From the NCBI RefSeq assembly GCF_005239135.1, contig NZ_QKNX01000003.1, positions 248,001 through 312,000 of the forward strand: a stretch of 64,000 nt of DNA. The letters are read 5' to 3'. The DNA is from Natronomonas salsuginis. Its GTDB lineage: Archaea; Halobacteriota; Halobacteria; Halobacteriales; Haloarculaceae. Made by a program: the position numbers and the translations under genes. Of this stretch, positions 1 through 64,000 are shown piece by piece (position 1 is the first letter of the stretch; every line of letters starts with the position of its first letter). The notes below the pieces were generated by a model. That model ran no database searches. It was not told where the DNA came from and saw nothing but the letters and a program-made list of their open reading frames with translations.

Positions 1-274
1 CCGGCGTTATGGTTATTTCACGCCCGCTTCGCGTCTCTACTCGGACCATATGTTCCGGGGCCGCGTGTTTGGACACCGCAGCAACCGATTTTTGAACTAA
101 CTCGCCATCTTCTGTCAGTGAGGGAACCGATACCTCGCCATCCAATTCCTGTATCAGCGTCCCGAAATCATCCGATTCGGGATCCTCGAGTCGCGATTCG
201 ACCAGCGTCTCGATCCGCCGGTGATGCCAGCCGTCGTCGTCCTCGTACCAGAGTTTCGTCTCTGGATGGAAGCA
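1..274 (-). other. Intein (N-terminal splicing part) inside polC, cut by window edge
   Basis: The DP2 reading frame runs through the conserved extein stretch AAKRRN and then, instead of continuing with the usual Cys-Asp-Gly DP2 sequence, enters CFHPETKLWYEDDDGW. Cys1 is encoded at 274..272 (residue 944 of the precursor). The next ~90 residues end in VRVETRSGREITITP, which fits block B of a Hint splicing domain. The DNA is visibly less GC-rich than the extein. Splice block C-terminal parts and any homing endonuclease lie outside the window. The N|C position after AAKRRN matches, as far as I recall, the insertion site of inteins in other archaeal DP2 genes. Confidence 0.85.
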
Positions 275-3103
275 ATTCCGACGTTTCGCGGCGTGAAAGT
301 ACGGATGAGCGTATCCGACGGCGGCCGACGTAAAACCAATCACTCTCCCGACAACTGCGGCGGAAGTGTGCGGTGCCATCCCGAAGACCAACTCGCCGAC
401 CAGGTCGTCGCGGTCGTCGAGGTCGTAGTACCGATCGAGTCCGTAGTACTGCTCTAAGAGATCGTCGACGAAGTCCGCCGTGCGGAGCATGTGTTCGGCG
501 GCCCCATCGGAGAGCACCACGTCCTGCACCCGCAACTCGACCAGCTGCTCCTCGTGGGTCAGCGGCTGACCGTGAATATCCGTCTCGTAGCCCAGCGACT
601 TGAGCTGGCCGACAGACACGTCCAACTCGGCGGCCCCGACCGACGTGACCGGCAGGTCCGTCATGTCGTAGCGGACGGTGCCGTCCTTGAACGACGAGAC
701 CCCGTTTTTCGCCCGCAGGATCCCCTTCTCGATCGGCTCGGGAACCTTGTGCTTCGAGGCGAGCCCCTGGACGCCTTTCAGCACGTCGAAGGCGTTCTCG
801 CGCTCGCCGACACTCGCGAGCGCGGATCGGTACTCCGCGTTCACGTCGATCGTCGTCCGCTGGATGGCGTCGGCCTCGCGCTCGCAGTTCGGACAGACCG
901 CACGTCCGGACTCGTCCGGTTCGATGTCGATGTCGCAGTTGTGACAGAGGTAGTGTGGCTCGGTGACGGCGTTGCACTCCGGACAGCGCGCGCGGAACGT
1001 CGAACCCGAACACTCGGGACACCGGCGGCGGCCGACCTGCGCTTCGAACTCGCCGGGGGTGTCCTGCATCGTGTCGGCGTGTTTGGCCGCGTCGGCGACG
1101 TTGCGCTGTGGGCCGCCCGTCTCGCCGATCGGAAACAGCGTGTGAACCGCCGGCGAGAGATCGCGCTTTTCGGACTTCTCGGGTCGCCCCATCCGACAGC
1201 CGATCCGGGTCGGTGCGCGTTCTCTGATCTCGAACGGGGCGACCTCGTTGACCGCCTTGATCGCGCTGTTGCCGTCGTCCCACGCCCGCGCCGCTGCCGA
1301 CAGCTCCGTCCACGCCCGTTCGAGGCCGTCCGTCAGGCCGAGCGATCTCACGAACGGGACCGCGTCGGGGATTGTCAGCGTCTCGTCGCCCTGTCGGTGT
1401 TCGACGAGGAGCACCTCCAGCGCTTCCCGAACCGGGTCGGTGTTCGGCACGACGAGCGTTCGATCGGCGTCCGATCGTGGCGCGTCCAGCGCCGACCCGT
1501 CGGCCTCGGCCCAGTTCCCGTCGCTTACGGCCACCGCGAGCGCTTCGAACCGATCGACGTCGATGTCGTGCCACAGGTAGGTGTATTCGGGGTGCAGCGG
1601 CGCGTCGAACTCCTCGGTCCACCGAAGCGCCTGCTCCGCGTCGGGGTGTTCGAGGTTCACGCGCGGGGCGTCCTCCAGCGCCTGCACGTCCGCGCCGGCG
1701 GCCTCCATGTCCCGCTTCCACCACTCCGGCGCGTACCCTGCCGGGGACAGCGGGTGGTTGTTCTCGACGAACTCGCCGAAGTTCACGAGGTACTCGCCCA
1801 GATCGAGGATCGCCTCGACGCCGTTTCTGATCTCCAGCGCCTCGGCGGGGTCGTCGATCCGGCGAACGTCGCCGTTGGCGAGCCGAACCGTCGGCCCCTC
1901 GATGGAGTCGACCGGGATGACGCCGCCCGCCTTTCCGGGGCGTTCGGTCTTGATCTGTGTGCCGGTCGCGAGAAAGTCGTCGACGAGGTGCATCGTCGCC
2001 GGATGGACGCCGGCCGTCGCGAAGCCGTGGTTGCGCGATCGGCCGTATCGGAGCCGAAAGCCCCCCGCTTCGGAGGGGTGGCCGAACACCGGTCGCCCGG
2101 CGATGAGGTCTCTGAGGAACTTCGTCGCCGGCTCGGGTCGGATCGGGCCGTCGGTATCGTCGCTCCCATCGTCTTCGTCGTCCTCGACCGCGTCAGCTAC
2201 CGTTTCGTCGCCGTCAGCGTCGCCGTCCCGGTCCGTCGGCGCGTCGGCCTCCCCCTCGCCGTACGTCCCGTCGATGAGGTCCTGTAGCCACGGCCAATCG
2301 ACCTCGTCGAGCTGGGAGGTGTACCGCTGGATCTTCGGCGCTTTCTGGGCGATCCCCTCCCCGAGGACGAGACACATGCCGCCGCGGGCGTTGTTGGTGT
2401 CGACACGCTCTAGGTCCCGAAACCCTGAGACCTCCTCGTCGCCCGTCGCCTCGCCGTCGAGCATGACGGGGAGGTGCTTCGCGATGAACTTCGCCTCCTT
2501 GTCCTTCGGCGCGTACTGCAGTCCCGTCTCGTTGTCGTACAGCGACAGCTCCTCGGCGTAGCGCTCGATCTCGTCAGTCCGGGCCCTGTACTTCTCGACG
2601 CCCAAGAGGGTTCGGGTGTAGTCGGCGACGAGCACCGACAGCGCCTGCGCGGTCCCCCCGGCCGATCGGATCGGGCCGGCGTAGTAGATGTTGACGAACT
2701 CGGTCCCGTCGTCGTTCTCGAGCAGTTCGACGCGGTCGATCCCCTCGATCGGCGCGGCGACGACCCCCTCGGTGAGCAGCGCGACGGCGGTCCGGACCGC
2801 GCCTTCGATCTTCCCGGCGCGGGTATCGTAATCGCCGACGGATCCCTCCGCGAAGTCCGTCGCGAGTTCGAGCGCGGCCTCCTCCCGCGAGAGGTCGGGA
2901 TCGTCCTCCATCTCGCGGACCCGCTTCGCGACGCCGTCGATGCCGAGGATGTTCTCGACGCGGTCCGCCATGTCCTTCGCGATCGGGATCTCGACGTCGT
3001 CGGTGGGATCACCGCCGCGCTGGCGTGCCTCGCGAGCGACCGTTAGGGCGTCCTCCAGTCCGGCTTCCAACTTCCCGAAGTACCGCTCGTCGTCGGGGCG
3101 CAT
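1..3103 (-). CDS. polC: DNA polymerase D (PolII) large subunit DP2, partial (3' end outside window)
   Basis: This is the catalytic subunit of the euryarchaeal replicative polymerase D; it partners DP1 encoded just upstream. The frame opens with MRPDDERYFGKLEAGLEDAL at 3103 and contains the typical DP2 blocks IPIAKDMADRVENILGIDGV, YYAGPIRSAGGTAQALSVLV, YAPKDKEAKFIAKHLPVMLD and RVDTNNARGGMCLVLGEGIA, plus a Cys-rich zinc-binding region (CPEC..CPEC..CHNC..CPNC) around residues 690-740. An acidic Asp/Glu-rich insert lies around residue 280-310. The extein is interrupted at residue 944 by an intein. The frame is open to base 1, so over 1,030 codons are visible. Start choice: ATG directly abutting the TAG of a 29-codon ORF. 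Confidence 0.96.
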   Translation of the reverse strand, partial: MRPDDERYFGKLEAGLEDALTVAREARQRGGDPTDDVEIPIAKDMADRVENILGIDGVAKRVREMEDDPDLSREEAALELATDFAEGSVGDYDTRAGKIEGAVRTAVALLTEGVVAAPIEGIDRVELLENDDGTEFVNIYYAGPIRSAGGTAQALSVLVADYTRTLLGVEKYRARTDEIERYAEELSLYDNETGLQYAPKDKEAKFIAKHLPVMLDGEATGDEEVSGFRDLERVDTNNARGGMCLVLGEGIAQKAPKIQRYTSQLDEVDWPWLQDLIDGTYGEGEADAPTDRDGDADGDETVADAVEDDEDDGSDDTDGPIRPEPATKFLRDLIAGRPVFGHPSEAGGFRLRYGRSRNHGFATAGVHPATMHLVDDFLATGTQIKTERPGKAGGVIPVDSIEGPTVRLANGDVRRIDDPAEALEIRNGVEAILDLGEYLVNFGEFVENNHPLSPAGYAPEWWKRDMEAAGADVQALEDAPRVNLEHPDAEQALRWTEEFDAPLHPEYTYLWHDIDVDRFEALAVAVSDGNWAEADGSALDAPRSDADRTLVVPNTDPVREALEVLLVEHRQGDETLTIPDAVPFVRSLGLTDGLERAWTELSAAARAWDDGNSAIKAVNEVAPFEIRERAPTRIGCRMGRPEKSEKRDLSPAVHTLFPIGETGGPQRNVADAAKHADTMQDTPGEFEAQVGRRRCPECSGSTFRARCPECNAVTEPHYLCHNCDIDIEPDESGRAVCPNCEREADAIQRTTIDVNAEYRSALASVGERENAFDVLKGVQGLASKHKVPEPIEKGILRAKNGVSSFKDGTVRYDMTDLPVTSVGAAELDVSVGQLKSLGYETDIHGQPLTHEEQLVELRVQDVVLSDGAAEHMLRTADFVDDLLEQYYGLDRYYDLDDRDDLVGELVFGMAPHTSAAVVGRVIGFTSAAVGYAHPYFHAAKRRNCFHPETKLWYEDDDGWHHRRIETLVESRLEDPESDDFGTLIQELDGEVSVPSLTEDGELVQKSVAAVSKHAAPEHMVRVETRSGREITITP

Positions 3104-3193
3104 CTACAGGGTCCACGGATCCGCATCGATGATCCCACGGTGTTCGAGTCGATCGACGTACTCGCGGCCGCCTTCGACGCGCTGATAATCCAT
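3104..3193 (-). CDS. Leaderless 29-residue ORF abutting polC
   Basis: ATG at 3193 opens a 29-codon frame (begins MDYQRVEGGREYV, ends DADPWTL) whose TAG at 3106..3104 is followed immediately, in the same frame, by the ATG of polC. A TATA-like ACTTTTTGC at 3225..3217 is centred 28 nt before this ATG, so transcripts would start at or very near it without a leader. The composition (acidic, balanced) looks like genuine haloarchaeal protein. It could be a small protein or a leader peptide that couples translation to polC; alternatively polC transcripts simply carry a non-functional leader. No family recognised. Confidence 0.45.
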   Translation of the reverse strand: MDYQRVEGGREYVDRLEHRGIIDADPWTL

Positions 3194-3216
3194 ACCGGGC
3201 CAACACCCCGCGGAAG

Positions 3217-3225
3217 CAAAAAGTT
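3217..3225 (-). promoter_or_regulatory. TATA-like box upstream of the polC mini-ORF
   Basis: Reading the minus strand, ACTTTTTGC is centred about 28 nt upstream of the ATG at 3193, the normal haloarchaeal spacing for a leaderless transcript. It separates polC from the small gene ending at 3248. Confidence 0.4.
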
Positions 3226-3247
3226 GTCCGCCCCGCGACTCCGTCCC

Positions 3248-3415
3248 CTATCGCCAGTCGTCGACTGCGACGGTCGTCTCCGTCGGCATCGTGAGATAGG
3301 CCTCGTCACGGCAAATCTCGGCGATTACGAGCTGTTCGCCCGCATCGTCCTCGTCGACCGATGCCATGACCTCACAGTCGGAGACCGTCACCGGAGCCGC
3401 TTGGTTCTGCGACAT
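3248..3415 (-). CDS. Small acidic haloarchaeal protein of unknown function (55 aa)
   Basis: A 55-residue frame starting MSQNQAAPVTVSDCEVM and ending TTVAVDDWR. It is acidic (run of Asp/Glu around residues 19-27) with no membrane segment and two cysteines. A strong TATA element (TTATATAC on the minus strand, 3445..3438) is centred about 26 nt before the ATG, supporting a leaderless transcript and this start. It sits between the genes for the two polymerase D subunits on the same strand. I have a vague recollection of a haloarchaeal DUF family of this kind (DUF7556) but cannot confirm it. Function unknown. Confidence 0.75.
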   Translation of the reverse strand: MSQNQAAPVTVSDCEVMASVDEDDAGEQLVIAEICRDEAYLTMPTETTVAVDDWR

Positions 3416-3616
3416 ATATGGTAATAGTTGACAGTGAGTATATAACGGTGACGATGTGAGATGGTGTCATACCCGGCGGAACGCTCGCAATCGGCACCGA
3501 TCGCTCTTTTACCCAATAAATACGCCGTCGGTTTCGAGTGATGAAGCGTGGCGAATCCGGAGAACCGTCGTCGGATCGAAGAAGCAGGGCAACAGCGGAT
3601 TCGATCGACCGCCGGC

Positions 3617-5263
3617 TCACGAGAACTTGTGGACCGTCATGTCGAGCGTGTCGAGGTCCACGACCGGCGCGAACCCAGCGTCGGGATCGATGTTGACGCT
3701 CTTTTGGAAATCCGTCTGGGCCTGCCAACAGCCGGAGTTGACGGCGACGACGTTGCGGTATTTCCCCCAGCCGAGTTTGTGCACGTGGCCGGTGTGGAAG
3801 ATGTCCGGCACCTCGTCCATGACGAGATAGTCCTTCTCCTCCGGGGCGAGTCGCGTGTGCCCGCCGAACTGCGGGGCGACGTGGCGCTTTTTTAAGAGCT
3901 GGTACATCGCCTTGTGCGGTTCGTCGTAGTTGGCCTTCTCCTCGGGTAGCTCGGCGATCACCTCGTCGAGGGAGACGCCGTGGTACATCAACACCGACAC
4001 GCCCTCGATCGTGACCATCGCCGGGTTCGAGACGATCCGGGCGTCGTGGGCGGTCATGATCGATCGCAGCTCGTCGTCGAACCCCGGCTGCGGTTCGGCC
4101 AGACGGACGGCGTCGTGGTTGCCGGGGATCATCACGATCTCGAGATCGCCCGGCACCTCCTTGAGATACTCCGAGAACTGCCGGTACTGATCGAAGATGT
4201 CGACGATGTCGAGCTCCTCGTCCTGATCGGGATAGACGCCGACGCCCTCGACCATGTCGCCCGCGATGAGCAGGTACTCGATGCGCTCTGCCTCCTCGGT
4301 GTGCAACCACGAGGTGAACCGGTTCCAGGCGTCAGCCATGAACTCCTGGCTGCCGACGTGGACGTCGCTTATGAGTGCCGCCTTGACGTGTCTGTCGGCC
4401 GTCGAGGGTTCGTAGGTCCGCGGGACGTCGGGGAAGTACAGGTCATCGACGAACAGGATCCCGCCGTCGTCCGACAGCGTCCCGTCGACGGCGATCACCT
4501 CGTCGAACAACAGCTCCTCGACCAGCCCGGCGATCGCCTTGTCCTTCATCACCAGACACGGGAAGACGCCGGTCGTGTCCTCCAACTCGATCAGCCAGTG
4601 GCCCGACGCCGTCGAGCGAATGTCCGAGACCATCCCGACGATCCCCGCGTCCCCGCCGCCGGGACTGGCCTGCAGCGCCGTCGCGTTTCGGTGGTTCACC
4701 CGGCCTTTGAGCTTCCCGGCGAGGCGGTCGTATCGGTCCCGAAACGTCGCCACGAAATCGTCGTACTCGCCGGTTCCGGTCGAGTAGCCGGTCATGTCGT
4801 TGCCGATCTCGAGCGATCGCTCGACGGTTCGATCGGCCGTTTGAGCGGCCGTTCGGGCAGCGGTCGAGCCGCCGGTATCGACGCCCGCTCGATCCGCTTG
4901 AGACCCCTCCGTTTCGACTGGAGACGAAGCGCTACCATCCCGCACTCGTTCGCTCTCAGTTCCACCCGAAACAGAGGGGTCTTGCTCGCGCGAACCGTCG
5001 GCACTCGCGGGGGGATCGGCAGGTCTCGCGCTCGAATCGCTCCCGCTGATCGGATCCCGACGCGCCCGCGGACGGTTTCCGAGCGCTTCGCGAACGTCTT
5101 CCGCGGTGAGCTTCAACGTGTCGTCCGGCGTCGCCTCGACGGCGAGCGCCAGCGCTCCGGCGACGTCTTCCGCGCCGGCCAGTAGCGTGATCGCCTCCCG
5201 ATCGGCCGCGTAGCCGTGGCTCGCGAGCTCGCGGGCGATTCGCGCTGGCTCCTCCAGTGACAC
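3617..5263 (-). CDS. polB: DNA polymerase D small subunit DP1 (3'-5' exonuclease subunit)
   Basis: The 548-residue product is the DP1 subunit, which carries proofreading exonuclease and tethers DP2. The C-terminal half has an OB-fold region followed by a Mre11-like phosphoesterase domain with the expected metal-binding motifs: ISDVHVGSQ, AGDMVEG, PGNHDAV, MYHGVS and HTGHVHKLGWG. Residues ~85-165 are a low-complexity Asp/Ser/Thr/Ala-rich linker typical of halophiles. A longer frame reaches 5338, but GTG at 5263 gives the family-like N-terminus VSLEEPARIARELASHGY; upstream codons are Arg-rich and unlike coding sequence. DP2 follows downstream on the same strand. Confidence 0.95.
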   Translation of the reverse strand: MSLEEPARIARELASHGYAADREAITLLAGAEDVAGALALAVEATPDDTLKLTAEDVREALGNRPRARRDPISGSDSSARPADPPASADGSREQDPSVSGGTESERVRDGSASSPVETEGSQADRAGVDTGGSTAARTAAQTADRTVERSLEIGNDMTGYSTGTGEYDDFVATFRDRYDRLAGKLKGRVNHRNATALQASPGGGDAGIVGMVSDIRSTASGHWLIELEDTTGVFPCLVMKDKAIAGLVEELLFDEVIAVDGTLSDDGGILFVDDLYFPDVPRTYEPSTADRHVKAALISDVHVGSQEFMADAWNRFTSWLHTEEAERIEYLLIAGDMVEGVGVYPDQDEELDIVDIFDQYRQFSEYLKEVPGDLEIVMIPGNHDAVRLAEPQPGFDDELRSIMTAHDARIVSNPAMVTIEGVSVLMYHGVSLDEVIAELPEEKANYDEPHKAMYQLLKKRHVAPQFGGHTRLAPEEKDYLVMDEVPDIFHTGHVHKLGWGKYRNVVAVNSGCWQAQTDFQKSVNIDPDAGFAPVVDLDTLDMTVHKFS

Positions 5264-5378
5264 AGCCGCACGTCGTCGCCGTCGGTCAAAAGGATAGCGA
5301 ACCGGAAAGCGCCAGCCTCGACCCGCGAACGAAGCCACATCGAGATATTAATGAGTATTCCTGAGATATGCTTCAGGT

Positions 5379-5558
5379 ATGCCCAAAATAAGCGTGGAGA
5401 TCCCGAAGGAACTGCTCGACGACCTGGACGAACACGTCGGCGACGACGGGAAGTTCGTCAACAGAAGCGACGCGATCAGATCGTCGATCCGCAAGACGCT
5501 CGACCTGCTCGACGAGATCGACGCTCGGCACGACCGGCTCACAGAGGACGATGAGTAG
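5379..5558 (+). CDS. Ribbon-helix-helix (CopG/Arc-type) protein, 59 aa
   Basis: The frame MPKISVEIPKELLDDLDEHV continues with a KFVNRSDAIRSSIRKTLDLLDEID helix pair: a short beta strand with alternating residues followed by two helices, the classic RHH layout. Proteins of this size usually dimerise and bind DNA as local regulators. It shares its last 8 nt with the start of the transporter gene (ATG at 5551), so the two are probably translated together. A TATA-like TATTAAT at 5345..5351 lies about 30 nt before the ATG. Target unknown; it may regulate its own operon. Confidence 0.85.
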   Translation: MPKISVEIPKELLDDLDEHVGDDGKFVNRSDAIRSSIRKTLDLLDEIDARHDRLTEDDE

Positions 5559-6267
5559 CGCGACCGCCACCCGAACCCATCCGTCCCCACAGGCCGGCGC
5601 GATCGTGCTGGCGGCGATCTTTGTCGCCTCGCTCGCGACCGCCCAGTTGACGGCGGCGAAGGTGTTGGCGTTCGAACTCCCCTTTGCGGTCCCGCTCGCC
5701 GGCGCCGAGTTGGCCCTGCCGGGCGCGGCGCTCGCGTACGCGCTGACGTTTCTCGCGTCGGACTGCTACACCGAACTCTACGGGAGACGGGCCGCGCAGG
5801 TGCTCGTCAACGCCGCCTTCGCGATGAACTTCCTCGTGCTCGCGCTGGTCTGGAGTACGATCCTCGCGCCCGCCGCGCCGTCGAGCATTGACCCCGGCGC
5901 GTTCGAGACGGTGCTCGGCGCTTCGACCAACATCGTCGCGGGCAGCCTGCTCGCGTACGTCGTCAGCCAGAACTACGACGTCGTCATCTTCGACGCGATC
6001 AGAACGTGGACCGACGGCGATCACCTATGGCTGCGCAACATCGTCTCGACGGGGACGAGCCAGCTGCTCGACACCGTCATCTTCGTCGGCGTCGCCTTCT
6101 GGGCCGTCCCGACGCTCTTCGGCATCGGCCCGCAGCTCCCAGGCGCAGTCGTCGTCTCGCTGATGGTCGGGCAGTACCTCCTGAAACTGCTCATCGCGAT
6201 CCTCGACACGCCGCTCGTCTACCTCATCACGGGCGCGGTTCGACGTTCCGAATCGACGTCGGCTTGA
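5551..6267 (+). CDS. Queuosine/archaeosine precursor (preQ0) ECF-type transporter, YhhQ/VUT family
   Basis: A 238-residue membrane protein with about six hydrophobic segments. Family signatures include FLASDCYTELYGRRAA, SQNYDVVIFDAIRTW and LRNIVSTGTSQLLDTVIF, matching the YhhQ/DUF165 family. In bacteria these proteins import preQ0/preQ1; in archaea the plausible use is salvage of preQ0 for archaeosine in tRNA. Substrate is inferred from family only. The start overlaps the preceding RHH gene by 8 nt. Confidence 0.9.
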   Translation: MSSATATRTHPSPQAGAIVLAAIFVASLATAQLTAAKVLAFELPFAVPLAGAELALPGAALAYALTFLASDCYTELYGRRAAQVLVNAAFAMNFLVLALVWSTILAPAAPSSIDPGAFETVLGASTNIVAGSLLAYVVSQNYDVVIFDAIRTWTDGDHLWLRNIVSTGTSQLLDTVIFVGVAFWAVPTLFGIGPQLPGAVVVSLMVGQYLLKLLIAILDTPLVYLITGAVRRSESTSA

Positions 6268-6410
6268 GATCCGTGCGGCCGATCCGAACCCCTTTGCCGT
6301 CGTTTGAACCAGCAACATTTTCTGCTATGCAATAAAAACGTGACGAATTCGTGCGGGTCAGTGGCACGATCGAGGTAGCTTCTTCGGTCGCGCTATCCAT
6401 CTCCCTCGGT

Positions 6411-6887
6411 ATGTCGACGCAAACCGAAACCGCGACCGCGACCGCGACGGAAACGATCCCCGGAAACTGGAAGGCGGGCGTCGCCGGCGGCTTGGGCGGC
6501 GGCCTCGTCTTCGGAATGCTGATGACGATGATGATGCCGAACATCCTGGAGACGGCGATCCCCGTCATGTACGGCATCGAGGGGCCGGCCGGCGGCGTCG
6601 GGTGGGTCATCCACATGATCCACGCGGCGATCCTCGGCGTCGTCTTCGCCGCTCTCCTCGGCGGTGCCGGGTTCGCCGGCGCGTCCGTACAGCGACAGCT
6701 CGGAGCCGGCATCGCCTACGGGCTCGTCCTGTGGATCGTCCTCGCGACGTTCGTGATGCCGGCGTGGGTCGGCGCGATGGGGCCGATGGCCCCGCCCGTC
6801 CCCGACGTCAACCCGATGAGCGCCGTCGGACACGTCGTGTACGGGGCGATCCTCGGGGGCGTCTCCCACGCGCTCGAGGGGCTATGA
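6411..6887 (+). CDS. Small multi-pass membrane protein of unknown function (158 aa)
   Basis: The frame begins MSTQTETATATATETIPGNW, a Thr-rich hydrophilic head, followed by four hydrophobic stretches (Gly/Ala-rich first segment with GGLGGGLVFGMLMTMMMPN, then IHAAILGVVFAALL, YGLVLWIVLATFVMP and HVVYGAILGGV). A His in each of the second and fourth helices could bind a ligand, but nothing specific is recognised. A longer frame begins at 6351, but ATG 6411 gives the natural start. The last 6 nt overlap the convergent NSS transporter gene. Confidence 0.8.
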   Translation: MSTQTETATATATETIPGNWKAGVAGGLGGGLVFGMLMTMMMPNILETAIPVMYGIEGPAGGVGWVIHMIHAAILGVVFAALLGGAGFAGASVQRQLGAGIAYGLVLWIVLATFVMPAWVGAMGPMAPPVPDVNPMSAVGHVVYGAILGGVSHALEGL

Positions 6888-8246
6888 GCCGCGCAGCCAG
6901 GGCAGGAACGACCCCTCGAGGAACCCGACGAACTCGACGACGCCGAGCGCGAGCGAGACGAACAACACGACTAGCACCGGACCGCGAGCCAGCCAGATCC
7001 AGTAGGTGCCGAGCGGCCCCAGTCGCCCGATGCCGCGGCGCAGTTCCTCGATCGCCTCTTCGGACCACTGCCATGCGACGTACGCCGTGAGCAACAGCGC
7101 GCTGAGAACGAGCAGTATTCCGTCGGCAAGCTCGTCGTACAGCTCCAACAGCACGGTGTCGTAGGCCGGCCCGAGACCGAGGACGAACAGCGCACCGCAG
7201 ACCAACGCCGTCGCTCGTGCTCTCTTCATCCCGCGCTCGTCGATGGCGTAGGAGACGACGACCTCCGTCAGGCTGATTGCGCTGGACAACGCCGCGATCA
7301 CGACGGTTCCGAAGAAGATGGCCCCGATGAGCCCGCCCGCCGCGAGTTCGCCGAACGCCGCCGCGAGCGTGATGAATATCGCCCCGACGCCAGGTTCGCC
7401 GGGATCGATCCCCGCGGTGAAGAGGATCGGGAAGACGATCAACCCCATGGCGACCGCGATGGCCGTGTCGAACGCGATGATGACCACGCCGTCGGCCGCC
7501 AGATTCCGTTCCTCGCCGAGGTAGGAGGCGTAGGTGATCATGATCCCGAACCCGAGCGAGAGCGTGAAGAACGCCTGCCCGGCCGCCGCAGGCAGGATCG
7601 TGGTCCACTCGGCCGCGATTGTCCCGAGATCCGGAGAGAGGTAGTAGCCGTACGCTGCGCCCGCGCCGTCGAGCGTCGCGGCCCACACGGCGAGGGCGGC
7701 GACGATGGCGACGATCGACGGCACCATGACTTTCGCTGCCAGCTCGATCCCGCGGCGGATGCCCAGACCGACGATGGCGACGATGGCGAGCAAGAACAGC
7801 GCGTGGAAGCCCACCGCGTCCACGCCCTGCGCCAGGGCGGCGAACTGCTCACCGGCCGCCGCCGGGGTGTCGGAGTACCCGTCCTGCAGTCCGAGGATGG
7901 CGTAGCGGATCGTCCACCCCGCGACCACGCTGTAGTACGACATGATGACGAACGTCGTCACGACGAATATCCAGCCGAGGTGCTTCCAGATGCCCCGTCC
8001 GATCTCGTGCATGGCCCCGACCGGATTCCGTCGCGTTCGACGCCCGACGACGAACTCGACGAGAATCGCCGGTAGCCCGACGAACGCGACGAACAGCAGG
8101 TAGATGAGGACGAACCCGGCGCCGCCGGCTTCGCCCGCCACGAACGGAAAGCGCCAGACGTTCCCGAGTCCGACGGCGCTCCCGACCGCGGCGAGGATGA
8201 ACCCGATCCGCGTCGACCACTGTTCGCGGCCCCTCTCAGAAGGCAT
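6882..8246 (-). CDS. Sodium-dependent transporter, NSS/SNF family
   Basis: The 454-residue protein starts with the NSS hallmark helix (STRIGFILAAVGSAVGLGNVWRFPF), which contains the sodium-site glycines, followed by about ten further membrane segments, matching the 11-12 segment bacterial/archaeal NSS proteins (LeuT fold). Such transporters co-import an amino acid or related compound with Na+. Substrate cannot be told from sequence. It is monocistronic and converges with the gene at 6411. Confidence 0.93.
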   Translation of the reverse strand: MPSERGREQWSTRIGFILAAVGSAVGLGNVWRFPFVAGEAGGAGFVLIYLLFVAFVGLPAILVEFVVGRRTRRNPVGAMHEIGRGIWKHLGWIFVVTTFVIMSYYSVVAGWTIRYAILGLQDGYSDTPAAAGEQFAALAQGVDAVGFHALFLLAIVAIVGLGIRRGIELAAKVMVPSIVAIVAALAVWAATLDGAGAAYGYYLSPDLGTIAAEWTTILPAAAGQAFFTLSLGFGIMITYASYLGEERNLAADGVVIIAFDTAIAVAMGLIVFPILFTAGIDPGEPGVGAIFITLAAAFGELAAGGLIGAIFFGTVVIAALSSAISLTEVVVSYAIDERGMKRARATALVCGALFVLGLGPAYDTVLLELYDELADGILLVLSALLLTAYVAWQWSEEAIEELRRGIGRLGPLGTYWIWLARGPVLVVLFVSLALGVVEFVGFLEGSFLPWLRGS

Positions 8247-8321
8247 ACGGTCGGATTCGGCGCGATTACTGATAAAATCGCCCGTCTCCAGCGTCTCCGT
8301 GAACCGTCCTTATTGACGTAT

Positions 8322-8591
8322 TCAGACGCCCTCGACGGTCGACCGATACGCGCGGATCGACTCGAGCGCCGCCTCGATGTGCTCGGCGGCGGCCTCCTCG
8401 CCCGCCGCGATCTCCGTGAGGATGTGTTCGTGGCGCGCGATCTTCCCGTGGTCCGGCCCGCGATCGGCGTTCGACAGGGTTTCGAACGCGGCCGCCTGGT
8501 CTTCGAGTCGCTCTCTCGCCTCGTCGTCCTGTGCCGCTTTCGCCGCCTGTTCGAGTAGTTCGGCCGCGTTCTGGAGTTCGTCTCGGGTCAT
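8322..8591 (-). CDS. Small helical haloarchaeal protein (89 aa), unknown function
   Basis: MTRDELQNAAELLEQAAKAA begins an almost entirely helical, Ala/Glu-rich protein with the conserved-looking stretch RGPDHGKIARHEHILTEIA. ATG 8591 is preferred to 8615 because a TTTTAA element (8621..8616) is centred about 27 nt upstream of it. I recall similar short proteins across Halobacteria (DUF7553-like), but the assignment is from memory. Two His residues in the DHG..RHEH region could bind metal; this is speculative. Confidence 0.75.
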   Translation of the reverse strand: MTRDELQNAAELLEQAAKAAQDDEARERLEDQAAAFETLSNADRGPDHGKIARHEHILTEIAAGEEAAAEHIEAALESIRAYRSTVEGV

Positions 8592-8705
8592 GACTGTACG
8601 TTCGCCGTTCTCCATTAAAACCCCTCGGCCGGTCGGGGTGGTCGTCGCATCCCTCTGGATGCGAACCACGCTCTCCAGACACCTCTCTGCCGGTCCACAG
8701 CGACA

Positions 8706-9518
8706 CTACAGAGTGGTTGATTCTTTGACGATCTTGTCGTCCTCGACGGTCACGACACCCTTGCTCTCGAGACTCCGAATGGCTGCGTCGATCCCCTCTG
8801 ACGGTAACCCAACTCGTTGGTCTAAATCGGAACGAGAAACCGAGCCTCCGACGGCCTGTAGAACTTCGAGTTCCTCATACACGCGTTCCGTGATGGCTTC
8901 CACGGTCGTGGAGAGCGGTGTCCTGATGTTGTGCCGGTCGGCGAGTGCCAGCAAGGCCTCGTTGACGTACGTGACGAACAGCTCCTGCCCGAGCAAGTCG
9001 ATCTGCCGTTCCAGCTCCGCCTCGACGATGTCGAAGTCGAGGGCGGTCTGCACCAGTGCGAACATGTCGTCGATGTCGTCGGTGCGCCCCGCGACGCTTT
9101 TAAAAAGGAAGACGTCTTCGGCACTGACCAGCGCGACAGTTAGTTCACCGGCAACGAGATGTGTCACGCTCCGCTGGCGCATCCCCTCTGAGAGAACGAG
9201 CTTGTCGACTATCTGCTGGTTGAACACGTCGATCCGACAGCCGTCCTCGTTTTCGAGGATACGCTGTGCCCCGAGGTCGTCGTACTCCTCTCCCGGTTCC
9301 TCGACCACCTCGTAGCCGTTCTTCAGCAGTACTGTCTGGAGGTGACGGAGGGCGTCCCCGTGGGTGACGACGAGATCGATGTCCTTCGTCGTCTCCTTGA
9401 GATCGCGAAACGCCATCGATCCACCGCCTATCAGGTAGACCGTCAGCGGTGTTTCGAGTTGGTCACCGATACGCTCCAGTTCGGACCGGATGTACTCGCT
9501 GTCGAACCGCGCTCTCAT
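8706..9518 (-). CDS. Nucleotidyltransferase (DUF6036-like) with C-terminal winged helix; possible toxin
   Basis: The 270-residue protein has an N-terminal MNT-type nucleotidyltransferase fold: YLIGGGSMAFRDL followed by ETTKDIDLVV, i.e. the GS...DxD metal/nucleotide motif, then CRIDVFN as a third acidic strand. Residues ~200-270 form a winged-helix (SRSDLDQRVGLPSEGIDAAIRSLESKGVV). The start overlaps the stop of the upstream HTH gene by 4 nt (ATGA), so the two are co-translated. The arrangement recalls AbiE-type or other nucleotidyltransferase toxin-antitoxin modules; toxicity is not shown by the sequence. Confidence 0.85.
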   Translation of the reverse strand: MRARFDSEYIRSELERIGDQLETPLTVYLIGGGSMAFRDLKETTKDIDLVVTHGDALRHLQTVLLKNGYEVVEEPGEEYDDLGAQRILENEDGCRIDVFNQQIVDKLVLSEGMRQRSVTHLVAGELTVALVSAEDVFLFKSVAGRTDDIDDMFALVQTALDFDIVEAELERQIDLLGQELFVTYVNEALLALADRHNIRTPLSTTVEAITERVYEELEVLQAVGGSVSRSDLDQRVGLPSEGIDAAIRSLESKGVVTVEDDKIVKESTTL

Positions 9519-10435
9519 ACTGTCACCCCGTATTCGTCGGCGAGGTCACGGAACTCCTCCCACGTCGGGAACGACGCCGTCCGTTCCGCTCCGTGGGTGT
9601 CGAGGTACTCGAGCAAGCCGGCCACGGCGTCCTCCACGTCGTACGTCGCCGCAAGGGCGAGTAGTTCGTCTCTGTCGATGTCCACCGTACTGAGCAGGAG
9701 GAGGCAGTACGACCGCGACCTCGTGTCGTCGCCGATCACCAACATGTGGCAGCACAGCTCCGCGGGCGATACCCCGTCCTTGGACTCGGAGTACAGGTAG
9801 TAGCGACGCTGGCGGGCCAGCAACGGAAGGTCGTAGTCTTGGAACCGCTCCGGGCCAGTCACGTGGAACGCGTCTGCCTCGATCGGTTCGTCGGACTGGA
9901 CGAGGAATTCGTCGAGCGACTCCCAGAGGATGGTGTAGGTGTCGACGTGCGCTTCCACTCGATTCCGGTTTTTGTGGTGGGCGAACTCGCGTGCCAGCGT
10001 GGCCAGCTCCTCGAACTCGTCGTTAAGTGTGAATTCTCCGTCGTCGCGGTAGACGATGCCGCGATGCTGGAGCGGCGACAGTGACCGGTAGACTGTGCTA
10101 CGGTGGACGCCGGCTCGCTCCGCGAGATCGGTCGGCGACGCCGGATCCTCGAGATGGTACAGTACCCGGAGGGTCGCGCCCGCGAGGAGTTCCGGGAAGG
10201 GGATGTGGGGGTATCGTTGGACGAACTGATCGAACAGCTCGATCGCTCTGGCACTCGACCGATGGACGTGCTTGGTCTTTCCCGACCGAGCGGCGTGAAC
10301 GAGGCCCTTCTCCTGCATCCCGTCGACGAGTTCGGAGACGTAGTTCACGCTCCGATCCAGTTTCTCGGCGAGGTCGGAGATCGTGGGCCCGCCTTGAGCG
10401 GTCGCCAGCACGCGGAGTTCGGCCTCGGTGTACAT
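9515..10435 (-). CDS. Double winged-helix regulator, likely antitoxin/partner of the nucleotidyltransferase
   Basis: The 306-residue product contains two winged-helix modules: residues ~2-65 (TISDLAEKLDRSVNYVSELVDGMQEKGLV) and ~90-150 (SPTDLAERAGVHRSTVYRSLSPLQHRGIV), followed by a ~150-residue C-terminal domain with many aromatic residues. Start at ATG 10435 (MYTEAELRV) is supported by a TATA-like TTTTTAT about 30 nt upstream. The upstream DNA contains a perfect 14-bp palindrome and a repeated TTGCGAyAAA, plausible autoregulatory sites. It overlaps the nucleotidyltransferase gene by 4 nt. Role as antitoxin is inferred from order and partner. Confidence 0.8.
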   Translation of the reverse strand: MYTEAELRVLATAQGGPTISDLAEKLDRSVNYVSELVDGMQEKGLVHAARSGKTKHVHRSSARAIELFDQFVQRYPHIPFPELLAGATLRVLYHLEDPASPTDLAERAGVHRSTVYRSLSPLQHRGIVYRDDGEFTLNDEFEELATLAREFAHHKNRNRVEAHVDTYTILWESLDEFLVQSDEPIEADAFHVTGPERFQDYDLPLLARQRRYYLYSESKDGVSPAELCCHMLVIGDDTRSRSYCLLLLSTVDIDRDELLALAATYDVEDAVAGLLEYLDTHGAERTASFPTWEEFRDLADEYGVTV

Positions 10436-10438
10436 GTG

Positions 10439-10488
10439 TTGCGATAAAACGATTTGATCATAAAAAGGTTCGCAATATTGCGACAAAC
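10439..10488. promoter_or_regulatory. Candidate operator of the HTH/nucleotidyltransferase pair
   Basis: TCGCAATATTGCGA at 10470..10483 is a perfect 14-bp palindrome. The sequence TTGCGATAAA (10439..10448) recurs as TTGCGACAAA (10479..10488), start-to-start spacing 40 bp, about four helical turns. Both lie across the promoter of the HTH gene (minus strand, ATG 10435) and between it and rlmE. A dimeric winged-helix product binding its own promoter is the natural reading. Confidence 0.55.
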
Positions 10489-10562
10489 AATCCGTCCGGG
10501 TTCTCGATCCCAGCTCGGAACTATCCGATGTCCCTTTCCGATTCGACCGCGTCTCTCTCCAC

Positions 10563-10628
10563 ATGAACGCGAATTCGCCGGCAGTTCCACGGCAGAACAC
10601 ATCAAATGATTTGGTGAGATATCCATGA
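10563..10628 (+). CDS. 21-residue ORF overlapping the rlmE start
   Basis: ATG at 10563 opens a 21-codon frame (MNANSPAVPRQ...) whose TGA overlaps the rlmE start as ATGA. No convincing TATA box lies at the leaderless distance, so this is weaker than the comparable ORFs before amt and argG and may be coincidental. Confidence 0.2.
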   Translation: MNANSPAVPRQNTSNDLVRYP

Positions 10629-11413
10629 CGCGAAAGGACGACTACTACAACCGGGCCAAACAGCAGGGCTACCGATCGCGGGCGGCCTACAAGCTCAAAC
10701 AGCTCGACGAGGATGCGGGCCTGATTGGCGACGGCGACACGGTCGTCGACCTCGGAGCCGCACCGGGCGGGTGGCTCCAGGTCGCCAAAGAACTCGCGGG
10801 CGAGGGCGGCACCGTCGTCGGCGTCGACCTCCAGCGAATCAAGCCGATCGACGGCGTCGACACGATCCGCGGCGACATGACTGACGCCGAGACGCGAGAG
10901 AAGATCGTCGCCCGCGTCGGCGGCGGGGAGACGGACGCCGAGGGCGACGGCGGCGTCGACGTCGTCATCTCCGATATGGCACCCAACATGACCGGCGAGT
11001 ACTCGTTGGACCACGCCCGCTCGGTGTATCTCGCCCGGACGGCGTTCGAGACGTCGCTCGATCTGCTCGCGCCCGGCGGTGACTTCGTCGCCAAGGTGTT
11101 CGAGGGCCCCGACACGAACGACCTCCGAGCCAACATCGACCGGGAGTTCGAGTACGTCCGGACGATTCACCCGAAGGCCTCGCGCGATTCGTCCTCGGAG
11201 CTGTACATGGTCGCGAAGGGGCGGCTAACTGCGCCGGTCCGCGAGGGCGACCGCGTCGACGTCGAGATCGAAGCCGTCGGTAGCGAGGGCGACGGGATCG
11301 GGAAGATCGAGGGCTACACGCTGTTCGTCCCCGACGCCGAACCGGGCGACACCGTCGAGGTCGAGGTGACCGACGTGAAGCCGCGGTTCGGGTTCGCCGA
11401 ATCGGTCGAATGA
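10625..11413 (+). CDS. rlmE: 23S rRNA (uridine-2'-O)-methyltransferase RlmE/FtsJ with C-terminal TRAM domain
   Basis: The 262-residue protein begins MTRKDDYYNRAKQQGYRSRA, the usual FtsJ N-terminus. The SAM-binding motif is VVDLGAAPGGWLQVA, and the K-D-K-E catalytic set is represented by Lys in AYKLKQLDE, Asp in ISDMAPNMTG, Lys in FVAKVFEG and Glu in SSELYMVAKG. Residues ~205-262 are a TRAM domain (VEIEAVGSEGDGIGKIEGYTLFVPD), an RNA-binding module attached in the haloarchaeal form. It 2'-O-methylates large-subunit rRNA in bacteria; the archaeal target is inferred. Confidence 0.94.
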   Translation: MTRKDDYYNRAKQQGYRSRAAYKLKQLDEDAGLIGDGDTVVDLGAAPGGWLQVAKELAGEGGTVVGVDLQRIKPIDGVDTIRGDMTDAETREKIVARVGGGETDAEGDGGVDVVISDMAPNMTGEYSLDHARSVYLARTAFETSLDLLAPGGDFVAKVFEGPDTNDLRANIDREFEYVRTIHPKASRDSSSELYMVAKGRLTAPVREGDRVDVEIEAVGSEGDGIGKIEGYTLFVPDAEPGDTVEVEVTDVKPRFGFAESVE

Positions 11414-11455
11414 CCGTTCCCGACCGCTGAAGTGCTCCGGAGGCGAGACGAACGC

Positions 11456-12388
11456 ATGGCCGACGAACCGCACCCCCAGCTGACACGCATTCTGGAGCTG
11501 ACTGCCGACGCCCCCAATTTCGAGGACGTGGGCGTCGCGGAGGCGCGCGAGGCGTTCGAGGCGATGGCGTCGTTCTCGCCCACGTTCGAGGTACACGAGC
11601 AGTACGACACGACGGTCGCCGGGGCCGACGGCGACCTCGACGCGCGGGTGTATCGCCCCGGCGAGGGCGACCGTCCGATTCTCGCGTTCTTTCACGGCGG
11701 CGGCTTCGTCATCGGCGGGCTCGACACCCACGACAACGTCTGTCAGCGGCTGGCGGCCGAAAGCGGTTGGACCGTCGTCTCCGTCGACTACCGGCTGGCC
11801 CCAGAACACCCGTTTCCGACGCCGCTCGAGGACGCCTACGCCGCGGTCGAATCGATCGCCGACGACCCGGAGCCGTTCGGTGGCGACGGCACGGTCGCGG
11901 TCGGCGGCGACAGCGCCGGGGGAAACCTCGCCACGGGCGTCACGCTCTTGGCTCGCGACGCCGCCGCGCTCGACGACGACGCCCCCGACATCGACCACCA
12001 GCTGCTGTACTACCCGGCGTGCGGGTCGCCGTTCGAATCCTACGGGAGCCGCGAGGAGAACGCCGAGGGCTACTTCCTCGAGCGATCGACGATATCGTGG
12101 TTCGACGAGCAGTACGTCCAGTCACCGACGCACGCGCGAAACGAGTACCTCGCGCCGCTGCTCGTCGAGGATCTCTCCGAACTGCCCGACGCGACGATCG
12201 TGACGGCCGGCTTCGACCCCCTTCGCGACGAGGGGATCGCGTACGCCGAGGCGCTCGAAGCCGACGGCGTCGCGGTCGAGCATCGCCACTACGAGTCGAT
12301 GATCCACGGGTTCGTCAGCTTCATCGGACGCGTCGACGCGGCCGAAGACGCGATCTCGGTCGGTGCGGCGGCGCTCGATCGGCGCTGA
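11456..12388 (+). CDS. Alpha/beta hydrolase, hormone-sensitive-lipase (HSL) family esterase
   Basis: The 310-residue protein carries FFHGGGFVIGG (oxyanion-hole HGGG motif), GGDSAGGNLA (nucleophile Ser in GDSAG), GFDPLRDEG (catalytic Asp) and MIHGF (catalytic His), i.e. the full HSL triad. A cap region covers residues 1-60. ATG 11456 is chosen over an upstream GTG because a GGAGG Shine-Dalgarno-like element lies about 13 nt upstream. It probably hydrolyses short acyl esters; natural substrate unknown. It converges with proA, with adjoining ends (12388/12389). Confidence 0.92.
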   Translation: MADEPHPQLTRILELTADAPNFEDVGVAEAREAFEAMASFSPTFEVHEQYDTTVAGADGDLDARVYRPGEGDRPILAFFHGGGFVIGGLDTHDNVCQRLAAESGWTVVSVDYRLAPEHPFPTPLEDAYAAVESIADDPEPFGGDGTVAVGGDSAGGNLATGVTLLARDAAALDDDAPDIDHQLLYYPACGSPFESYGSREENAEGYFLERSTISWFDEQYVQSPTHARNEYLAPLLVEDLSELPDATIVTAGFDPLRDEGIAYAEALEADGVAVEHRHYESMIHGFVSFIGRVDAAEDAISVGAAALDRR

Positions 12389-13738
12389 TCACTCCCCGGC
12401 GCGTCGCCCGGGCGTCCAGTCAGTGTCGAGATCGCGGTGGGTGAACGGGAGCGCGTCCTCGCCCGCGTACGTCGCGACGAGGTGGCCGTCGCCCTCCAGA
12501 TAGTACTTGTACGTCGTCAGCCCCTCCAGCCCGACGGGGCCGCGGGCGTGGATCTTGCCGGTGGAGATGCCGACCTCCGCGCCGAGACCGTATCGATAGC
12601 CGTCCGCAAAGCGCGTCGAGGCGTTGTGGAAGACGCTCGCGGCGTCGATCCCGGTCATGAACGCCTCGGCCGTCTCGGCGTTCTCCGTGAGGATCGACTC
12701 CGTGTGCTTCGAGCCGTTCGCGTTGACGTGCTCGATCGCGTCGTAGACGTCGGAGACGAGCTTGATCGACAGTTCGAGGTCGCCGTACTCGGTCCGCCAG
12801 TCCGCCTCAGTCGCCTCGCCGATATCCACGATTTCGCGCGTCGCCGCGTCGCCGCGGAGTTCGACGCCAGCCGCCTCGTATCGCTCGACGAGTCCCGGCA
12901 GGAACTCGCTCGCAACCGATTCGTTCACCAAAAGCGTCTCGACGGCGTTGCAGACCGCCGGGTACTGCACCTTCGCGTCGAAGGCGACGTCCTCGGCCAT
13001 CGAGAGATCAGCCTCCTCGTCGACGTAGACGTGGCAGACGCCCTCGGTGTGACCCAAGACGGGAATCTGTGTGTTGTCCTGAATGTAGGAGACGAACTCC
13101 GAGGATCCGCGGGGCATCACGAGGTCGACCTTGTCGTCCAGTTCGAGCAGACGGTCGACCTCCTCGTGGGCCTCGATCAGCTGCGCCCAGCCCGCCGGCA
13201 GGGTCTCGAAGCTCCCGTCAGTCGCCTCGCGGATGATCCGGTACAGCGTCCGATTCGATTCGTTGGCCTCGCTGCCACCCTTGAGGATCACCGCGTTCCC
13301 GGACTTCAGCGCGAGGGCGGCGATCTGCACCAGCGCGTCGGGTCGGGATTCGAACACCGTCGCGATCACGCCGATCGGAACCGCGACCCGATAGAGTTCC
13401 AGCCCCTCGTCGAGTTCGCGCGCCGAGAGCGTCGCCCCGAGGGGGTCGTCCTGCTCGGCCACCGACTCGACCATCCCGGCGATGTCGTCGAGCTTCGACG
13501 CGTCGAGCTTCAGCCGATCGACGAGCGCCTGGGTGTACTCGCCGCGTTCGAGCATCGCCTCGGCCTCCGTCACGTCCTCGGCGTTGGCCGCGAGGACCTC
13601 TTCCTCGTGCTCGTGGATGGCGTCGGCGATCGATCGCAGCGCCGCGTTCCGATCCGCTTCGTCGACGTTCGCGAGGCGCAACGCGGCGCGCTGTGCTTCC
13701 GTCACCTGTCCGTCCGTGTCGTGTTCGTTGTCGCTCAT
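12389..13738 (-). CDS. proA: Glutamate-5-semialdehyde dehydrogenase (gamma-glutamyl phosphate reductase)
   Basis: Second step of proline synthesis: NADPH reduction of glutamyl-5-phosphate. The 449-residue protein shows the family blocks VPIGVIATVFESRPDALVQIAALALKSGNAVILKGGSEA, the catalytic Cys in YPAVCNAVETLLV, and GLGAEVGISTGKIHARGPVGLEGLTTYKY near the C-terminus. It is the last gene of a proC-proB-proA operon on the minus strand, 33 nt after proB. Confidence 0.96.
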   Translation of the reverse strand: MSDNEHDTDGQVTEAQRAALRLANVDEADRNAALRSIADAIHEHEEEVLAANAEDVTEAEAMLERGEYTQALVDRLKLDASKLDDIAGMVESVAEQDDPLGATLSARELDEGLELYRVAVPIGVIATVFESRPDALVQIAALALKSGNAVILKGGSEANESNRTLYRIIREATDGSFETLPAGWAQLIEAHEEVDRLLELDDKVDLVMPRGSSEFVSYIQDNTQIPVLGHTEGVCHVYVDEEADLSMAEDVAFDAKVQYPAVCNAVETLLVNESVASEFLPGLVERYEAAGVELRGDAATREIVDIGEATEADWRTEYGDLELSIKLVSDVYDAIEHVNANGSKHTESILTENAETAEAFMTGIDAASVFHNASTRFADGYRYGLGAEVGISTGKIHARGPVGLEGLTTYKYYLEGDGHLVATYAGEDALPFTHRDLDTDWTPGRRAGE

Positions 13739-13771
13739 CGGTTTACGTGTCGATCGGTGTCGTGTTCGCGC

Positions 13772-14620
13772 TCACTCATCTTCCTCACCGTTTATCGGGA
13801 CGAATATGGTTCCGGCCGACTGTTCGGTGGCGATGCGCTCCAATACGTCCGGCTCCGCCGATCCCGCGATGATCGCCGGGATGCCGTACTCGCTGACGTC
13901 GCGCGCGCCCTCGACTTTCGTGCGGATCCCGCCGAAACCGGCGGTCGTGCTCTCCTGTACTAGCCGCTGGACCGCGTCGTAGTTCGCGCCCACGGCGTCG
14001 ATCAGTTCGGCGTCGCCGTTCTCCTTCGGATTGCCCGTGTAGACGCCGTCCACGTCCGTCAGCGTCACGAGCAGATCGACATCGAGACCGATCGCCACCG
14101 ACGCCGAGAGCATGTCGTTGTCGCCGATCCGGAGCTCCTCGGTCGCGACCGCGTCGTTCTCGTTGATGATCGGGACGACGCCCCACTCCAGCAGCGTCTC
14201 GACCGTGTTCCCGAAGTTCGTAAAGCGCTCCGGGGTCTCCAGATCCTTCCCCGTCAGGAGGATCTGCGCGACCGTCTGGTCGTACCGCTCGAAGCTCTGG
14301 GTGTAGTGGCGCATCAGGTGGCTCTGCCCGACGGTCGACAGCGCCTGGCTCTCCTCGATCACCTCGGTCTCCTGGTCGAGCCGCCCGCGCCCGGCCCCGA
14401 CCGCGCCCGAGGAGATCAGGATGACGTCCTTGCCCCGATTGCGGAGGTCCATGATGTCCGCGACGAGCTTGTCGAGCTTCACCCGATCCAGCCGCGAGTC
14501 CTCGTCGGTCAGCGAGTTGGTGCCCGCCTTGACGACGACGAGCTCGGCCTCGGCCGCCAGTTCCCGCGCCTGCGAGACAGTGCGAGGATCGACCGCCTCG
14601 ATGGTGGCTGTCTCACTCAT
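13772..14620 (-). CDS. proB: Glutamate 5-kinase (no PUA domain)
   Basis: First step of proline synthesis: ATP-dependent phosphorylation of glutamate. The 282-residue protein is an amino-acid kinase with [47 protein letters not shown] and [23 protein letters not shown]. It lacks the C-terminal PUA domain of the E. coli enzyme, so it is about 85 residues shorter. The start overlaps the proC stop by 8 nt. Confidence 0.96.
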
Positions 14621-15395
14621 CCCCGTCCTCGAACGCCTCTGCCAGCTCCTTCGACCGCCGCTCGGCCGCCGCGACGGCGTCGACGACCGCCTCGTCGGCG
14701 TCGCTGTCCCACAGCACGTCCATCCCCTCGATCGTCGTCCCGTTCGGCGAGCAGACCGCGTCGATGAGGTCGTCGACGCTTCGGTCGTCGCGGAGCACGG
14801 TCTCGGCGGCCCCCTTGAACGTCTGCGCCGCGAGCGTCTCGGCCTGTTCGGGGTCGAGTCCGCCGTCGATCCCGCCCTGCTTCATCGCGTCGATGAGGTA
14901 GAACGCGAACGCCGGGCCGCTGCCGTTGACCGCCGTCGAGATGTCCATCAGCTCCTCGTCGATCTCGACGAACTCGCCGACCTCGTCGAGCAGCGCGCGG
15001 ACCTCGTCGGTGAGCCCCTCGTTCGTCGCCGCCGCCGCCATGTTCCCGGTCTCGGCGGCGAGGTTGGGCATGATCCGGACGACCTGCGCTTCCGTCTGTC
15101 CGGCGACGAAGTCCCGGGGCACGCCCGCCGCCAGCGTGACCAGCGTCTGCTCCGCCGACAGGTCGAGATCGCCGAGCACCGCGCCCGCGATGTCCGGCTT
15201 CACCGCGAGAATCACGACGTCGGACGCTTTGGCCGCCGCCGTGTCGTCAGTCGTTTCGGTCGCGTGATCGGCGACTCGTTCGAGCGCGTCGGGATCGAGA
15301 TCGATCGCCGTCAGGTGGTGTGAGCCGCTTCGAGCGAGCCCCTTTAAAAAGGCTCCGCCCATGTTTCCGCAGCCGATTACGCTCACTCGTGTCAT
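14613..15395 (-). CDS. proC: Pyrroline-5-carboxylate reductase
   Basis: Final step of proline synthesis: reduction of pyrroline-5-carboxylate. The 260-residue protein starts [20 protein letters not shown] (Rossmann nucleotide motif) and carries [36 protein letters not shown] and the C-terminal [26 protein letters not shown] catalytic region. It is the first gene of the proCBA operon; the ends overlap proB by 8 nt, so translation is coupled. Confidence 0.96.
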
Positions 15396-15567
15396 CTTAC
15401 CCGTACCGAGTGGATCGAAAGCTATACAAACTACGGTTTTCGAGTGCCGACGCGGGGGAGGCCGCCGTTCGCGGTTCCGACCGCCGCTGCGTTTTTATTT
15501 CGCCGCGCCGTTTTTCAAATCGTGTGGCCCGGTCAACCGTGGGGGAACCAGGGGAGAGACAGCACGG

Positions 15568-15966
15568 ATGCTGCCGCCAATGGCGAGCGATTTCGTCGTC
15601 GGCGAGGACGCCGACACCGCCATCGAGCACGCGCTGGGGTGTAACGCCGACGGGATCGAACGCGCCGTCGAACTCCAGAACGCGACGCCGTACGGCCTCG
15701 CCGGCTCGATCATCTCCGAGGACTACCGACAGATCAACTACTACCGCGACAACGCGGAGGTGGGCCTCACCTACGGCAACCTGCCGTGCATCGGCGCGGA
15801 GGTCCAGTTACCGTTCGGCGAGGTGAAAACGTCCGGCAACGGGTACCCGTCGGCGCGCGAAATAATCGAGGCCGTCACCGAACGGACTGCGTGGACGCTG
15901 AACAACTCGCCGGACATCGAACTGGCGCAGGGGTTGTCGGCGGAGCTGAAAACCGGCGACGAGTAG
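15568..15966 (+). pseudogene. Aldehyde dehydrogenase remnant (C-terminal piece only)
   Basis: About 130 codons ending NATPYGLAGSIISEDYRQINYYRDNAEVGLTYGNLPC...GEVKTSGNGYPSAREIIEAVTERTAWTLNNS. This is the C-terminal tail of an ALDH-superfamily enzyme, resembling haloarchaeal pyrroline-5-carboxylate or related semialdehyde dehydrogenases. The nucleotide-binding domain and catalytic Cys/Glu are missing, and upstream codons (15396-15567) show no ALDH similarity. It lies next to the proline operon and could be what remains of a proline-degradation gene. Expression as a stable protein is unlikely. Confidence 0.75.
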
Positions 15967-16013
15967 CTCCGAAGCGCAACCGTTTCGGTCCGCCCTCTCG
16001 TACCTCGGCCCGA

Positions 16014-16997
16014 ATGGACCCGTCGATCGGCTCGGTGCTCCTCGAGGAGGTGCTGCCGCGGGTGGCGACCATCGCGGTCGCCATCGCCGGCGGCGTCGCC
16101 GTCGCGAACGCCCTCGTCGCCTTTGGCGCGATCCGGTACATCGCGGCGCTGTCGAAGCCGCTGACCCGCCCTGCGAACCTCCCCGACGAGGTCGGCGGAG
16201 CTATCCTGACGACCGCCGCGTCGACGACTGCGGGCTACGGGATGCTCGCCGAGTACCGCGACTCGGGACTACTCGACGACCGCGCGACGCTCGTCGCCGT
16301 CACGATCAACACGTTCTTCGGCTTCGTCCAGCACATCTTCACCTTTTACGCGCCTGTGTTGATCCCGATCCTCGGGCTCAGAGTCGGCCTGCTGTACGTC
16401 GGCACGCGCGCGGGCGTCTCGCTCGCGATCACGATCACGGGCGTCGTCGCCGGGGCGTTCCTGCTCTCGGCTCGAAACGTGAACCCCGACGCGATGCGCG
16501 AGGTCGATCCCGAGGCTCGAACCGACGGTGGCGACGACCGGACGAGCCGCGAAAAGCTGCTCGACGCCGGCCGCGGCGGCCTCGAGAAGACGTGGGAGAT
16601 CCTTCCGCGGCTCGCGGTCGTCTACACGCTCGTCGTCCTCGGGACGACCTACTACGACCTCGAGGCGCTGACGGGCGGGGCGGCCGATCCGCTCGCGGCG
16701 CTGACGGGGCTACCGAGCGCCGCCGTCCCCGTCATCGTCGTCTACGCCCTGGATACGACGAGCGGCGCGCTGACGCTCGTCCCGTTCATCGAGGACGGCA
16801 CGTTCACCGCCCGAACCGCCGTCGCGACGATGCTCATCGGCGGTATCGTCTCCTTCACCGTCTCGACGTTCAAACGCTCGATCCCGTTCCAGTACGGCAT
16901 CTGGGGCGCGGAGTTCGGGACGAAGGTCGTGATCGTGAACACGGTGCTGAAGGTGGCGTGGATCTCGGTCGCGCTCGTCGTCCTGCTCGCGATCTGA
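16014..16997 (+). CDS. Nucleoside-recognition (Gate) domain membrane protein
   Basis: The 327-residue protein has about eight hydrophobic segments in two halves separated by a hydrophilic Arg/Asp/Glu-rich loop (residues ~165-190). Each half has a Gate/nucleoside-recognition style motif: ILTTAASTTAGYGMLAEY in the first and VVYALDTTSGALTLVPFIEDG in the second. Family members include spore maturation SpmA/B-like proteins and transporter-like proteins; transported substrate is unknown. ATG 16014 is chosen as the first start after the intergenic region. Confidence 0.82.
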   Translation: MDPSIGSVLLEEVLPRVATIAVAIAGGVAVANALVAFGAIRYIAALSKPLTRPANLPDEVGGAILTTAASTTAGYGMLAEYRDSGLLDDRATLVAVTINTFFGFVQHIFTFYAPVLIPILGLRVGLLYVGTRAGVSLAITITGVVAGAFLLSARNVNPDAMREVDPEARTDGGDDRTSREKLLDAGRGGLEKTWEILPRLAVVYTLVVLGTTYYDLEALTGGAADPLAALTGLPSAAVPVIVVYALDTTSGALTLVPFIEDGTFTARTAVATMLIGGIVSFTVSTFKRSIPFQYGIWGAEFGTKVVIVNTVLKVAWISVALVVLLAI

Positions 16998-17071
16998 GCG
17001 TCGCGGCGACGAGGGGCGCGCCGACGGCCCAGTCTGGCCGGGTTTTTGTCCGCCGCCACCGTATCGCCGCC

Positions 17072-18154
17072 GTGAAACTCCTCGCGACGACGAACGGCGG
17101 GCTGGAATCGATCGCGGCCGCCGAGATATGCGACCTCGTCGATGGCGACGCCTCCGTGCACCACCGCGGCGTCCTCGAGTTCGACGCCGACGTCGAGGAC
17201 GTGTACGAACTCCACTACCGGAGCCGAACCCTGCATCGGCTCATGGCGGTGGTCGCCGACGGCACCGTCGCCGAACTCGAGGACGTATACGCGTTGACGG
17301 CGCGATCGTCGATCCCCGATCGGCTCCCGAACGAGGAGTTCGGCGTCGTCGGCACTCGCCACGGCTCCCACGAGTTCACGAGCGTGGACGTGGCCGAGCG
17401 CGTCGGGCAAGCGACGATCGACGCCTACCGCGACGCGACCGGAACGCGGCTACCGGTCGACCTCGACGACCCGACCGTCCGGCTGGAGGCGTACCTGTAC
17501 GACGACCGGTTCACGCTCGCGGTCGATCTGACCGGCGAGTCGCTGCACAAACGGCCCTATCGGATCTGCGAGCACGATGCGCCGGTCCGGGCGACGCTCG
17601 CGTACTCGATGCTGGAGATCGCCGGGTGGACATCCGACGAGTCGCTCGTCGACCCGATGGCCGGGTCGGCGACGATCCCGACCGAGGCCGCGTTGGCGGC
17701 GACAGAGGCGGTCCCGCGACCGGATCTCGACCCGGCGTTCGACGCGCTTCCCGGATACGACGGCGAGCGGTTCCGGCGACTTCGCGACGACCACACCGAA
17801 AAGTCACCGACGCTGGATATCGAGGCGCGCGAAAAACGGAAGCGGTGGCGACACTGCGCGCGCGTCAACCGTGAGGCGGCGGGCGTCGAGGACGGGTTCG
17901 AGATCGTCGAAGCGGACGCGCGCGAGGCGTCGATCGACGCCGACTGCGTCGTCTCGAACCTCCCGTTCGGCATCCGGACGGGGACGGACCTCCGAGAGCT
18001 CTACGGCGCGTTCGTCGACCGCCTCCGCGAGGGCGACGTGGGCCGTCTCGTCGCTCTGACCACGAAGCCGAACCTCATCCCGATCGAGCCGACGGTCCGA
18101 TACGACATTCCCTACGGCCGCCTCGACGCGGCGATCGTCGTCTGGGAGCCGTGA
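17072..18154 (+). CDS. THUMP-domain RNA methyltransferase (Trm14/TrmN-like, COG0116)
   Basis: The 360-residue protein has an N-terminal THUMP region (residues ~1-155: MKLLATTNGGLESIAAAEI...FTLAVDLTGESLHKRPYR) and a C-terminal Rossmann methyltransferase with SLVDPMAGSATIPTEAALAA and the catalytic-type SNLPFGIRTG (variant of NPPF/Y). The family makes N2-methylguanosine in tRNA (position 6 or 10) or 23S rRNA; which target applies is not decidable here. GTG 17072 is used; the ORF upstream is out of character. Confidence 0.9.
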   Translation: MKLLATTNGGLESIAAAEICDLVDGDASVHHRGVLEFDADVEDVYELHYRSRTLHRLMAVVADGTVAELEDVYALTARSSIPDRLPNEEFGVVGTRHGSHEFTSVDVAERVGQATIDAYRDATGTRLPVDLDDPTVRLEAYLYDDRFTLAVDLTGESLHKRPYRICEHDAPVRATLAYSMLEIAGWTSDESLVDPMAGSATIPTEAALAATEAVPRPDLDPAFDALPGYDGERFRRLRDDHTEKSPTLDIEAREKRKRWRHCARVNREAAGVEDGFEIVEADAREASIDADCVVSNLPFGIRTGTDLRELYGAFVDRLREGDVGRLVALTTKPNLIPIEPTVRYDIPYGRLDAAIVVWEP

Positions 18155-18240
18155 GCCCCGAACCGTGCGACACACTACCGCTTCTCACCTCCGGAGCATC
18201 CCGATACCTTTATGAACAATCATGAAATACGTCTGAGTAC

Positions 18241-18297
18241 ATGCGAGACACCACTCGCCGCGATTCGTCGCTCGCTCTCGGGGTACACGTAGCCTAA
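18241..18297 (+). CDS. Leaderless 18-residue ORF upstream of the 72-aa gene
   Basis: ATG 18241 starts an 18-codon frame (MRDTTRRDSSLALGVHVA) ending TAA. A TATA-like TTTATG at 18209..18214 is centred 29 nt before it. It precedes the Thr-rich small protein gene by 52 nt and may be a leader ORF on its transcript. Too short to judge coding status. Confidence 0.25.
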   Translation: MRDTTRRDSSLALGVHVA

Positions 18298-18349
18298 CTC
18301 TTCTCGTCCGTACCGACGCCGATCACCCCGAACCCGACCCCGACCCAAA

Positions 18350-18568
18350 ATGAGCACGAACCCGCAGACGACGACCGAACCGCACCAGACCACGCAGACG
18401 CCCACGCCGACGACGGAGATCGCCGCCCGCCGCGGCACCGACCCGTGGGCAGCCCCCGGCGAGACGCCGACTGATTCGCCCTCGGCGCACAGCCAACGAC
18501 AGTTCGAGCCCACGGCTCGCGACCGGTTGAAGAACCTCGTCGACGAGGAGAACGCCTACTGCGAGTAG
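18350..18568 (+). CDS. Small Thr/Pro-rich protein, unknown function (72 aa)
   Basis: The frame begins MSTNPQTTTEPHQTTQTPTP, a disordered Thr/Pro head, and ends RFEPTARDRLKNLVDEENAYCE-like acidic helix (actual sequence QRQFEPTARDRLKNLVDEEN). There is no TATA box at the leaderless distance, so it is probably transcribed from the promoter at ~18210. It converges with hisD. No family recognised; coding status is likely but not certain. Confidence 0.55.
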   Translation: MSTNPQTTTEPHQTTQTPTPTTEIAARRGTDPWAAPGETPTDSPSAHSQRQFEPTARDRLKNLVDEENAYCE

Positions 18569-18593
18569 GCCGCGACGCGCCGCCTTGACACCG

Positions 18594-19910
18594 CTACTCC
18601 ACTTCCAGTCCCAACTCCTCGGCGAGTTCGCGCGACTCGTCGCTGATGATCCGCTTCTCCGCGGATACCTGGTGGGCGTGCGTGCCCTCCAGCTTGCAGA
18701 TGCTCGCCGCCCACGGCGCGACCGAATCGGCCCCCTCGGGCGTGAGTTCCTGATGGGTGAGGACGCGCAGGTACGTCGTGACGTTGACTCCGCCGCTGTA
18801 CTTGGCGACTTCGAGCGTCGGGAGCGTGTGGTTCGTCCCGACCGCCTTGTCGCCGAAGACGACCGGCGCATCGTGGCCGAGGAACAGCGAACCGTACTCG
18901 TGGAGGTCGTCGATCAGCCGCCGGGGCTCGTCGACCATCACCTGCAGGTGCTCGATCGCGTAGTCGTTCGCGATTTCGGCGGCTTCCGCGAGGTCGGCGG
19001 CGAGGACGATCTCGCCGTTGTCCTCCCAGCACTCGCGCGCGGTCTCCTCGGTTCGCAGGGCAGGGAGCTGGGCGTACAGCGCCTCCTCGGTCGACTCGGC
19101 GACGCCCTCGTCGGTCACCACGAGGATCGGCCGCGACCGGGGGTCGTGCTCGGCTTGTGCGAGGAGATCCGCCGCGACCATCTCGGGGTCCGACGTGCCG
19201 TCGGCGATGACGAGCACCTCGGTTGGCCCGGCGAGGAAGTCGATGCCGACCCGGCCGTACACCTGCCGCTTGGCCTCGATGACGAAGATATTCCCCGGCC
19301 CCGTGATTTTGTCGACGCTCGGGATCGTCTCGGTGCCGTACGCCATCGCCGCGACGGCCTGTGCGCCGCCGGCGACGTACACCTCGTCCGCGCCGGCGCG
19401 ATCCATCGCGTAGAGTTGGGCCGGCTGCACCGACCCGTCCGGCTGCGGCGGCGCGCACGCGACGACCGTCTCGACGCCGACGACTTTCGCGGGCACGATC
19501 GTCATCGCGGGCGCGGCGACGAGCGGGTGGCGACCGCCGGGGACGTAGACGCCCGCCGTCTCGACCGGGAGCAGGCGGGTACCGAGCGTGACGCCCGGTT
19601 CGAACTCCTTTTCGAAGCCGTCGAGGTGTGCGAACTGCTCCTCGTGGAACTCGCGGACGTTCTCGATCGTGTTGTCGATCGTCCGGCGCTCGGCCTCGGT
19701 GAGCGCCTCGGCCGCCGCCTCGATCTCTTTGTCGGAGACGCGGAGCGCCTCTCGGTCGACCTCGTCGAACGTCCGCGTCAGTTCGCGGACGCCGTCGTCG
19801 CCGCTCTCGCGCACGGTGTCGACGATGTCGCGGACGGACTCGGTCACGTCGTGGGGGATCTCCAGCGATGCGTTCTCGGCTTCCTTGAGGAACTCGTAGT
19901 CGGCTCGCAT
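18594..19910 (-). CDS. hisD: Histidinol dehydrogenase
   Basis: Last two steps of histidine synthesis (histidinol to histidine with two NAD+). The 438-residue protein has the family blocks [77 protein letters not shown] and [21 protein letters not shown], containing the Zn ligands and catalytic Glu/His. No other his genes are near, consistent with scattered his genes in haloarchaea. Confidence 0.96.
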
Positions 19911-19950
19911 ACGCCGACCACTCTCCCGACCGGCGTAAAAATCCCCCCAG

Positions 19951-20724
19951 CTACGCGAACTCGAGTCGGACCGGCTCGCCCGCGTCGAGGCCGAACGCCT
20001 CGTCGCCCCGCCCCCGGTTGACCGCGCACTCGACGTTACCGTGGCTACCGATGGTCACGATCGCTCGGTCCGGTTCGACGTGGCCGTAGGATCGAACGAT
20101 CGGCGTCGGCTCGTCGTTCACGCGAACCACAGTGCGGTTCCCGAGCACCTCGCCCGGAATGTTGGTGATGACGTTGCCGAAGTCGTCGACCGCGATGACC
20201 TCGCCCGTCACCTCGTTTTCCGTGAGCTCCGGTTCGGGGAGTTCCAGTTCGACGATCTCGTCGGCGGGCGAGAGCCCCTCGAGTTCGGGGAGCCGATCGA
20301 TCCCGGTCTCGTGGACCTCGGCCGCTCCCGGGGCGAACACGTCACGGCCGTGAAACGTCGCGCTCCGCGTGGCGTCGACCTCGAACTCGTAGGCGTCGAT
20401 GTCGTCGCGGTACTCGCCATCGGCGCTCGCCAGCGCGCGGGCTGGCGGGAGTAAGACGCCGTTGTCTGGCCCGACGAGGACGTGGTCACCGGCCCGGACG
20501 ACGAGCGCGGCGCGGTCGGTGCCGACGCCGGGATCGACGACGACGAGGTGGACGGCGGGCGGGAACTCCGGGAGGATTTGCGACAGCCAGAAGGCCGCCG
20601 CTCGGACGTTCTGACGGGGGAACTCGTGACCGATATCGACCAACCGGGCGTCACAGCGTTTGAGGATAGCGCCCTTCATGGCGGCGGGGTACGGCGATCC
20701 GAAGTCGGAGGCGAGCGTGATCAT
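19951..20724 (-). CDS. SAM hydroxide adenosyltransferase (SAM hydrolase, DUF62)
   Basis: The 257-residue protein begins MITLASDFGSPYPAAMKGAI and carries VDIGHEFPRQNVRAAAFWLSQ, VVDPGVGTDRAALVV, VGPDNGVLLP and FHGRDVFAPGAA, all diagnostic of the DUF62 family that hydrolyses SAM to adenosine and methionine. The C-terminal ~90 residues are the beta-barrel domain (DDFGNVITNI). It lies just downstream of nadM on the same strand with a 6-nt gap and is probably co-transcribed. Confidence 0.93.
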   Translation of the reverse strand: MITLASDFGSPYPAAMKGAILKRCDARLVDIGHEFPRQNVRAAAFWLSQILPEFPPAVHLVVVDPGVGTDRAALVVRAGDHVLVGPDNGVLLPPARALASADGEYRDDIDAYEFEVDATRSATFHGRDVFAPGAAEVHETGIDRLPELEGLSPADEIVELELPEPELTENEVTGEVIAVDDFGNVITNIPGEVLGNRTVVRVNDEPTPIVRSYGHVEPDRAIVTIGSHGNVECAVNRGRGDEAFGLDAGEPVRLEFA

Positions 20725-20730
20725 CGGTCG

Positions 20731-21276
20731 TCACTCGCTCGGGTTCTCGCCGTCACCGACGGCGTCGTTCGCGTCGGTGTCGGTGATCCGCTGGATGCGT
20801 TCGACCCCCTCGATCTCGGCGAGCACTTCCGCGACCGTCGGGGGAACGAGCGACTCCCAGTCGTCGCCGACGGCCATCCGTTCGCGAACCTCCGTCCCCT
20901 CGAACTCGTCGCGGTGGAACATCGGTGACTGCCTGACCTCGATGTCCGCTTCCTCGAACAGTCGGACGACGAGTGGATTGTTCGAGTAGGCGACTTCGAA
21001 TCGGGGGCTCATCGACTGAACGTGGCTGACCCACACGGAGTTCCGGTTGAGGTCCTCGATCGGGACCGCGTAAGTCGTCATCTCGAACTCCGCGAGCGCC
21101 TTCGTGATCATCATGATCCGCTCGCCAGCGGTGAAGGGGTTCCGAACCGTGTGCGATTGGTCCGCGCTGCCGATGCCGACGACCAGTTCGTCGACGTCCT
21201 CACGGATCCGATCGACCATCGCGTGGTGGCCCTCGTGGTACGGCTGGAACCGTCCGATGTAAAACCCCCGCGTCAT
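20731..21276 (-). CDS. nadM: Nicotinamide-nucleotide adenylyltransferase (archaeal NadM)
   Basis: NMN + ATP to NAD+. The 181-residue protein has the cytidylyltransferase-type GRFQPYHEGHHAMV (HxGH motif, here HEGH) near the N-terminus and DEFEGTEVRERMA, the archaeal equivalent of the second nucleotide motif. ATG 21276 (MTRGFYIGRF) is the family start; longer frames upstream are not NadM-like. It is divergent from lonB across a ~170-nt promoter region. Confidence 0.95.
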   Translation of the reverse strand: MTRGFYIGRFQPYHEGHHAMVDRIREDVDELVVGIGSADQSHTVRNPFTAGERIMMITKALAEFEMTTYAVPIEDLNRNSVWVSHVQSMSPRFEVAYSNNPLVVRLFEEADIEVRQSPMFHRDEFEGTEVRERMAVGDDWESLVPPTVAEVLAEIEGVERIQRITDTDANDAVGDGENPSE

Positions 21277-21444
21277 GGTGATGGATCCGAGGGGGCGTTT
21301 GATAAATTCGACGGGTCCCTTCGGATCCGTCGCAATCGCCTTCGCGGTAGCCTCGTGTTGCGGTTTCCCCGACCGGTAGCGCCTGTCACGGGGAGAAAGT
21401 ATATCAGTCGATAACCCTTCTGTACGGACAGCAGAAACGTTTCT

Positions 21445-23700
21445 ATGAGCAACGAAAAGGACGTAGATGAGGCATCCGAGGCGGACGAGCGTCGGGTGCC
21501 ACAGGAGGAGCCAGCGGACGCCCCCGATGGATCCGACGACGGGGAATTCGGGTCCGACCACGGCGACTGGACGACCCAGATCGACCCCGACGCTTCCGAC
21601 GATTCGTCCTCGGACGAATCGGAGCAATCGGAGGAACGCGACGCCAGCGACCGCCTCGACGAAGACGAGGATCTGCTCGATGGTTCCGATCTCGGCAGCG
21701 AAGTCCACGTCGACAGCGAGACCGAGATCGACGAGGACAAGGAGGACGGTCTCCTCGGCGGGCTGCAGATCGACTCCAGCGCCGACATTCAGGTCCCCGA
21801 TCGGCTCGTCGATCAGGTCATCGGACAGGATCACGCCCGCGATATCATCCTGAAGGCGGCCAAACAGCGCCGCCACGTGATGATGATCGGCTCGCCCGGA
21901 ACCGGCAAGTCGATGCTCGCAAAGGCGATGAGCCAGCTCCTCCCGAAGGAGGAGCTACAGGACGTCTTGGTGTATCACAACCCGGACGACGGCAACGAGC
22001 CGAAGGTCCGAACTGTGCCGGCTGGCAAGGGCGAACAGATCGTCGAGGCCCACAAGGAGGAGGCCAGAAAGCGAAACCAGATGCGGAGCTTCCTGATGTG
22101 GATCATCATTGCCGTCGTCTTCGGCTACGCGATCCTCATCGCGCAGGCGCTCCTCCTCGGGATCATCGCCGCGGGTATCATCTACCTCGCGTTCAAGTAC
22201 ATGAGCCGCGGGTCGGACGCGATGGTGCCGAACCTGCTCGTCAACAACGCCGACCAGCAGGTCGCCCCCTTCGAGGACGCGACCGGCGCGCACGCCGGCG
22301 CGCTGCTCGGCGACGTTCGGCACGATCCCTTCCAGTCCGGTGGCATGGAGACGCCTTCCCATGACCGCGTCGAGGCCGGCGCGATCCACAAGGCCAACAA
22401 GGGCGTGCTGTTCGTCGACGAGATCAACACGCTCGACATCCGCTCCCAGCAGAAGCTGATGACCGCGATTCAGGAGGGCGAGTTCGCCATCACTGGCCAG
22501 AGCGAGCGCTCCTCGGGCGCGATGGTCCAGACCGAGCCCGTCCCGACCGACTTCATCATGGTCGCGGCCGGGAACCTCGACGCGATGGAGAACATGCACC
22601 CCGCGCTCCGCTCGCGGATCAAGGGGTACGGCTACGAAGTGTACATGGACGACACCATCGAGGACTCCCCCGAGATGCGCCGCAAGTACGCCCGCTTCGT
22701 CGCTCAGGAGGTCCGAAACGACGGCCGATTGCCGCCCTTTACCGACGAGGCGATCGAGGAGATCATCCTCGAGGCCCGCCGCCGTGCGGGCCGGAAGGGC
22801 CACCTGACGCTGGAGTTCCGCAGCCTCGGCGGGCTCGTCCGCGTGTCGGGCGACATCGCCCGTGCCGAGGACCGCGAGTTCACCACCCGCGACGACGTGT
22901 TGCGGGCGAAGGCGCGCTCGCGCTCGATCGAACAGCAGCTCGCAGATGACTACATCGAACGGCGCAAGGACTATGAGCTCACGGTCAGCGAAGGCGACGT
23001 GGTCGGCCGCGTCAACGGGCTCGCCGTCATGGGCGAGGACTCCGGTATCGTCCTCCCCGTCATGGCCGAGGTCACGCCGAGTCAGGGACTGGGGCAGGTC
23101 ATCGCCACGGGCCAGCTCAAAGAGATGGCCAAGGAGGCCGTCCAGAACGTCTCGGCGATCATCAAGAAGTTCTCCGACGAGGACTTCTCCACGGAGGTCC
23201 CGAACTGGTACGAGGACCGCTACGGCGATACGCCGTATCCCGACACGTCGCTGGCCGGCAAGGACATTCACATCCAGTTCGTCCAGGTCGGCGAAGGCGG
23301 CGTCGACGGGGACTCGGCGTCCATCACCGTCGCGACCGCCGTCATCTCGGCGCTGGAGGACGTGCCCGTCCGACAGGATCTCGCCATGACCGGCTCGCTG
23401 TCGGTCCGCGGCGACGTGCTGCCGGTCGGCGGCGTCACGCACAAGATCGAGGCCGCCGCAAAGGCGGGGCTCAAGACCGTCATCATCCCGAAGGCCAACG
23501 AGCAGGACGTGATGATCGAGGACGAGTACAAAGAGCAGATCGAGATCGTCCCGGTCTCGCACATCTCCGAGGTGCTCGACGTGGCGCTCGCGGGCGAACC
23601 CGAGAAGGACTCGCTCATCGACCGCCTCAAGAGCATCACCGGCTCCGCGCTCGAAAAGCAACAGCCCGACGTCAGTCCGGGCAGCCCGAGCCTCCAGTAA
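21445..23700 (+). CDS. lonB: Membrane-anchored ATP-dependent protease LonB
   Basis: The 751-residue protein starts with ~100 very acidic Ser/Asp/Glu residues, then the AAA+ domain with Walker A IGSPGTGKSMLAKAM (~residue 150), two closely spaced membrane segments inserted in the ATPase domain (~215-250, MWIIIAVVFGYAILIAQALL), Walker B GVLFVDEINTL, and the C-terminal protease with the Ser of GDSASI (~623) and Lys of VTHKIEAAAKAG (~667). This is the archaeal LonB layout; the enzyme is the main membrane quality-control protease in haloarchaea and controls carotenoid synthesis. Confidence 0.96.
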   Translation: MSNEKDVDEASEADERRVPQEEPADAPDGSDDGEFGSDHGDWTTQIDPDASDDSSSDESEQSEERDASDRLDEDEDLLDGSDLGSEVHVDSETEIDEDKEDGLLGGLQIDSSADIQVPDRLVDQVIGQDHARDIILKAAKQRRHVMMIGSPGTGKSMLAKAMSQLLPKEELQDVLVYHNPDDGNEPKVRTVPAGKGEQIVEAHKEEARKRNQMRSFLMWIIIAVVFGYAILIAQALLLGIIAAGIIYLAFKYMSRGSDAMVPNLLVNNADQQVAPFEDATGAHAGALLGDVRHDPFQSGGMETPSHDRVEAGAIHKANKGVLFVDEINTLDIRSQQKLMTAIQEGEFAITGQSERSSGAMVQTEPVPTDFIMVAAGNLDAMENMHPALRSRIKGYGYEVYMDDTIEDSPEMRRKYARFVAQEVRNDGRLPPFTDEAIEEIILEARRRAGRKGHLTLEFRSLGGLVRVSGDIARAEDREFTTRDDVLRAKARSRSIEQQLADDYIERRKDYELTVSEGDVVGRVNGLAVMGEDSGIVLPVMAEVTPSQGLGQVIATGQLKEMAKEAVQNVSAIIKKFSDEDFSTEVPNWYEDRYGDTPYPDTSLAGKDIHIQFVQVGEGGVDGDSASITVATAVISALEDVPVRQDLAMTGSLSVRGDVLPVGGVTHKIEAAAKAGLKTVIIPKANEQDVMIEDEYKEQIEIVPVSHISEVLDVALAGEPEKDSLIDRLKSITGSALEKQQPDVSPGSPSLQ

Positions 23701-23703
23701 CGC

Positions 23704-24423
23704 GTGACACGGTGGGTCGCCTTCGCGGCGCTCACCCTCACCGTCCTCGCGGCCGTCCTCTTTTCCGCCCGCGCCTCCGAGCGCGTCATCTCCGATCTCA
23801 CCGCCGACGAGCCGGCGGTTTCGGACGCGCCACCGCTCCCGCCGACGGCGCTGCTCGCGAACGTCGCCGGCTCCCACGCGCTCTTTGCAGTCGTGTTGCT
23901 CGCCGGAATCTGGCTGGCGGCGGTGCCGGCCTCATCGCTCGGAATCGGCGGTGAACCCTCCGGGCTCGCGGCCGTCGCCATCGGAATCGGCGTCGGGCTC
24001 GCGCTCGCCGCCGTGAATCTCGCCCTCGGCGCGGTGGTCGACACCGACCCGAGCGCGGCCCTTCGGGAACTGCTCGCGCCCGACTCGTCGAGCGGTTGGG
24101 TCGTGCTCCTCGGGGTCGTCCTCCCAATCATCGCCGGCTTCGAGGAACTGCTGTTTCGAGCGATACTGATCGGCGCGTTTTCGACGGGCTTCGAGCTCTC
24201 GCCGTGGCTGCTGGCGATCACCTCCTCGATCGCCTTCGCCCTCGGCCACGGCGCACAGGGCCGCGTCGGCGTCGTCGCCACGGGCGTCTTCGGCGTCGCT
24301 CTCGCGTCGGTGTTCGTTCTCACGGGGAGTCTGCTCGTCGTGGCCGTCGCTCACTACGTCGTCAACGCGGTCGAGTTCACCGTCCTCGAGGGTATCGGGT
24401 ACGACCCGTCCGGTGTCGAGTGA
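23704..24423 (+). CDS. CPBP-family intramembrane metalloprotease (Abi/Rce1-like)
   Basis: The 239-residue membrane protein has about seven hydrophobic segments and the CPBP motifs: AGFEELLFRAILIG (EExxxR motif 1), ALGHGAQG (His, motif 2) and VAHYVVNAVEF (motif 3 H..xN). Such proteins cleave prenylated or membrane peptides in eukaryotes and act in peptide immunity or secretion in bacteria; the substrate here is unknown. Start GTG 23704 lies 3 nt after the lonB stop, suggesting co-transcription. Confidence 0.9.
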   Translation: MTRWVAFAALTLTVLAAVLFSARASERVISDLTADEPAVSDAPPLPPTALLANVAGSHALFAVVLLAGIWLAAVPASSLGIGGEPSGLAAVAIGIGVGLALAAVNLALGAVVDTDPSAALRELLAPDSSSGWVVLLGVVLPIIAGFEELLFRAILIGAFSTGFELSPWLLAITSSIAFALGHGAQGRVGVVATGVFGVALASVFVLTGSLLVVAVAHYVVNAVEFTVLEGIGYDPSGVE

Positions 24424-24429
24424 CCGTCT

Positions 24430-25092
24430 CTACTCCGGACCGACCGACAGCCCGGCGTCGAGCAGGCCGTAAAACGGCGGCGCGCCCGTCTCGACGGCGG
24501 GGCGAAACTCGTCGGGGATCGCGTGGGCGTTCTCGTAGAACTCAGATTCCGTCTCCGGCGTCAGGAGTTGTCCGTCCCCGGTCTGTATCATCGCCGGGGC
24601 CGTCGAGCGCAGTCCCCACTCCTCGCGTTCGACCCAGTCGGGGCCGAACCGGAAGAACGTCCCGAAGGTGAACTGGCCGGCCTCGACCGCGGCCGCCTTC
24701 GAGCGGAACCGACCGGCCTCTTCGGCCTCGAACTCGGCGTCGCTCATCCACGCCACGACCGCCCCCTCCTCGTAGAGGAGGAGGTAGATGTCCCACGAGA
24801 GACTCCCGTCGAACACCGCCCAGACGCTTCGCGGCCCGACGGTGCCGAACTCGATGCTGAACGCCTGCGTGTCGTACTCGCCGTCGGTCGGTTCGTAGAC
24901 GAACCGCCCCTCGTAGCTCGGCACCTGGATCCCGCGGTGGTGGTAGACGAGCCCTTCGATCTCCGTCTCGGAGTTGACGGCGTCCCAGATGTCGAGCGCA
25001 CCCTGCAGTTCGAGTCGATCGAAGAACTCCGGGAACGACCGGATCTCCCGCTCGAACTCGCCCTGCGGCGGGCGCTCGAACTCTCCTACCAT
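24430..25092 (-). CDS. Conserved-looking haloarchaeal protein of unknown function (220 aa)
   Basis: A soluble, acidic, aromatic-rich protein starting MVGEFERPPQGEFEREIRSF. It has no membrane segment, Cys motif or recognised fold. Codon use and acidic composition match the surrounding core genes. ATG 25092 is chosen because the extension to 25137 is Arg-rich and overlaps the divergent promoter. It converges with the CPBP protease gene. Confidence 0.75.
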   Translation of the reverse strand: MVGEFERPPQGEFEREIRSFPEFFDRLELQGALDIWDAVNSETEIEGLVYHHRGIQVPSYEGRFVYEPTDGEYDTQAFSIEFGTVGPRSVWAVFDGSLSWDIYLLLYEEGAVVAWMSDAEFEAEEAGRFRSKAAAVEAGQFTFGTFFRFGPDWVEREEWGLRSTAPAMIQTGDGQLLTPETESEFYENAHAIPDEFRPAVETGAPPFYGLLDAGLSVGPE

Positions 25093-25286
25093 GGAGTCCC
25101 CTCCCGCTCTCGAACGAACTGCTCGACCGACCGGCACTCACTCGGGTGATTCATACCCGAACTGGGGGGTTCGATGCCGATTAGTGTTTTGTCACGCGGC
25201 GAGCGGCCCGCGTCTGCGTTTGGCTCTTCCGGTCTGCCCTGCCGATCGTCGGCAGATTGACGGGGACGCGCCCGAACCGTCGCTCA

Positions 25287-26312
25287 ATGACGACCGGCAA
25301 GATCTCGCGGGCGTTCTTCGAGACTCGGATCGCCTCCCGACTCGGCGCGCCGCGCGACGACGTGGCGCTCGGCCCGAAACACGGGGTCGATTTCGGGATC
25401 GTCGACGTCGGCGATCGCGCCCTCGTGACGGCGACCGACCCGATCTCGATCCTCCCCGAGTTGGGCTTCGAACGCGCGGGGGAGTTCGCGATCGGGATCG
25501 TCCTCTCCGACGTGGCGGTTTCCGGTCTGCCGCCGACGCACCTGACGATCTCGTTTTCGCTCCCGCCGGAGATGACCGACGACGAGTTCGACCGGGTGTG
25601 GGGGGCCATCCACGAGGAGTGTCGCGATCTCGGTATCTCGATCGTGACCGGCCACACCGCCCGGTACGCCGGCTGTTCGTTCCCGTGGGTCGGCGCGGCG
25701 ACCGGGATGGCAGTCGGCGATCCCGACGAGATCGTGCGACCAGACGGCGCGCGCCCCGGCGACGATATCCTCGTGACGAAGGGGCCGGCGGTCGAGGCGG
25801 TCGGGCTGTTGACGACGCTGTTTCCCGAGGCGATCGATCTCCCACCAGTCGCCCTCGAAACGGCCCAATCGCGCCTCGACGACGTGGGCGCGGTGCGGGA
25901 TGCGCTCACCGCCGCCGCTGCTGGAAACGTGACGGCGATGCACGACGCGACGGAGGGCGGCCTCCTCGGCGCGTTTCACGAGGTCGCCGACGGAGCCGGC
26001 GTTCGGCTCTCGATCGACGCCGAGGCGGTGCCGCGGCTGGCCGGCATCGACGCCGCCTGCGAGGCGCTCGGGATGGATCCGTGGCGGGCGACGACTTCCG
26101 GCACGCTCGTCGTCGCGGTCGATCCGGCCGACACCAAGTCGGTTCTCGCCGCCCTCCGAAACAGGGGAACAACGGTTTCGGCCGTCGGAACGGTCGATAC
26201 CGGCGCGGGCGTCGAGCTCGACGGCTGCCCCGCCGGACAGCCGGACGGCGACGCCTCGTGGGCCGTCTACGAACGCTTACTCGACGCCACCGCCAACGGT
26301 CGCCAGCCGTAG
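25287..26312 (+). CDS. AIR synthase-like (PurM/HypE/ThiL superfamily) protein
   Basis: The 341-residue protein has the PurM-superfamily pattern: an N-terminal Gly-rich ATP-binding half with VTATDPISILPELGFERAGEFAIGIVLSDVAVSGLPP and ITGH-like IVTGHTARYAG, and a C-terminal half with TAMHDATEGGLLGAFHEVADGAGV, the superfamily's second-domain signature. The superfamily includes PurM, PurL, HypE, SelD and ThiL. Lack of distinguishing motifs (no HypE C-terminal Cys, no SelD Cys/Sec) leaves the reaction undefined. It is followed by acetyl-CoA hydrolase/transferase with its own promoter. Confidence 0.85.
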   Translation: MTTGKISRAFFETRIASRLGAPRDDVALGPKHGVDFGIVDVGDRALVTATDPISILPELGFERAGEFAIGIVLSDVAVSGLPPTHLTISFSLPPEMTDDEFDRVWGAIHEECRDLGISIVTGHTARYAGCSFPWVGAATGMAVGDPDEIVRPDGARPGDDILVTKGPAVEAVGLLTTLFPEAIDLPPVALETAQSRLDDVGAVRDALTAAAAGNVTAMHDATEGGLLGAFHEVADGAGVRLSIDAEAVPRLAGIDAACEALGMDPWRATTSGTLVVAVDPADTKSVLAALRNRGTTVSAVGTVDTGAGVELDGCPAGQPDGDASWAVYERLLDATANGRQP

Positions 26313-26345
26313 GGATTTTTGTTCTCCACTGCCGTCGGATCGCGT

Positions 26346-26420
26346 ATGAACGTCGACACAGCTCCGACAACGCCGTTCGCGGTGGCCGGACGACGAGCGG
26401 TGAGGGGGAGACACGCGTGA
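26346..26420 (+). CDS. Leaderless 24-residue ORF overlapping the acetyl-CoA hydrolase start
   Basis: ATG 26346 opens a 24-codon frame (MNVDTAPTTPFAVAGRRAVRG...) whose TGA overlaps the downstream start as GTGA. A T-rich TATA-like element (TTTTTG, 26316..26321) is centred about 28 nt before the ATG. The spacing fits a leaderless transcript beginning with this ORF, and the overlap fits translational coupling. Coding status remains unproven. Confidence 0.35.
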   Translation: MNVDTAPTTPFAVAGRRAVRGRHA

Positions 26421-27880
26421 CGACCGAGGAACGGTTCCACGGCGACGTGCCGATCCGGACCGCCGAGGAGGCGGCCGAACTCGTCCCCGAGGACGCGGTG
26501 GTCGCGACGAGCGGCTTTGGGAGCGTCGGCTACCCGAAAGCCGTCCCCGAGGCAATCGCCGCGGCGGGCGAACGTCGCGGCCTGACGATCCTGACCGGCG
26601 GGAGCGTCGGCGAGGAGATCGACACGGCACTCGTCGAATCGGGCGATCTGGTCAGACGGTTCCCGTACCTCGGCACGCCAGCCGTCCGCGAGGCGGCCAA
26701 CGACGGCCGCGTCGCGTTCCACGATCGGCACGTCTCACAGCTCGGCGATGAGGTGCGCTTCGGCGGCGCGGTCGACGGTGTCGACGTCGCCATCGTCGAG
26801 GCCGTCGCGGTCGGCGAGGACTGGTTCATTCCGTCGCCGTCGATCGGCGCGACCGTCTCCTACGTCGCGGCCGCCGACGAACTCATCGTCGAGGTGAACC
26901 GCAAACAGCCGCTCGACCTCGAACGGCTCCACGACATCTACCTGCCCGGTGCGCCGCCGGACCGCGAGCCGATTCCGCTCTCGGAGCCCGGCGGCCGGAT
27001 CGGCGACCCGAAGGTTCGCTTCGACCCCGACGACCTCGTCGCCGTCGTCGAGACCGATCGCCGCGACTCGACCTACGACTTCCGGGAGCCGACGGAGGTG
27101 GATCTCGCGATCGGCGCGAACTTTGGCGAGTGGCTCGAAGCCGAGGCCGAGACGAACCCGACGATGACGGAGTCGATCCGCCTGCAGTTCGGCGTCGGCG
27201 CGATGGGGAACGCGCTGATGCGCGCGCTCGGCGACCTCGACGTCGACCGCGAGCTGGTCTACTTCGGCGAGGTGATTCAGGACGGCCTCCTCGATCTGAT
27301 CGACGAGGGAACGCTTCGGACCGCGTCGGCGACGACGCTCGCGCTGACGCGGGACGGGCAGGATCAGCTGTTCTCCTCAATGGACTCATACGCCGACAGC
27401 GTCGTGCTTCGGCCCGTCTGCGTCTCGAACGCCCCCGAACTTATCGGGCGCTTCGGCGTCGTCGCGGTCAACAGCGCGCTCGAAGTCGACATCTACGGGC
27501 ACGCCAACTCGACGCACGTCAACGGCACGCGGGTGCTCAACGGCGTCGGCGGGAGCGGCGACTTCAACCGCGCCGGCCTCGTGACCGTGGTCGCGCTGCC
27601 CTCGACCGCTGCGGGCGGCGATATCTCGCGGATCGTCCCGATGGCCCCGCACGTCGACCACACTGAACAGGACATCGACATCGTCGTGACCGAACACGGC
27701 GTCGCCGACCTCCGAGGGCTCGGTGCGAGCGAGCGTGCCGACGCGATCGTCGAGGTCGCCGACCCCTCCTTCCGCTCGGACCTCGACGCCTACCGCGAGC
27801 GCGCCGCCGAGTACGGCGGCCACATCCCGCACGACCTGGAGACGGCGCTCGAGTGGCCGCTGGAGCGACAGCAGGGGTGA
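26417..27880 (+). CDS. Acetyl-CoA hydrolase / succinate:acetate CoA-transferase family
   Basis: The 487-residue protein belongs to the Ach1/Cat1 family. It has the N-terminal Gly-rich VVATSGFGSVGYPKAVPEAI, VNRKQPLDLERLHDIYLPG in the middle, the glutamyl-CoA region FGEVIQDGLLDLIDEGTL and GVGGSGDFNRAG, and C-terminal DIVVTEHGVADLRGLGASERA. These enzymes move CoA between acyl groups or hydrolyse acetyl-CoA; which applies is unclear. GTG 26417 is used because the frame upstream reads Arg-rich antisense-like sequence. Confidence 0.93.
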   Translation: MTTEERFHGDVPIRTAEEAAELVPEDAVVATSGFGSVGYPKAVPEAIAAAGERRGLTILTGGSVGEEIDTALVESGDLVRRFPYLGTPAVREAANDGRVAFHDRHVSQLGDEVRFGGAVDGVDVAIVEAVAVGEDWFIPSPSIGATVSYVAAADELIVEVNRKQPLDLERLHDIYLPGAPPDREPIPLSEPGGRIGDPKVRFDPDDLVAVVETDRRDSTYDFREPTEVDLAIGANFGEWLEAEAETNPTMTESIRLQFGVGAMGNALMRALGDLDVDRELVYFGEVIQDGLLDLIDEGTLRTASATTLALTRDGQDQLFSSMDSYADSVVLRPVCVSNAPELIGRFGVVAVNSALEVDIYGHANSTHVNGTRVLNGVGGSGDFNRAGLVTVVALPSTAAGGDISRIVPMAPHVDHTEQDIDIVVTEHGVADLRGLGASERADAIVEVADPSFRSDLDAYRERAAEYGGHIPHDLETALEWPLERQQG

Positions 27881-28083
27881 GGCGGCCGCCGATTCCGCGC
27901 TCGCCGTCCGATCCGTGGCGAAATCGCGTTTCGCTGTGAGTTTGCGCGCTCGTATACGCTCCGTCGATGACCCATAGCCCCCGTGCGGCGACCACCGCCA
28001 AACAACACCGAGCCGTGTGGGTCCACGGGAGTTCCCAAGAGGATGCGTAATTATTACACTCTCCAGCGAGTACGGTTCCCACG

Positions 28084-29499
28084 ATGGGTTTCGAGGAGGC
28101 CTCATCGGGGACTGACGCCGATCTTGGGACGTTTCGGGAGGTGGTCGAGAGCGCCGGTCACTCGATATATTGGACGGACATCAATGGGACCATCGAGTAC
28201 GTCAATCCCGCCTTCGAGGCGCAGACGGGGTACACCGCTGAGGAAGCGGTCGGGAACAACGCCAACATCCTCCAGTCGGGTGCTCACGACGACCGCTTCT
28301 ATCAAGAACTCTGGGATACCATCCTCATGGGCGACGTCTGGGAGGGCGAAATAATCAACGAGCGCAAACACGGCGACCAATACGTGGCCAACCAGACGAT
28401 CTCGCCCGTCACCGACGAGTCCGGCGAGATCACTCGGTTCGTCGCTGTCAACGAGGACATCACCGAACTGAAGACGTATCGCGAACGGCTCGGGCGAGAG
28501 CGGGATCGGTTCGCCAGTTTGCTCGATGCCGTCCCTGTGCCGCTCGTACTCACGTCCTTCGACGGGGAGACGCCGATCGTCGCACGGACCAACGAGGCTT
28601 TCGATGCGAAGTTCGGCTTCGCCGAACAGACACTGGCCGGATCGTCGCTAGACGAATACATCGTCGATGACGCCGACTCCGAAACGGCACGCGACGTCAA
28701 CGACCGAATCCTTCGAGGAGACTCGGTCCACCGAGAGGTGATCCGCCGGACCGCCGCCGGCGAAACTCGGACGTTTCTGCTCGAGGCCACGCCGCTCGCC
28801 GGCGAGGAGTGCGACGAGGCGCTCGGAGCGTACATCGACATCACCGAACAAAAACGGGCCGAAGATCGCCTCCGCCGGAAGAACGAACAGCTGGCGGAGT
28901 TCGCGGACGTCATCAGCCACGACCTTCGGAATCCGCTGAGCGTGGCGTCGGGTCATCTCGAGTTGGCGGCCGAAGACTGCGAAAGCCCACACTTCGAGAC
29001 CGTTTCGCACGCGCACGAGAGGATGGACGAACTGATAAATGACGTGCTCGCGCTGGCGAAACAGGGGCGGGCGATAGACGAGCTCGAGGCGGTCGATCTC
29101 GCGACCTGCGTCTCACAGTGTTGGGAGACGACCGCCACGGCCGACGCCGAAATACGGATCGAAGCCACTGGCAGCGTCATGGCAGACGAGAACCGCCTTC
29201 GACAGCTGTTCAGCAACCTGATCCGAAATTCGATAGAACATGCCGGATCCGAAGTGACGATCGCTGTTGGGGTGCTCCCCGGCGGCTTCTACGTCGCCGA
29301 CGACGGTCCTGGCATCCCTGAAGACGAACGCGAATCCGTCTTCAAATCGGGCTATACGACGGCCGACGACGGGACGGGCTTCGGCCTCTCGATCGTTCGA
29401 GAGATCACGGTGGCACACGGGTGGGACGTGGACGTGTGTGAAAGCGTCGACGGCGGCGCGCGCTTCGAGATCACCGGCGTCGACGTCGTTACCGACTAG
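28084..29499 (+). CDS. PAS-PAS sensor histidine kinase
   Basis: The 471-residue soluble protein has two PAS domains (residues ~15-130 with ISPVTDESGEITRFVAVNEDIT as PAC end; ~140-255 ending YIDITEQKRAEDRLRRKNEQL), a HisKA helix with H279 in ADVISHDLRNPLSVASGHLE, and an HATPase domain with LFSNLIRNSIEHAG (N box), VADDGPGIPEDE (G1) and GTGFGLSIVREI (G2). No membrane segment, so it senses an internal signal. No receiver-domain partner adjoins. TAATTATTA centred 30 nt before the ATG is the promoter. The stop overlaps the convergent MGMT-like gene by 4 nt. Confidence 0.93.
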   Translation: MGFEEASSGTDADLGTFREVVESAGHSIYWTDINGTIEYVNPAFEAQTGYTAEEAVGNNANILQSGAHDDRFYQELWDTILMGDVWEGEIINERKHGDQYVANQTISPVTDESGEITRFVAVNEDITELKTYRERLGRERDRFASLLDAVPVPLVLTSFDGETPIVARTNEAFDAKFGFAEQTLAGSSLDEYIVDDADSETARDVNDRILRGDSVHREVIRRTAAGETRTFLLEATPLAGEECDEALGAYIDITEQKRAEDRLRRKNEQLAEFADVISHDLRNPLSVASGHLELAAEDCESPHFETVSHAHERMDELINDVLALAKQGRAIDELEAVDLATCVSQCWETTATADAEIRIEATGSVMADENRLRQLFSNLIRNSIEHAGSEVTIAVGVLPGGFYVADDGPGIPEDERESVFKSGYTTADDGTGFGLSIVREITVAHGWDVDVCESVDGGARFEITGVDVVTD

Positions 29500-29963
29500 A
29501 GCCCTTCGAGTGACCGGAGCCGCTGTTCGACCGGCGGCGGCGCGGCGCTCGGTCCGTCCGAGATCCGGTGATCCGGGACGATGAGCGGGGTCGGGTTCTC
29601 GTCGAGCGCGGTCCGAACGAGGATGCCGTCGTCCTCCGATTCGGGGTCGAGCCCGGGAACCATCCCCGCGAGCGCGCGTACCGTCACGCTCTCGCCGTAG
29701 GGGATCGTCCGGACCGACTCCAAGACCTCCCGGTGGTTGGTCGCCATCGTCATCGCAACGTCCACGTCGTCGAAGTCCTCGGGCTCGCCCTCGAGGTACG
29801 CCTCGATCCGATCCAACAGCGGGTGGTCGTCTCCGGCGTCGTCCTCGGGCGTCTCCGGGAACGACACCGAGAGCACCCGCCCGCTCGCGCCGCCGATCTG
29901 GACGTAACGCTCCAGATACGGCGATCGTCTGGCGTAGATACCTGCATCCGGCTGTGCGTTCAT
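29496..29963 (-). CDS. MGMT/alkyltransferase-like protein lacking the catalytic cysteine
   Basis: The 155-residue protein has the DNA-alkyltransferase C-terminal fold: VRTIPYGESVTVRALAGMVPG (helix-turn-helix and Tyr) and ENPTPLIVPDHRISDG. In active O6-alkylguanine transferases this last motif is PCHRV; here Cys is replaced by Asp (PDHR). It is therefore unlikely to be a suicide methyltransferase and may be an ATL-like damage-recognition protein, although known ATLs carry Trp or Ala. I recall related haloarchaeal proteins with the same substitution but cannot confirm. Confidence 0.82.
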   Translation of the reverse strand: MNAQPDAGIYARRSPYLERYVQIGGASGRVLSVSFPETPEDDAGDDHPLLDRIEAYLEGEPEDFDDVDVAMTMATNHREVLESVRTIPYGESVTVRALAGMVPGLDPESEDDGILVRTALDENPTPLIVPDHRISDGPSAAPPPVEQRLRSLEGL

Positions 29964-30053
29964 ACCCCTGCTTCGGGCGGGGACGTTTTGAAGATGCAGG
30001 ACAGTTCGCCCGGCGACGACAACCCATATCAGAGTCGGGATATAATCGCGGGT

Positions 30054-31034
30054 ATGGAACCACGCGATCGTCCCCGGCGGCTCCGGACGGACGGCGTTCG
30101 GCCGCTTCTCAGCGAAACCACGCTGTCGCCGACGGATCTTGTCACCCCGATCTTCGTCGACGCGACGACCGACGAACGGGTCGAGATCGACTCGATGCCC
30201 GGCCACGAGCGCGTTCCGGTCGACGAGAGCGCCGACTGGGTGCTCGAAGTCATGGAGACGGGCGTCGAGGCCGTCATGATGTTCGGTATCCCCGAGTCGA
30301 AAGACGAGATGGGGACGCGCGCGTGGGCTGAAGACGGCGTCGTCCAGCGCGCCGTCCGCGAGATATCCGCCGAGACGGACGCCTACGTCATCACCGACCT
30401 CTGTCTCTGCGAGTACACGGACCACGGCCACTGCGGCGTCCTCGAGGACGGGGCCGAAACCGATCCGAACCTGACCGTCGACAACGACGCGACCCTGGAG
30501 CTGCTCGATCGGATCGCGGTCTCGCACGCCGAGGCCGGCGCGGACATGATCGCCCCCTCGGGAATGATGGACGGGATGATCGGGACGATCCGGGCAGCGC
30601 TCGACCGGGCGGGCTTCGAGAACCTGCCGATCATGTCTTACGCCGCGAAGTACGAGTCCGCGTTTTACGGGCCGTTTCGCGACGCCGCCGACGGCGCGCC
30701 GGCGTTCGGCGACCGCCGCCACTACCAGATGGACCCCGCGAACGCGCGCGAGGCGCGACGCGAGATCGCCCTCGACGTCGAGCAGGGCGCGGACGTACTG
30801 ATGGTCAAGCCCGCGCTGCCGTATCTCGATATCCTCGCCGATCTCCGCCGCGAGTACGACCACCCCGTGGCCGCCTACAACGTCTCCGGGGAGTACGCCA
30901 TGCTGCACGCCGCCGCCGACCGGGGCTGGCTCTCCCTCGAGGAGGTCGCCCACGAGTCGCTGCTGTCGATCAAGCGGGCCGGCGCGGATCTGATCGTCAC
31001 GTACTTCGCCGAAGACATCGCCGAGCTCCTGTAG
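30054..31034 (+). CDS. hemB: Delta-aminolevulinic acid dehydratase (porphobilinogen synthase)
   Basis: Condenses two 5-aminolevulinate molecules to porphobilinogen in tetrapyrrole synthesis. The 326-residue protein has the Cys-rich zinc motif DLCLCEYTDHGHCG, the first active-site Lys in MSYAAKYESAFYGPFRDA and the Schiff-base Lys in VLMVKPALPYLD. Cys in the metal site points to a Zn-dependent enzyme. hemL lies 3.5 kb downstream on the same strand, with the amt region between. Confidence 0.97.
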   Translation: MEPRDRPRRLRTDGVRPLLSETTLSPTDLVTPIFVDATTDERVEIDSMPGHERVPVDESADWVLEVMETGVEAVMMFGIPESKDEMGTRAWAEDGVVQRAVREISAETDAYVITDLCLCEYTDHGHCGVLEDGAETDPNLTVDNDATLELLDRIAVSHAEAGADMIAPSGMMDGMIGTIRAALDRAGFENLPIMSYAAKYESAFYGPFRDAADGAPAFGDRRHYQMDPANAREARREIALDVEQGADVLMVKPALPYLDILADLRREYDHPVAAYNVSGEYAMLHAAADRGWLSLEEVAHESLLSIKRAGADLIVTYFAEDIAELL

Positions 31035-31277
31035 CGAGCGTTCGCCATCGGGGTGCGCGCGCGAGCGGATTTTGGGTGAAAAACGAGAATTCGACGGGTT
31101 TCGAGGCTGACGTTCGTCCAGAAATCGACGCCGAAGACCGCGGACTTTCTGACGAGGAACGACCTTATATTACTATTATTATCACCTATATCTGACGACT
31201 GTCCACATAATCAGTAAAATATGGGTCTATGTAAACTCCAACATTTATATAGATCTCTTTCATGAGGCTATCACGTA
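31035..31277. promoter_or_regulatory. AT-rich intergenic region upstream of amt
   Basis: Between hemB and the amt leader ORF is a 243-nt region whose right half is unusually AT-rich for this genome (runs such as TTATATTACTATTATTATC around 31165). It contains several TATA-like sequences; the best placed is TTTATATA at 31244..31251. Such a region likely holds binding sites for the nitrogen regulator, possibly the Lrp protein encoded after amt. No gene seen. Confidence 0.5.
31244..31251 (+). promoter_or_regulatory. TATA box of the amt transcript
   Basis: TTTATATA is centred 30 nt before ATG 31278, so transcription should start at or just before the 28-residue leader ORF rather than directly before amt (ATG 31361). 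Confidence 0.6.
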
Positions 31278-31364
31278 ATGCAGAACACAAACGTGGCGAA
31301 AATTTGGAAAAGTATGGACGTGTATGGAAATGTTATCCGTGACAGTCCGGAGGTGGGACGATGA
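31278..31364 (+). CDS. Leaderless 28-residue ORF coupled to amt
   Basis: ATG 31278 ([18 protein letters not shown]...) opens a 28-codon frame ending with TGA at 31362..31364, overlapping the amt start as ATGA. A good TATA box sits 30 nt upstream and a strong Shine-Dalgarno sequence (GGAGGTG, 31349..31355) lies inside the ORF, 5 nt before the amt ATG. The layout predicts leaderless translation of the ORF and SD-dependent or coupled translation of amt. The product has no recognised family; it may be a small protein or a regulatory leader. Confidence 0.5.
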
Positions 31365-33181
31365 TCGAAGCGGTGCCGATCCAGACCGGGGCCGAGGCGA
31401 TCGCCGAGGGGGTCAACTGGCTGTGGATCCTCGTGGTGACGTTCCTCATCTTCTTCATGCACGCCGGCTTCGCGATGTTGGAGGCCGGACAGGTCCGATC
31501 GAAGAACGTCGCGAACCAGCTGACGAAGAACATGCTGACGTGGTCGGTCGGCGTCGTCGTGTTCTTCATCCTCGGTGCGGGGGTCTCCGGAGTCGTCGCG
31601 GTGTTGACCGGCTCCGGCGGCAGCTACGGGCCGCTGAGCCAGTTCGGTGCCGGTAACTTCGGTTGGGTCAACTGGCTGTTCGGTGCCGTCTTCGCGATGA
31701 CGATGGCGACGATCGTCTCCGGAGCCGTCGCCGGTCGCGCGAAACTCCGCGCGTACGTCACCTACACGTTCCTCGTCGCCGCGGTCATCTACCCGGTCGT
31801 CACCGGGCTGACGTGGGGCGGCGGTTTCGTCGCCAGCCTCGGATTCCACGACTTCGCGGGCGGCATGATCGTCCACGGCGTCGGTGGGATCGCGGGCTTA
31901 ACTGCGGCGTACATGCTCGGCTCGCGCATGGGTCGGTTCAACGACGACGGCTCCGTGAACGTCATCCCCGGTCACTCGATGACGTTCGCCGTCCTCGGAA
32001 CGCTCATCCTGTGTTTCGGCTGGTACGGATTCAATGTCGGCACCTCGGTAAACGTCTTCGCGGTCGAGGGCGGCGAGGTCGTCCTCGGGGCCGGCTGGGA
32101 GATCGTCGGTCGCGTCGCGATGAACACCACGCTCGGCATGGCGATGGGCGCGCTCGGTGCCGGTGCGATGGCGCTCGCCCGAACCGGGAAGGTCGACACG
32201 CTGTACGTCGCCAACGGCATGCTCGCGGGCCTCGTCGGCGTGACGGGCACGGCGGACGTGCTCACCCCGGTGGGCGGACTCATGCTCGGCCTCCTCGCCG
32301 GAGCCCAGCTCCCGCTCGTCTTCGAGTTCGTCGAGAAGAGACTCAAGATCGACGACGTCTGTGCGGTCTTCCCGGTCCACGGGAGCGCCGGCGCGCTCGG
32401 TATCGTCCTCTTCCCGCTGTGGTCGACCGGCGGGACGCCCATCGGGGCGGGCGTCGTCCCCGGCGGCATCCTGAGCGTCGAAGCGTCGATGTTCGTCCCG
32501 CAGATCGCCGGCACGCTCGTCATCACGATCTGGACGGTCGCTGCGACGGCGCTCGTCTGGGGCGTGTTCAAGGCGATCGGCCAGGCGCGCGTCTCGCCCG
32601 ACCACGAACGCGACGGGCTCGACGTTTCGGAACACGGCGTCGACACCTACCCCGAGTTCGGCGGCCAGGACGCGATCGCGACCGACGGCGGTAGCGTCAC
32701 CGGCGACGACAACGGCGTCATCCGCACCGACGGTGGCGTCGACGAACGCATCCGCGCGGATGGCGGTGAGGTGAGCGACGACGCGAATCGATCCTCGTCG
32801 GACAGGATCCTATCCGACGGCGGACTGCCGAACGACGGCGAAATCAAGATGGTTATGGCGTACATCCGCCCCGACAAGCTCTCGGATGTGAAGGAGGGCC
32901 TCGCCGAGATCGGCGCCCCCTCGCTCACCGTCACGAACGTCTCCGGCCGCGGCTCCCAGCCGGCGAAGACCGGCCAGTGGCGCGGCGAGGAGTACAGCGT
33001 CGACCTCCACCAGAAGGTCAAAGTCGAGTGCGTCGTCGCCGACATCCCGGCCGAGGACGTCGCCGAGGCGATGTGCGAGGGCGGCAAGACCGGCGAACCC
33101 GGTGACGGCAAGGTGTTCATCCTGCCGGTCGAGGAGGCGTACCAGATCCGAACGGACGAGGTCGGCACCGACGCGGTCTGA
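31361..33181 (+). CDS. amt: Ammonium transporter Amt fused to a C-terminal PII (GlnK) domain
   Basis: The 606-residue protein joins two proteins that are normally separate. Residues ~1-405 are Amt with 11 membrane helices and signatures [33 protein letters not shown] and [12 protein letters not shown] (pore His residues). Residues ~430-490 are an acidic linker with repeated [TAS]DGG units. Residues ~495-606 are a PII domain ([21 protein letters not shown]-loop [45 protein letters not shown]). GlnK normally plugs Amt in response to 2-oxoglutarate/ATP; fusion would make this intramolecular. The next gene encodes an Lrp regulator 2 nt downstream. Confidence 0.96.
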
Positions 33182-33183
33182 GC

Positions 33184-33663
33184 GTGCCGACGATGGAACC
33201 GGACGCGGAATCGCTCGCGCTCGATCGGCGACTCGTCGCGGCGCTGTGTCGCGACGGTCGCGCCGACGTTCGCGATGTCGCGGCGGCCATCGACGCGGTG
33301 CCGACGACGGTGCAAAAGCGAGTCCGGGCGCTCGAGGAACGCGGCGCGATCGACGGCTACACCGCCATGGTTGACTACGCGGAACTCGGCTACGAGACGA
33401 TCATCTTCCGGCTTCGCGTCGATCTCGGCGCGGTGGATCGCGTGACCGATCGGCTTCGCTCGCGCTCCGCGTTCACCACGGTGTATCACACGAGCGGCCC
33501 CGAGAGCGTCTTCGCGATCGGGCTGTTCGAGAACGTGGCGGCGATCGGGGCCTGCCTCCGCGAACTGCACGACGATCCCGACGTGTGCGGGATCGACACT
33601 GACACCGTCGTTTCGATGCGTCGGGAGAACGACTGTCCGATCCCGGACTCGACGCCGCCCTAA
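33184..33663 (+). CDS. Lrp/AsnC-family transcriptional regulator
   Basis: The 159-residue protein has an N-terminal HTH (RDVAAAIDAVPTTVQKRVRALEERGAIDGY) and a RAM-type ligand-binding C-terminal domain (VDYAELGYETIIFRLRVDLGAVD...). It begins (GTG) 2 nt after the amt stop, so it is probably co-transcribed and may regulate ammonium uptake in response to an amino acid. The C-terminus ends with a short Pro-rich tail. Confidence 0.92.
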   Translation: MPTMEPDAESLALDRRLVAALCRDGRADVRDVAAAIDAVPTTVQKRVRALEERGAIDGYTAMVDYAELGYETIIFRLRVDLGAVDRVTDRLRSRSAFTTVYHTSGPESVFAIGLFENVAAIGACLRELHDDPDVCGIDTDTVVSMRRENDCPIPDSTPP

Positions 33664-33669
33664 CCGCGG

Positions 33670-34185
33670 TCACTCCTTTTCGAACGACGGCTCCTCGGGT
33701 TCGGTGACCTCGTCGTCGCGCTCCCAACCGTCGTGTTGGAGCGTGATCGATTCGGTGACGGTTCCCGACGCCGCCGCGTCGAGATCGCCCAGCGCGGTGT
33801 ACTCCGACGGCCAACAGCCGTACACGTCGAACGCCATCACCTGCTGTCCGGCCTCGTTCTCCAGGGCGATGATGACGTTCTTCTTGTAGTCTTTGAGCGA
33901 GACCTTCCCGTGCGCGCCCACGCTGTGGACCTTGTTCGCCCACTCCTCGAAGGATCGATCCTGAGTCCGTCCGCGTTCGAGCACGATCGGGTCGTGGCTC
34001 GTCAGCCCCGGACTCGTCTCGGAGGCGTTCGACCCGCCGCCGCTTCGGTCGGCGACCGGTTCCGTCGTCCGTCGGAGTCCGCTCACCCGCGTGATCCCCG
34101 GGACCGGTCGGCCGTCCCACTGGACGCTGAAATTGAATCGCTTGTACGGGGCACGTCTGTGCGTGTTCACGGCGAATCGTACCAT
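33670..34185 (-). CDS. Orphan contractile-tail tube protein (phage T4 gp19 / eCIS tube family)
   Basis: The 171-residue protein matches the tail-tube fold of T4 gp19 and eCIS tube proteins: FNFSVQWDGRPVPGITRVSGL at the start, PGLTSHDPIVLERGRTQDRSFEEWAN in the middle, and VIIALENEAGQQVMAFDVYGCWPSEYTALGDLDA near the end, with LQHDGWERD after it. ATG 34185 (MVRFAVNTHRRAPYKRF) is supported by a TTAATA box centred 25 nt upstream. No sheath, baseplate, spike or ATPase gene is nearby, so it stands alone between amt/lrp and hemL. It may be domesticated or exported by a locus elsewhere. Confidence 0.85.
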   Translation of the reverse strand: MVRFAVNTHRRAPYKRFNFSVQWDGRPVPGITRVSGLRRTTEPVADRSGGGSNASETSPGLTSHDPIVLERGRTQDRSFEEWANKVHSVGAHGKVSLKDYKKNVIIALENEAGQQVMAFDVYGCWPSEYTALGDLDAAASGTVTESITLQHDGWERDDEVTEPEEPSFEKE

Positions 34186-34585
34186 GACCCACCCTCGCAG
34201 ACGGTGTATTAAGCTCTTGAGCGTCATCGACCCACCTGCGCGGACGGGGGTCGAAAGGGTTCCGGCGTCAGCGTTCGGCGCGGAAAATCGGGTCCGGGTT
34301 GGACCCCACGGAGGAACCGACGGATGCCAGCCGTTTCGGTTCGTGTTGAGAGCGCTGTGCGCGACCGATACCGCGACCGTCGCGGCACGCGGCCGTACGA
34401 CACCGACGTATATCGCTCGATCGAACCCTGCAATACTCGCTTTCCCACCGCAAAATTCGGATCATTCGGCCTACTATCGGGCCGTATGTTGGACGTCCGT
34501 GTGGATGTCCCCGAACGACGGCATCTCGTGACCGGCGATGGGACTTGACAGTAAGCCTTTCGGGGCACGGGGAGAAGGGCATGAC
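34186..34585. other. Intergenic region between tube gene and hemL
   Basis: About 400 nt with the promoter of the tube protein gene at its left end (TTAATA at 34207..34212, minus strand). The remainder has scattered short open frames on both strands, none with convincing codon use or start context. A slightly AT-richer patch around 34430-34480 could hold the hemL promoter. Nothing else seen. Confidence 0.4.
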
Positions 34586-35926
34586 ATGAACCACGAAGCC
34601 TCGCGGTCGCTGTACGATCGGGCGCTGTCGGTCATGCCCGGCGGCGTCAACTCCTCGGTCCGCGCCGCGCCGCAGCCGTATCCGATCTTCGTCGACCGCG
34701 GCGACGGCGGCCACGTGATCGACGCCGACGGCAACCGGTACGTCGATTGGATACAGGGGCTCGGCCCGCTCCTCTTGGGTCACGACATGCCCGAGGGGCT
34801 GCAGGCCGCGGTCCAATCGCGGGCCGCCGAGGGACCGATGTACGGCATGCCGACCGAAATCGAGGTCGAACACGCGGAGTTCGTCTGCCGGCACGTCCCG
34901 AGCGTCGAGATGATCCGCTTCGTCAACAGTGGGACCGAAGCGACGGTGTCGGCCTGCCGCCTCGCGCGCGCGATCACGGGGCGAAACAAGATCCTCATCA
35001 TGCAGGGCGGCTACCACGGCGCACAGGAGACGACGCTCGTGTCGGGCGACGCCGACGATCCCAAGCCATCGAGCGCCGGCGTTCCGCAGGCGTTCGCCGA
35101 CCACACGGTTCCGGTGCCGTTCAACGACCCCGCCGCTGCGGAGGCCGCTTTCGAGACGCACGGCGACGATATCGCGGCGGTGCTCGTCGAGCCGATTCAG
35201 GCGAACATGGGGATCGTCTACCCCGAGGACGGCTACCACGACGAGCTCCGGAGCCTCTGTGACGAGTACGGCTCGCTGTTGATCTTCGACGAGGTCATCA
35301 CCGGCTTCCGCGTCGGCGGCCTCCAGTGTGCGCAGGGGAAGTTCGATATCGATCCGGACCTCACGACGTTCGGGAAGATCATCGGCGGCGGCTTCCCGGT
35401 GGGCGCGATCGGCGGCAAGACCGAGTACGTCGAGCAGTTCTCGCCCGCGGGCGACGTGTTTCAGGCCGGGACGTTCTCGGGACACCCGGTGACGATGGCC
35501 GCCGGCCTCGAAACGCTGCGATTCTGTGCGGAGAACGACGTGTACGATCACGTCAACGGGCTGGGTCGACGGCTCCGCGAGGGGCTCTCCGACATCGTCG
35601 CCGACCACGCTCCGGAGTACACCGTCGTCGGCTCGGACTCGCTGTTCAAACTCGTCTTCACCCGCGCCGACGGCGCACCGCAGGACGAGTGCTGTGCGAA
35701 CGGCTGCCGGCAGGATCACGCGTGTAGCCGGTACGACGCCTGCCCGAAGCGAGGGACCGACGTGCGCCGCGCCGAAACCGACCGGTACGCCCGGCTGTTC
35801 CGGCCGGCGATGCGTGAACAGGGAATCCTCGTCTCGCAGAATCAGTTCGAAGCGAACTTCGTCGCCTACGGCCACACCGAATCTGACGTCGAGGAGACGC
35901 TCGAAGCGTACAAAGAGGCGCTGTAG
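34586..35926 (+). CDS. hemL: Glutamate-1-semialdehyde 2,1-aminomutase
   Basis: Makes 5-aminolevulinate from glutamate-1-semialdehyde, feeding HemB. The 446-residue protein is a class-III PLP aminotransferase: [48 protein letters not shown] and the PLP Lys in [19 protein letters not shown] Cys-rich insert near residues 385-407 ([21 protein letters not shown]) is, as I recall, typical of haloarchaeal HemL and could bind metal or be redox-active. ATG 34586 is preferred; an ATG at 34581 is followed at once by a stop. Confidence 0.96.
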
Positions 35927-35941
35927 TCCGCTCTTCGCCGT

Positions 35942-36190
35942 TCAGGCCCCGTACGTCTCGCCGAGATAGGCGACGATGTCGTCGGACTCGGCCATCCCGT
36001 CAACGCCGTGTTCCTCGTCGACGATGACCGGGACGCCGGTCTGACCGCTCACGTTCTCGACTTCGGTCCGCTCGCCGTGCGCTCGCGGGACTTCGATGCT
36101 ATCGTACTCCAGACCGAGTTCGTTCAGCTTGTCGACGACCTTCGCACAGTACGGACAGCCGGGCAGTTCGTACAAGGTAATGTTCGCCAT
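35942..36190 (-). CDS. Glutaredoxin-like protein (CPYC)
   Basis: The 82-residue protein begins MANITLYELPGCPYCAKVVDKL with the CPYC redox motif at the start of helix 1, and has SGQTGVPVIVDEEHGVDGMAESDDIVAYL containing the cis-Pro (VPV) and the terminal helix. It is the thioredoxin-fold domain only. Haloarchaea use gamma-glutamylcysteine rather than glutathione, so its reductant is likely that thiol or thioredoxin reductase. Confidence 0.92.
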   Translation of the reverse strand: MANITLYELPGCPYCAKVVDKLNELGLEYDSIEVPRAHGERTEVENVSGQTGVPVIVDEEHGVDGMAESDDIVAYLGETYGA

Positions 36191-36247
36191 CGCCCGTCCG
36201 TAGACGCGGGTCACTAAAGAGCGCGACGGTGTTGTGTCCGTCCCGCG

Positions 36248-37729
36248 TCAATCCGCGACAGCAGATGCCGGTGGAGCGCGTGTGCTCGGTTGCGCTCCCG
36301 TTCCGTCCGCCGCCGCCGGCGCGTACACCTCGCCCAGCGCCGACACCGAGGGTGCCTTCACGACGGTGACCGCGTTCCCGTCGCGGTCGATCCAGACCGC
36401 GCCGTCGAACCGACCCAGCTCGTCGAACGTCCAGACGGTTCCGCCGGCCGGTTTGTCGGCCCGCTCGCCGTCCCAGTGGGCCGCGACCCGTCCGTACCCC
36501 TCCGCGAACACTCTCGCGCTCTCGGCGTCGTCGAACGTCACGTTCCAGACGTGTGCCGTCTCGCCGTTTCGCTCGTAGGCGTGGAGGCGGTCGCCGTACC
36601 AGCCCTCGGTGTAGGGGACGTCGTAGGTGTACGGCCGCGTCGAATCGAGGCCGTCCGCTCCGGCGTTTCGGAACGCCTCCCTGTCGACGACGCTCGGTGA
36701 ATCGCCGGCGTAGGCGGTGTAGGCGAACATCGTCGCGAGCCCGGCTCGCCCGACGCTCGCGGCGTCGGAGCCGTTCTCGACCCGGACGCGCTCCCAGCCA
36801 CCGTCGTGTCGGTCGCGGACGATCACGTCGCCGTAGGCGTCCGTCCCGTAGCTCGCCGGGCGGACGATCTCGGCGCTCGTCGTCGGGTACTCGTCGTACA
36901 TTCGGTCGACCGTGTCCCAGCCGCCGGCCTCGCGGTGGTGGTCGATGAACGTCGGCCCCTCGGCGTACGGGAAGAACCCGAGGAAGTACACGCCCCAGTG
37001 GAAATCGGGCGACAGCCCGCCGCCGGAACTCACATCCGTCTCGACGCACTGCCACTCGCCCGTCTCGCAGTTGCGCTCGTAGGCCTGCTCGACCACCGAA
37101 GCGTCGCCCTCGATCAGCCCGTTTCGGGCGTTCGTCCCGTCGAGCGTCGTCGCCTCGATCGACCCCAGATCGAAGTGTTGGTCCTGTAAGGCGTGGACCA
37201 ACTCGTGGGCGAGCGTCAACTCGTCGTCCAGCGTCGCCGGGTCGTTGCCGCTCACGATGACGAGCCGCTCGGTGCTGGGCTGATAGAAGCCGAGCACCGT
37301 CCCGCCGCGATTCCCTCGGCGGACATCGACGACATCCTCGTCGGGGCCGACCAGAAACAGCGCCTCGTACTGGGCGTTGTCGAGCGCCCGTACGTCCTCG
37401 TCGGGCGCGCGCCAGACGTCGTCGTACTCCTCGCGGAACGCCTCGCGGGTGAGGAGTTCGACCTCGACGTCCTCCTCGAAGCGGAGCCCTCGGAGCAGTT
37501 GCACGCGAGCCATCGCCCGCGAGACGACGGCCTCGGTTTCGCGATCCGTGAGGCCGTCGGACTGATCGATCTCGATCGTCTCGTCGTAGCGGTAGCCGTC
37601 GTAGGTGCCGAGGTGCTCCTCGGTCGGGGAGGTTGGCCGGTCGGGGAGTCCCGGCTGGTAGCCGACAGTGCATCCGGCCAGCACCACCGCCACGAGCAGG
37701 GCGATGGCGACCGTCGGCCGTCGAGTCAT
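36248..37729 (-). CDS. Lipoprotein with HExxH-like motif, Hvo_1808 surface-protein family
   Basis: The 493-residue protein has an N-terminal signal ending VVLAGCTVGYQ, a lipobox (LAGC), so it should be lipid-anchored outside the cell. A central ELTLAHELVHALQDQHFD helix contains HELVH, the HExxH zinc-protease motif. Downstream are repeated aromatic/charged blocks and VWTFDELGRFDGAVWIDRDGN. The family (named after Hvo_1808 in Haloferax) is surface-located; proteolysis is inferred from the motif. Confidence 0.85.
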   Translation of the reverse strand: MTRRPTVAIALLVAVVLAGCTVGYQPGLPDRPTSPTEEHLGTYDGYRYDETIEIDQSDGLTDRETEAVVSRAMARVQLLRGLRFEEDVEVELLTREAFREEYDDVWRAPDEDVRALDNAQYEALFLVGPDEDVVDVRRGNRGGTVLGFYQPSTERLVIVSGNDPATLDDELTLAHELVHALQDQHFDLGSIEATTLDGTNARNGLIEGDASVVEQAYERNCETGEWQCVETDVSSGGGLSPDFHWGVYFLGFFPYAEGPTFIDHHREAGGWDTVDRMYDEYPTTSAEIVRPASYGTDAYGDVIVRDRHDGGWERVRVENGSDAASVGRAGLATMFAYTAYAGDSPSVVDREAFRNAGADGLDSTRPYTYDVPYTEGWYGDRLHAYERNGETAHVWNVTFDDAESARVFAEGYGRVAAHWDGERADKPAGGTVWTFDELGRFDGAVWIDRDGNAVTVVKAPSVSALGEVYAPAAADGTGAQPSTRAPPASAVAD

Positions 37730-37777
37730 TGCCGTGACTACGGGACCGCAGTATCAAAAACCCGCCGCGAGTCTCCG

Positions 37778-37921
37778 TCACCGGATCTCGTAGCGGGCGA
37801 CCGTGCCGTTTCCGCAGGTCGGACACTCGTCGAGTTCCGACTCCAGCGTCGTCCCGCAGTGGCGGCACTCGTAGACAGTATCGTTCCCGAGCAGGGTTCG
37901 GACGCGTGTGAGCAGTGTCAT
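37778..37921 (-). CDS. Small zinc-ribbon protein (47 aa)
   Basis: The frame starts MTLLTRVRTLLGNDTVYECR and contains two CxxC knuckles (CRHCGTTLESELDECPTCGNG), the geometry of a rubredoxin/zinc-ribbon protein. It lies between the surface lipoprotein gene and the hydrolase gene on the same strand. Tiny zinc-ribbon proteins are abundant in haloarchaea; their partners are mostly unknown. Confidence 0.8.
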   Translation of the reverse strand: MTLLTRVRTLLGNDTVYECRHCGTTLESELDECPTCGNGTVARYEIR

Positions 37922-38073
37922 CGCTGTTTCCCCTCCGTCGGTCGCGCCGGTCGGCCCGCCGCGGCTCCGACGGCCTCATCCGTCGTTCGTGGCGGAGCGC
38001 TAATAATGGGGCCGACCTTTCAACCGATGGACTGCGGCGTGTTGGACACGTTCGTGGATATCGGTTCGGTAGC

Positions 38074-38823
38074 TCAGTCGGGTCCGGCCGCCGGCCAGAC
38101 GGTCGACAACCAACCGAACGTCTGCGCCCGGAGTCGTTTCTCGCCGGCCCGGGAGAATCGGTGGCCCTCCCCCGCGTACTTCGCAACGAGCACGTCGGCG
38201 TCCAGCGCCGCGGCGGCCTCGAAGGTGTCGGCGATCGGGACCGACTCGTCGTCGCTCCCGTGAAAGAGCGCCACCGGGAGATCGAGCGCGTCCACCACGT
38301 CCGCGAACGCGTACCCGTCGAAGTCGTCGAAAAAGCGGCGGTCGATCGCGTGGTCGGCGTCGTACCGAAGGACGCCTTCGGAGTCGATGATCTCGCGGTA
38401 TTCGTCGAACGCGCGATTGTACGTCACCGGCGCTCGAGCGACGATCACGACCGGTTCGCCGATCCCGCTCGGTCGGCCCGCCCGTGCGGCCGCGTGAAAC
38501 GCGACCTTCGCTCCGAAACTGGAGCCGAACAGTGCGTACGACGGCGGATCGAACCGCTCGACCACGGCGAGCAGGTCGTCGATCCGGGTCGTCAGCGTCG
38601 CGTCGGCGAACGCGCCGTCGGACTCGCCGCTCCCCCGGAAGTCGAACCGGACGGCGTGGTAGCCCTCCTCCACCGCGCGCTCGCACCGCGTCTCGTAGCT
38701 TCCCGTCTTGTCGCTGCGAAACCCGTGACAGAAAACGAGCCACTGGTCGCCATCGCTCGCCGCCTCGTGGTGAACCGCCGAGACAGTCTTCCCGTCGACT
38801 GGTATCTCGTGTTCGACCTGCAT
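38074..38823 (-). CDS. Alpha/beta hydrolase (serine aminopeptidase-like lipase/esterase)
   Basis: The 249-residue protein has the canonical triad: nucleophile elbow LFGSSFGAKVAFHAA, Asp in LFHGSDDESVPI and His in GEGHRFSRAG; the oxyanion region is VFCHGFRSDKTGSYE. Start ATG 38823 (MQVEHEIPVDGK) follows an upstream gap; the longer frame has no family similarity. Substrate unknown; the family includes acyl-esterases and thioesterases. Confidence 0.9.
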   Translation of the reverse strand: MQVEHEIPVDGKTVSAVHHEAASDGDQWLVFCHGFRSDKTGSYETRCERAVEEGYHAVRFDFRGSGESDGAFADATLTTRIDDLLAVVERFDPPSYALFGSSFGAKVAFHAAARAGRPSGIGEPVVIVARAPVTYNRAFDEYREIIDSEGVLRYDADHAIDRRFFDDFDGYAFADVVDALDLPVALFHGSDDESVPIADTFEAAAALDADVLVAKYAGEGHRFSRAGEKRLRAQTFGWLSTVWPAAGPD

Positions 38824-38935
38824 TGTCGACGCTCCGCGTTCCGCCACCGTATCTGTTCCCGTCGGTTCTCGGCCGTTGCCCCCGACACGATCCCCGCCCC
38901 GAAACGTTCTAAGACCCCCGTGTGGAACGTGTGGT

Positions 38936-39322
38936 ATGAGCTACCATCACATTGCAGTCTCCGACCTCGATCAGTGGGACAACCGAGACGCGGACGTGCG
39001 ATCGATCAGCGTCGCCGCCGGCCTCGACTTTCAGAACGCGCCCTTCGGGCTCCGCGTCTACGAGGCCGAACCGGGCCAACAGCTCCCGCTGCGGTATCAC
39101 TATCACGACGAACAGACGGAGGCGTTCTACGTCCTAGAAGGGACGCTCCATGTCGAGACGCCTAGGGGCGAGTTCGTTGTCGACGCCGACGAGGTGTTGG
39201 TCGTCGACCCCGGCAACGCCCACCGCGCGCACAACCCCGAGGACGCCGACGCCCCCGTCCGGGCGTTGGCGATCGGCGCGCCCACGGTCGACGACGCGCA
39301 CGGCTACGAGCCCGAGGCATGA
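38936..39322 (+). CDS. Cupin-domain protein
   Basis: The 128-residue protein has a single cupin barrel: motif 1 LRYHYHDEQTEAFYVLEGTL (HxH...E) and motif 2 VDPGNAHRAHNP. Such proteins bind a metal and act as isomerases, dioxygenases or sensors. It is divergent from the hydrolase at 38074 and convergent with the nucleotidyltransferase gene of the RiPP cluster. Confidence 0.9.
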   Translation: MSYHHIAVSDLDQWDNRDADVRSISVAAGLDFQNAPFGLRVYEAEPGQQLPLRYHYHDEQTEAFYVLEGTLHVETPRGEFVVDADEVLVVDPGNAHRAHNPEDADAPVRALAIGAPTVDDAHGYEPEA

Positions 39323-39326
39323 TCGG

Positions 39327-40550
39327 TCACACCCGGTCGATCGGCCCCTCGTCCCGCGCCTCACCGAGCGAGAACGGCGACCGCTCGGCGAGGAGTCGAA
39401 GCGGGAGGACGAGGTAGTAGATCGGGTGGAGCGCGCCCGGCAGGGGCACGAGTCGGTACTCCGAGAGCCCCGGGTGCAGCCGCGAGTGGTACAGCACGGT
39501 TCGCAGCGAATCGCCGACCGAGTCGGTCGCCCGCGCCGTGTAGGCGACCCGATCGCGCCGCTCGGGGCGGGTCGTCCGCTCCGCGCAGAGCTCCTCGACG
39601 GCCGCCGCGGCGAGGCGATCGGCGCGCGAGTCGGCCTCGACACGCGAGCGAACGGCGTCGGGAACGGATACGTCGAAGAGCCGATCGATCAGCGCCGCCC
39701 CGATGAGCAGCCGTCTCTCGTCGCCGTGCCGCCGCGCTTCCGCGAGCAGATCCGGCCAGTCCACGTCGGTCGCCGCCAGTGCCGCGACGAAGTCGCAGGC
39801 CCACTTCAGGAGGTGCCACTTGTGTTTGGTGCCGTGAAACGCCAGCATTCGGAGCCGATCCTCGGGGGCGAGCGCGGGGACGTCGTAGCCGGCGACCGCG
39901 ACCGTCTCCCGGCGCTCCCAGCACGTTTCGACGTCCGGCGCGAACGGCTGGTCGGCGTCGCCGATGCGCCACCGAACCTCGACGTTCGCCCGGTCGCGCT
40001 GCAGTTCGTACTCGGCCACCAGCGGCTTCGTGAACGGCCCGCCAAGGATCGCCGCGTCGTCGAGTCTCGGCGCGTCCACCCACTCGTACCCGGCGGCCTC
40101 GAGCACGTCCACGGCCGCGGTAACGTCCTCGCGAGGGACGAGGACGTCGAGGTCCCCGTACGCGCGCATTCCGATCTCGCCGTGGGCGAACGCTTCGAGC
40201 ACCGGCCCCTTGAACGGGAGCGCGCGAACGCCGCGCGCCTCGAACGCTTCAAGGAGTTCGCGAAGCTCCGATGCGGACCGGATGTTGCGCATCGCGGTCG
40301 ATCTGGTCCGCTCGGTCAGCGCCGACCGAACGCGCTCCGGAACGCCGATCCCGGCTTCGGACGCGTCGAGCTCCTGTACGCCCCGGTTCAAAAGCGGCGT
40401 GACGCCGTGTCGCCGGCCTAGCTCGAGGACTCGATCCCAGTCGGGGTCTCGGGCGAGCACCGCGTCGAGGCGCTCGCCCGTCGCCACCGCACCGTCGGGT
40501 CGGACACACCGCGCGAGGAGTTCGAACTCCGGGGTCGCCTCGGTCAACAT
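39327..40550 (-). CDS. NTP_transf_5-type nucleotidyltransferase of a lasso-like cluster
   Basis: The 407-residue protein has a nucleotidyltransferase core: LPFKGPVLEAFAHGEIGMRAYGDLDVLVPREDV, with the G...R.YGDLDVLV metal motif at ~residues 125-150, followed by a helical C-terminal region. This family (PF14907-like) recurs in lasso-peptide clusters that also contain a HprK-like kinase. Its start overlaps the kinase stop by 7 nt. It may add a nucleotide or phosphate-related group to the peptide; reaction not established. Confidence 0.85.
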   Translation of the reverse strand: MLTEATPEFELLARCVRPDGAVATGERLDAVLARDPDWDRVLELGRRHGVTPLLNRGVQELDASEAGIGVPERVRSALTERTRSTAMRNIRSASELRELLEAFEARGVRALPFKGPVLEAFAHGEIGMRAYGDLDVLVPREDVTAAVDVLEAAGYEWVDAPRLDDAAILGGPFTKPLVAEYELQRDRANVEVRWRIGDADQPFAPDVETCWERRETVAVAGYDVPALAPEDRLRMLAFHGTKHKWHLLKWACDFVAALAATDVDWPDLLAEARRHGDERRLLIGAALIDRLFDVSVPDAVRSRVEADSRADRLAAAAVEELCAERTTRPERRDRVAYTARATDSVGDSLRTVLYHSRLHPGLSEYRLVPLPGALHPIYYLVLPLRLLAERSPFSLGEARDEGPIDRV

Positions 40551-41482
40551 GTGTCTTCGAGGTCCCCGATCACTCGCTCGACGAGCCGCGGCAACCCCCC
40601 GAGATTGCGCGGCCGTCGGAGGCGTTTGACGTCGACCGCCGCCGCGAGTTTGGCGCACTGACCGAAGTTCGAGACCGCGGTCGCGTCGTCCGAAAGCAGC
40701 CCGGCAGTGTAGGTGTTCTCGATCAGTTTCATCATCCGCATCTCGGGGCTGAACCCCGCGACCTCGAAGCGCTTGCCGTCCTCCAGCACGTAGACGCGCT
40801 CCAGCCGAACCGGTTCGGACGGCTGCTCGTACGGAAGCGGATGGAAGTGTCGCTCCCGCGCGTCGCTGATCCCCCGAGGCTCGCCGACGGGGACGTCGAA
40901 GCGGTCGACGACCGCCGGATCGAGTTTGATCGCGGGATAGCCGCCGCGAACCGCGGCCCCGTCGTCGCCGAACGCGATCGTCGCCACGTCATCGCTCAGG
41001 ACTCGGTACCCATCCAGCAGGAAGGCCATCGCGGTCGTCGTCTTCCCCTGCCCGGATTCGCCGAGGAAGGCGACCGCGGAGCCCTCGACGTCGACGACGC
41101 TCGCGTGCAACACGAAGTGTCCGCGCTGGTGAAGCAGATGGTTGAACGCCGGCCCGAGGACGACGTGTCTGAGGACCTCGTTCGGCACGTCCCCCTTCGG
41201 AGCGACGACGATCTCGCGCCCGTCCCGAACCGCGACATCGACGACCTCGAACGTCAGATAGTACTCGTCAGGGCCGACGTACTCGATCGTCCCCTCGTCG
41301 GCCCTCGCGCCCTCGGGTCGACCGATCTCGCCCACGGTGATCGTCACGTCCGCTTGCTCGCCCGCCGATCCGTCTCGTCTCGGAAGCTCCGGGAGGTCGA
41401 GATCCGAACGAACCGTCAGCCCGAATGCGGCGTACGACGGGGTCGCGGTCGCTCTCACGGGGGACACCTCCCGTCTCCGCAT
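40544..41482 (-). CDS. HprK-like kinase, probable lasso-peptide tailoring kinase
   Basis: The product (~312 residues) has an N-terminal sugar-metabolism-type beta domain and a C-terminal HprK-like kinase with the P-loop AFLGESGQGKTTTAMAFLL, catalytic-type VLSDDVATI and PEMRMMKLIENTYTAG. Kinases of this family in bacterial clusters (PadeK, ThcoK) phosphorylate the C-terminal Ser of the lasso precursor. The precursor encoded next door ends in Ser. ATG 41482 is used; TATA-like CATAAATATA lies at ~41570. A GTG at 41458 is an alternative start. Confidence 0.85.
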   Translation of the reverse strand: MRRREVSPVRATATPSYAAFGLTVRSDLDLPELPRRDGSAGEQADVTITVGEIGRPEGARADEGTIEYVGPDEYYLTFEVVDVAVRDGREIVVAPKGDVPNEVLRHVVLGPAFNHLLHQRGHFVLHASVVDVEGSAVAFLGESGQGKTTTAMAFLLDGYRVLSDDVATIAFGDDGAAVRGGYPAIKLDPAVVDRFDVPVGEPRGISDARERHFHPLPYEQPSEPVRLERVYVLEDGKRFEVAGFSPEMRMMKLIENTYTAGLLSDDATAVSNFGQCAKLAAAVDVKRLRRPRNLGGLPRLVERVIGDLEDTC

Positions 41483-41707
41483 CGCTCGGTTGATACTCCG
41501 TCGACCCACGCACGCTCGCTGGCGTCCACCCACATGCGCTACGTCTATCACCTCGGTCGAGTATATTTATGCGCTTGATAACTCGCGGTTTCGCATGCCG
41601 GCGCGCTCCCGTGTTCGACTGCAAAAATGGTGTCCGTGTAGGGTGTGGAGCGCGGACTGGTCCTGCGAATCAGCCCGAGCGTCCATCGGCGGCCGCGTTA
41701 CGACCGA

Positions 41708-41818
41708 TCACGACTGCTCGTTGTAGTTGTTGTCACCGTAGCCGCCGTCGTCCATCGATTCGGAGAGCTCCTCGACGCTCCCGTACGTTTCGACCGTCGG
41801 TGCTGCGTAGTCTTCCAT
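41708..41818 (-). CDS. Putative RiPP (lasso-like) precursor peptide, 36 aa
   Basis: ATG 41818 gives a 36-residue peptide that starts MEDYAAPTVETYGSVEEL and ends in Ser (GDNNYNEQS). The leader fits the lasso YxxP...G....L[ST] pattern bound by PqqD-like RREs (Tyr and Pro three residues apart). If cleaved after LSE the core is SMDDGGYGDNNYNEQS: Ser1 and Asp9 could form a 9-residue macrolactam, leaving a 7-residue tail ending in a phosphorylatable Ser. A longer frame to ATG 41857 is possible; a TTATAA box at 41860..41865 fits the shorter form with a ~17-nt leader. Confidence 0.72.
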   Translation of the reverse strand: MEDYAAPTVETYGSVEELSESMDDGGYGDNNYNEQS

Positions 41819-41966
41819 GGGTTTGACACCCACATAGCACTCATCCAGTACTATCATTGTTATAACCTCTATTCGATTATTGTCTCGCTCAGTAGAACGT
41901 GCTTTCTTGGATACTTTCACCGCTTCTAATGTATACACGCGGCCGCCGCCGGTACCACACGCTCCC

Positions 41967-42251
41967 CTACGGCTCGATTTCGACGAGTTCCTCGTCGGCC
42001 ATCGTCCGGACGAACTCGAGGACATCTCGCTCACAGGTCTCGGCCGGCACGTCGTACTCCTCCGTGATCGTCTCCACGATCCGCTGCACCGTCGTCGGCT
42101 CTTGGAGCAGTTCCCAGACTCGGGGGCCGACGCCGGTGAGCCCCTGATACATCCCCGTGTCGGTGTTGAGAAGCATCAACTCGCCGTCGACGGTGGTCGT
42201 CGTCGGGTGATCGCTCGCCGTAACGGTCGTGGTCGTGTCGACTGCGGACAT
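41967..42251 (-). CDS. PqqD-family RiPP recognition element (lasso B1-like)
   Basis: The 94-residue protein has the PqqD/RRE pattern: GELMLLNTDTGMYQGLTGVGPRVWELLQEPTTVQRIVETI followed by VPAETCERDVLEFVRTMADEELVEI. In lasso biosynthesis this B1 protein binds the YxxP leader and hands it to the B2 protease. It is directly upstream of the precursor gene on the same strand. ATG 42251 is preferred over 42278 (Arg-rich extension). Confidence 0.9.
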   Translation of the reverse strand: MSAVDTTTTVTASDHPTTTTVDGELMLLNTDTGMYQGLTGVGPRVWELLQEPTTVQRIVETITEEYDVPAETCERDVLEFVRTMADEELVEIEP

Positions 42252-42388
42252 GCGCTTCCGTCGGCACGGATGCATCATAGTTATTCATCGATTACGACAC
42301 GTCTCAGTCGGAGGCTCTCCTCGACTCGTGTTAGTCGCGCTCTATAACAACTTCATAACTATCCTGTGGTACTCGCAGGTACGCGTAT

Positions 42389-44197
42389 ATGACGGAGCCG
42401 GACATCTCGACGACCGAAAAACTGCGCTCGTTGCAGGCGGTCGCTCACCACCGCCCAGTGTTCATGGGCTTCGTACTCGTGTTGAGTCTTCTCGGCACGC
42501 TGCTCGAAGGGATCGGACTCACGTTCCTGTTCCCTATCATCGAGGCCGCCCAGGCCGGCGGCGATGCGGCGCAGAACGCCGGCGGTGTCACGGGGCTCTT
42601 CCTCGAGGCGTATCTGGCGCTCGGGCTCCCGTTCACGCTCGAGTTTTTGATCGGCGGGCTCGCGGCCGTCATGGTCGTTCGATACTCCGTGACGTTTCTC
42701 TCGAGTTGGCTTGCGTCGATGCTCACCGTCGAGTACGAGCGGTACCTCCGGACGCACGCCTACGAACTCGCCTTGGGCGCGACCGTCTCCTATTACGATG
42801 ACGAGGGATCAGACGACATTCTGAACGCTATCATCACGCAGACGCAGTACGCCAGCGGAGCCATCCAACAGATCCTCTCGCTCGTCCAGCAGACGCTGTT
42901 GTGTCTGATGTACGCGGCGATCGCGCTCTTCATCGCGCCCGCCCTGACGGTGCTAGCCACTGTCGTCTTCGGCGGTTTGACGTATCTCATCCGTCACGTG
43001 ATCGAACCCGGCTACACCGTCGGCGATCGGGTCGCGAGCGCGAACGAGCGCGTCCAGGAGAACGTCCAGGCCGGCACGCAGGGAATCCGTGATATCAAAC
43101 TGTTCGGGATGACCGAGCATCTCCTCGAAGAGTTTCACGAGATCGTCGATCGATACACGACCTCTCGGATCGCGCTGTACAGAAATCAGATCGCGATCGG
43201 AAGCTTCTACGAACTCAGCGTGGCGATCGTCCTGTTCGGGCTGATATACGTCGCGATCACGTACCTCGCGCTGTCGATCTCGGCGCTCGGCGTGTTCCTG
43301 TTCGCCATGTTCCGCCTCGGTCCGCGGATCAGCGGTCTGAACTCGGCGATCTACGCCATCGAGGGGAACCTGCCGCACCTCGTCAGAACCCACCGTTTCG
43401 TTGATCGGCTGGCGGACAACCAAGAGCCGGACGACGGAACGCGGCCGGCACCGGATCGAATCGACACCGTCGAATTCGACGACGTGTCGTTCGCCTACGA
43501 CGACGGTGAGATCGTCCTCGACGATATCTCGCTCCGTATCGACCGTGGCGAGTTCGTCGGGATCGTCGGCCCCTCCGGGGCGGGCAAATCGACGATCGTC
43601 TCGCTTTTGGCTCGGACCTACGATCCGACCGACGGGGAGATCCGAGCCAACGGTACGCCGGTCGAGGAGTTCGACCTTCGCGAGTGGCGCGACAACGTGG
43701 CGATGGTGCGACAGGACCCCCACATCTTCAACGACACGCTCCGGTACAACCTCACGACCGGCCGGGACGTCCCTGACCGCGATCTAGAACGTGTCTCCGA
43801 GGTCGCACAGATCGCGCACTTTCTCGACGATCTCCCGGCCAGCTACGACACTGTCCTCGGGGACAACGGCGTGAAACTCTCCGGTGGACAGCGCCAGCGC
43901 GTCGCGCTCGCTCGCGCCCTGTTGAGCGATGCGGAGCTTTTGATCCTTGACGAGGCGACGAGCGATCTCGACTCGGATCTCGAACGGCGCATCCACGAGA
44001 CGATCGAACGCCTCGGGGACGACCGAACGGTCGTCGCCATCGCCCACCGGCTCTCGACGGTCCGCGGTGCCGATCGCATATACACGGTCGAACACGGTCG
44101 AATCACCGAATCCGGTACCCACCACGACCTGATTCAAAACGACGGGAAGTACGCGCACCTCCACTCAATACAGGACGGCAGCATCGAGCACGCCTGA
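42389..44197 (+). CDS. ABC transporter, fused permease-ATPase (probable peptide exporter)
   Basis: The 602-residue protein has six membrane helices (residues ~25-320) and an ATPase domain with Walker A GIVGPSGAGKSTIVSLL (~394), signature VKLSGGQRQRVALARALL and Walker B LLILDEATSDLDSDLE, ending in the H-loop AHRLSTVRGA. It is the D-type exporter expected of a lasso/peptide cluster. It is divergent from the PqqD/precursor operon; TTCATAACTATC centred about 30 nt before ATG 42389 is its promoter. Confidence 0.92.
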   Translation: MTEPDISTTEKLRSLQAVAHHRPVFMGFVLVLSLLGTLLEGIGLTFLFPIIEAAQAGGDAAQNAGGVTGLFLEAYLALGLPFTLEFLIGGLAAVMVVRYSVTFLSSWLASMLTVEYERYLRTHAYELALGATVSYYDDEGSDDILNAIITQTQYASGAIQQILSLVQQTLLCLMYAAIALFIAPALTVLATVVFGGLTYLIRHVIEPGYTVGDRVASANERVQENVQAGTQGIRDIKLFGMTEHLLEEFHEIVDRYTTSRIALYRNQIAIGSFYELSVAIVLFGLIYVAITYLALSISALGVFLFAMFRLGPRISGLNSAIYAIEGNLPHLVRTHRFVDRLADNQEPDDGTRPAPDRIDTVEFDDVSFAYDDGEIVLDDISLRIDRGEFVGIVGPSGAGKSTIVSLLARTYDPTDGEIRANGTPVEEFDLREWRDNVAMVRQDPHIFNDTLRYNLTTGRDVPDRDLERVSEVAQIAHFLDDLPASYDTVLGDNGVKLSGGQRQRVALARALLSDAELLILDEATSDLDSDLERRIHETIERLGDDRTVVAIAHRLSTVRGADRIYTVEHGRITESGTHHDLIQNDGKYAHLHSIQDGSIEHA

Positions 44198-44219
44198 GGT
44201 GGGGAATCCGTCCCCCGGC

Positions 44220-44651
44220 TCACGGTGGACAGTACGTATCCAACGGCCGAAATCTGGCGTGTTCGTCGAGTTCGCCGATCACGATCTCCCCGCGACGCTC
44301 GACCCACGCGTGGGCTTCGAACTCGTCGTCTTTGGCCACGCCGAGGTGGATCTGCGTTCGGTACCCGTTCACCGCGAACAGCCGCTCGCCGACGAGCGCA
44401 CGCATGAGACACGAAAAGTAGATCGGGATGTAGGCGTCCGTAACCGCGACTACCCACGGAATCGTGTCCGGATCGCGTACGGACGCGTAAGGCGGGAGGA
44501 CGCGAACGAGCCGATCGAGCGCCCGGTGGGTCCAATCCAACCTGACGAGGGTGAGCAACGCTCGACTCGTGAGGAGTAACACCGTCGTCGTTCCGAGTAA
44601 GAGCAGCTCACCCCGGGATAACGAGACGAGTTTACGAGCTGTGGTGATCAT
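44220..44651 (-). CDS. Transglutaminase-like leader peptidase (lasso B2-like)
   Basis: The 143-residue protein fits lasso B2: an N-terminal hydrophobic stretch (LLLLGTTTVLLLTSRALLTLV), then PIYFSCLMRALVGERLF (catalytic Cys), and VAKDDEFEAHAWVERRGEIVIGEL (catalytic His in AHAW). B2 proteases cut the leader at the RRE-bound precursor. It converges with the ABC exporter gene, 22 nt apart. It begins in a TAATG overlap with a 27-residue ORF. Confidence 0.88.
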   Translation of the reverse strand: MITTARKLVSLSRGELLLLGTTTVLLLTSRALLTLVRLDWTHRALDRLVRVLPPYASVRDPDTIPWVVAVTDAYIPIYFSCLMRALVGERLFAVNGYRTQIHLGVAKDDEFEAHAWVERRGEIVIGELDEHARFRPLDTYCPP

Positions 44652-44734
44652 TACTCCCCGGGCCTCTCTGTTTGTTGCTCGATACCGACCGGCGTCCGGA
44701 GAGACGATGCTCGTGGCTCCATATGGTGCGACAT
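44651..44734 (-). CDS. 27-residue ORF overlapping the B2 start
   Basis: ATG 44734 opens a 27-codon frame (begins MSHHMEPRASSLRTPV) whose TAA overlaps the B2 ATG by one base (TAATG). A TATAAC element lies about 23-25 nt upstream (44759..44754), slightly closer than ideal. It does not show the YxxP leader pattern, so it is unlikely to be a second precursor. It may couple B2 translation to an upstream frame. Confidence 0.3.
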   Translation of the reverse strand: MSHHMEPRASSLRTPVGIEQQTERPGE

Positions 44735-45305
44735 CACACCCCGCCCTGGATTAGTTATAGCCCGATTTACCGGGACGGGTGCGGGCCCTATCGCGCCCCC
44801 TCGCGACCGATCCGGATCCGTCGCTACCGTCGAAATCGATCGACGTCCGACACCGCGTCGGAAGCGTCGACCAGTTCGACGGGTCAGCCAGAACTGTGGC
44901 CGCTCTCAGTTAGGATCGTTTCCGTTTGAGTGGTCCGGCGGTCCTCTACAGGCTGAGCAGGCCGAGTGCCTCGGGGCTTGACCCCAAGGCGGTTCACCCG
45001 TCGGGTTCGAGCACGAAGCTGATCGGCAACGACGTCTCCGGGTTCGATGACCTGATCGCCGATCAAGGCGACGAGACGAAACTCCCGATGCCGTTCGATC
45101 CCGACGCCTGACCGGATCGTTTCGACTGTCGCCCTTTCGCCCGCCACCCACCGACGACCCGCTTCTTTGAGTGCGCGTGCGCCGAGCAGATCGTCGAGTT
45201 CGTCGACCGCCGATAGACGCCCGCTCTCGGCGACCGCCGGGATCCGGGTGACTCTCGGTGGCCGGTACCGACAGTTCGAAACCGTCCACGGCCCTCCCCG
45301 ACGAC
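44735..45305. other. Intergenic region with ambiguous open frames
   Basis: 570 nt between the B2 leader ORF and the Rieske gene. The left end holds the B2 promoter (TATAAC). A minus-strand frame from ~45290 to 44884 is continuously open and reads, e.g., PAVAESGRLSAVDELDDLLGARA and RLVALIGDQVIEPGDVVAD, but it lacks an ATG/GTG before 45147 and matches no family I know; it could be a gene remnant. A plus-strand 61-codon frame (44926..45111) is also open. No lasso cyclase motif is seen. Confidence 0.35.
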
Positions 45306-45746
45306 ATGGCGATGCGCTATCGGCTCACGAGCGTCGAAACCGTGCTGGATTCCGGCTCCTGGCTGTTCACCGCCCGCGACGGTCGCGGCGAAGACATCGA
45401 GGTGGTCCTCGTCCCCTGCGAGGACGCCGACTCCACCATCGAAGCGTGGATCAATCGATGCACCCACGAAGACCAACGACTGTACCGCGAGGGCGTCGGC
45501 GTCGTCGTCCGCGACGGCGGCGTCGTCTGTCCCAAACACGGCTCGATATTCGATAGCTGCTCGGGCGACTGTGAAAACGGCCCCGCCGACGGGTCGACGC
45601 TCGCCTCGATCGAGGTCACCGTCGACGACGGACAGGTGTATCTGACCGACGAGGACGCGACGTATCTCCACGACGGTCCGAGCGCGGATGACGATGCCGA
45701 CGATTCCGGGGACGGGCCGGATTCGACCTCTCACCTCCGATTCTGA
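45306..45746 (+). CDS. Rieske [2Fe-2S] protein, ferredoxin-like subunit
   Basis: The 146-residue soluble protein contains the two cluster-binding motifs CTHEDQRLYREG (CxH) and CPKHGSIFDSCSG (CxxH), so it should carry a Rieske cluster. It lacks a membrane anchor and oxygenase domain, as in small NirD/naphthalene-ferredoxin types. A long Asp-rich tail follows (residues ~120-145). Electron partner unknown. ATG 45306 or 45312 could be the start. Confidence 0.88.
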   Translation: MAMRYRLTSVETVLDSGSWLFTARDGRGEDIEVVLVPCEDADSTIEAWINRCTHEDQRLYREGVGVVVRDGGVVCPKHGSIFDSCSGDCENGPADGSTLASIEVTVDDGQVYLTDEDATYLHDGPSADDDADDSGDGPDSTSHLRF

Positions 45747-45798
45747 TTGTCTCCGGCGCGCTCACTGTTTCGGTCGTCCCCGGCAGGCGCGCGACCGA

Positions 45799-46008
45799 TC
45801 AGTCGTCGACCTCGCGTCGGCTTGCGAACCAAACGACCGCCCCGATCGGCAGCCCCAAAATGGCGATCGGGATGCCGAAGAGCCACAGGAGAACCGCGAG
45901 CGAGGGGACGATCGTGCTCAGAAGCCAGCCGACGATACACATCGATAGCCCGACGAGAATGAACGTGCCCGTGGTTTTGGCTGCACGCAGCCCTCCGGTG
46001 TCTCCCAT
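45799..46008 (-). CDS. Two-helix small membrane protein (69 aa)
   Basis: Starts MGDTGGLRAAKTTGTFILVGL; two hydrophobic segments (FILVGLSMCIVGWLLSTIV and AVLLWLFGIPIAILGLPIG) then a charged tail. TTTTATCC (46038..46031) is centred about 27 nt upstream of the ATG, supporting a leaderless start. Function unknown. Confidence 0.72.
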   Translation of the reverse strand: MGDTGGLRAAKTTGTFILVGLSMCIVGWLLSTIVPSLAVLLWLFGIPIAILGLPIGAVVWFASRREVDD

Positions 46009-46107
46009 TGTATATACTTGAGCGAAACGAGGGATAAAACCACTTGGAAACGCCGCGAGCCGACGCGAAACCAATCGGAGTATCCACCCCAGCCGGATAC
46101 ACCGTTC

Positions 46108-46677
46108 ATGACGCTCCGTATCAGCGGCGGACGGGTGCTCCTCCCCGATCTCTCGGCCAGCGAGGCTGACGTGCTGGTCGATCCCGCGGCGGGTGAGATT
46201 CTCGACGTTGGCCCGGATCTCACGGGTGACACAGAACTGGACGCCACGGGCGACCTCGTCATCCCCGGTTTCGTCAGCGCCCACACCCACGCTCCGATGA
46301 CGCTCTTTCGAGGCTACGCCGACGACAAGCCGGTCGGTGCCTGGCTGCGCGAGGATGTCTGGCCCATCGAGGCCGAGCTGACCGGGCCCGACATCCGCGC
46401 CGGCGCTGAACTCGGTACCGTGGAGATGATCCGCTCTGGGACGACGACCTTCGCGGACATGTACTTCGGCGTCGACTTCGAGGCTCTGCACCTGACCCTG
46501 ATTCACGATCCCGTGCGCCATCTCGTCTACGCCGCTCGGGGGTCGGACGTGCGACACACCGTCTGCGACGGCGACGCGGTGATGCGCGACCGGGAGCTCC
46601 TCACGCTCGACTAGGAACGCGTCCGACGCGAGGCCGCCGAGCGCGCGAGCGAACTCGTGACGCGGGCTTCGGAGTGA
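46108..46677 (+). pseudogene. 5-methylthioadenosine/SAH deaminase (MtaD-like), internally deleted
   Basis: The frame starts as a normal amidohydrolase (VIPGFVSAHTHAPMTLFRGYADD, the HxH metal motif, then SGTTTFADMYFG) and then jumps to the C-terminal end of the same protein (DFEALHLTLIHDPVRHLVYAARGSDVRHTVCDG). About 200-250 residues, including the catalytic core, are gone. An in-frame TAG at 46612..46614 then interrupts the tail, which continues ERVRREAAERASELV to TGA at 46675. Both ends are still recognisable and in frame, so the deletion is recent. Confidence 0.82.
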
Positions 46678-46787
46678 CGCCCCGTCGAGTTGATCTCCTC
46701 GATGCTGATGCGATTCGCTCACCGTCGGGATCGCTCTTGATGAGTCTACGCACTCGCTTCGCTCGTCGTGTATAATCATGGAAACTG

Positions 46788-46893
46788 AGTCCGCCTTCCC
46801 CGATGTGAAAACCGGAAGACGTGCTCGCTTCGCTGCGCGCGACTTCTGAGCCCTCGTTCGCTTCGCTCACGAGGACAGAAAAGTCGATCTACA
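46788..46893. repeat. Scrambled tRNA-Tyr sequence (older attachment-site remnant)
   Basis: AGTCCGCCTTCCCCGATGTG at 46788..46807, continuing to 46815, closely matches the 3' end and T arm of the tRNA-Tyr gene at 54352..54379. After ~65 nt of unrelated sequence rich in CGCTTCGCT repeats, AAGTCGATCTACA at 46881..46893 exactly matches the tRNA anticodon region (54382..54394). It looks like a degenerate second copy of the tRNA 3' half, with an insertion at the variable region, left by an earlier integration. Confidence 0.6.
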
Positions 46894-46919
46894 CTCGGTC
46901 ACAAATCGTCAGTAGGACA

Positions 46920-46934
46920 AGTCCGCCCTCCCCG
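46920..46934. repeat. attL: 15-bp copy of tRNA-Tyr 3' end
   Basis: AGTCCGCCCTCCCCG is identical to 54352..54366, the 3' end of the tRNA-Tyr gene. The integrase-derived gene begins 51 nt inside. The two copies bound the integrated element. Confidence 0.7.
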
Positions 46935-46984
46935 CCCAAATAACCCTCTACACCGTATCGCAGAAGTGCCGAACTCACTCCCGA

Positions 46985-47740
46985 TCATAGATCTGGAAGG
47001 TGCGAACGGCGCTGTTCAGCCTTCTGTCGCTCCGATCGGCGATCGTAGTGTTTGTCGAGGACCTTCTCGCTCGCATCCATCCGATCGCTCACCACCGTCT
47101 TGTCGACTTCCTTGATCCTGTAGTAAGTGAGCCTCCCACTTCGGAAGTCGTGCGGGGAGCGAGCTGACGGACAGCGACTTCGCTTTCCCACCTCGGTTGC
47201 CTCACACGTCTCGATCTCGCGATCGTGCGGACACCCGTCCCCGTACCAGCACGGGCGAGAGACCTGGTACATTTTGGTTCGAATCGAGCTATGGGTCATT
47301 CGTCCGTGCTTGGTCGAAATCAGCGGCTCTCTCCCGTGTTCATCGTAACTTTCGACCCGCTGGTCGCTGATGTAGTCATCGAGCACTCGAGCAACGCCGG
47401 CACTGATGCTGTTCCAGCGCTCGCTCTTGTGCTTGTTCTTCAGCGGCGTTCCTTGATCTGGCCGATGGACGAACTTGATTCCCGGTCCCGTGGCATTTGG
47501 CCGATCTCCTTCGAGATCGAGATCGTCGACGTCGAGCAGCTGTTCGTTGAGTTTGTCGAGCGAGTGGCGAGCGAGACAGGTTTTGCCTGCACCGGAGGGA
47601 CCGACGAGGAGCGCATCCTGCGGTGTACCGTCTTCGACAACGGGCTCGAGGGCGGCGGCGAGCCGATTCATCTGCTCGTGTCGGTGGACGATCTCGCGGG
47701 GGATGAACTCGTCTTGGAGTACCCGCGCGTCCTGTATCAT
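46985..47740 (-). pseudogene. Chimeric Orc1/Cdc6 N-terminus fused to tyrosine-integrase C-terminus
   Basis: The 251-residue frame begins like Orc1/Cdc6 (FIPREIVHRHEQMNRLAAALEPV and Walker A LLVGPSGAGKTCLAR) and, around residue 73 (LLDVDDLDLEGD), switches to the C-terminal half of a haloarchaeal tyrosine recombinase: HGRMTHSSIRTKMYQVSRPC, CPSARSPHDFRSGR (HxxR box) and LDKHYDRRSERQ (nucleophile Tyr). The first catalytic Arg, normally in GLRW-DDLDL, is lost at the junction, and Walker B, sensors and the DNA-binding domain of Orc1 are gone. A deletion fused two genes in frame; neither function should survive. Confidence 0.85.
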
Positions 47741-48089
47741 ATCGAGACCGTTCTGCTGGGGATCACTTAAGCGGACGCGGGGCGTGTCCGCTTGTCCGGA
47801 TTGGTGGTAGTTCGCATGATTTCGGGCAGGCTGACCACCCCCCGGGCGGTTCTCCTATCTAACCTGGTATACGCGCGCGCGTAGTCGAGGCGAGATCTCG
47901 TGCTGAGGAATATTCGCGATTAGCTGTGTTGAAATTCCCAGTGCTTGATAGGAGTGGTCTGCTGAATACAGCGCGCGAGTCTTGCACGAAGTTCCAGTAG
48001 ATTCAGCTAAGCTCGAATCGCTCAATGCAGGGGATTCAGTGATCAGTCAGTAGTAGTGGATTTATTAATTCGAAGGACCCCTTTTCGAT
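47741..48089. other. Element intergenic region with inverted repeat upstream of the int/orc chimera
   Basis: 350 nt of mixed composition between the orc/int chimera and the first small membrane gene. It begins with an 8-bp inverted repeat, AAGCGGAC (47769..47776) and GTCCGCTT (47786..47793), 29 nt before the chimera start, which could be an Orc1-linked origin or operator element. A TTTATTAATTC patch near 48060 is the likely promoter for the small membrane genes. No gene seen. Confidence 0.45.
47769..47793. repeat. 8-bp inverted repeat near orc/int start
   Basis: AAGCGGAC...GTCCGCTT with a 9-nt GC-rich spacer. Placed just upstream of the orc/int coding start, it could be a regulatory or origin-related site of the element. 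Confidence 0.4.
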
Positions 48090-48308
48090 ATGGATCTCGT
48101 CGGTATGGCGCGGAAAATATCTGTGAGCCTAATCGGTGCGCTATTGTTGGTTGTGGTTTTGTCATATATGTATAAAATATTGCCTGAAGATGGCCCTTTT
48201 GCAATCAAATCTGCCATAGTTGATATTACCCCCTTCGTAGTCGGAAGTATAGTCGTCGGATTCGGTGTCGTTGGGTTGTGGTTATTGAATGATTCGAGAG
48301 GATTCTGA
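48090..48308 (+). CDS. Small two-helix membrane protein of the element (72 aa)
   Basis: Starts MDLVGMARKISVSLIGALLL; two hydrophobic segments separated by a short loop (YKILPEDGPFAIKSA). AT-rich codons unlike the flanking chromosome. It overlaps in layout with the next gene (TGATATG junction), so they are a two-gene unit. Similar tiny membrane proteins occur in haloarchaeal pleolipo-like proviruses; specific function unknown. Confidence 0.7.
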   Translation: MDLVGMARKISVSLIGALLLVVVLSYMYKILPEDGPFAIKSAIVDITPFVVGSIVVGFGVVGLWLLNDSRGF

Positions 48309-48309
48309 T

Positions 48310-48522
48310 ATGCGGGCGGTCGGTACTATTGTTTCTATACTGGCTGTAGCTATCCTCGCTCTAGTTGGGATTCAAATTTTGGGTGCTATTCCACCCGTTG
48401 ACGGCTTCTTTTCAGATACTGCCGAACAACTGCGGGTCAGCACTGCTTCGGCGCTGGTGCTGGCTGTCGGCAGTGTTGGGGTTGGAGCTTTGATCATCAG
48501 CATCTTACGGGGGATGGGCTGA
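48310..48522 (+). CDS. Small two-helix membrane protein of the element (70 aa)
   Basis: Starts MRAVGTIVSILAVAILALVG; two hydrophobic segments and a central polar stretch (DTAEQLRVSTAS). ATG 48310 follows the previous stop by 1 nt; the earlier ATG 48289 overlaps that gene. Paired with the preceding protein. Function unknown. Confidence 0.7.
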   Translation: MRAVGTIVSILAVAILALVGIQILGAIPPVDGFFSDTAEQLRVSTASALVLAVGSVGVGALIISILRGMG

Positions 48523-48662
48523 TAGCATGTTCGACAGAACAGTTGGTCACATGAGAATGTGTGAAATCAACGGTAGCCGAGTGCTGAACTCATGCTCTGT
48601 ATGCAGCACTATTTCTGAAACCCATCACTGTGTAGGGGTTTCAACAAGACCACGCGATTAAC

Positions 48663-48875
48663 TCAGGAGTTCCGAGCCCAACTGGTCGAGTTAGACGATC
48701 GCGTGCGTGAGCCCGAAATGGCAGGGGTTGCATCCGAGGCAGCGCCGCGCTCGATCGCCTGATGCGATTCACAGCTGTAGCACGCATGGACCGTGTTCGA
48801 GTTGTCGCCGAAGACACGAGCGAACTGCTCGCTGACCGAGTTGCCGCACTGTTCGCAGTGGAGATCGTCACCCAT
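48663..48875 (-). CDS. DUF7563-like zinc-finger protein of the element (70 aa)
   Basis: MGDDLHCEQCGNSVSEQFARVFGDNSNTVHACYSC has two CxxC pairs in the spacing of the haloarchaeal DUF7563 finger (memory-based match), ubiquitous in haloarchaeal proviruses. The remainder is Ser/Arg-rich and may be degenerate. It starts 2 nt after the end of the amber-interrupted gene, on the same strand. Confidence 0.7.
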   Translation of the reverse strand: MGDDLHCEQCGNSVSEQFARVFGDNSNTVHACYSCESHQAIERGAASDATPAISGSRTRSSNSTSWARNS

Positions 48876-48877
48876 CC

Positions 48878-49399
48878 TCAGTCACCCCGCTGAAGCGGGT
48901 TGGCGGGTTCTGGCTCAGTGCCGTCGGGTTTGGTCCCTTCGAGCAGCCAGTCGGACGTCGGCGATTCTGGCGTTTCGTTCTCGAGGCCGCTCCAGGGGTT
49001 TGCTCGCTCGTCGGGCCGCTCCAGTTCGATCGTCAGCAAGCGATCGTCGATCGAGGCATCTGGGAAGACCGTGTAGCCATCGTCGAGAACCTCGTCGGTG
49101 ATGCCGCGCGATGTGAGGATCTTTGCGGGGATTGTAACGAGGTAGACGCGGTTGCCATCCTGCAGCGGCTTGATCTGCAGTTGTCGCGAGATCGCGGCAT
49201 CGGGCTGTTGCGGGCTGTCCGGCTCGGGGAAGAAGTACGAGATAGCTTCGCGCTCGGGCAGCCACGTCAGCTAGACGGTGTAATCAGTGCTGCCGGTGCG
49301 TTCAACCCACTCTGGGATACCCAACTCGCGGACAAATTCGACGGGGACAGTGAAGACGACTGAGCCTGCAGTGATCGGTCTGAGTTTTCGAGCGTTCAT
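48878..49399 (-). pseudogene. Element gene interrupted by an in-frame TAG at codon 43
   Basis: ATG 49399 opens MNARKLRPITAGSVVFTVPV..., reads through to TAG at 49273..49271, and then continues in the same frame for 130 codons (LTWLPEREAISYFFPEP...) to TGA at 48878. Both halves have even codon use and the second half has no own start. It looks like a once-intact 173-residue gene broken by a single nonsense change; TAG is an ordinary stop here. The N-terminus (AGSVVFTVPVEFVRELGI) recalls AbrB/SpoVT-like swapped-hairpin proteins. Confidence 0.65.
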
Positions 49400-49472
49400 G
49401 CGGTGACTCTATCACAGGCTGGGATCTGCGGTTCCTAGAGTCTTCCGTCGAACAAACCGGGAGAAATCGGCT

Positions 49473-49718
49473 TCAGGCGTGGGTGTCGATCCATTCGCAC
49501 CACGCATGGAAGTCGTCGGCACCGCACTGGTCGGCGATCGATCGAAGGGTTCCGGGCGGGATCTCCCCACCCATTGGGACGGTGACGTTGCGTACTTCTT
49601 CGGTTTCGGAATGAATGTATCGGAGTTTGAAGTGGCTCCCCGTTCGGTCGACTGGAACGAACCCCATCTTGGTGAGGGCTTTGACGATTTCCTCGCCAGT
49701 AAAGCGTTGCCGGCTCAC
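49473..49718 (-). CDS. hicA: HicA-family toxin (mRNA interferase)
   Basis: The 81-residue protein has the HicA dsRBD-like fold: FTGEEIVKALTKMGFVPVDRTGSHFKLRY, with the catalytic His in GSHFK, and VTVPMGGEIPPGTLRSI. It starts 4 nt inside the end of the antitoxin gene (ATGA overlap), the usual HicBA order in reverse. HicA cleaves mRNA; HicB neutralises it and represses the operon. Confidence 0.88.
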   Translation of the reverse strand: MSRQRFTGEEIVKALTKMGFVPVDRTGSHFKLRYIHSETEEVRNVTVPMGGEIPPGTLRSIADQCGADDFHAWCEWIDTHA

Positions 49719-50014
49719 GAGTGGTCAGATTCGTCGTCGCTATCGAACCACGGTGCCGTCGAAGGTTCGAGATCGTCCGAGACGGTCTCGGGATCGATGC
49801 CGATCTCTCGAAAATCCTCATCAGTGACGGGCTCGCCGGCCTCGCCGCTGTGAAGAGCAAGCGCTTCGGCGAGCATCGAAAGGGCTTCTGCTTTGGTGTC
49901 GCCGAAGGATGCCACGCCGGTTTCGATGTCGCGAGCGGTGATCGAGCCGTCATCCTCGTGGATGAACTCGACGCCTTCGTTTTTCGCATCGTCCCGGTCA
50001 GCGTGGACTGCCAT
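49715..50014 (-). CDS. hicB: HicB-family antitoxin
   Basis: The 99-residue protein carries the partially degraded RNase-H-like HicB domain (VEFIHEDDGSITARDIETGVASFGDTKAEALSMLAEALAL), followed by an acidic tail. ATG 50014 (MAVHADRDD) is preferred; an upstream ATG at 50044 gives a His-rich extension. It forms a two-gene operon with hicA, presumably stabilising the element. Confidence 0.85.
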   Translation of the reverse strand: MAVHADRDDAKNEGVEFIHEDDGSITARDIETGVASFGDTKAEALSMLAEALALHSGEAGEPVTDEDFREIGIDPETVSDDLEPSTAPWFDSDDESDHS

Positions 50015-50085
50015 ACCCAGATGTATGTGAGAGTCGTATTTCAATCTGTGGTGGCTCTGAGCGATTGTTTCAGTGGGAAACCTCG

Positions 50086-50343
50086 CTACTCGGTGTGCAA
50101 CTGGACCTCTTCGGCGATCTCGATTTCGTAGGTCGCTGGGACGGTGAGCGTGTCTGCGATCTCGCGTTTCTGCCGGATGGTGAGATCATCTCGCTCGAAG
50201 AGTTCGCGGATATTTTGGTCCATCCGGTAAGTGAACTCCGCCGATTTCATGAGTGCGGTCGTTTTGTTGCAGCTCCAGAAGTCAGCGGCTCGGTCGATGG
50301 TCCCGTCGCGATGGCTGTGTTTGCCGTCCGTTCGAATACGCAT
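50086..50343 (-). CDS. DUF7692-like small element protein (85 aa)
   Basis: Starts MRIRTDGKHSHRDGTIDRAAD with FWSCNKTTALMKSAEFTYRM and a C-terminal TVPATYEIEIAEEVQ. The N-terminal R.RTDG..D.AADF...NKT pattern resembles a small haloarchaeal provirus family (DUF7692, from memory), likely a RHH/HTH-like DNA-binding protein. GAATATCG lies upstream as promoter. Confidence 0.6.
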   Translation of the reverse strand: MRIRTDGKHSHRDGTIDRAADFWSCNKTTALMKSAEFTYRMDQNIRELFERDDLTIRQKREIADTLTVPATYEIEIAEEVQLHTE

Positions 50344-50623
50344 GCTCGTACACACGAGCGCGATATTCTAGTTATTTCGGCTCACGAACCGGGTGGTACT
50401 TTATAAACTGGTATGTGATCGCTCGGGATCTTGGGTAACGGTCGCCGTTGTGGCAGCGCAACTGGGTAGAATATACACACGAGTTTGCTCGGCTCGTGTG
50501 CATATCGACGAAAGGACGATCTTCGACGTGTGAGTCCCCGGGGTGGGTCTTGGAATATTCTTTGGGCTTCTTGATAAGTGGGGTGTGAGTTCGGCCATCG
50601 ATTGTCAGACGCTCTGGTAATGC

Positions 50624-51568
50624 TCACGAGTACATTAGAATAATCGCCATAGCATAGACTACAGTTCTTCCAATCTGCCATTCTAAACCGCTGAGAGTCT
50701 TTTTGGAAGGAATACCGTAGCCAAGATAGAGGAACCCGATTGCGTGATTGAGGCCAGCAACTGCGATGATTAGAAGGCCGAATTCAATGATGGAACTTAG
50801 GAAAGAAGTAACGAGTAATATTGGTATGGCAACTAAGACAGCTAAGAACCCTATCGAGACCATCATCACCCCGAAAAGTGAACCATCAGTCTCCTCCTTC
50901 TCTACAATGTCATCGAGATTCCTCACGAATTCTTTGAGATCTTCGATCTCGCTGGAATCAGATTCGGGAATATTGCCTTTTAGAGCCTTGTAAGCCACTA
51001 ATGCGAAGGCATCTGCCATTGGCTCTCGGATTTGTTCTGTAAGGAGATCTGCCTGTTTATCCTCTTGTTCTTGGCGCTTAAAATGAGCTGCGTGAGCAAA
51101 AAAATAGGCTCCAAAAAACAAAAAATAGTCCCTGAAGAGTATTTGTTGAAGAAATATAAATACAAAAATAAGTGTTATTGCGATTAATGATGTTGGGATG
51201 AGAGTCTCGAATTGGAGTCCAAGAAGAAGTGCCGAGCTAGTGACAATATGATGTACAATGTGGAATACGCATACAAGTGAGAAAAATTCGATGGACTTCT
51301 GGGTTTTTGAGATAATATATCCTTCCCGTGCGAACCGACCAGTAACCCCCATTCTCCGGACCAAAGTCAAAAAGAGCAATAAACCTGCGAATATCAGTAA
51401 GACAGCATAAATAGGCGAATTTGGCGAAGCAGTTGTAAACACACCTGTCGCAAGTAGAGCATTGAGCGCCACCTCGAAATCGACAGATACTGTTCGATTC
51501 TTTTGGAGAATGAGTTGGACAACAGATTGTTCTCCAGCCCCCTGTACACCCTCATTGGATTCAGGCAT
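50624..51568 (-). CDS. AT-rich multi-pass membrane protein of unknown function (314 aa)
   Basis: Starts MPESNEGVQGAGEQSVVQLI. About seven hydrophobic segments in two groups, with a cytoplasmic-type loop rich in Gln/Lys/Asp (KRQEQEDKQADLLTEQIREP) around residues 160-220. Codon use is far more AT-rich (AAA, ATA, TTT) than the surrounding chromosome, so it was acquired from a different source. No signature residues recognised. Confidence 0.75.
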   Translation of the reverse strand: MPESNEGVQGAGEQSVVQLILQKNRTVSVDFEVALNALLATGVFTTASPNSPIYAVLLIFAGLLLFLTLVRRMGVTGRFAREGYIISKTQKSIEFFSLVCVFHIVHHIVTSSALLLGLQFETLIPTSLIAITLIFVFIFLQQILFRDYFLFFGAYFFAHAAHFKRQEQEDKQADLLTEQIREPMADAFALVAYKALKGNIPESDSSEIEDLKEFVRNLDDIVEKEETDGSLFGVMMVSIGFLAVLVAIPILLVTSFLSSIIEFGLLIIAVAGLNHAIGFLYLGYGIPSKKTLSGLEWQIGRTVVYAMAIILMYS

Positions 51569-51906
51569 TGCGTTCGATGTAGATACACGCCCTTATCAAG
51601 TGTCGGTACGGTCTGAAAAAATTTCGCGCGCACTCAGGGGCGTTTCATTTGCGCTTCCGCCTGCGGCGCTGTCTGTAGTTTGAATTGTGTGGACTTATCC
51701 ACACCTCTAAGAGCGAAGTAAAGGGTCCCCTCGAAATTCGCGACGGTGATCTGGCTCTCTATCCCGCTGATCACCCTAATCGGCCGGATCGAAGACTCCA
51801 GTTGAAAACAAGGTAAACTTCGTAAATTGTACAGACAGGACCGGATGCGGGGGTTTAGAAATTGCGGTAAAATCGATCGATAGTGATGCCTCTCAACCGT
51901 CGTGTA
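51569..51906. other. Element intergenic region with inverted repeat
   Basis: 338 nt between the AT-rich membrane gene and the large wHTH gene. It contains GTGTGGACTTATCCACAC (51687..51704), a 7-bp perfect inverted repeat with a 4-nt loop, which may terminate the large gene or act as an operator. The promoter of the membrane gene is at its left end (TTGATAAGG region). Nothing else seen. Confidence 0.45.
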
Positions 51907-53565
51907 TCAGTGCCTCTTCAACAACTCCTGGGCCGACATCCGATACTGGCCGTCTTTCAGCCGCACGTCAACCGTCGCATTCAGGAATCGTTCGCGTTCC
52001 CAGCCTGCTTTCATCCACTGGTACAGTCCAGTCGTCAGATCAACGGCGAACTCGCTACGGTACATGTCGACGTTCCCGAATCGGAGTTCGAGCTGAGCCT
52101 CACGGCGAACGTCGACGTCCACACCGAACTGATCGAGCCACTCCAACAGCGCGTCGTTTGACAACTCGAGCCCGATCTCGTGCTCGAGCGAGCGGGCGAG
52201 CGTATCCATCGCGTCTGTCGCGTGCTCACGCGCTGCCTGTACGTACTGATGTACCTGTTGAGCGATGTGGTTCGATCGAAGCGACAGCTTGCCGTAGTGG
52301 TGCTCGACGAGATCTTCGAGGCGATCAATCGCCCGATACACTGTCTGGATGTGCCAGCCGTGTTCATCCGCGATATCTTCTGGCGAGATTTGACCACCGT
52401 CCGTCACCAGTGTCGCGAGCACATCGTCGTCGCTCTCTTCGAAGCCATCGACAACATGTTTCATCACGAGTGATTCTTGGCTGCTCTGCAGCTCGGGTGT
52501 TGGATCATCGAACACCCGTCGTTGTCGCTGGTTCGTCTCGGCGAGGAAGTATTGATCTTCGACGAACGGACCAATCCCACCGGGTGGATCTCCACCATCG
52601 CGATCGTCGTCATCGAGATCGTCGTCAGTAATGGGATAGTCCTCCCACTGTAGCAGATTCAACAGCGCTTCGTCGAGTTCGCGAGCAACTCGCTCACGCT
52701 CTTCCCAGCGGATCGGATCGTCTGTTCGAGATGTCTGCAACGAGACTTCGACTTTCGGGTGATACAGCGGATCTTCAGGATCGAGGCTGTCGGCTTCTCG
52801 AGCGAGATAGTGTTTGAACTCTTTCGGGAGATGGTGCTGATGGATCAGTTCGCCAGCGCGCTTCGGGCCGATCGTCGCCGTGTGGTAATAGCCGGGAGTC
52901 TCGGTGTCATCAGCCACGTACTTCCGATAGCCTTCGCGATCGTTCGCGAGCAGGTTCGAGATCCGGGCGAGCACGCCGTCAACAGAGTGAACCGGTCCTG
53001 ATTCGCCGCGGATCAAACGGACGTATCGAGCCGCATCTTGGATGTTGCTATACCCTTGGTGAATCCGCTCTTGAGCGAAGTACTGCGAGTCGAAGCCGAG
53101 CGCTGTCGTCGCTCGCTGTAACAGCTCTCCGTAGAGATCGAGCGGGAAGTTACTCCCGAGGATGCGGCAGTTGACACCTGTGAGGTCCTTCGGCGTTGAG
53201 ATTGACTTACCGTTCTGATCAGTCATGTTCGGCGTTCGAGGCGCGATGTGGATGTTGCCGGATCGCTCCCCAATATCGTCATTCTCATCGATCACTTCCC
53301 ACGCGATACGAAATTCTCGAATCGTCTCGAGAGCTGACGAGGAATGATTGAGCGATCCGATCCCAGAGTTCTGGTAGTAGAGTTTCAGGGAGACAGAGTG
53401 ATCGCCCACGCGACAGCGCGCGCGTTTTGAGCCATCGTTATCGCGGACAATTTTTTCGGCTGCGTAGAACGGCTCGAGACCGTGCTGACAGCATGCACCG
53501 CGATCACCGAAGACGAGGTTGACCGCGACCTCGTGCCACGCTGGGTCGATGAATGCGGCGTTCAT
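51907..53565 (-). CDS. Large provirus protein with winged-helix region (DUF7845-like)
   Basis: The 552-residue protein begins MNAAFIDPAWHEVAVNLVFG, contains an HxGLEPFYAAEKIVRD block early on, an acidic Asp-rich linker (~residues 330-345), then a winged helix (ISPEDIADEHGWHIQTVYRAIDRLEDLVEH, ~410-440), and ends with a helical domain. The layout resembles replication-type or regulatory proteins of haloarchaeal plasmids and proviruses; I recall a DUF7845 label but cannot check. It overlaps the next-upstream gene by 4 nt. Confidence 0.75.
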   Translation of the reverse strand: MNAAFIDPAWHEVAVNLVFGDRGACCQHGLEPFYAAEKIVRDNDGSKRARCRVGDHSVSLKLYYQNSGIGSLNHSSSALETIREFRIAWEVIDENDDIGERSGNIHIAPRTPNMTDQNGKSISTPKDLTGVNCRILGSNFPLDLYGELLQRATTALGFDSQYFAQERIHQGYSNIQDAARYVRLIRGESGPVHSVDGVLARISNLLANDREGYRKYVADDTETPGYYHTATIGPKRAGELIHQHHLPKEFKHYLAREADSLDPEDPLYHPKVEVSLQTSRTDDPIRWEERERVARELDEALLNLLQWEDYPITDDDLDDDDRDGGDPPGGIGPFVEDQYFLAETNQRQRRVFDDPTPELQSSQESLVMKHVVDGFEESDDDVLATLVTDGGQISPEDIADEHGWHIQTVYRAIDRLEDLVEHHYGKLSLRSNHIAQQVHQYVQAAREHATDAMDTLARSLEHEIGLELSNDALLEWLDQFGVDVDVRREAQLELRFGNVDMYRSEFAVDLTTGLYQWMKAGWERERFLNATVDVRLKDGQYRMSAQELLKRH

Positions 53566-53957
53566 CGATCGACTCCCTGTTCGCGAAGTTCCTTTCGCGG
53601 TGTCGGGGCCCAGCGGACGATCTCGTCGGTGAAGACGAGTCTGACACCGATCCATCCAGTGGGAAGGTTCGATGCGTCACGGCCGCGACAGGCAGCTGGT
53701 ATGACGATGTCGTACTGGTGTCGGGTACAGAGCCAGCCGTAGAGCAGTAGCGGCTCTTCGAGTTGCTGTTGGAGTGTACGATCTGCGAAATCTGGCTTTC
53801 GAAGCCGCTGGGTACCGCGACTGGAGCTGATGTCCGATCCACACTCGGGACAGATGACGGAGCCGTCGGGGTTGCGCGCGGGTGCGCGAACGACAGGAGC
53901 CGGTGTGACGTTGAAGCGACCGAGTCCGTTTCGATCGTTGCGCAGCTCGGTCACCAC
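53562..53957 (-). CDS. Zinc-finger element protein (131 aa)
   Basis: Contains one CxxC pair (VICPECGSDISS) and a possible second half-site (CTRHQYD). The middle is DFADRTLQQQLEEPLLLYGWL, and the C-terminus is Arg-rich. Start ATG 53957 overlaps the upstream sigma-like HTH gene by 7 nt and its stop overlaps the large gene by 4 nt, so three genes form one co-translated unit. Function unknown; perhaps an adaptor for the large protein. Confidence 0.7.
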   Translation of the reverse strand: MVTELRNDRNGLGRFNVTPAPVVRAPARNPDGSVICPECGSDISSSRGTQRLRKPDFADRTLQQQLEEPLLLYGWLCTRHQYDIVIPAACRGRDASNLPTGWIGVRLVFTDEIVRWAPTPRKELREQGVDR

Positions 53958-54178
53958 GTGTCCGACACCTCCGCTTCGCGATCGTCGAGTCGAAGGCGCG
54001 CGCGTTTGAGCAGGTTGCCGATCGTACCGGGACGGCGGTTAGTCTCGCGGGCGAGCTGACGGACAGGAACGCTTTGGCGCTCGACTGCGACGTAGGCCTC
54101 TCGTTCTGCGTCGGTGAGCGCTGAGAGGTCTCTGAGCCCGTTGTCGTCGAAGTCGGTGAGGCTCAGCTGCGGGCTCAC
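53951..54178 (-). CDS. Sigma-70 region-4-like HTH protein (75 aa)
   Basis: MSPQLSLTDFDDNG is followed by LSALTDAEREAYVAVERQSVPVRQLARETNRRPGTIGNLLKRARLRL, the layout of a sigma-region-4/LuxR-type helix-turn-helix. Likely a DNA-binding regulator. First gene of the three-gene unit on the minus strand, next to the right end of the element. Confidence 0.8.
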   Translation of the reverse strand: MSPQLSLTDFDDNGLRDLSALTDAEREAYVAVERQSVPVRQLARETNRRPGTIGNLLKRARLRLDDREAEVSDTW

Positions 54179-54351
54179 GCGAACCCCTCCGTTTCAGCTA
54201 CAAAAAGTGCAAGAGGGCGTCGCCCCGCGTTGTGAACCAAGTTCCACTCGAGATTTTGAGCCCGATTTCCGAAATCGTAAACGTGCTTCTCAGTAGCTAA
54301 GAGTTGCGTAAACGCGGGATTAAGGGGGTTCCGTACTTCGACTGAAAAGGC

Positions 54352-54366
54352 AGTCCGCCCTCCCCG
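54352..54366. repeat. attR: 15-bp repeat overlapping tRNA-Tyr 3' end
   Basis: AGTCCGCCCTCCCCG, the same as attL at 46920. It lies within the last bases of the tRNA gene plus two bases beyond, so integration left the tRNA intact. Confidence 0.75.
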
Positions 54367-54427
54367 ATTTGAACGGGGGACAAGTCGATCTACAGTCGAC
54401 TGCTCTACCAGTCTGAGCTAAGGGCGG
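54354..54427 (-). tRNA. tRNA-Tyr (anticodon GUA)
   Basis: Reading the minus strand from 54427: acceptor CCGCCCT, D arm GCTC..GAGC, anticodon stem GTCGA with loop CTGTAGA (anticodon GTA) and TCGAC, variable TTGTC, T stem CCCCG with loop TTCAAAT and CGGGG, acceptor AGGGCGG, discriminator A. Total 74 nt, all stems complementary, no intron, CCA not encoded. It is the integration target of the neighbouring element. Confidence 0.96.
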
Positions 54428-54559
54428 TCGTACTCGAACGGAGACGACTGTGTGACTTAACGGTTTTGACCTCGATCCGTTCCCCTCGCCGTCTGACGGG
54501 TGGCTGTCGGACGGCGCGCGAAGATTGAAATACCGTCACACACAACTGTCGGACAACGA

Positions 54560-55120
54560 ATGAGCAAGATCACCTTCCGGGCTGACGACGAGCTCATCCG
54601 GCAGCTCGAGGAGTTCGACGCCTCGAAGAGCGAGGTGATGCGCGAGGCGCTCCGGACGTATCTCGACGAGAACGACGGCTCTGGCGTAAACGCGCCCGAG
54701 GAACGCTCGAAAGGTGAGACGACGCGCGACGCATCCGACGGCTCGCTCGACGACATCATCGCCGAGCGAGTCGACGAAATAATCGCCGAGCGGTTGACGA
54801 ACGCGTATACGCCTCCAACGCCCCAAGACGTGAACGTAAACATCACGCTTGATGGTGATTCTACCGATGTGTCTCACGAGTCGGACGAGACGCGTAAGAC
54901 GCCGACGGTCGATCGTGAAAACGCGTCCGACGATCGGGATGACGAGTGTAAACAATGTGGGGAAAACCTACCGCAGTCTGCCGTTTACTGCTCAAACTGT
55001 GGGGAGAAAGCGAGCCATCGTGTCTTCTGTGAGTGCGGCGACGAGCTCCGGTCGGACTGGGGATTCTGCCCCGGATGTGGCCGACGCACGCCCGCTGCGG
55101 ACGTTCTCCAAGACTCGTAA
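54560..55120 (+). CDS. cdrL: CdrL: RHH regulator with C-terminal zinc ribbon
   Basis: The 186-residue protein has an N-terminal RHH domain (MSKITFRADDELIRQLEEF...SKSEVMREALRTYL), an acidic middle, and a double zinc ribbon (CKQCGENLPQSAVYCSNCG and CECGDELRSDWGFCPGCG). Position before cdrS-ftsZ2 matches CdrL, described in haloarchaea as a regulator of the cdrS-ftsZ2 operon and cell division. GAAATACCG near 54530 is its promoter. Several GTAAAC sequences lie in and around the gene. Confidence 0.85.
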   Translation: MSKITFRADDELIRQLEEFDASKSEVMREALRTYLDENDGSGVNAPEERSKGETTRDASDGSLDDIIAERVDEIIAERLTNAYTPPTPQDVNVNITLDGDSTDVSHESDETRKTPTVDRENASDDRDDECKQCGENLPQSAVYCSNCGEKASHRVFCECGDELRSDWGFCPGCGRRTPAADVLQDS

Positions 55121-55221
55121 ACGCCGAAAAGCGCCCACAGGGGGCTGTAAACGGTGGTTTAGCTGTACTGTCTTACGCCTACAAAAAGATTTAAGTATCC
55201 TCCATCTGTGCGTACGTTTGC

Positions 55222-55240
55222 GTAAGACGACGCGTCTTAC
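55222..55240. promoter_or_regulatory. Palindrome at the predicted cdrS transcription start
   Basis: GTAAGACG-ACG-CGTCTTAC is a perfect 8-bp inverted repeat. It lies ~27-45 nt after a TATA box (TTTAAGTA, 55190..55197), so it covers the start site of the cdrS-ftsZ2 transcript. Half-sites GTCTTAC recur at 55170..55176 and 55319..55325, and GTAAGAC inside cdrL at 54894..54900. A dimeric RHH protein such as CdrL or CdrS is the obvious candidate ligand. Confidence 0.6.
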
Positions 55241-55347
55241 ATACGGCAGTGGGCCGGCATACGCCGGGTTTCAAACCCGCTGTCAGTGTAAACGTGATTC
55301 GATCGCGTGTGCAACGTCGTCTTACTGACGAAACAGAGGGGAACAAT

Positions 55348-55521
55348 ATGGAGCGTGTGACACTACGAATCCCGAAGCAGCAGATTGAACAGGTCGAACG
55401 CATGGTCGATACGGGGCAATTCCCGAACCGGAGCGAGGCGATTCGCTCCGCCGTGCGCGAGATGATAAACGAGCAGGAGACGGAGCCTCGCGAAAAGAAC
55501 CGTCCGTGGGCGAAGGTGTAG
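55348..55521 (+). CDS. cdrS: CdrS: small RHH regulator of cell division
   Basis: The 57-residue protein [20 protein letters not shown] ... [19 protein letters not shown] is a compact RHH dimeriser. It is the first gene of the cdrS-ftsZ2 operon, 3 nt before ftsZ2. The upstream extension opened by a GTG (55249) is not RHH-like, so ATG 55348 is used. Reported in Halobacterium and Haloferax as controlling cell division genes. Confidence 0.93.
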
Positions 55522-55524
55522 ACG

Positions 55525-56709
55525 ATGCAGGACATCGTCAACTCCGCGCTGGAGAACGCCGAAGCCGAACAGCGAGACATGGACGCAAACCTGGCTGACG
55601 ACGATGAGTTCGGCGATCCGCGGATCGTCATCGTCGGCTGTGGCGGCGCGGGTAACAACACCGTCAACCGCCTGTACAACATCGGCGTCGACGGTGCGGA
55701 CACCGTCGCGATCAACACCGACAAACAGCACCTGAAGATGATCGAGGCGGATACGAAGATCCTCGTCGGCAAATCCCTGACCAACGGGCTCGGGGCCGGC
55801 GGCGACCCCTCGATGGGCGAGCGCGCCACCGAGATGGCCCAAGGGACGATCAAGGAGGTCCTCGGCGAGGCCGATCTCGTCTTCGTCACCGCGGGCATGG
55901 GCGGTGGCACCGGAACCGGGGCCGCACCGGTCGTCTCGAAGATCGCCAAAGAGCAGGGCGCGATAGTCGTGGGGATGGTCTCGACGCCGTTCAACGTCGA
56001 GCGCGCCCGCACGGTGAAAGCCGAGGAGGGGCTCGAAAAGCTCCGCAACGAGGCCGACTCGATCATCGTCCTCGACAACAACCGGCTGCTCGATTACGTC
56101 CCGAACCTTCCGATCGGCAAGGCCTTCTCCGTGATGGACCAGATCATCGCCGAGACGGTCAAGGGGATCTCGGAGACGATCACGCAACCGTCGCTCATCA
56201 ACCTCGACTACGCCGACATGACGTCGATCATGAATCAGGGCGGCGTCGCGGTGATGTTAGTCGGCGAGACCCAGGACAAGAACAAGACGAAGGAGGTCGT
56301 CAACGACGCGATGAACCACCCGCTTCTCGACGTCGATTATCGAGGTGCTTCGGGCGGTCTGGTCCACATCACGGGTGGCCCGGACCTCACCCTCAAAGAG
56401 GCCGAGGGAATCGCTCAGAACATCACCGAACGCCTCGAAGCTTCCGCGAACGTCATCTGGGGCGCGCGCATTCAAGAGGAGTACAAGGGCAAGGTCCGCG
56501 TCATGGCGATCATGACCGGCGTTCAGTCCGCCCAGATTCTCGGCCCGACGACACAAAAGCAAGCCGACGCCTCCCGGCAGGCGATCGAGGGTATCGACGA
56601 CGACGAGTTCAGCTCCTCGAGCAACTCCGGCGGCCAGTTCAACGTCGGCGAGACCGACGGCGGCCGCTCGGAACTCGAGCAGAACAACGGTATTGACGTT
56701 GTCAGATAA
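55525..56709 (+). CDS. ftsZ2: Cell division GTPase FtsZ2
   Basis: The 394-residue protein has the tubulin-fold motifs [13 protein letters not shown] (T1-like), [14 protein letters not shown] (T4) and [14 protein letters not shown] (T5-like), with [21 protein letters not shown] and a C-terminal acidic/Ser-rich tail. The short N-terminal extension before [10 protein letters not shown] and location next to cdrS identify FtsZ2, which acts in ring constriction beside FtsZ1 in haloarchaea. Confidence 0.96.
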
Positions 56710-56735
56710 GTCAGACTTAAAATAATTTTTATCTG
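56703..56735 (+). terminator. ftsZ2 terminator
   Basis: CAGATAA (56703..56709) and TTATCTG (56729..56735) form a 7-bp inverted repeat around ftsZ2's stop, with TTTTT in the second arm region; a second T-tract (CTTTTTATTTC) follows near 56750. Poly-T tracts are the known archaeal termination signal. Confidence 0.55.
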
Positions 56736-56828
56736 CTCTCAGTAACCGACTTTTTATTTCTATAGTCGGGTCTATAGGTCTGATATATCGGGTGTAAACA
56801 CCGCGTATGACGCTCGGCTGACGAGCGA

Positions 56829-57812
56829 TCAGTCGTCACTCGGCAGCTCGCCGCCGACCGCGTCGACGAGTTCGCACTTCCGGCAGACCTCGTTGTTCGT
56901 TGGCGCGCCGCATCGGTCGCACTCACCGCGCGGCGCGTTCTCGTCGCCGCGATACGCCTCCGCTGCGAGCCGCGCGAGCTCCTCGTAGCCGGACATGATC
57001 GAGTGCCGCGTTCCGGGGTGGCCGTCCTCGAGTTCGTAGAGGTGCTCCTGTATCTCTCCGCGGTAGGCCTCGCTCGAGTGAGGGCACTCTGCCATGTGTA
57101 CCGGGAGCGCCGCGAGGTGGGCGTAGAGGGCGACCTCCTTTTCAGGGATGTCCCGGAGCGGCTTCGCGCGCGGTACGAACGGATCGTCGTCGACCTCTCG
57201 GTGGTTGAAGCTCCCGAGCGAGGCGTCGAAGTGTTTCGCGACCTGTCGGACGTCGCCCGACAGCAGGTTCATCATCGCGGTCTGAGCCTCGTCGTCGAGG
57301 TTGTGTCCCGTCAGGAGCTTGTCCGCACCGTACTCCTCGGCGTACCGTGAGAGCGCGTCGCGTCGGAAGACGCCGCAGTACGCACACGGGGCCATCCCGA
57401 GCGGGTCGTCCTCGGCGACCGAGTCCATCTCGACGTCGTATTCGTCGGCGTAGCTGACGACCTCGTGATCGATGTCGAGGTCGTCGGTGAGTTCGAGACA
57501 CGCGTCGAGGGAGGCGTCCCGGTAGCCCTCGATCCCCTCGTGGATCGTGAGCGCGACGAGTTCGATCCGCGGGTCCGCCGCGAACGTCTCGTGGAGGAGG
57601 TGGGTGAGCACGACGCTGTCCTTGCCGCCCGAGAGGCCGATGAGCCACGTCTCGGGGTTCTCGCCGGTCGCGGTATCGGAGATGAGCGCGTCGTCGCGGA
57701 TCCGCCGTCGGACGCGCGACTCGACGGACCGGCGAAAGTGGCTCTCACAGAGGTGAAGCCCGGAGTACGCGGCGTGCATGACCGCATCCTCGCCGCATTT
57801 ATCGCACTGCAT
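56829..57812 (-). CDS. ncsA: NcsA/Ncs6-type tRNA 2-thiolation protein
   Basis: The 327-residue protein has zinc-ribbon ends (MQCDKCGEDAV..C..H; CDRCGAPTNNEVCRKC) and a PP-loop domain (LIGLSGGKDSVVLTHLL) with central CAYCGVFRR. NcsA-type enzymes thiolate U34 of tRNA Lys/Glu/Gln using SAMP2 as a sulphur carrier in Haloferax. ATG 57812 (MQCDKC) is the Cys-start form; longer frame upstream is not conserved. Convergent with ftsZ2, as in other haloarchaea. Confidence 0.95.
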   Translation of the reverse strand: MQCDKCGEDAVMHAAYSGLHLCESHFRRSVESRVRRRIRDDALISDTATGENPETWLIGLSGGKDSVVLTHLLHETFAADPRIELVALTIHEGIEGYRDASLDACLELTDDLDIDHEVVSYADEYDVEMDSVAEDDPLGMAPCAYCGVFRRDALSRYAEEYGADKLLTGHNLDDEAQTAMMNLLSGDVRQVAKHFDASLGSFNHREVDDDPFVPRAKPLRDIPEKEVALYAHLAALPVHMAECPHSSEAYRGEIQEHLYELEDGHPGTRHSIMSGYEELARLAAEAYRGDENAPRGECDRCGAPTNNEVCRKCELVDAVGGELPSDD

Positions 57813-57895
57813 TATCCCCAATTGCCGGGTCGATCGGATACGGGTTTCGGCTCGGAGGGACAACCGTTTGTTTCGTCGGCCCCTCCGGTTCGACG

Positions 57896-58558
57896 ATGAG
57901 CTATAGTCGGGCCGACGCGGTCGAGCGCCTCCGTAACGTCATCGAGACGGTCGAGTCCGAACCGATGCCGGTCCCGGTCCGCGAGGTGTGGGTCTTCGGC
58001 GACGCGGTGCTCGGTATGGACCCGATCGATCGCCTCGGCGTCTACCTGACGAAGGAGCTCCTGTTCAAGGACGCCCCGGAGCGGGAGGCGGAGTTCGAAT
58101 CGAGCCTCGGCGTCTCTGGCGTGGGGAAGACGGTCTCCGCGGAATGGGCCGACGCGTTCCCCGAGCGCGTCCGGGCGAACGCCGCGGGTCACGCCGCGCC
58201 CGAGCGCTGTCTGGCCGCCCATCTGTTCGACGACGGCGAGCCCGTCCACGTGGAGGTCTGCAACACCGGCTTCGAGGACAATGTCACTCAGCGATTGAGG
58301 GGCGCGCAGGCGAGGGGCGATTACACACAGCTGCTCGACCCGCGCGCCGCCTGTCTGTGGGTCGACACCGACGAGGGTGGCCGAACGAGCGCCGAGGCGT
58401 TCCGGAAGCTCGAAACCGGCGAGTTCGTCTTCCCGACGCTGTCGGCCAGCCTGTCGATGCTCGGCATGGACGACGAGGAGGCAGAACGCGCCGCCGAGAC
58501 GCTCCGCGAGCAGCGCTCCGATCGCGACGGCGTCAGCGTTCGCGGTGACGTGGTGTAG
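57896..58558 (+). CDS. Conserved haloarchaeal protein (DUF7095-like), unknown function
   Basis: The 220-residue soluble protein starts MSYSRADAVERLRNVIETVE, with VREVWVFGDAVLGMDPIDRLGVYLTKELL and PERCLAAHLFDDGEPVHVEVCN. The GD..G.D..D pattern loosely recalls a nucleotidyltransferase-like fold, but no confident match. I recall it beside ncsA in other haloarchaeal genomes. Divergent from ncsA. Confidence 0.78.
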   Translation: MSYSRADAVERLRNVIETVESEPMPVPVREVWVFGDAVLGMDPIDRLGVYLTKELLFKDAPEREAEFESSLGVSGVGKTVSAEWADAFPERVRANAAGHAAPERCLAAHLFDDGEPVHVEVCNTGFEDNVTQRLRGAQARGDYTQLLDPRAACLWVDTDEGGRTSAEAFRKLETGEFVFPTLSASLSMLGMDDEEAERAAETLREQRSDRDGVSVRGDVV

Positions 58559-58603
58559 CGCTGTCGCTCCGAGACTCGATCGGCACGAAAAACGTCGTTC
58601 TGC

Positions 58604-58744
58604 TCAGCGAAGGTCGGGAACGACCGGAGCCTCTACTTCGTTGACGTCGTAGCGTTTGCGCGGCCCGCCGTCAGCTCGAATCTCGGTCATCGTGTCCGCT
58701 CGTGGCATCACCGGAACCATCGGCGCGATCTCGTTTCGCGTCAT
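58604..58744 (-). CDS. Small conserved-looking protein (46 aa)
   Basis: Frame MTRNEIAPMVPVMPRADTMT ... RKRYDVNEVEAPVVPDLR; Met/Pro-rich start, no helix or metal motif. A TTTAAG element is about 30 nt upstream of the ATG, supporting a leaderless transcript divergent from minD. No family recognised. Confidence 0.55.
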   Translation of the reverse strand: MTRNEIAPMVPVMPRADTMTEIRADGGPRKRYDVNEVEAPVVPDLR

Positions 58745-58902
58745 CTACGTTGACCAATAACCTTCACGGTCTTAAATGTTAATGATTGTTGGTGATGTTT
58801 GCGGCAAATACTGCCGATCGGCTCGATTGGTTCGAGGGGACCACCGGCCCGACCGCTGAACCCAACCCTTATATCCGAATTCGACTCACTCGCAAGCAAC
58901 GA

Positions 58903-59667
58903 ATGGTCGAAGCGCTCGCCGTGGCCTCTGGCAAGGGCGGCACCGGCAAGACGACGAGTACGATGGCGCTCGGAATGGCGCTTGCCGAACGCTACGACGT
59001 GACCGTCGTCGACGCCGATACCGGGATGGCGAACCTCCTGTTTCACGCGGGGCTCGCGGACGTCGAAACAACGCTACACGACGTTCTCGTCGATGGCGGC
59101 GCGCCCGTCGAGGCGGCCACGTACGAGCGGTTCGGCATGTCCGTCGTCCCCTGCGGCACCTCCCTCGCCGCCTTCGAAGCGGCCGACCCCGAACGGCTCC
59201 GCGACGTCGTCGCCGACCTCGCCGCCGACACTGACGTCCTGTTGCTCGACTCGCCCGCGACGCTGGGTTCGAAGAGCGCCGTCCTCCCGATCGTGCTGGC
59301 CGACCGCGTCGTGGTCGTCCTCAACCCGACAGTTCCGTCGATCTCCGACGGCCTCAAAGTGCAGGAGTACGCGCTGTCGTACGGCTCGGAGATCGCCGGC
59401 ACGGTGTTCAACCGCGCCCGCGGTGACATCACCGAGGTGCGCGAGAAGGCCGAGCGCTACTTCGAGGGGCCGACGCTCGCGACGGTGCCCGAGAGCGACG
59501 CCGTTCGGGCGGCCCGCTCGGCCGGTGTACCGCTCCTCGCACACGCGCCCGAGACGCCGGCCGCCGACGCGTTCCGGACCGCCGCGGATCGGCTCTCGGT
59601 GAACGACGGCGACTCCGCGGCCGTCGCCGACCGGTTCCGAAACGTCGTGGTCCCCGATCCGCTATGA
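58903..59667 (+). CDS. minD: MinD/ParA-type P-loop ATPase
   Basis: The 254-residue protein has the deviant Walker A ASGKGGTGKTTSTMALG, switch regions VVDADTGMANLLFHAGL and LLLDSPATLGSKSAVLPI, and GTVFNRARGD. Haloarchaea have several MinD paralogues involved in polar positioning of motility and chemosensory arrays; paralogue number is not decidable here. TTATAT centred 32 nt before ATG 58903 supports this start. Confidence 0.9.
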   Translation: MVEALAVASGKGGTGKTTSTMALGMALAERYDVTVVDADTGMANLLFHAGLADVETTLHDVLVDGGAPVEAATYERFGMSVVPCGTSLAAFEAADPERLRDVVADLAADTDVLLLDSPATLGSKSAVLPIVLADRVVVVLNPTVPSISDGLKVQEYALSYGSEIAGTVFNRARGDITEVREKAERYFEGPTLATVPESDAVRAARSAGVPLLAHAPETPAADAFRTAADRLSVNDGDSAAVADRFRNVVVPDPL

Positions 59668-60188
59668 TCCCCGACGGCGAGCTGCGCCGGTCGCGGGTGC
59701 TCACCGATCTCTCGCCGGCGCTGGAAGACGCTCTCGAGCAACGACTCGACGGCTACGCGCTGGTGTCGCCTCGGGACGCGCTGCTCGGCGACGCCGACGA
59801 GTGCGGCGTCATCACCTTCGAGGCGGGCGTCGCGACGCTCGCGTACCACACCGGCACCGATCGCGGCGGACCGACCGCCCTCGACGACACCGGATCGCCG
59901 CCGTATCACTTCGAACTGTACGCGCTCGATGCCGACGCGCTCGACCTCCCGCATCGGACCGACGCTCTCCGCATCCCGCCGGGGACGGTCGCCGATCGGT
60001 TAGCCGACGACCCCGAACTCGCCGGCCGAATCCGCGGGACGGCGAACGACACCGAACCGGCCGACATCAGCGCCGTCGAATCGTTCCTCGATGACGCCGA
60101 GGCGGTGTCGGAACTCCGTGACGACGCGCGCCGTGACGCGCTCGACCGGGCCGACGAATGGGGCTTCGCCGACGCGATCGACGGGTGA
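59664..60188 (+). CDS. Protein of unknown function co-translated with MinD (174 aa)
   Basis: Soluble acidic protein, MIPDGELRRSRVLTDLSPAL, with GVITFEAGVATLAYHTGTDRGG and HFELYALDADALDLPHRTD. Its ATG overlaps the minD stop by 4 nt (ATGA), so the two proteins are made together; it may be a partner or regulator of the ATPase. No family recognised. Confidence 0.78.
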   Translation: MIPDGELRRSRVLTDLSPALEDALEQRLDGYALVSPRDALLGDADECGVITFEAGVATLAYHTGTDRGGPTALDDTGSPPYHFELYALDADALDLPHRTDALRIPPGTVADRLADDPELAGRIRGTANDTEPADISAVESFLDDAEAVSELRDDARRDALDRADEWGFADAIDG

Positions 60189-60231
60189 GAACCGCCGCCA
60201 CGCTTTATTCGATCGGCCGCCTCGGTCCGCC

Positions 60232-60627
60232 ATGGACGCGAAGAACTTTCTGTTCTGTTCGCTCGACGCGGCGATCATCGGCGACGTCGGCTTGTAGGTC
60301 CACAGGGAGGGACACGGTGTGAAATACTACATCGAGAGCTCGCGGAACGCGGCTGTCGTCTTCGAGACCGACAGCCGCGAGGGAATACACATCGAGGACG
60401 TCAAAAACGTCGAGGGGCAGTGGCGGGTGGCCGGCGACAGCGGGATGCCGCTCGTCGTGACCGGGAAGGGCGAGACGATGCAGGAGGCTCGCGAGCAGTG
60501 TTACGACCGCATCGACGACATCGTCATCCCCAACCTGTACTACCGCGACGACATCGGCGAACGCTGGATCGACGGCGACGGCGATCGCCCCCTCGCGTGG
60601 GGGTATCTCGGGCCGAACGACGGGTGA
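60232..60627 (+). pseudogene. purD: PurD-like (ATP-grasp) gene with amber codon and internal deletion
   Basis: ATG 60232 starts MDAKNFLFCSLDAAIIGD, the N-terminus of an ATP-grasp glycinamide ribonucleotide synthetase-like protein; TAG at 60295..60297 sits where a Gln codon is expected, followed in frame by VHREGHGVKYYIES and then, after loss of roughly 300 codons, the C-terminal domain (MPLVVTGKGETMQEAREQCYDRI...PNLYYRDDIGERW). A CTTTATTC promoter 27 nt upstream is intact. Both termini kept their frame, so the deletion is probably recent. Confidence 0.75.
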
Positions 60628-60685
60628 GCGACTGGTCGCAGTCGGTGAGAACTGACTCGCGACGGCACACCTCCGGACGCGCTCC

Positions 60686-61174
60686 TCACCGGATCGGGAG
60701 CGAGATCCGTTCGACCGCCTCGCCGTACTCCGCGGCCCACGCCCACAGCGACTCGACCGTCCACGTCACGTCGTCGAACTCGCGTCCGGCCAGCCGGTCG
60801 GCGTCGCCGCCGCGAGCGATAGTCACGTGCGGAACGTAGTCGTCGCCTTCGATCCCGTCGATCGGATCGAACGCGGTACAGAGTCGCCGATGACACTCGA
60901 GGAGCCCAGGCGATTCGATCCGGAGATACGCGACGGGACCGCGGCCGACCGGCGGCGATCGGAAGACGCCCACGCCGCCGGTCCGGGCGTCGAACGGGCC
61001 GACACCCGCCAGTTCACGCCTGATCCGTCGGGCGAGGCTTGCGGGTGCGCCGTCGCCGAGTCGCTTGACGACGAGCGTGTGTCGATCTCGGGGCGTCGCG
61101 TCGAAACAATCGCTCGCGAGGCCGCGCGCGAGTCTGGATACGTCTGCCGGTACCGGCGCGTTACAGCTGTACAC
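60686..61174 (-). CDS. thpR: 2H phosphoesterase, RNA ligase/ThpR (LigT) family
   Basis: The 162-residue protein has the two HxTx motifs RHTLVVKRLG and PHVTIARGG that define 2'-5' RNA ligase/cyclic phosphodiesterases. Archaeal members hydrolyse or ligate 2'-5' RNA ends. GTG 61174 shares its last base with the TAG of the upstream small membrane gene (TAGTG), so translation is coupled. Confidence 0.9.
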   Translation of the reverse strand: MYSCNAPVPADVSRLARGLASDCFDATPRDRHTLVVKRLGDGAPASLARRIRRELAGVGPFDARTGGVGVFRSPPVGRGPVAYLRIESPGLLECHRRLCTAFDPIDGIEGDDYVPHVTIARGGDADRLAGREFDDVTWTVESLWAWAAEYGEAVERISLPIR

Positions 61175-61353
61175 TAGAGATAATCGAGGAAGTACGCGAC
61201 GATGAGGACGACGATCACGATCGCGATGACCGGGCCGATCGACGCGAGGATGCTGATGAACTCCCCGACGATCTCCAAGACGAGTATCGCGATCACGAGC
61301 AGGAGGACGATCTTCAGCAGGTCCTCGACTTCGAGTGCGCCCCTGTCGAACAT
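61174..61353 (-). CDS. Small membrane protein (59 aa)
   Basis: MFDRGALEVEDLLKIVLLLV opens a protein that is almost entirely hydrophobic (two close helices: LLLVIAILVLEIVGEFISILA and PVIAIVIVVLIVAYFLDYL). TTTTTAT about 27 nt upstream supports this start. Paired with thpR by a one-base overlap; a similar small-membrane family is common in haloarchaea (DUF7554, from memory). Confidence 0.75.
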   Translation of the reverse strand: MFDRGALEVEDLLKIVLLLVIAILVLEIVGEFISILASIGPVIAIVIVVLIVAYFLDYL

Positions 61354-61465
61354 GCTGATCCGTGGGGCCGCCCCGATAAAAAGCGCTCCGGCCGATCCGA
61401 CACGGCAGTCCCTCGACGACGTGCAACCGGTCGGCTTTTGGCCCCTGGCGGCCATCTCCGGACAG

Positions 61466-62200
61466 ATGCACACCGCCGCCCGAATCGCCGTCGTCTGCTG
61501 TATCGCGGCCCTCGCGCTCTGTGGGTTCGCCGGCAGCGCCGCCGCCGTCGACGCTCCCGCGGCCGGCCAATTCATCGTCGAACTCGAGCCGAACGGCGAC
61601 GCGAACGTCGTGTTCACGGACGAGTTCGACCTGACCGACGCCGAGGATCGAGCCGTCTTCGAGGACGCACAGAGCAACGCGGAGCTTCGCGCGGCGGCCG
61701 CCCAACGGTTCCGCGGGGAGATGCAGTTCGTCTCCGACGAGGCGAGCGCGGACCTCGATCGGGAACTCCGCGTCGGCGAGGTGACAGTCGAGACGGCCGT
61801 CGACGGCGAGACGGGGATCGTCGCCTACCAGTTCCGCTGGGAGAACCTCGCCCGCATCGAGGGCGACCGACTCGTGCTGTCGGAGCCGTTCTCGACGTAC
61901 GACAGCCTCGATCGCGAACTCGTCGTCATCGCCCCGGAAGGCGAAGCGCTGACGAGCGTCTCTCCGCGCCCCGAACGGCTCGGCGAGGAAGCCGCGACGT
62001 GGCCGGGGCTGACGCAGTTCGGCGAGCGCTTCGAGGTCGTCGCGACCGGGGCGAACGGCTCCGCCGCAGCCGAGACGACCGCCGATCTCGATCCCGTCTC
62101 ACACTCCCCGGCGAACGCGGACACCTACGGCGGCGCACCGATCGCACTCGGCGTCGCGGTGCTCCTTCTCGGCTCGCTTCTCGTCGGTCGGGAGCGGTAG
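61466..62200 (+). CDS. Exported membrane-anchored protein, DUF7345-like
   Basis: The 244-residue protein has an N-terminal signal (MHTAARIAVVCCIAALALCGF ... AAAVDAP), a large acidic extracellular domain with repeats of V-E-T-x-V and R-W-E-N-L blocks, and a C-terminal helix (GAPIALGVAVLLLGSLLVGRER) with a positive stop, so it is anchored at the cell surface. Family label from memory; function unknown. Confidence 0.8.
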   Translation: MHTAARIAVVCCIAALALCGFAGSAAAVDAPAAGQFIVELEPNGDANVVFTDEFDLTDAEDRAVFEDAQSNAELRAAAAQRFRGEMQFVSDEASADLDRELRVGEVTVETAVDGETGIVAYQFRWENLARIEGDRLVLSEPFSTYDSLDRELVVIAPEGEALTSVSPRPERLGEEAATWPGLTQFGERFEVVATGANGSAAAETTADLDPVSHSPANADTYGGAPIALGVAVLLLGSLLVGRER

Positions 62201-62291
62201 TTCGTCGATCGCGGCACGGTCGTGCTATCGCGTCCCATTCGACCGGCGTTTCGCAAGCATTTAATACCGCTCTGTGGATACTCACGAGTAC

Positions 62292-62381
62292 ATGACGCGA
62301 CCCTACCGCACCGGCGCGATCGCTTCCAGCGGTAGGTCCACTCTTCTCTCGCGACCGCGGCGGGCCGGTAGGCCCGAATAG
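62292..62381 (+). CDS. Leaderless arginine-rich leader peptide of argG (29 aa)
   Basis: ATG 62292 begins a 29-codon ORF (MTRPYRTGAIASSGRSTLLS...) ending TAG at 62379. Seven of 29 residues are Arg. A TATA box (TTTAATA, 62260..62266) is centred 29 nt upstream, so the transcript should start at this ATG. It precedes argG by 75 nt. The Arg content and the RNA stems within it suggest translation-based sensing of charged tRNA-Arg. Confidence 0.55.
   Translation: MTRPYRTGAIASSGRSTLLSRPRRAGRPE
62302..62376 (+). promoter_or_regulatory. Two competing stems in the argG leader RNA (attenuator-like)
   Basis: CCTACCGC (62302..62309) pairs perfectly with GCGGTAGG (62329..62336). A second hairpin, CGGGCC-GGTA-GGCCCG (62361..62376), contains another CGGTAGG (62366..62372) that can also pair with CCTACCG. 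Pairing of the first segment with the second copy would break the hairpin, so two structures are mutually exclusive. The first segment lies right at the early Arg codons of the leader ORF, where a stalled ribosome would hide it. Confidence 0.55.
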
Positions 62382-62455
62382 TATCCACTCCCCCGTCGCG
62401 CTCGCCCCGATTTCAACGATGACCGTCCGGCCGACGGTCCCCAACCAACCACACA

Positions 62456-63655
62456 ATGTCAGATACCGAACACGTCGCACTCGCCTTCTCCGGCGGGCTC
62501 GACACGACCGTCTGCGTACCGCTGCTCGAAGAAGAATACGGCTACGACGAAGTGATCGGCGTCACGGTCGACGTCGGTCAGCCCGAAGCGGAGTTCGCCG
62601 AGGCCGAGGAGACCGCCGAGGCGCTCGACCTCGACCACTACGTCGTCGACGCGAAAGCCGAGTTTGCCGAGCTGTGTTTCGACGCCGTTCGCGCGAACGC
62701 CTCCTATCAGGGCTACCCGCTCGGGACCGCCCTCGCGCGCCCGGTGATCGCCACCGCGATCCTCGAGGTCGGGAAAGAACACGGCTGCACCGGCCTCGCA
62801 CACGGTTCGACCGGGAAGGGCAACGACCAACTGCGCTTCGAGGCCGTCTGGCGCGACTCCGATCTGGAGGTCATCGCCCCCGTCCGCGAACTCGGGCTGA
62901 CGCGAAAGTTCGAACAGGAGTACGCCGAGGAGCGCGACCTTCCGATCGAGGGCGGTGACGAGGGGAAATACAGCATCGACACGAACCTCTGGAGCCGCTC
63001 GATCGAGGGCTCGGAGCTCGAGGAGCCGAGCTACGTTCCGCCGGAGGACATCTACGAGTGGACCACCGCGCCGACCGCCGAGACGCTCGAGATCCAGGTC
63101 GGCTTCGAGGACGGCTACCCGGTCAGTCTCGACGGTGACGAGATGGAGCCGGTCGCGCTCATCGAGGAACTCAACGACCTCGCCGGCGGCTACGGCGTCG
63201 GTCGCTCCGACATCATGGAGGACCGGATGCTCGGACTGAAGGTCAGAGAGAACTACGAGCACCCGGCGGCGACGACCCTGCTCAACGCCCACGCCGCGCT
63301 CGAGGACCTCGTGTTGACGAAGGAGGAGCGCGCGTTCAAAAAGCGGGTCGACCACGAGTGGTCCGAGAAGGGGTATCAGGGCCTCGTCAACGCGCCGCTG
63401 GTCCGCGCGCTCGAGGGGTTCATCGCCGAGACGCAGACCCGCGTCACGGGCAGCGTGACGATCCGCTTCGAGGGCGGGCAGGCCCGCCCGGTCGGCCGAT
63501 CCTCGCCGTACGCGGTGTACTCCGCGGAGGCGGCCTCGTTCAACACCGAGGACATCACGGGGAGCATCGAGCAGAGCGACGCGACGGGGGTCGCGAAGTA
63601 CCACGGGTTCCAAGAGCGTCTGGCGAACCGCGTGATCGGTCAGCACAACGAGTGA
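62456..63655 (+). CDS. argG: Argininosuccinate synthase
   Basis: Condenses citrulline and aspartate in arginine synthesis. The 399-residue protein starts SDTEHVALAFSGGLDTTVCV with the PP-loop SGGLDT, and has HGSTGKGNDQLRFEAVW and YSIDTNLWSRSIEG. It is the first enzyme gene after the Arg-rich leader and is followed by argH 4 nt downstream, so the two form an operon. Confidence 0.97.
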   Translation: MSDTEHVALAFSGGLDTTVCVPLLEEEYGYDEVIGVTVDVGQPEAEFAEAEETAEALDLDHYVVDAKAEFAELCFDAVRANASYQGYPLGTALARPVIATAILEVGKEHGCTGLAHGSTGKGNDQLRFEAVWRDSDLEVIAPVRELGLTRKFEQEYAEERDLPIEGGDEGKYSIDTNLWSRSIEGSELEEPSYVPPEDIYEWTTAPTAETLEIQVGFEDGYPVSLDGDEMEPVALIEELNDLAGGYGVGRSDIMEDRMLGLKVRENYEHPAATTLLNAHAALEDLVLTKEERAFKKRVDHEWSEKGYQGLVNAPLVRALEGFIAETQTRVTGSVTIRFEGGQARPVGRSSPYAVYSAEAASFNTEDITGSIEQSDATGVAKYHGFQERLANRVIGQHNE

Positions 63656-63659
63656 GTCC

Positions 63660-64000
63660 ATGAGTGACGAGGACGGCGATCCGATCGACGGTTCGGCCGG
63701 CGGCTCCGGCGACGTCGTCCGCCGCGAGCGCTTCAGCGGCGGCCCGGCCCGCGGGTTCCTCTCGAGCCTCGCGGCCGACGAGCGCATCTTCGCGGCCGAC
63801 GTCGCTGTCGACCGCGCGCACGTCGTGATGCTCGACGAGCAGGACGTCATCGACCGCGAGGACGCGAGCGCGATCCTCGGCGCGCTCGATGCCGTCGAAT
63901 CGGCGGGCCACGCCGACCTCCCCGACGGTGAGGACGTCCACGCGGCCATCGAGACGGCCGTCATCCGGCGGATCGGCGACCGCGGCGGCCGGATGCACAC
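63660..64000 (+). CDS. argH: Argininosuccinate lyase, partial (3' end outside window)
   Basis: The visible N-terminal ~113 residues include RRERFSGGPARGFLSSLAAD, the family start, and DVAVDRAHVVMLDEQDVIDRED, the usual N-terminal helix of ASL. It begins 4 nt after argG. The catalytic Ser loop and C-terminal domains lie beyond the window. Confidence 0.95.
   Translation, partial: MSDEDGDPIDGSAGGSGDVVRRERFSGGPARGFLSSLAADERIFAADVAVDRAHVVMLDEQDVIDREDASAILGALDAVESAGHADLPDGEDVHAAIETAVIRRIGDRGGRMH

Follow-up and report, generated by a model that had tools for sequence, protein, structure and literature searches.

A short minus-strand gene in the 64-kb haloarchaeal DNA stretch analysed here (the window) probably encodes a RiPP precursor, its product being a linear peptide and not a lasso; the peptide would be exported and is likely to be phosphorylated. 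The gene, its leader, the accompanying gene set and the intact catalytic residues of the encoded enzymes are all present, and this genome has no recognisable cyclase; because a lasso-type pathway is thus found with its knot-forming enzyme missing, a straight peptide is the most likely outcome. From the gene set we infer the chemical steps and their order, the linearity and export of the product, and a possible role as signal or antagonist. The conservation of this arrangement suggests that lasso-type machinery can work without a cyclase as a stable archaeal lineage, which lies outside the Bacillota, the stated limit of the only linear counterpart described.

The precursor gene

The precursor gene and its parts lie at the following positions.

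41708..41818, minus strand: precursor peptide gene of 36 codons plus stop, recognised from its open reading frame, from homologous precursors beside the same genes (in Haloarcula, in a genome of the window's own genus designated G120, and in genome G396) and from synonymous-only variation in the leader
41759..41818, minus strand: leader of 20 residues, MEDYAAPTVETYGSVEELSE, with Y(-17)xxP(-14)xV(-12) and S(-2), from an anchored comparison of 39 distinct precursors, the cleavage point being placed by the BsfA spacing
41711..41758, minus strand: predicted core of 16 residues, SMDDGGYGDNNYNEQS, placed by leader spacing
41859..41865, minus strand: promoter-like box TTATAAC (TATAACA), 41-47 nt before the ATG, from comparison of upstream regions

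The reading frame at 41708-41818 translates to MEDYAAPTVETYGSVEELSESMDDGGYGDNNYNEQS, followed by a stop, and the 36 residues divide into MEDYAAPTVETYGSVEELSE and SMDDGGYGDNNYNEQS. The original prediction had read the peptide correctly as YAAPTVETYGSVEELSE plus SMDDGGYGDNNYNEQS, leaving out the initial three residues, MED. A second in-frame ATG lies upstream, at 41857; nonetheless, 41818 is the likely translation start, since most close relatives begin with M-[E/K]-[D/E]-Y and since both the TATAACA box and a G-rich..ACCC stretch stand at fixed spacing before this ATG. The TATAAC box occurs at nearly the same distance from the ATG in the window and at eleven Haloarcula loci, and a similar CATAACA is found in G120. 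The open reading frame is not a chance occurrence, given that the leader pattern appears once in the 64-kb window and in none of 50 shuffled windows. Across ten Haloarcula species, the leader of the orthologue has six variable codons, all synonymous, and the core protein differs at its last residue alone; judged from these sequence comparisons, the precursor gene is real and under selection.

The start of the core was counted as 17 residues past the leader Tyr, and the 39 distinct precursors were anchored on that basis. In BsfA, the leader element YxxPxL occupies -17 to -12, i.e. Y(-17), P(-14) and L(-12) (PMC10368454). The lasso-leader element YxxPx[L/V/I] occurs in the window precursor at exactly this spacing, which bears out the Tyr/Pro arrangement originally proposed, and the positions given for Ser1, Asp9 and the C-terminal Ser16 also hold when counted from Y(-17). 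Residue -2 is Ser in the window precursor and Thr in the other 38 of 38 distinct precursors.

Neighbouring genes and proposed pathway

The genes surrounding the precursor are as follows.

39327..40550, minus strand: NTP_transf_5 protein (PF14907, 3.6e-59), nucleotidyltransferase-like (NTP5), by annotation like PsmN/LppN
40544..41551, minus strand: HprK-like kinase, its start within the reading frame uncertain (matched by Hpr_kinase_C of Pfam and HprK_rel_A of NCBIfam, in each case under the cut-off)
41967..42278, minus strand: PqqD-family leader-binding protein (RRE, B1; PF05402 1.1e-19; NF033536 71.8 bits, cut-off 80; TbiB1 (5v1u) 8e-16)
42389..44197, plus strand: MsbA-like ABC exporter (PF00005/PF00664; MsbA/HepA-type models)
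44220..44651, minus strand: lasso B2-type leader peptidase (NF033537 71.5 bits, cut-off 33; PF13471)

The B1 and B2 proteins expected of a lasso cluster are both present, with NF033537 and PF05402 above cut-off and NF033536 slightly under it, and the B2 gene is displaced to the far side of the exporter gene. With PqqD, B2 and exporter around it, the gene fits its original description as one for a RiPP precursor whose leader is of lasso type, and the kinase said to be encoded next door is indeed HprK-like and retains the catalytic His-Lys-Asp-Asp set (H149, K170, D187 and D188, in columns that are invariant in 48 relatives). In B2, C81 and H114 are intact (Cys/His invariant in 39 relatives), and in NTP5 residues G115, R129, D133 and D135, numbered from MLTEA, are invariant. 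The AlphaFold2 model of NTP5 (pLDDT 86.8) has a nucleotidyltransferase core whose nearest structures are ANT(2'')-Ia and MenT1 (over 163-179 residues, at Z about 13 and rmsd about 3); the sugar-phosphate transferase FKRP ranks lower. As modelled, the fold is that of an ordinary NTase and does not settle the substrate. Against known structures, the PqqD protein scores 61 bits with TbiB1, 46 bits with 9x90 and 36 bits with 9x8z, the last two being PqqD-family chains. Elsewhere in the window, at 46985-47740 on the minus strand, a truncated Orc1/Cdc6-like reading frame, matching over only about its first 70 residues, suggests a remnant of a mobile replicon.

In the proposed pathway, PqqD would bind the YxxPxV leader and present the precursor, the HprK-like kinase would phosphorylate the core at a hydroxyl side chain, for which Ser16 and the Tyr residues are candidates, and NTP5 may cap the core phosphate with a nucleotide or sugar, hexoses on phospho-Ser having been proposed for PsmN (PMC9266682). 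B2 would then cut the leader after ...ELSE, and the exporter would release a linear 16-residue peptide. The kinase and NTP5 could instead act on something besides the core, and B2 and the RRE might serve further substrates.

Absence of a lasso cyclase

No Asn-synthetase-like lasso cyclase is found in the cluster or anywhere in the 64-kb window. Across the whole genome (99.94% complete), a PF00733 profile search returned partial matches to other proteins only, a haloarchaeal lasso cyclase used as query returned one fragment (5.6e-4, in a short chromosomal protein at C4:183 kb), and the NF033535 lasso-cyclase profile returned 0 matches; on these searches, a cyclase supplied in trans was rejected. 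The NF033535 profile scores above cut-off in 7 of 7 cyclase-bearing comparison genomes and in 0 of the 16 cyclase-free ones. Several Haloarcula genomes contain longer Asn-synthases that score well under the NF033535 cut-off and are encoded at a distance from the cluster, in most cases on a different contig, and the near-complete Haloarcula genomes G020, G027 and G037 contain no full-length PF00733 match.

Two further candidates were set aside. At the G120 locus (L029, 11414-13400, minus strand), a frameshift-broken asparagine-synthetase-like gene has the precursor array on one side and the exporter on the other; this AsnB-like gene begins MCGIAG and falls far below the NF033535 cut-off. NTP5 is not a substitute adenylating cyclase, because cyclase-bearing clusters have NTP5 too. 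Ring closure by some enzyme of unrecognised type, encoded at another place in the genome, is still conceivable.

A cyclase-free haloarchaeal lineage

Relatives gathered by family- and class-level searches and from fetched loci fall into two groups, cyclase-bearing and cyclase-free. The latter comprises 17 clusters in sixteen haloarchaeal genomes, none of the 17 with a lasso cyclase: the window, G120, eleven Haloarcula (five species by name, the remaining loci assigned by their common genus code), G396, G400 (twice) and G451. In a tree of five concatenated proteins, 16 of the 17 form one clade (support 100/99); the G451 cluster, L074, is a long branch outside it in the free tree, and a single clade for all 17 is not rejected (p 0.17). 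The cyclase-free arrangement is thus kept as a haloarchaeal lineage.

Within this lineage, G120 has three tandem precursors, with cores such as QGYDDGYGDNGGGGAD; the Haloarcula core is WWDHDDGYGKWS, with variant WWDHDDGYGKWD at L041 and WWHDDGYGKWD in Har. salina; and the G396 core is DEHYGHDEEY. One of the two G400 clusters carries six tandem precursors (L057, G400:C1:1656000-1675900, at 10726-14429) whose leaders are nearly identical and whose 8-12-residue cores differ, an array that looks like core diversification. At L074 (9035-9178, plus strand), the core reads R, about 19 glycines and PIGYGQ, whether genuine or an assembly effect, and a motif search at L031 gave no precursor. At a separate locus, L067 (G212:C2, 9125-10423, plus strand), an HprK-like kinase adjoins a precursor-like reading frame with Trp/Asp/Gly repeats (WGWGDDD); a search nearby for PqqD, B2 and cyclase found none. 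The bacterial plasmid matches examined, from Thalassobaculum and Paracoccus, carry an Asn-synthase-type gene.

Ring, remnant or linear peptide

Core length separates the two groups: cyclase-free cores have mostly 8-17 residues (two in L074 have 22 and 26), and cyclase-bearing cores, such as NDKIGNGEDQYSGATSLTGSIV, have 22-32. A threaded lasso needs more than the 8-10 residues of the shortest cores. An acidic residue at core position 7-9 is present in 8 of 18 distinct cyclase-free cores, the window's included, and is absent from the Haloarcula core; its occurrence in 9 of 21 cyclase-bearing cores means that it is not a clean marker there either, that set conserving a Lys-to-Asp spacing at variable distance from the leader. 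Terminal Ser is found in only 3 of the 18 distinct cores; counted by peptide, it occurs in that of the window, in 9 of 11 from Haloarcula and in that of L056. The residues D, F, V, Y, E, L, T, P and Q also occur at the terminus among relatives. The window core is the only one of the 18 to combine both features.

These comparisons bear directly on the nine-member Ser1-Asp9 macrolactam of the original prediction, which was to be refuted by relatives that conserve the leader but neither the acid at 7-9 nor the terminal Ser. Such relatives were found and, no cyclase being present here or among them, the ring is unsupported. A true lasso with that ring and a seven-residue tail, closed by a cyclase acting from elsewhere in the genome, does find agreement in the leader spacing, B1 and B2, in the fit of Ser1 to Asp9 and in the recurrence of D9 in two of the three G120 peptides; it is nevertheless very unlikely, as the sole Asn-synthase-like match in the genome is the weak one to the short chromosomal protein, the cyclase is missing clade-wide, and related cores have 8-11 residues or no acid at 7-9. 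Leader and B1/B2 matches are, by themselves, insufficient for calling a lasso peptide. Loss of the cyclase from a lasso cluster that has since decayed to a non-functional remnant would accord with the displaced B2 gene and the frameshifted AsnB-like gene of G120, but is less credible still: the remaining enzymes are intact, with catalytic residues invariant across many species, the precursor is under purifying selection behind a conserved promoter, and precursors have been duplicated into arrays of three (G120) and six (L057).

The possible phosphate acceptor

Within the linear reading, the residue that would be phosphorylated is a narrower matter. The terminal phospho-acceptor Ser originally proposed is present here and in most Haloarcula peptides but is not conserved across the group, so that Ser16 is best described as a possible site. 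Phosphorylation there in the manner of PadeK/PsmK (PMC9266682), with Asp serving as a fixed negative charge where Ser is missing, is a plausible minority reading: Haloarcula cores that do not end in Ser end in Asp, which occurs in two separate lines, and no other final residue is seen in the genus. Against this, the G120 cores, from the same genus, end in F, V and D, most others end in neither Ser nor Asp, and the kinases are intact in all.

Among hydroxyl residues, Tyr is retained most widely, occurring in 17 of 18 distinct cyclase-free cores. Ser and Thr are both absent from 8 of these 18, a situation met in 0 of 21 cores from cyclase-bearing clusters (Fisher p 0.0007 if relatedness is ignored, the cores being related and the counts not independent). 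Kinases from lines with Ser/Thr-free cores retain every catalytic residue, and the terminal Ser/Asp difference in two separate Haloarcula lines leaves Tyr as the sole core hydroxyl there. The kinase might then target Tyr (that of GYG) rather than Ser, giving a phosphotyrosine that may be nucleotidylated or glycosylated. This proposal is tentative and on the doubtful side, because the characterised kinases of the HprK-like RiPP type all modify Ser, which is the C-terminal residue in PadeA and Ser3 in both BsfA and LppA, and because LppK accepts neither Tyr nor Thr in place of Ser3 (PMC13381572); moreover, the retention of Tyr may have a different cause, and the leader Thr/Ser could be the acceptor. 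It is unlikely, though conceivable, that these genes represent a class of short linear haloarchaeal RiPPs with lasso B2 processing, a kinase moved to Tyr, an NTase-capped phosphotyrosine and a near-invariant, secreted Haloarcula peptide possibly serving as a signal. As culturable Haloarcula species carry a 12-residue core that is identical except at its last residue, the product, its modification site and its role are directly testable.

Comparison with known systems

The closest known system is that of the 'linear polyphosphorylated peptides' (LPP), described in 2026 from the lpp cluster of Paenibacillus alginolyticus as restricted to Bacillota, in which a cyclase-free RRE/HprK/NTP-transferase/MsbA pathway was demonstrated to yield a linear phosphopeptide (PMC13381572). 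The window shares with LPP a discrete RRE, an HprK-like kinase, an NTP transferase, an MsbA-like exporter, a YxxPxV element, variable cores and the lack of a macrolactam cyclase. The leader protease, however, is a lasso B2 cysteine peptidase rather than the SipW-like signal peptidase LppS; no SipW-like peptidase (TIGR02228) was found within 12 kb of the cluster, the nearest match in the genome being about 44 kb off, and a nearby LPP-type signal peptidase was accordingly rejected. The leaders, YxxPxVxxYGxVEExT in the window group and YxxPxVLxHQxIxFETxxS in LPP, have YxxPxV alone in common; the cores have mostly 8-17 residues as against 45; Ser at core position 3, the LPP phosphate site, occurs in 0 of 18 cyclase-free cores; and the hosts are haloarchaea rather than Bacillota. 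The window RRE also scores nearer to the lasso protein TbiB1 than to 9x8z, the 2026 PqqD-family chain that we take to be LppB. With LppS, the LPP leader consensus and Ser3 absent, the system is most safely filed as an archaeal, B2-processed variant that is LPP-like in its working but not a member of LPP.

The phosphorylated lasso peptides paeninodin, pseudomycoidin and BsfA share with the window B1, B2, a His-Lys-Asp-Asp kinase, an NTP transferase, an ABC exporter and the leader spacing (PMC9266682, PMC10368454); unlike them, the window group has no cyclase, conserved ring acceptor or conserved terminal Ser. The kinase matches PadeK/ThcoK-type enzymes in its catalytic residues but not in the conserved terminal Ser of their partner precursors (3 of 18 here). 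Cyclase-bearing haloarchaeal lasso clusters, e.g. that of the Halopiger xanaduensis plasmid (L070), have homologous B1, B2, kinase, NTP5 and ABC proteins and a leader of like type, but differ in their NF033535-type cyclase, in their 22-32-residue cores with a GS pair and in forming a separate clade. Cores at L058-L064 and L070-L075 mostly follow [ND]KxG....D[EQ][YFW][ST] with GS close to the C-terminus, at varying distance from the leader. Among the open-licence literature, a paper on Haloarcula hispanica Boch-4, which does not report a precursor, the absence of a cyclase or a wider lineage, lists an antiSMASH RRE-dependent RiPP cluster with B1, B2 and kinase, whose nearest known cluster, on the Halopiger plasmid, is 18% similar (PMC10093198); this is probably the same cluster as the cyclase-free one of Haloarcula.

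Follow-up and report, generated by a model that had tools for sequence, protein, structure and literature searches.

Does the short, arginine-rich reading frame that precedes argG in Natronomonas salsuginis act as an arginine sensor for the genes behind it? The question was addressed in a 64,000 nucleotide stretch of this genome (the window), near the end of which argG is followed by argH, likely the second gene of its operon, and preceded by an upstream ORF (uORF) with a candidate promoter, P1 (Table 1). On the 5' side of this leader another ORF (61202-62200, + strand) encodes signal-peptide-like and C-terminal membrane segments and has no NCBIfam match.

Table 1. Features of the argG leader and of the genes behind it, in window coordinates
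Feature	Position	Strand	Evidence or remark
TATA box TTTAATA, leader promoter P1	62260..62266	+	sequence
Leader uORF, 29 codons, 7 Arg, stop TAG 62379-62381	62292..62381	+	sequence; homologous uORFs across Halobacteria
Hairpin A, inside uORF, arms 62302-62309 (CCTACCGC) and 62329-62336 (GCGGTAGG)	62302..62336	+	fold -18.4 kcal/mol
Distal Arg codon cluster, CGA CCG CGG CGG GCC GGT AGG, codons 21-27	62352..62372	+	runs into hairpin B
Hairpin B, CGGGCC-GGTA-GGCCCG, 6 bp	62361..62376	+	fold -12.4 kcal/mol
G-poor C/U/A tract 3' of hairpin B, candidate factor-dependent termination region	62377..62394	+	
CGTCGCGCTCGC, complement of much of the Arg codon run GCGACCGCG	62394..62405	+	clade-limited
Hairpin C, GACCGTC-CGGCC-GACGGTC	62421..62439	+	sequence comparison; fold -10.3 kcal/mol
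argG, argininosuccinate synthase, putative regulated gene	62456..63655	+	NF010392 2.2e-192; TIGR00032 4.7e-131
argH, argininosuccinate lyase, cut by window end	63660..64000	+	TIGR00838 5e-14 on partial protein

The leader in the window

The TATA box of P1 begins 32 nt 5' of the uORF ATG, and a near-leaderless transcript starting at about 62289-62292 would therefore be expected. The predicted peptide is MTRPYRTGAIASSGRSTLLSRPRRAGRPE, with Arg codons at positions 3, 6, 15, 21, 23, 24 and 27. An earlier sequence-only reading of this DNA had described a 29-codon ORF with seven Arg codons, a 6 bp hairpin (hairpin B), and a CCTACCG sequence (62302-62308) followed by two copies of CGGTAGG (62330-62336 and 62366-62372), all of which are present. 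That reading also placed argG downstream of the ORF, as found, at a distance of 75 nt that we correct to 74 nt.

The uORF stop lies 2 nt beyond the 3' arm of hairpin B, and for the window alone shuffling gives a p of approximately 0.01 for a stop hairpin of such strength. An inverted repeat of GTGGATACT (62274-62282) and AGTATCCAC (62380-62388) was set aside, being partly 5' of the predicted transcription start. The whole 207 nt leader has a folding z of -1.33, with 21 of 200 shuffles folding equally well. Since this is only slightly better than shuffled sequence, argG upstream regions were compared; the features of the window are only mildly unusual when considered singly, and the strong evidence is comparative.

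Conservation of the leader among the Halobacteria

Upstream regions of argG were collected from 18 Natronomonas genomes and 80 further haloarchaeal contigs. A single order recurs in them: TATA box, ATG, short ORF, Arg codon cluster, GC hairpin, ORF stop, and a G-poor C/U/A tract. A uORF at the TATA spacing with four or more Arg in a stretch of 12 residues was found in 70 of 85 distinct regions, and under a blind TATA plus ATG rule the TATA-to-ATG distance was 30-34 nt in nearly all leaders. Most of the ORFs have 22-37 codons, with peptide lengths ranging from 18 to 53. The element is absent from Haloarcula amylovorans (L092) and from a distant member whose ArgG is 58% identical (L337).

In genome searches a misspaced pattern of the form CGACNNGGGCCNNTAGGCCC had no match and a respaced form matched the element. 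A covariance model matched 81 of 116 genomes of the class, with few exceptions to one copy each, and its best 30 matches all lay directly 5' of argG. Among 18 genomes that the model missed, 17 have a uORF rich in Arg 5' of argG; the hairpin at its stop is divergent in most, examples being GGGGTC/GACCCC and CGGCC/GGCCG with a loop that contains the stop. The non-haloarchaeal genomes searched yielded one marginal match only, and the Rfam covariance models gave only a chance match, on the other strand and below the gathering score of its family.

Arginine is concentrated at the end of the uORF. In the last 12 codons its share is 37.8% in frame versus 21.1% and 7.7% in the other two frames; over the full uORF the in-frame fraction of 0.224 (versus 0.182 and 0.195) is a weak excess that the tail carries. 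Codon -4 from the stop encodes Arg in 52 of 52 leaders whose stop lies in the hairpin loop (CGA 47, CGG 5). CGA, which is not the rarest Arg codon within the window, makes up 67% of Arg codons among the last 10 leader codons and 23% in the long ORFs of the window. The most conserved portion of the peptide is the tail RRPRRPGR-stop, with variants RPGR, RPGL, RRAL and RPGS, and the N-terminal two thirds are variable. Six loci from Halonotius, Halohasta and a Haloferacaceae MAG (L052, L056, L057, L062, L074 and L082) have an Arg cluster of the form QRRLRRLPRAG and a different hairpin, past which the uORF reads.

A hairpin at the stop was found in 76 of 82 leaders, and in 73 of the 82 (the 76 minus three aberrant cases) the uORF stop falls between the loop and 7 nt past the 3' arm, in most relatives within the loop. 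The other two frames place a stop in this interval in 5 and 6 of the 73. As the leaders were picked partly through this very coincidence, shuffling is the fair test, and it gave 3.6 expected strong stop hairpins where 53 leaders have one. Among Natronomonas species the reading frame relative to the hairpin varies, and the stop is retained at the hairpin regardless. At least six changes of arm type map onto the argG protein tree, and pairing survived each of them. Fixed-column covariation in hairpin B scored 0.074 versus 0.038 for shuffled columns (none of 500 shuffles was as high), a modest value because the arms are mostly GGGCC/GGCCC. A cross-pairing control on the hairpin arms was discarded as evidence: ability to pair had been a criterion in choosing the arms, and in a few loci the automatic procedure chose wrongly.

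The first 22 nt 3' of the hairpin average 42% C, 26% T, 23% A and 9% G across leaders, and 56 of 73 leaders have no more than two G in the tract. Within 40 nt of the hairpin, TTTTT occurs in none of the 73 leaders and TTTT in eight; thus if hairpin B is a terminator, it would be of a structure type or factor-dependent. We know of no archaeal homologue of Rho.

Hairpin A shows a class-wide trend, with a mean z of -1.67 over the 73 leaders. Its place is kept between clades and its paired sequences differ, other stems at nearly the same position being GACGCACCGC/GCGGTGCGTC, GACCCGTCGGT/ACCGACGGGTC, CTCGCAGC/GCTGCGAG and GGCAACACCGC/GCGGTGTTGCC.

The sequence-only reading had likened the leader to bacterial amino-acid attenuators, had suggested comparing it across haloarchaeal argG genes, and had named an ORF or stems unconserved in close relatives as evidence against itself. 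The comparison found the Arg-rich uORF conserved and the stems carrying compensatory changes, so that the general idea of a leaderless Arg-rich ORF with conserved stems holds up. The specific switch that it proposed, in which CCTACCG pairs with either copy of CGGTAGG, does not. Among the first 19 leaders checked, only the window and three others have a 7 nt stretch in the 5' region of stem A able to pair with hairpin B, identical to that of the window in L012 alone of the three; the second CGGTAGG arises from the GGTA loop, and as that loop is unconserved, so is the competition. The stall had been placed at the early Arg codons, whereas the best-conserved Arg codons are those of the cluster abutting hairpin B. 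A ribosome stalled there would most simply prevent hairpin B, which is opposite in direction to the earlier proposal that a stall favours the downstream hairpin.

No antiterminator pairing common to the class was found among the leaders compared, and the simplest mechanism, in which the ribosome itself would block hairpin B, can do without one. Complementarity to the Arg run further downstream was significant in 10 of 36 and 9 of 37 leaders, the window itself not being among the significant cases. It was rejected as a class-wide feature, being significant in about a quarter of the argG leaders and in none for pheS, and it may matter in some clades.

Two layouts were seen between the leader and argG. 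In 41 of 76 leaders there is a single promoter and a gap of 74-137 nt; in the other 35 a second TATA box lies at argG and the gap is 114-155 nt, so that an attenuator there would control only part of argG expression. Hairpin C occurs 5' of argG in the clades without the second promoter. There a conserved TTTCAACGA is followed by hairpin C (ACCGTCC..GACGGT in the window, ACCGCCCGGTCGGCGGT elsewhere), at 62410-62439 in the window and 17-35 nt from the argG start, with a role perhaps in translation or stability. Haloferacales loci, L089, L098, L100, L103 and L107 among them, carry a short TGCCTATAGGCA-like inverted repeat 3' of the leader and 5' of the second TATA box, where it may serve the second argG promoter as a regulator site.

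Proposed attenuation of argGH and its alternatives

As judged from the compared leaders, the conserved element comprises the uORF, the Arg cluster, hairpins A and B, the coupling of the stop to hairpin B, and the G-poor tract, with one copy per genome and restriction to argG. We consider this element likely to be an attenuator that senses arginine by way of the ribosome and controls the argGH operon. RNA polymerase would start at P1, directly 5' of the uORF, and a ribosome would initiate on the leaderless AUG and open hairpin A. With ample Arg-tRNA the ribosome would reach the stop in or beside hairpin B and depart, hairpin B would form, the G-poor C/U tract would be exposed, and transcription would end 5' of argG, probably in a factor-dependent manner through FttA/aCPSF1. 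When Arg-tRNA is short, the ribosome would stall on the Arg cluster; since these codons lie against the 5' arm of hairpin B and extend into it, the waiting ribosome would cover that arm, and with hairpin B blocked the polymerase would continue into argGH. In a study whose main text does not mention argG, hairpins were reported close to 503 RNA 3' ends of Haloferax volcanii, and the single hairpin tested terminated 59% of transcripts (PMC7237163); a role in policing coupling has been suggested for archaeal FttA (PMC11616081).

Several marks of an attenuator are found in the leader. Codons for the amino acid of the pathway are clustered in the leader ORF; the ORF is conserved before the cognate gene, nearly always as a single copy, and control scans performed as for argG revealed no cognate-rich uORFs before leuA, trpD or hisG; and both the stop and the Arg cluster are locked to hairpin B, where a stalled ribosome would alter folding. 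The intrinsic terminator of such systems, a hairpin with a U-run, is lacking, and the G-poor tract stands in its place. The same sensor could instead alter translation or stability of argG mRNA, by way of hairpin C or the complement of the Arg run, with no part for termination. The missing U-run, the partial complement downstream, the closeness of hairpin C to argG in single-promoter clades, and the case of Salmonella speF, in which stalling at Arg codons acts on mRNA decay (PMC6386406), all fit such an effect. We regard it as unlikely, since hairpin C and the complement are clade-limited, and since the TATA box that argG itself has in 35 of 76 species makes the class-wide core independent of the sequence next to the argG start.

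Inverted repeats in DNA would also show compensatory change, and some of the arms are near palindromes, as would suit hairpin B (and A) if they were operators for an arginine regulator and the uORF incidental. This is very improbable given that the arm sequences change freely, that the stop is tied to the hairpin in no frame but that of the uORF, that Arg is enriched in frame, and that Phe- and Trp-rich leaders precede pheS and trpS2 (see below). A nascent-peptide arrest, in which an Arg/Pro-rich tail senses free arginine in the exit tunnel in the manner of the fungal arginine attenuator peptide, would explain why the tail is the best conserved part of the peptide. The conserved peptide sequence of that system is absent here, as the peptide varies outside its Arg-rich tail and the tail itself has variants, and the parallel arrangement before pheS and trpS2, where the runs are of Phe or Trp, points to codons. 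A stall at high arginine would, moreover, keep hairpin B from forming and increase argG expression just when a biosynthetic gene should be turned down, and we give this explanation very little credence. Least credible of all is that the leader encodes a functional small basic peptide that merely happens to sit before argG. A conserved short ORF with its own promoter, and the second argG promoter in many species, would be expected of such a gene; a length that is free to vary, a sequence widely variable outside the Arg tail, the hairpin at the stop, and a single copy always before argG among the top matches would not.

Known attenuators and the leaders of pheS and trpS2

The proposed argG attenuator shares with bacterial amino-acid attenuators of the trp, his and pheST type a leader ORF rich in cognate codons, RNA hairpins, and the ribosome position as signal. 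It differs in being archaeal, in its leaderless start, in lacking a U-run terminator and, among the leaders compared, any conserved antiterminator, and in having its stop codon within the putative terminator hairpin. The polycysteine attenuators reported for mycobacterial cysteine operons (Canestrari et al. 2020, title cited in PMC9031893) likewise have a leaderless short ORF, a cognate codon run near the stop and no obvious intrinsic terminator. They are bacterial and respond to cysteine, and an earlier computational prediction of attenuators for mycobacterial cysteine operons reported no conserved hairpin (PMC1262725). The Salmonella speF leader orf34 likewise senses arginine through consecutive Arg codons and is coupled to factor-dependent termination, but controls ornithine decarboxylase and adds ornithine sensing, RNase G and sequestration of the ribosome binding site (PMC6386406). 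The actinobacterial LEU element has a conserved leader ORF with a cognate codon run able to pair downstream, and differs by a pseudoknot with the Shine-Dalgarno sequence; mutation of its Leu codons was reported to have no effect on regulation, a warning for the argG leader (PMC1262725). Attenuation was described as unknown in archaea in 2021 (PMC8448881). We found no published description of the argG leader element in the open-access literature, and no amino-acid attenuator seems to have been proposed earlier for an archaeon.

Leaders of a similar kind precede two aminoacyl-tRNA synthetase genes. In 18 of 30 haloarchaeal genomes pheS has before it a uORF of the leaderless type whose peptide ends in GFGFFFA or a closely similar sequence (those ending in GFGFFFA-stop include L174, L175, L177, L178, L180, L189-L191, L193, L194, L198 and L199, among others); the pheS scan did not reveal one in the genome of the window (L185). 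Before trpS of the trpS2 type, a short uORF with WRW or a variant (WSWPW) was present in 10 of 10 loci (L201-L210). Judged by their codons, the pheS leader may be a Phe-sensing counterpart of the argG leader and the trpS2 uORF is a probable Trp-sensing leader, and the two lend independent support to the principle of attenuation. Differential RNA-seq in H. volcanii had listed uORFs of 26 codons before pheS and 23 before trpS (PMC4983044, Table 2, which does not include argG), without reading them as attenuators; their lengths match those of the Phe- and Trp-rich leaders seen here.

It seems rather more plausible than not that attenuation is class-wide: argGH, pheST and trpS2 would each have a leaderless leader peptide, for Arg, Phe and Trp respectively, and a ribosome stalled on the cognate codons would oppose factor-dependent termination by FttA, at the stop-codon hairpin in the case of argG and otherwise at an equivalent element. 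If so, Archaea would have their first attenuation system, and with it a functional use of their transcription-translation coupling; some of the unexplained H. volcanii 5'-UTR uORFs (PMC4983044) would be accounted for, and argG with its pheS and trpS2 relatives would offer a compact, genetically testable case in the tractable Haloferax. Many of the pheS uORFs are followed by a GAAACCG motif, whose complementarity to the Phe run is not significant, and the motifs of the trpS2 uORFs are often followed by (P)GADSV.
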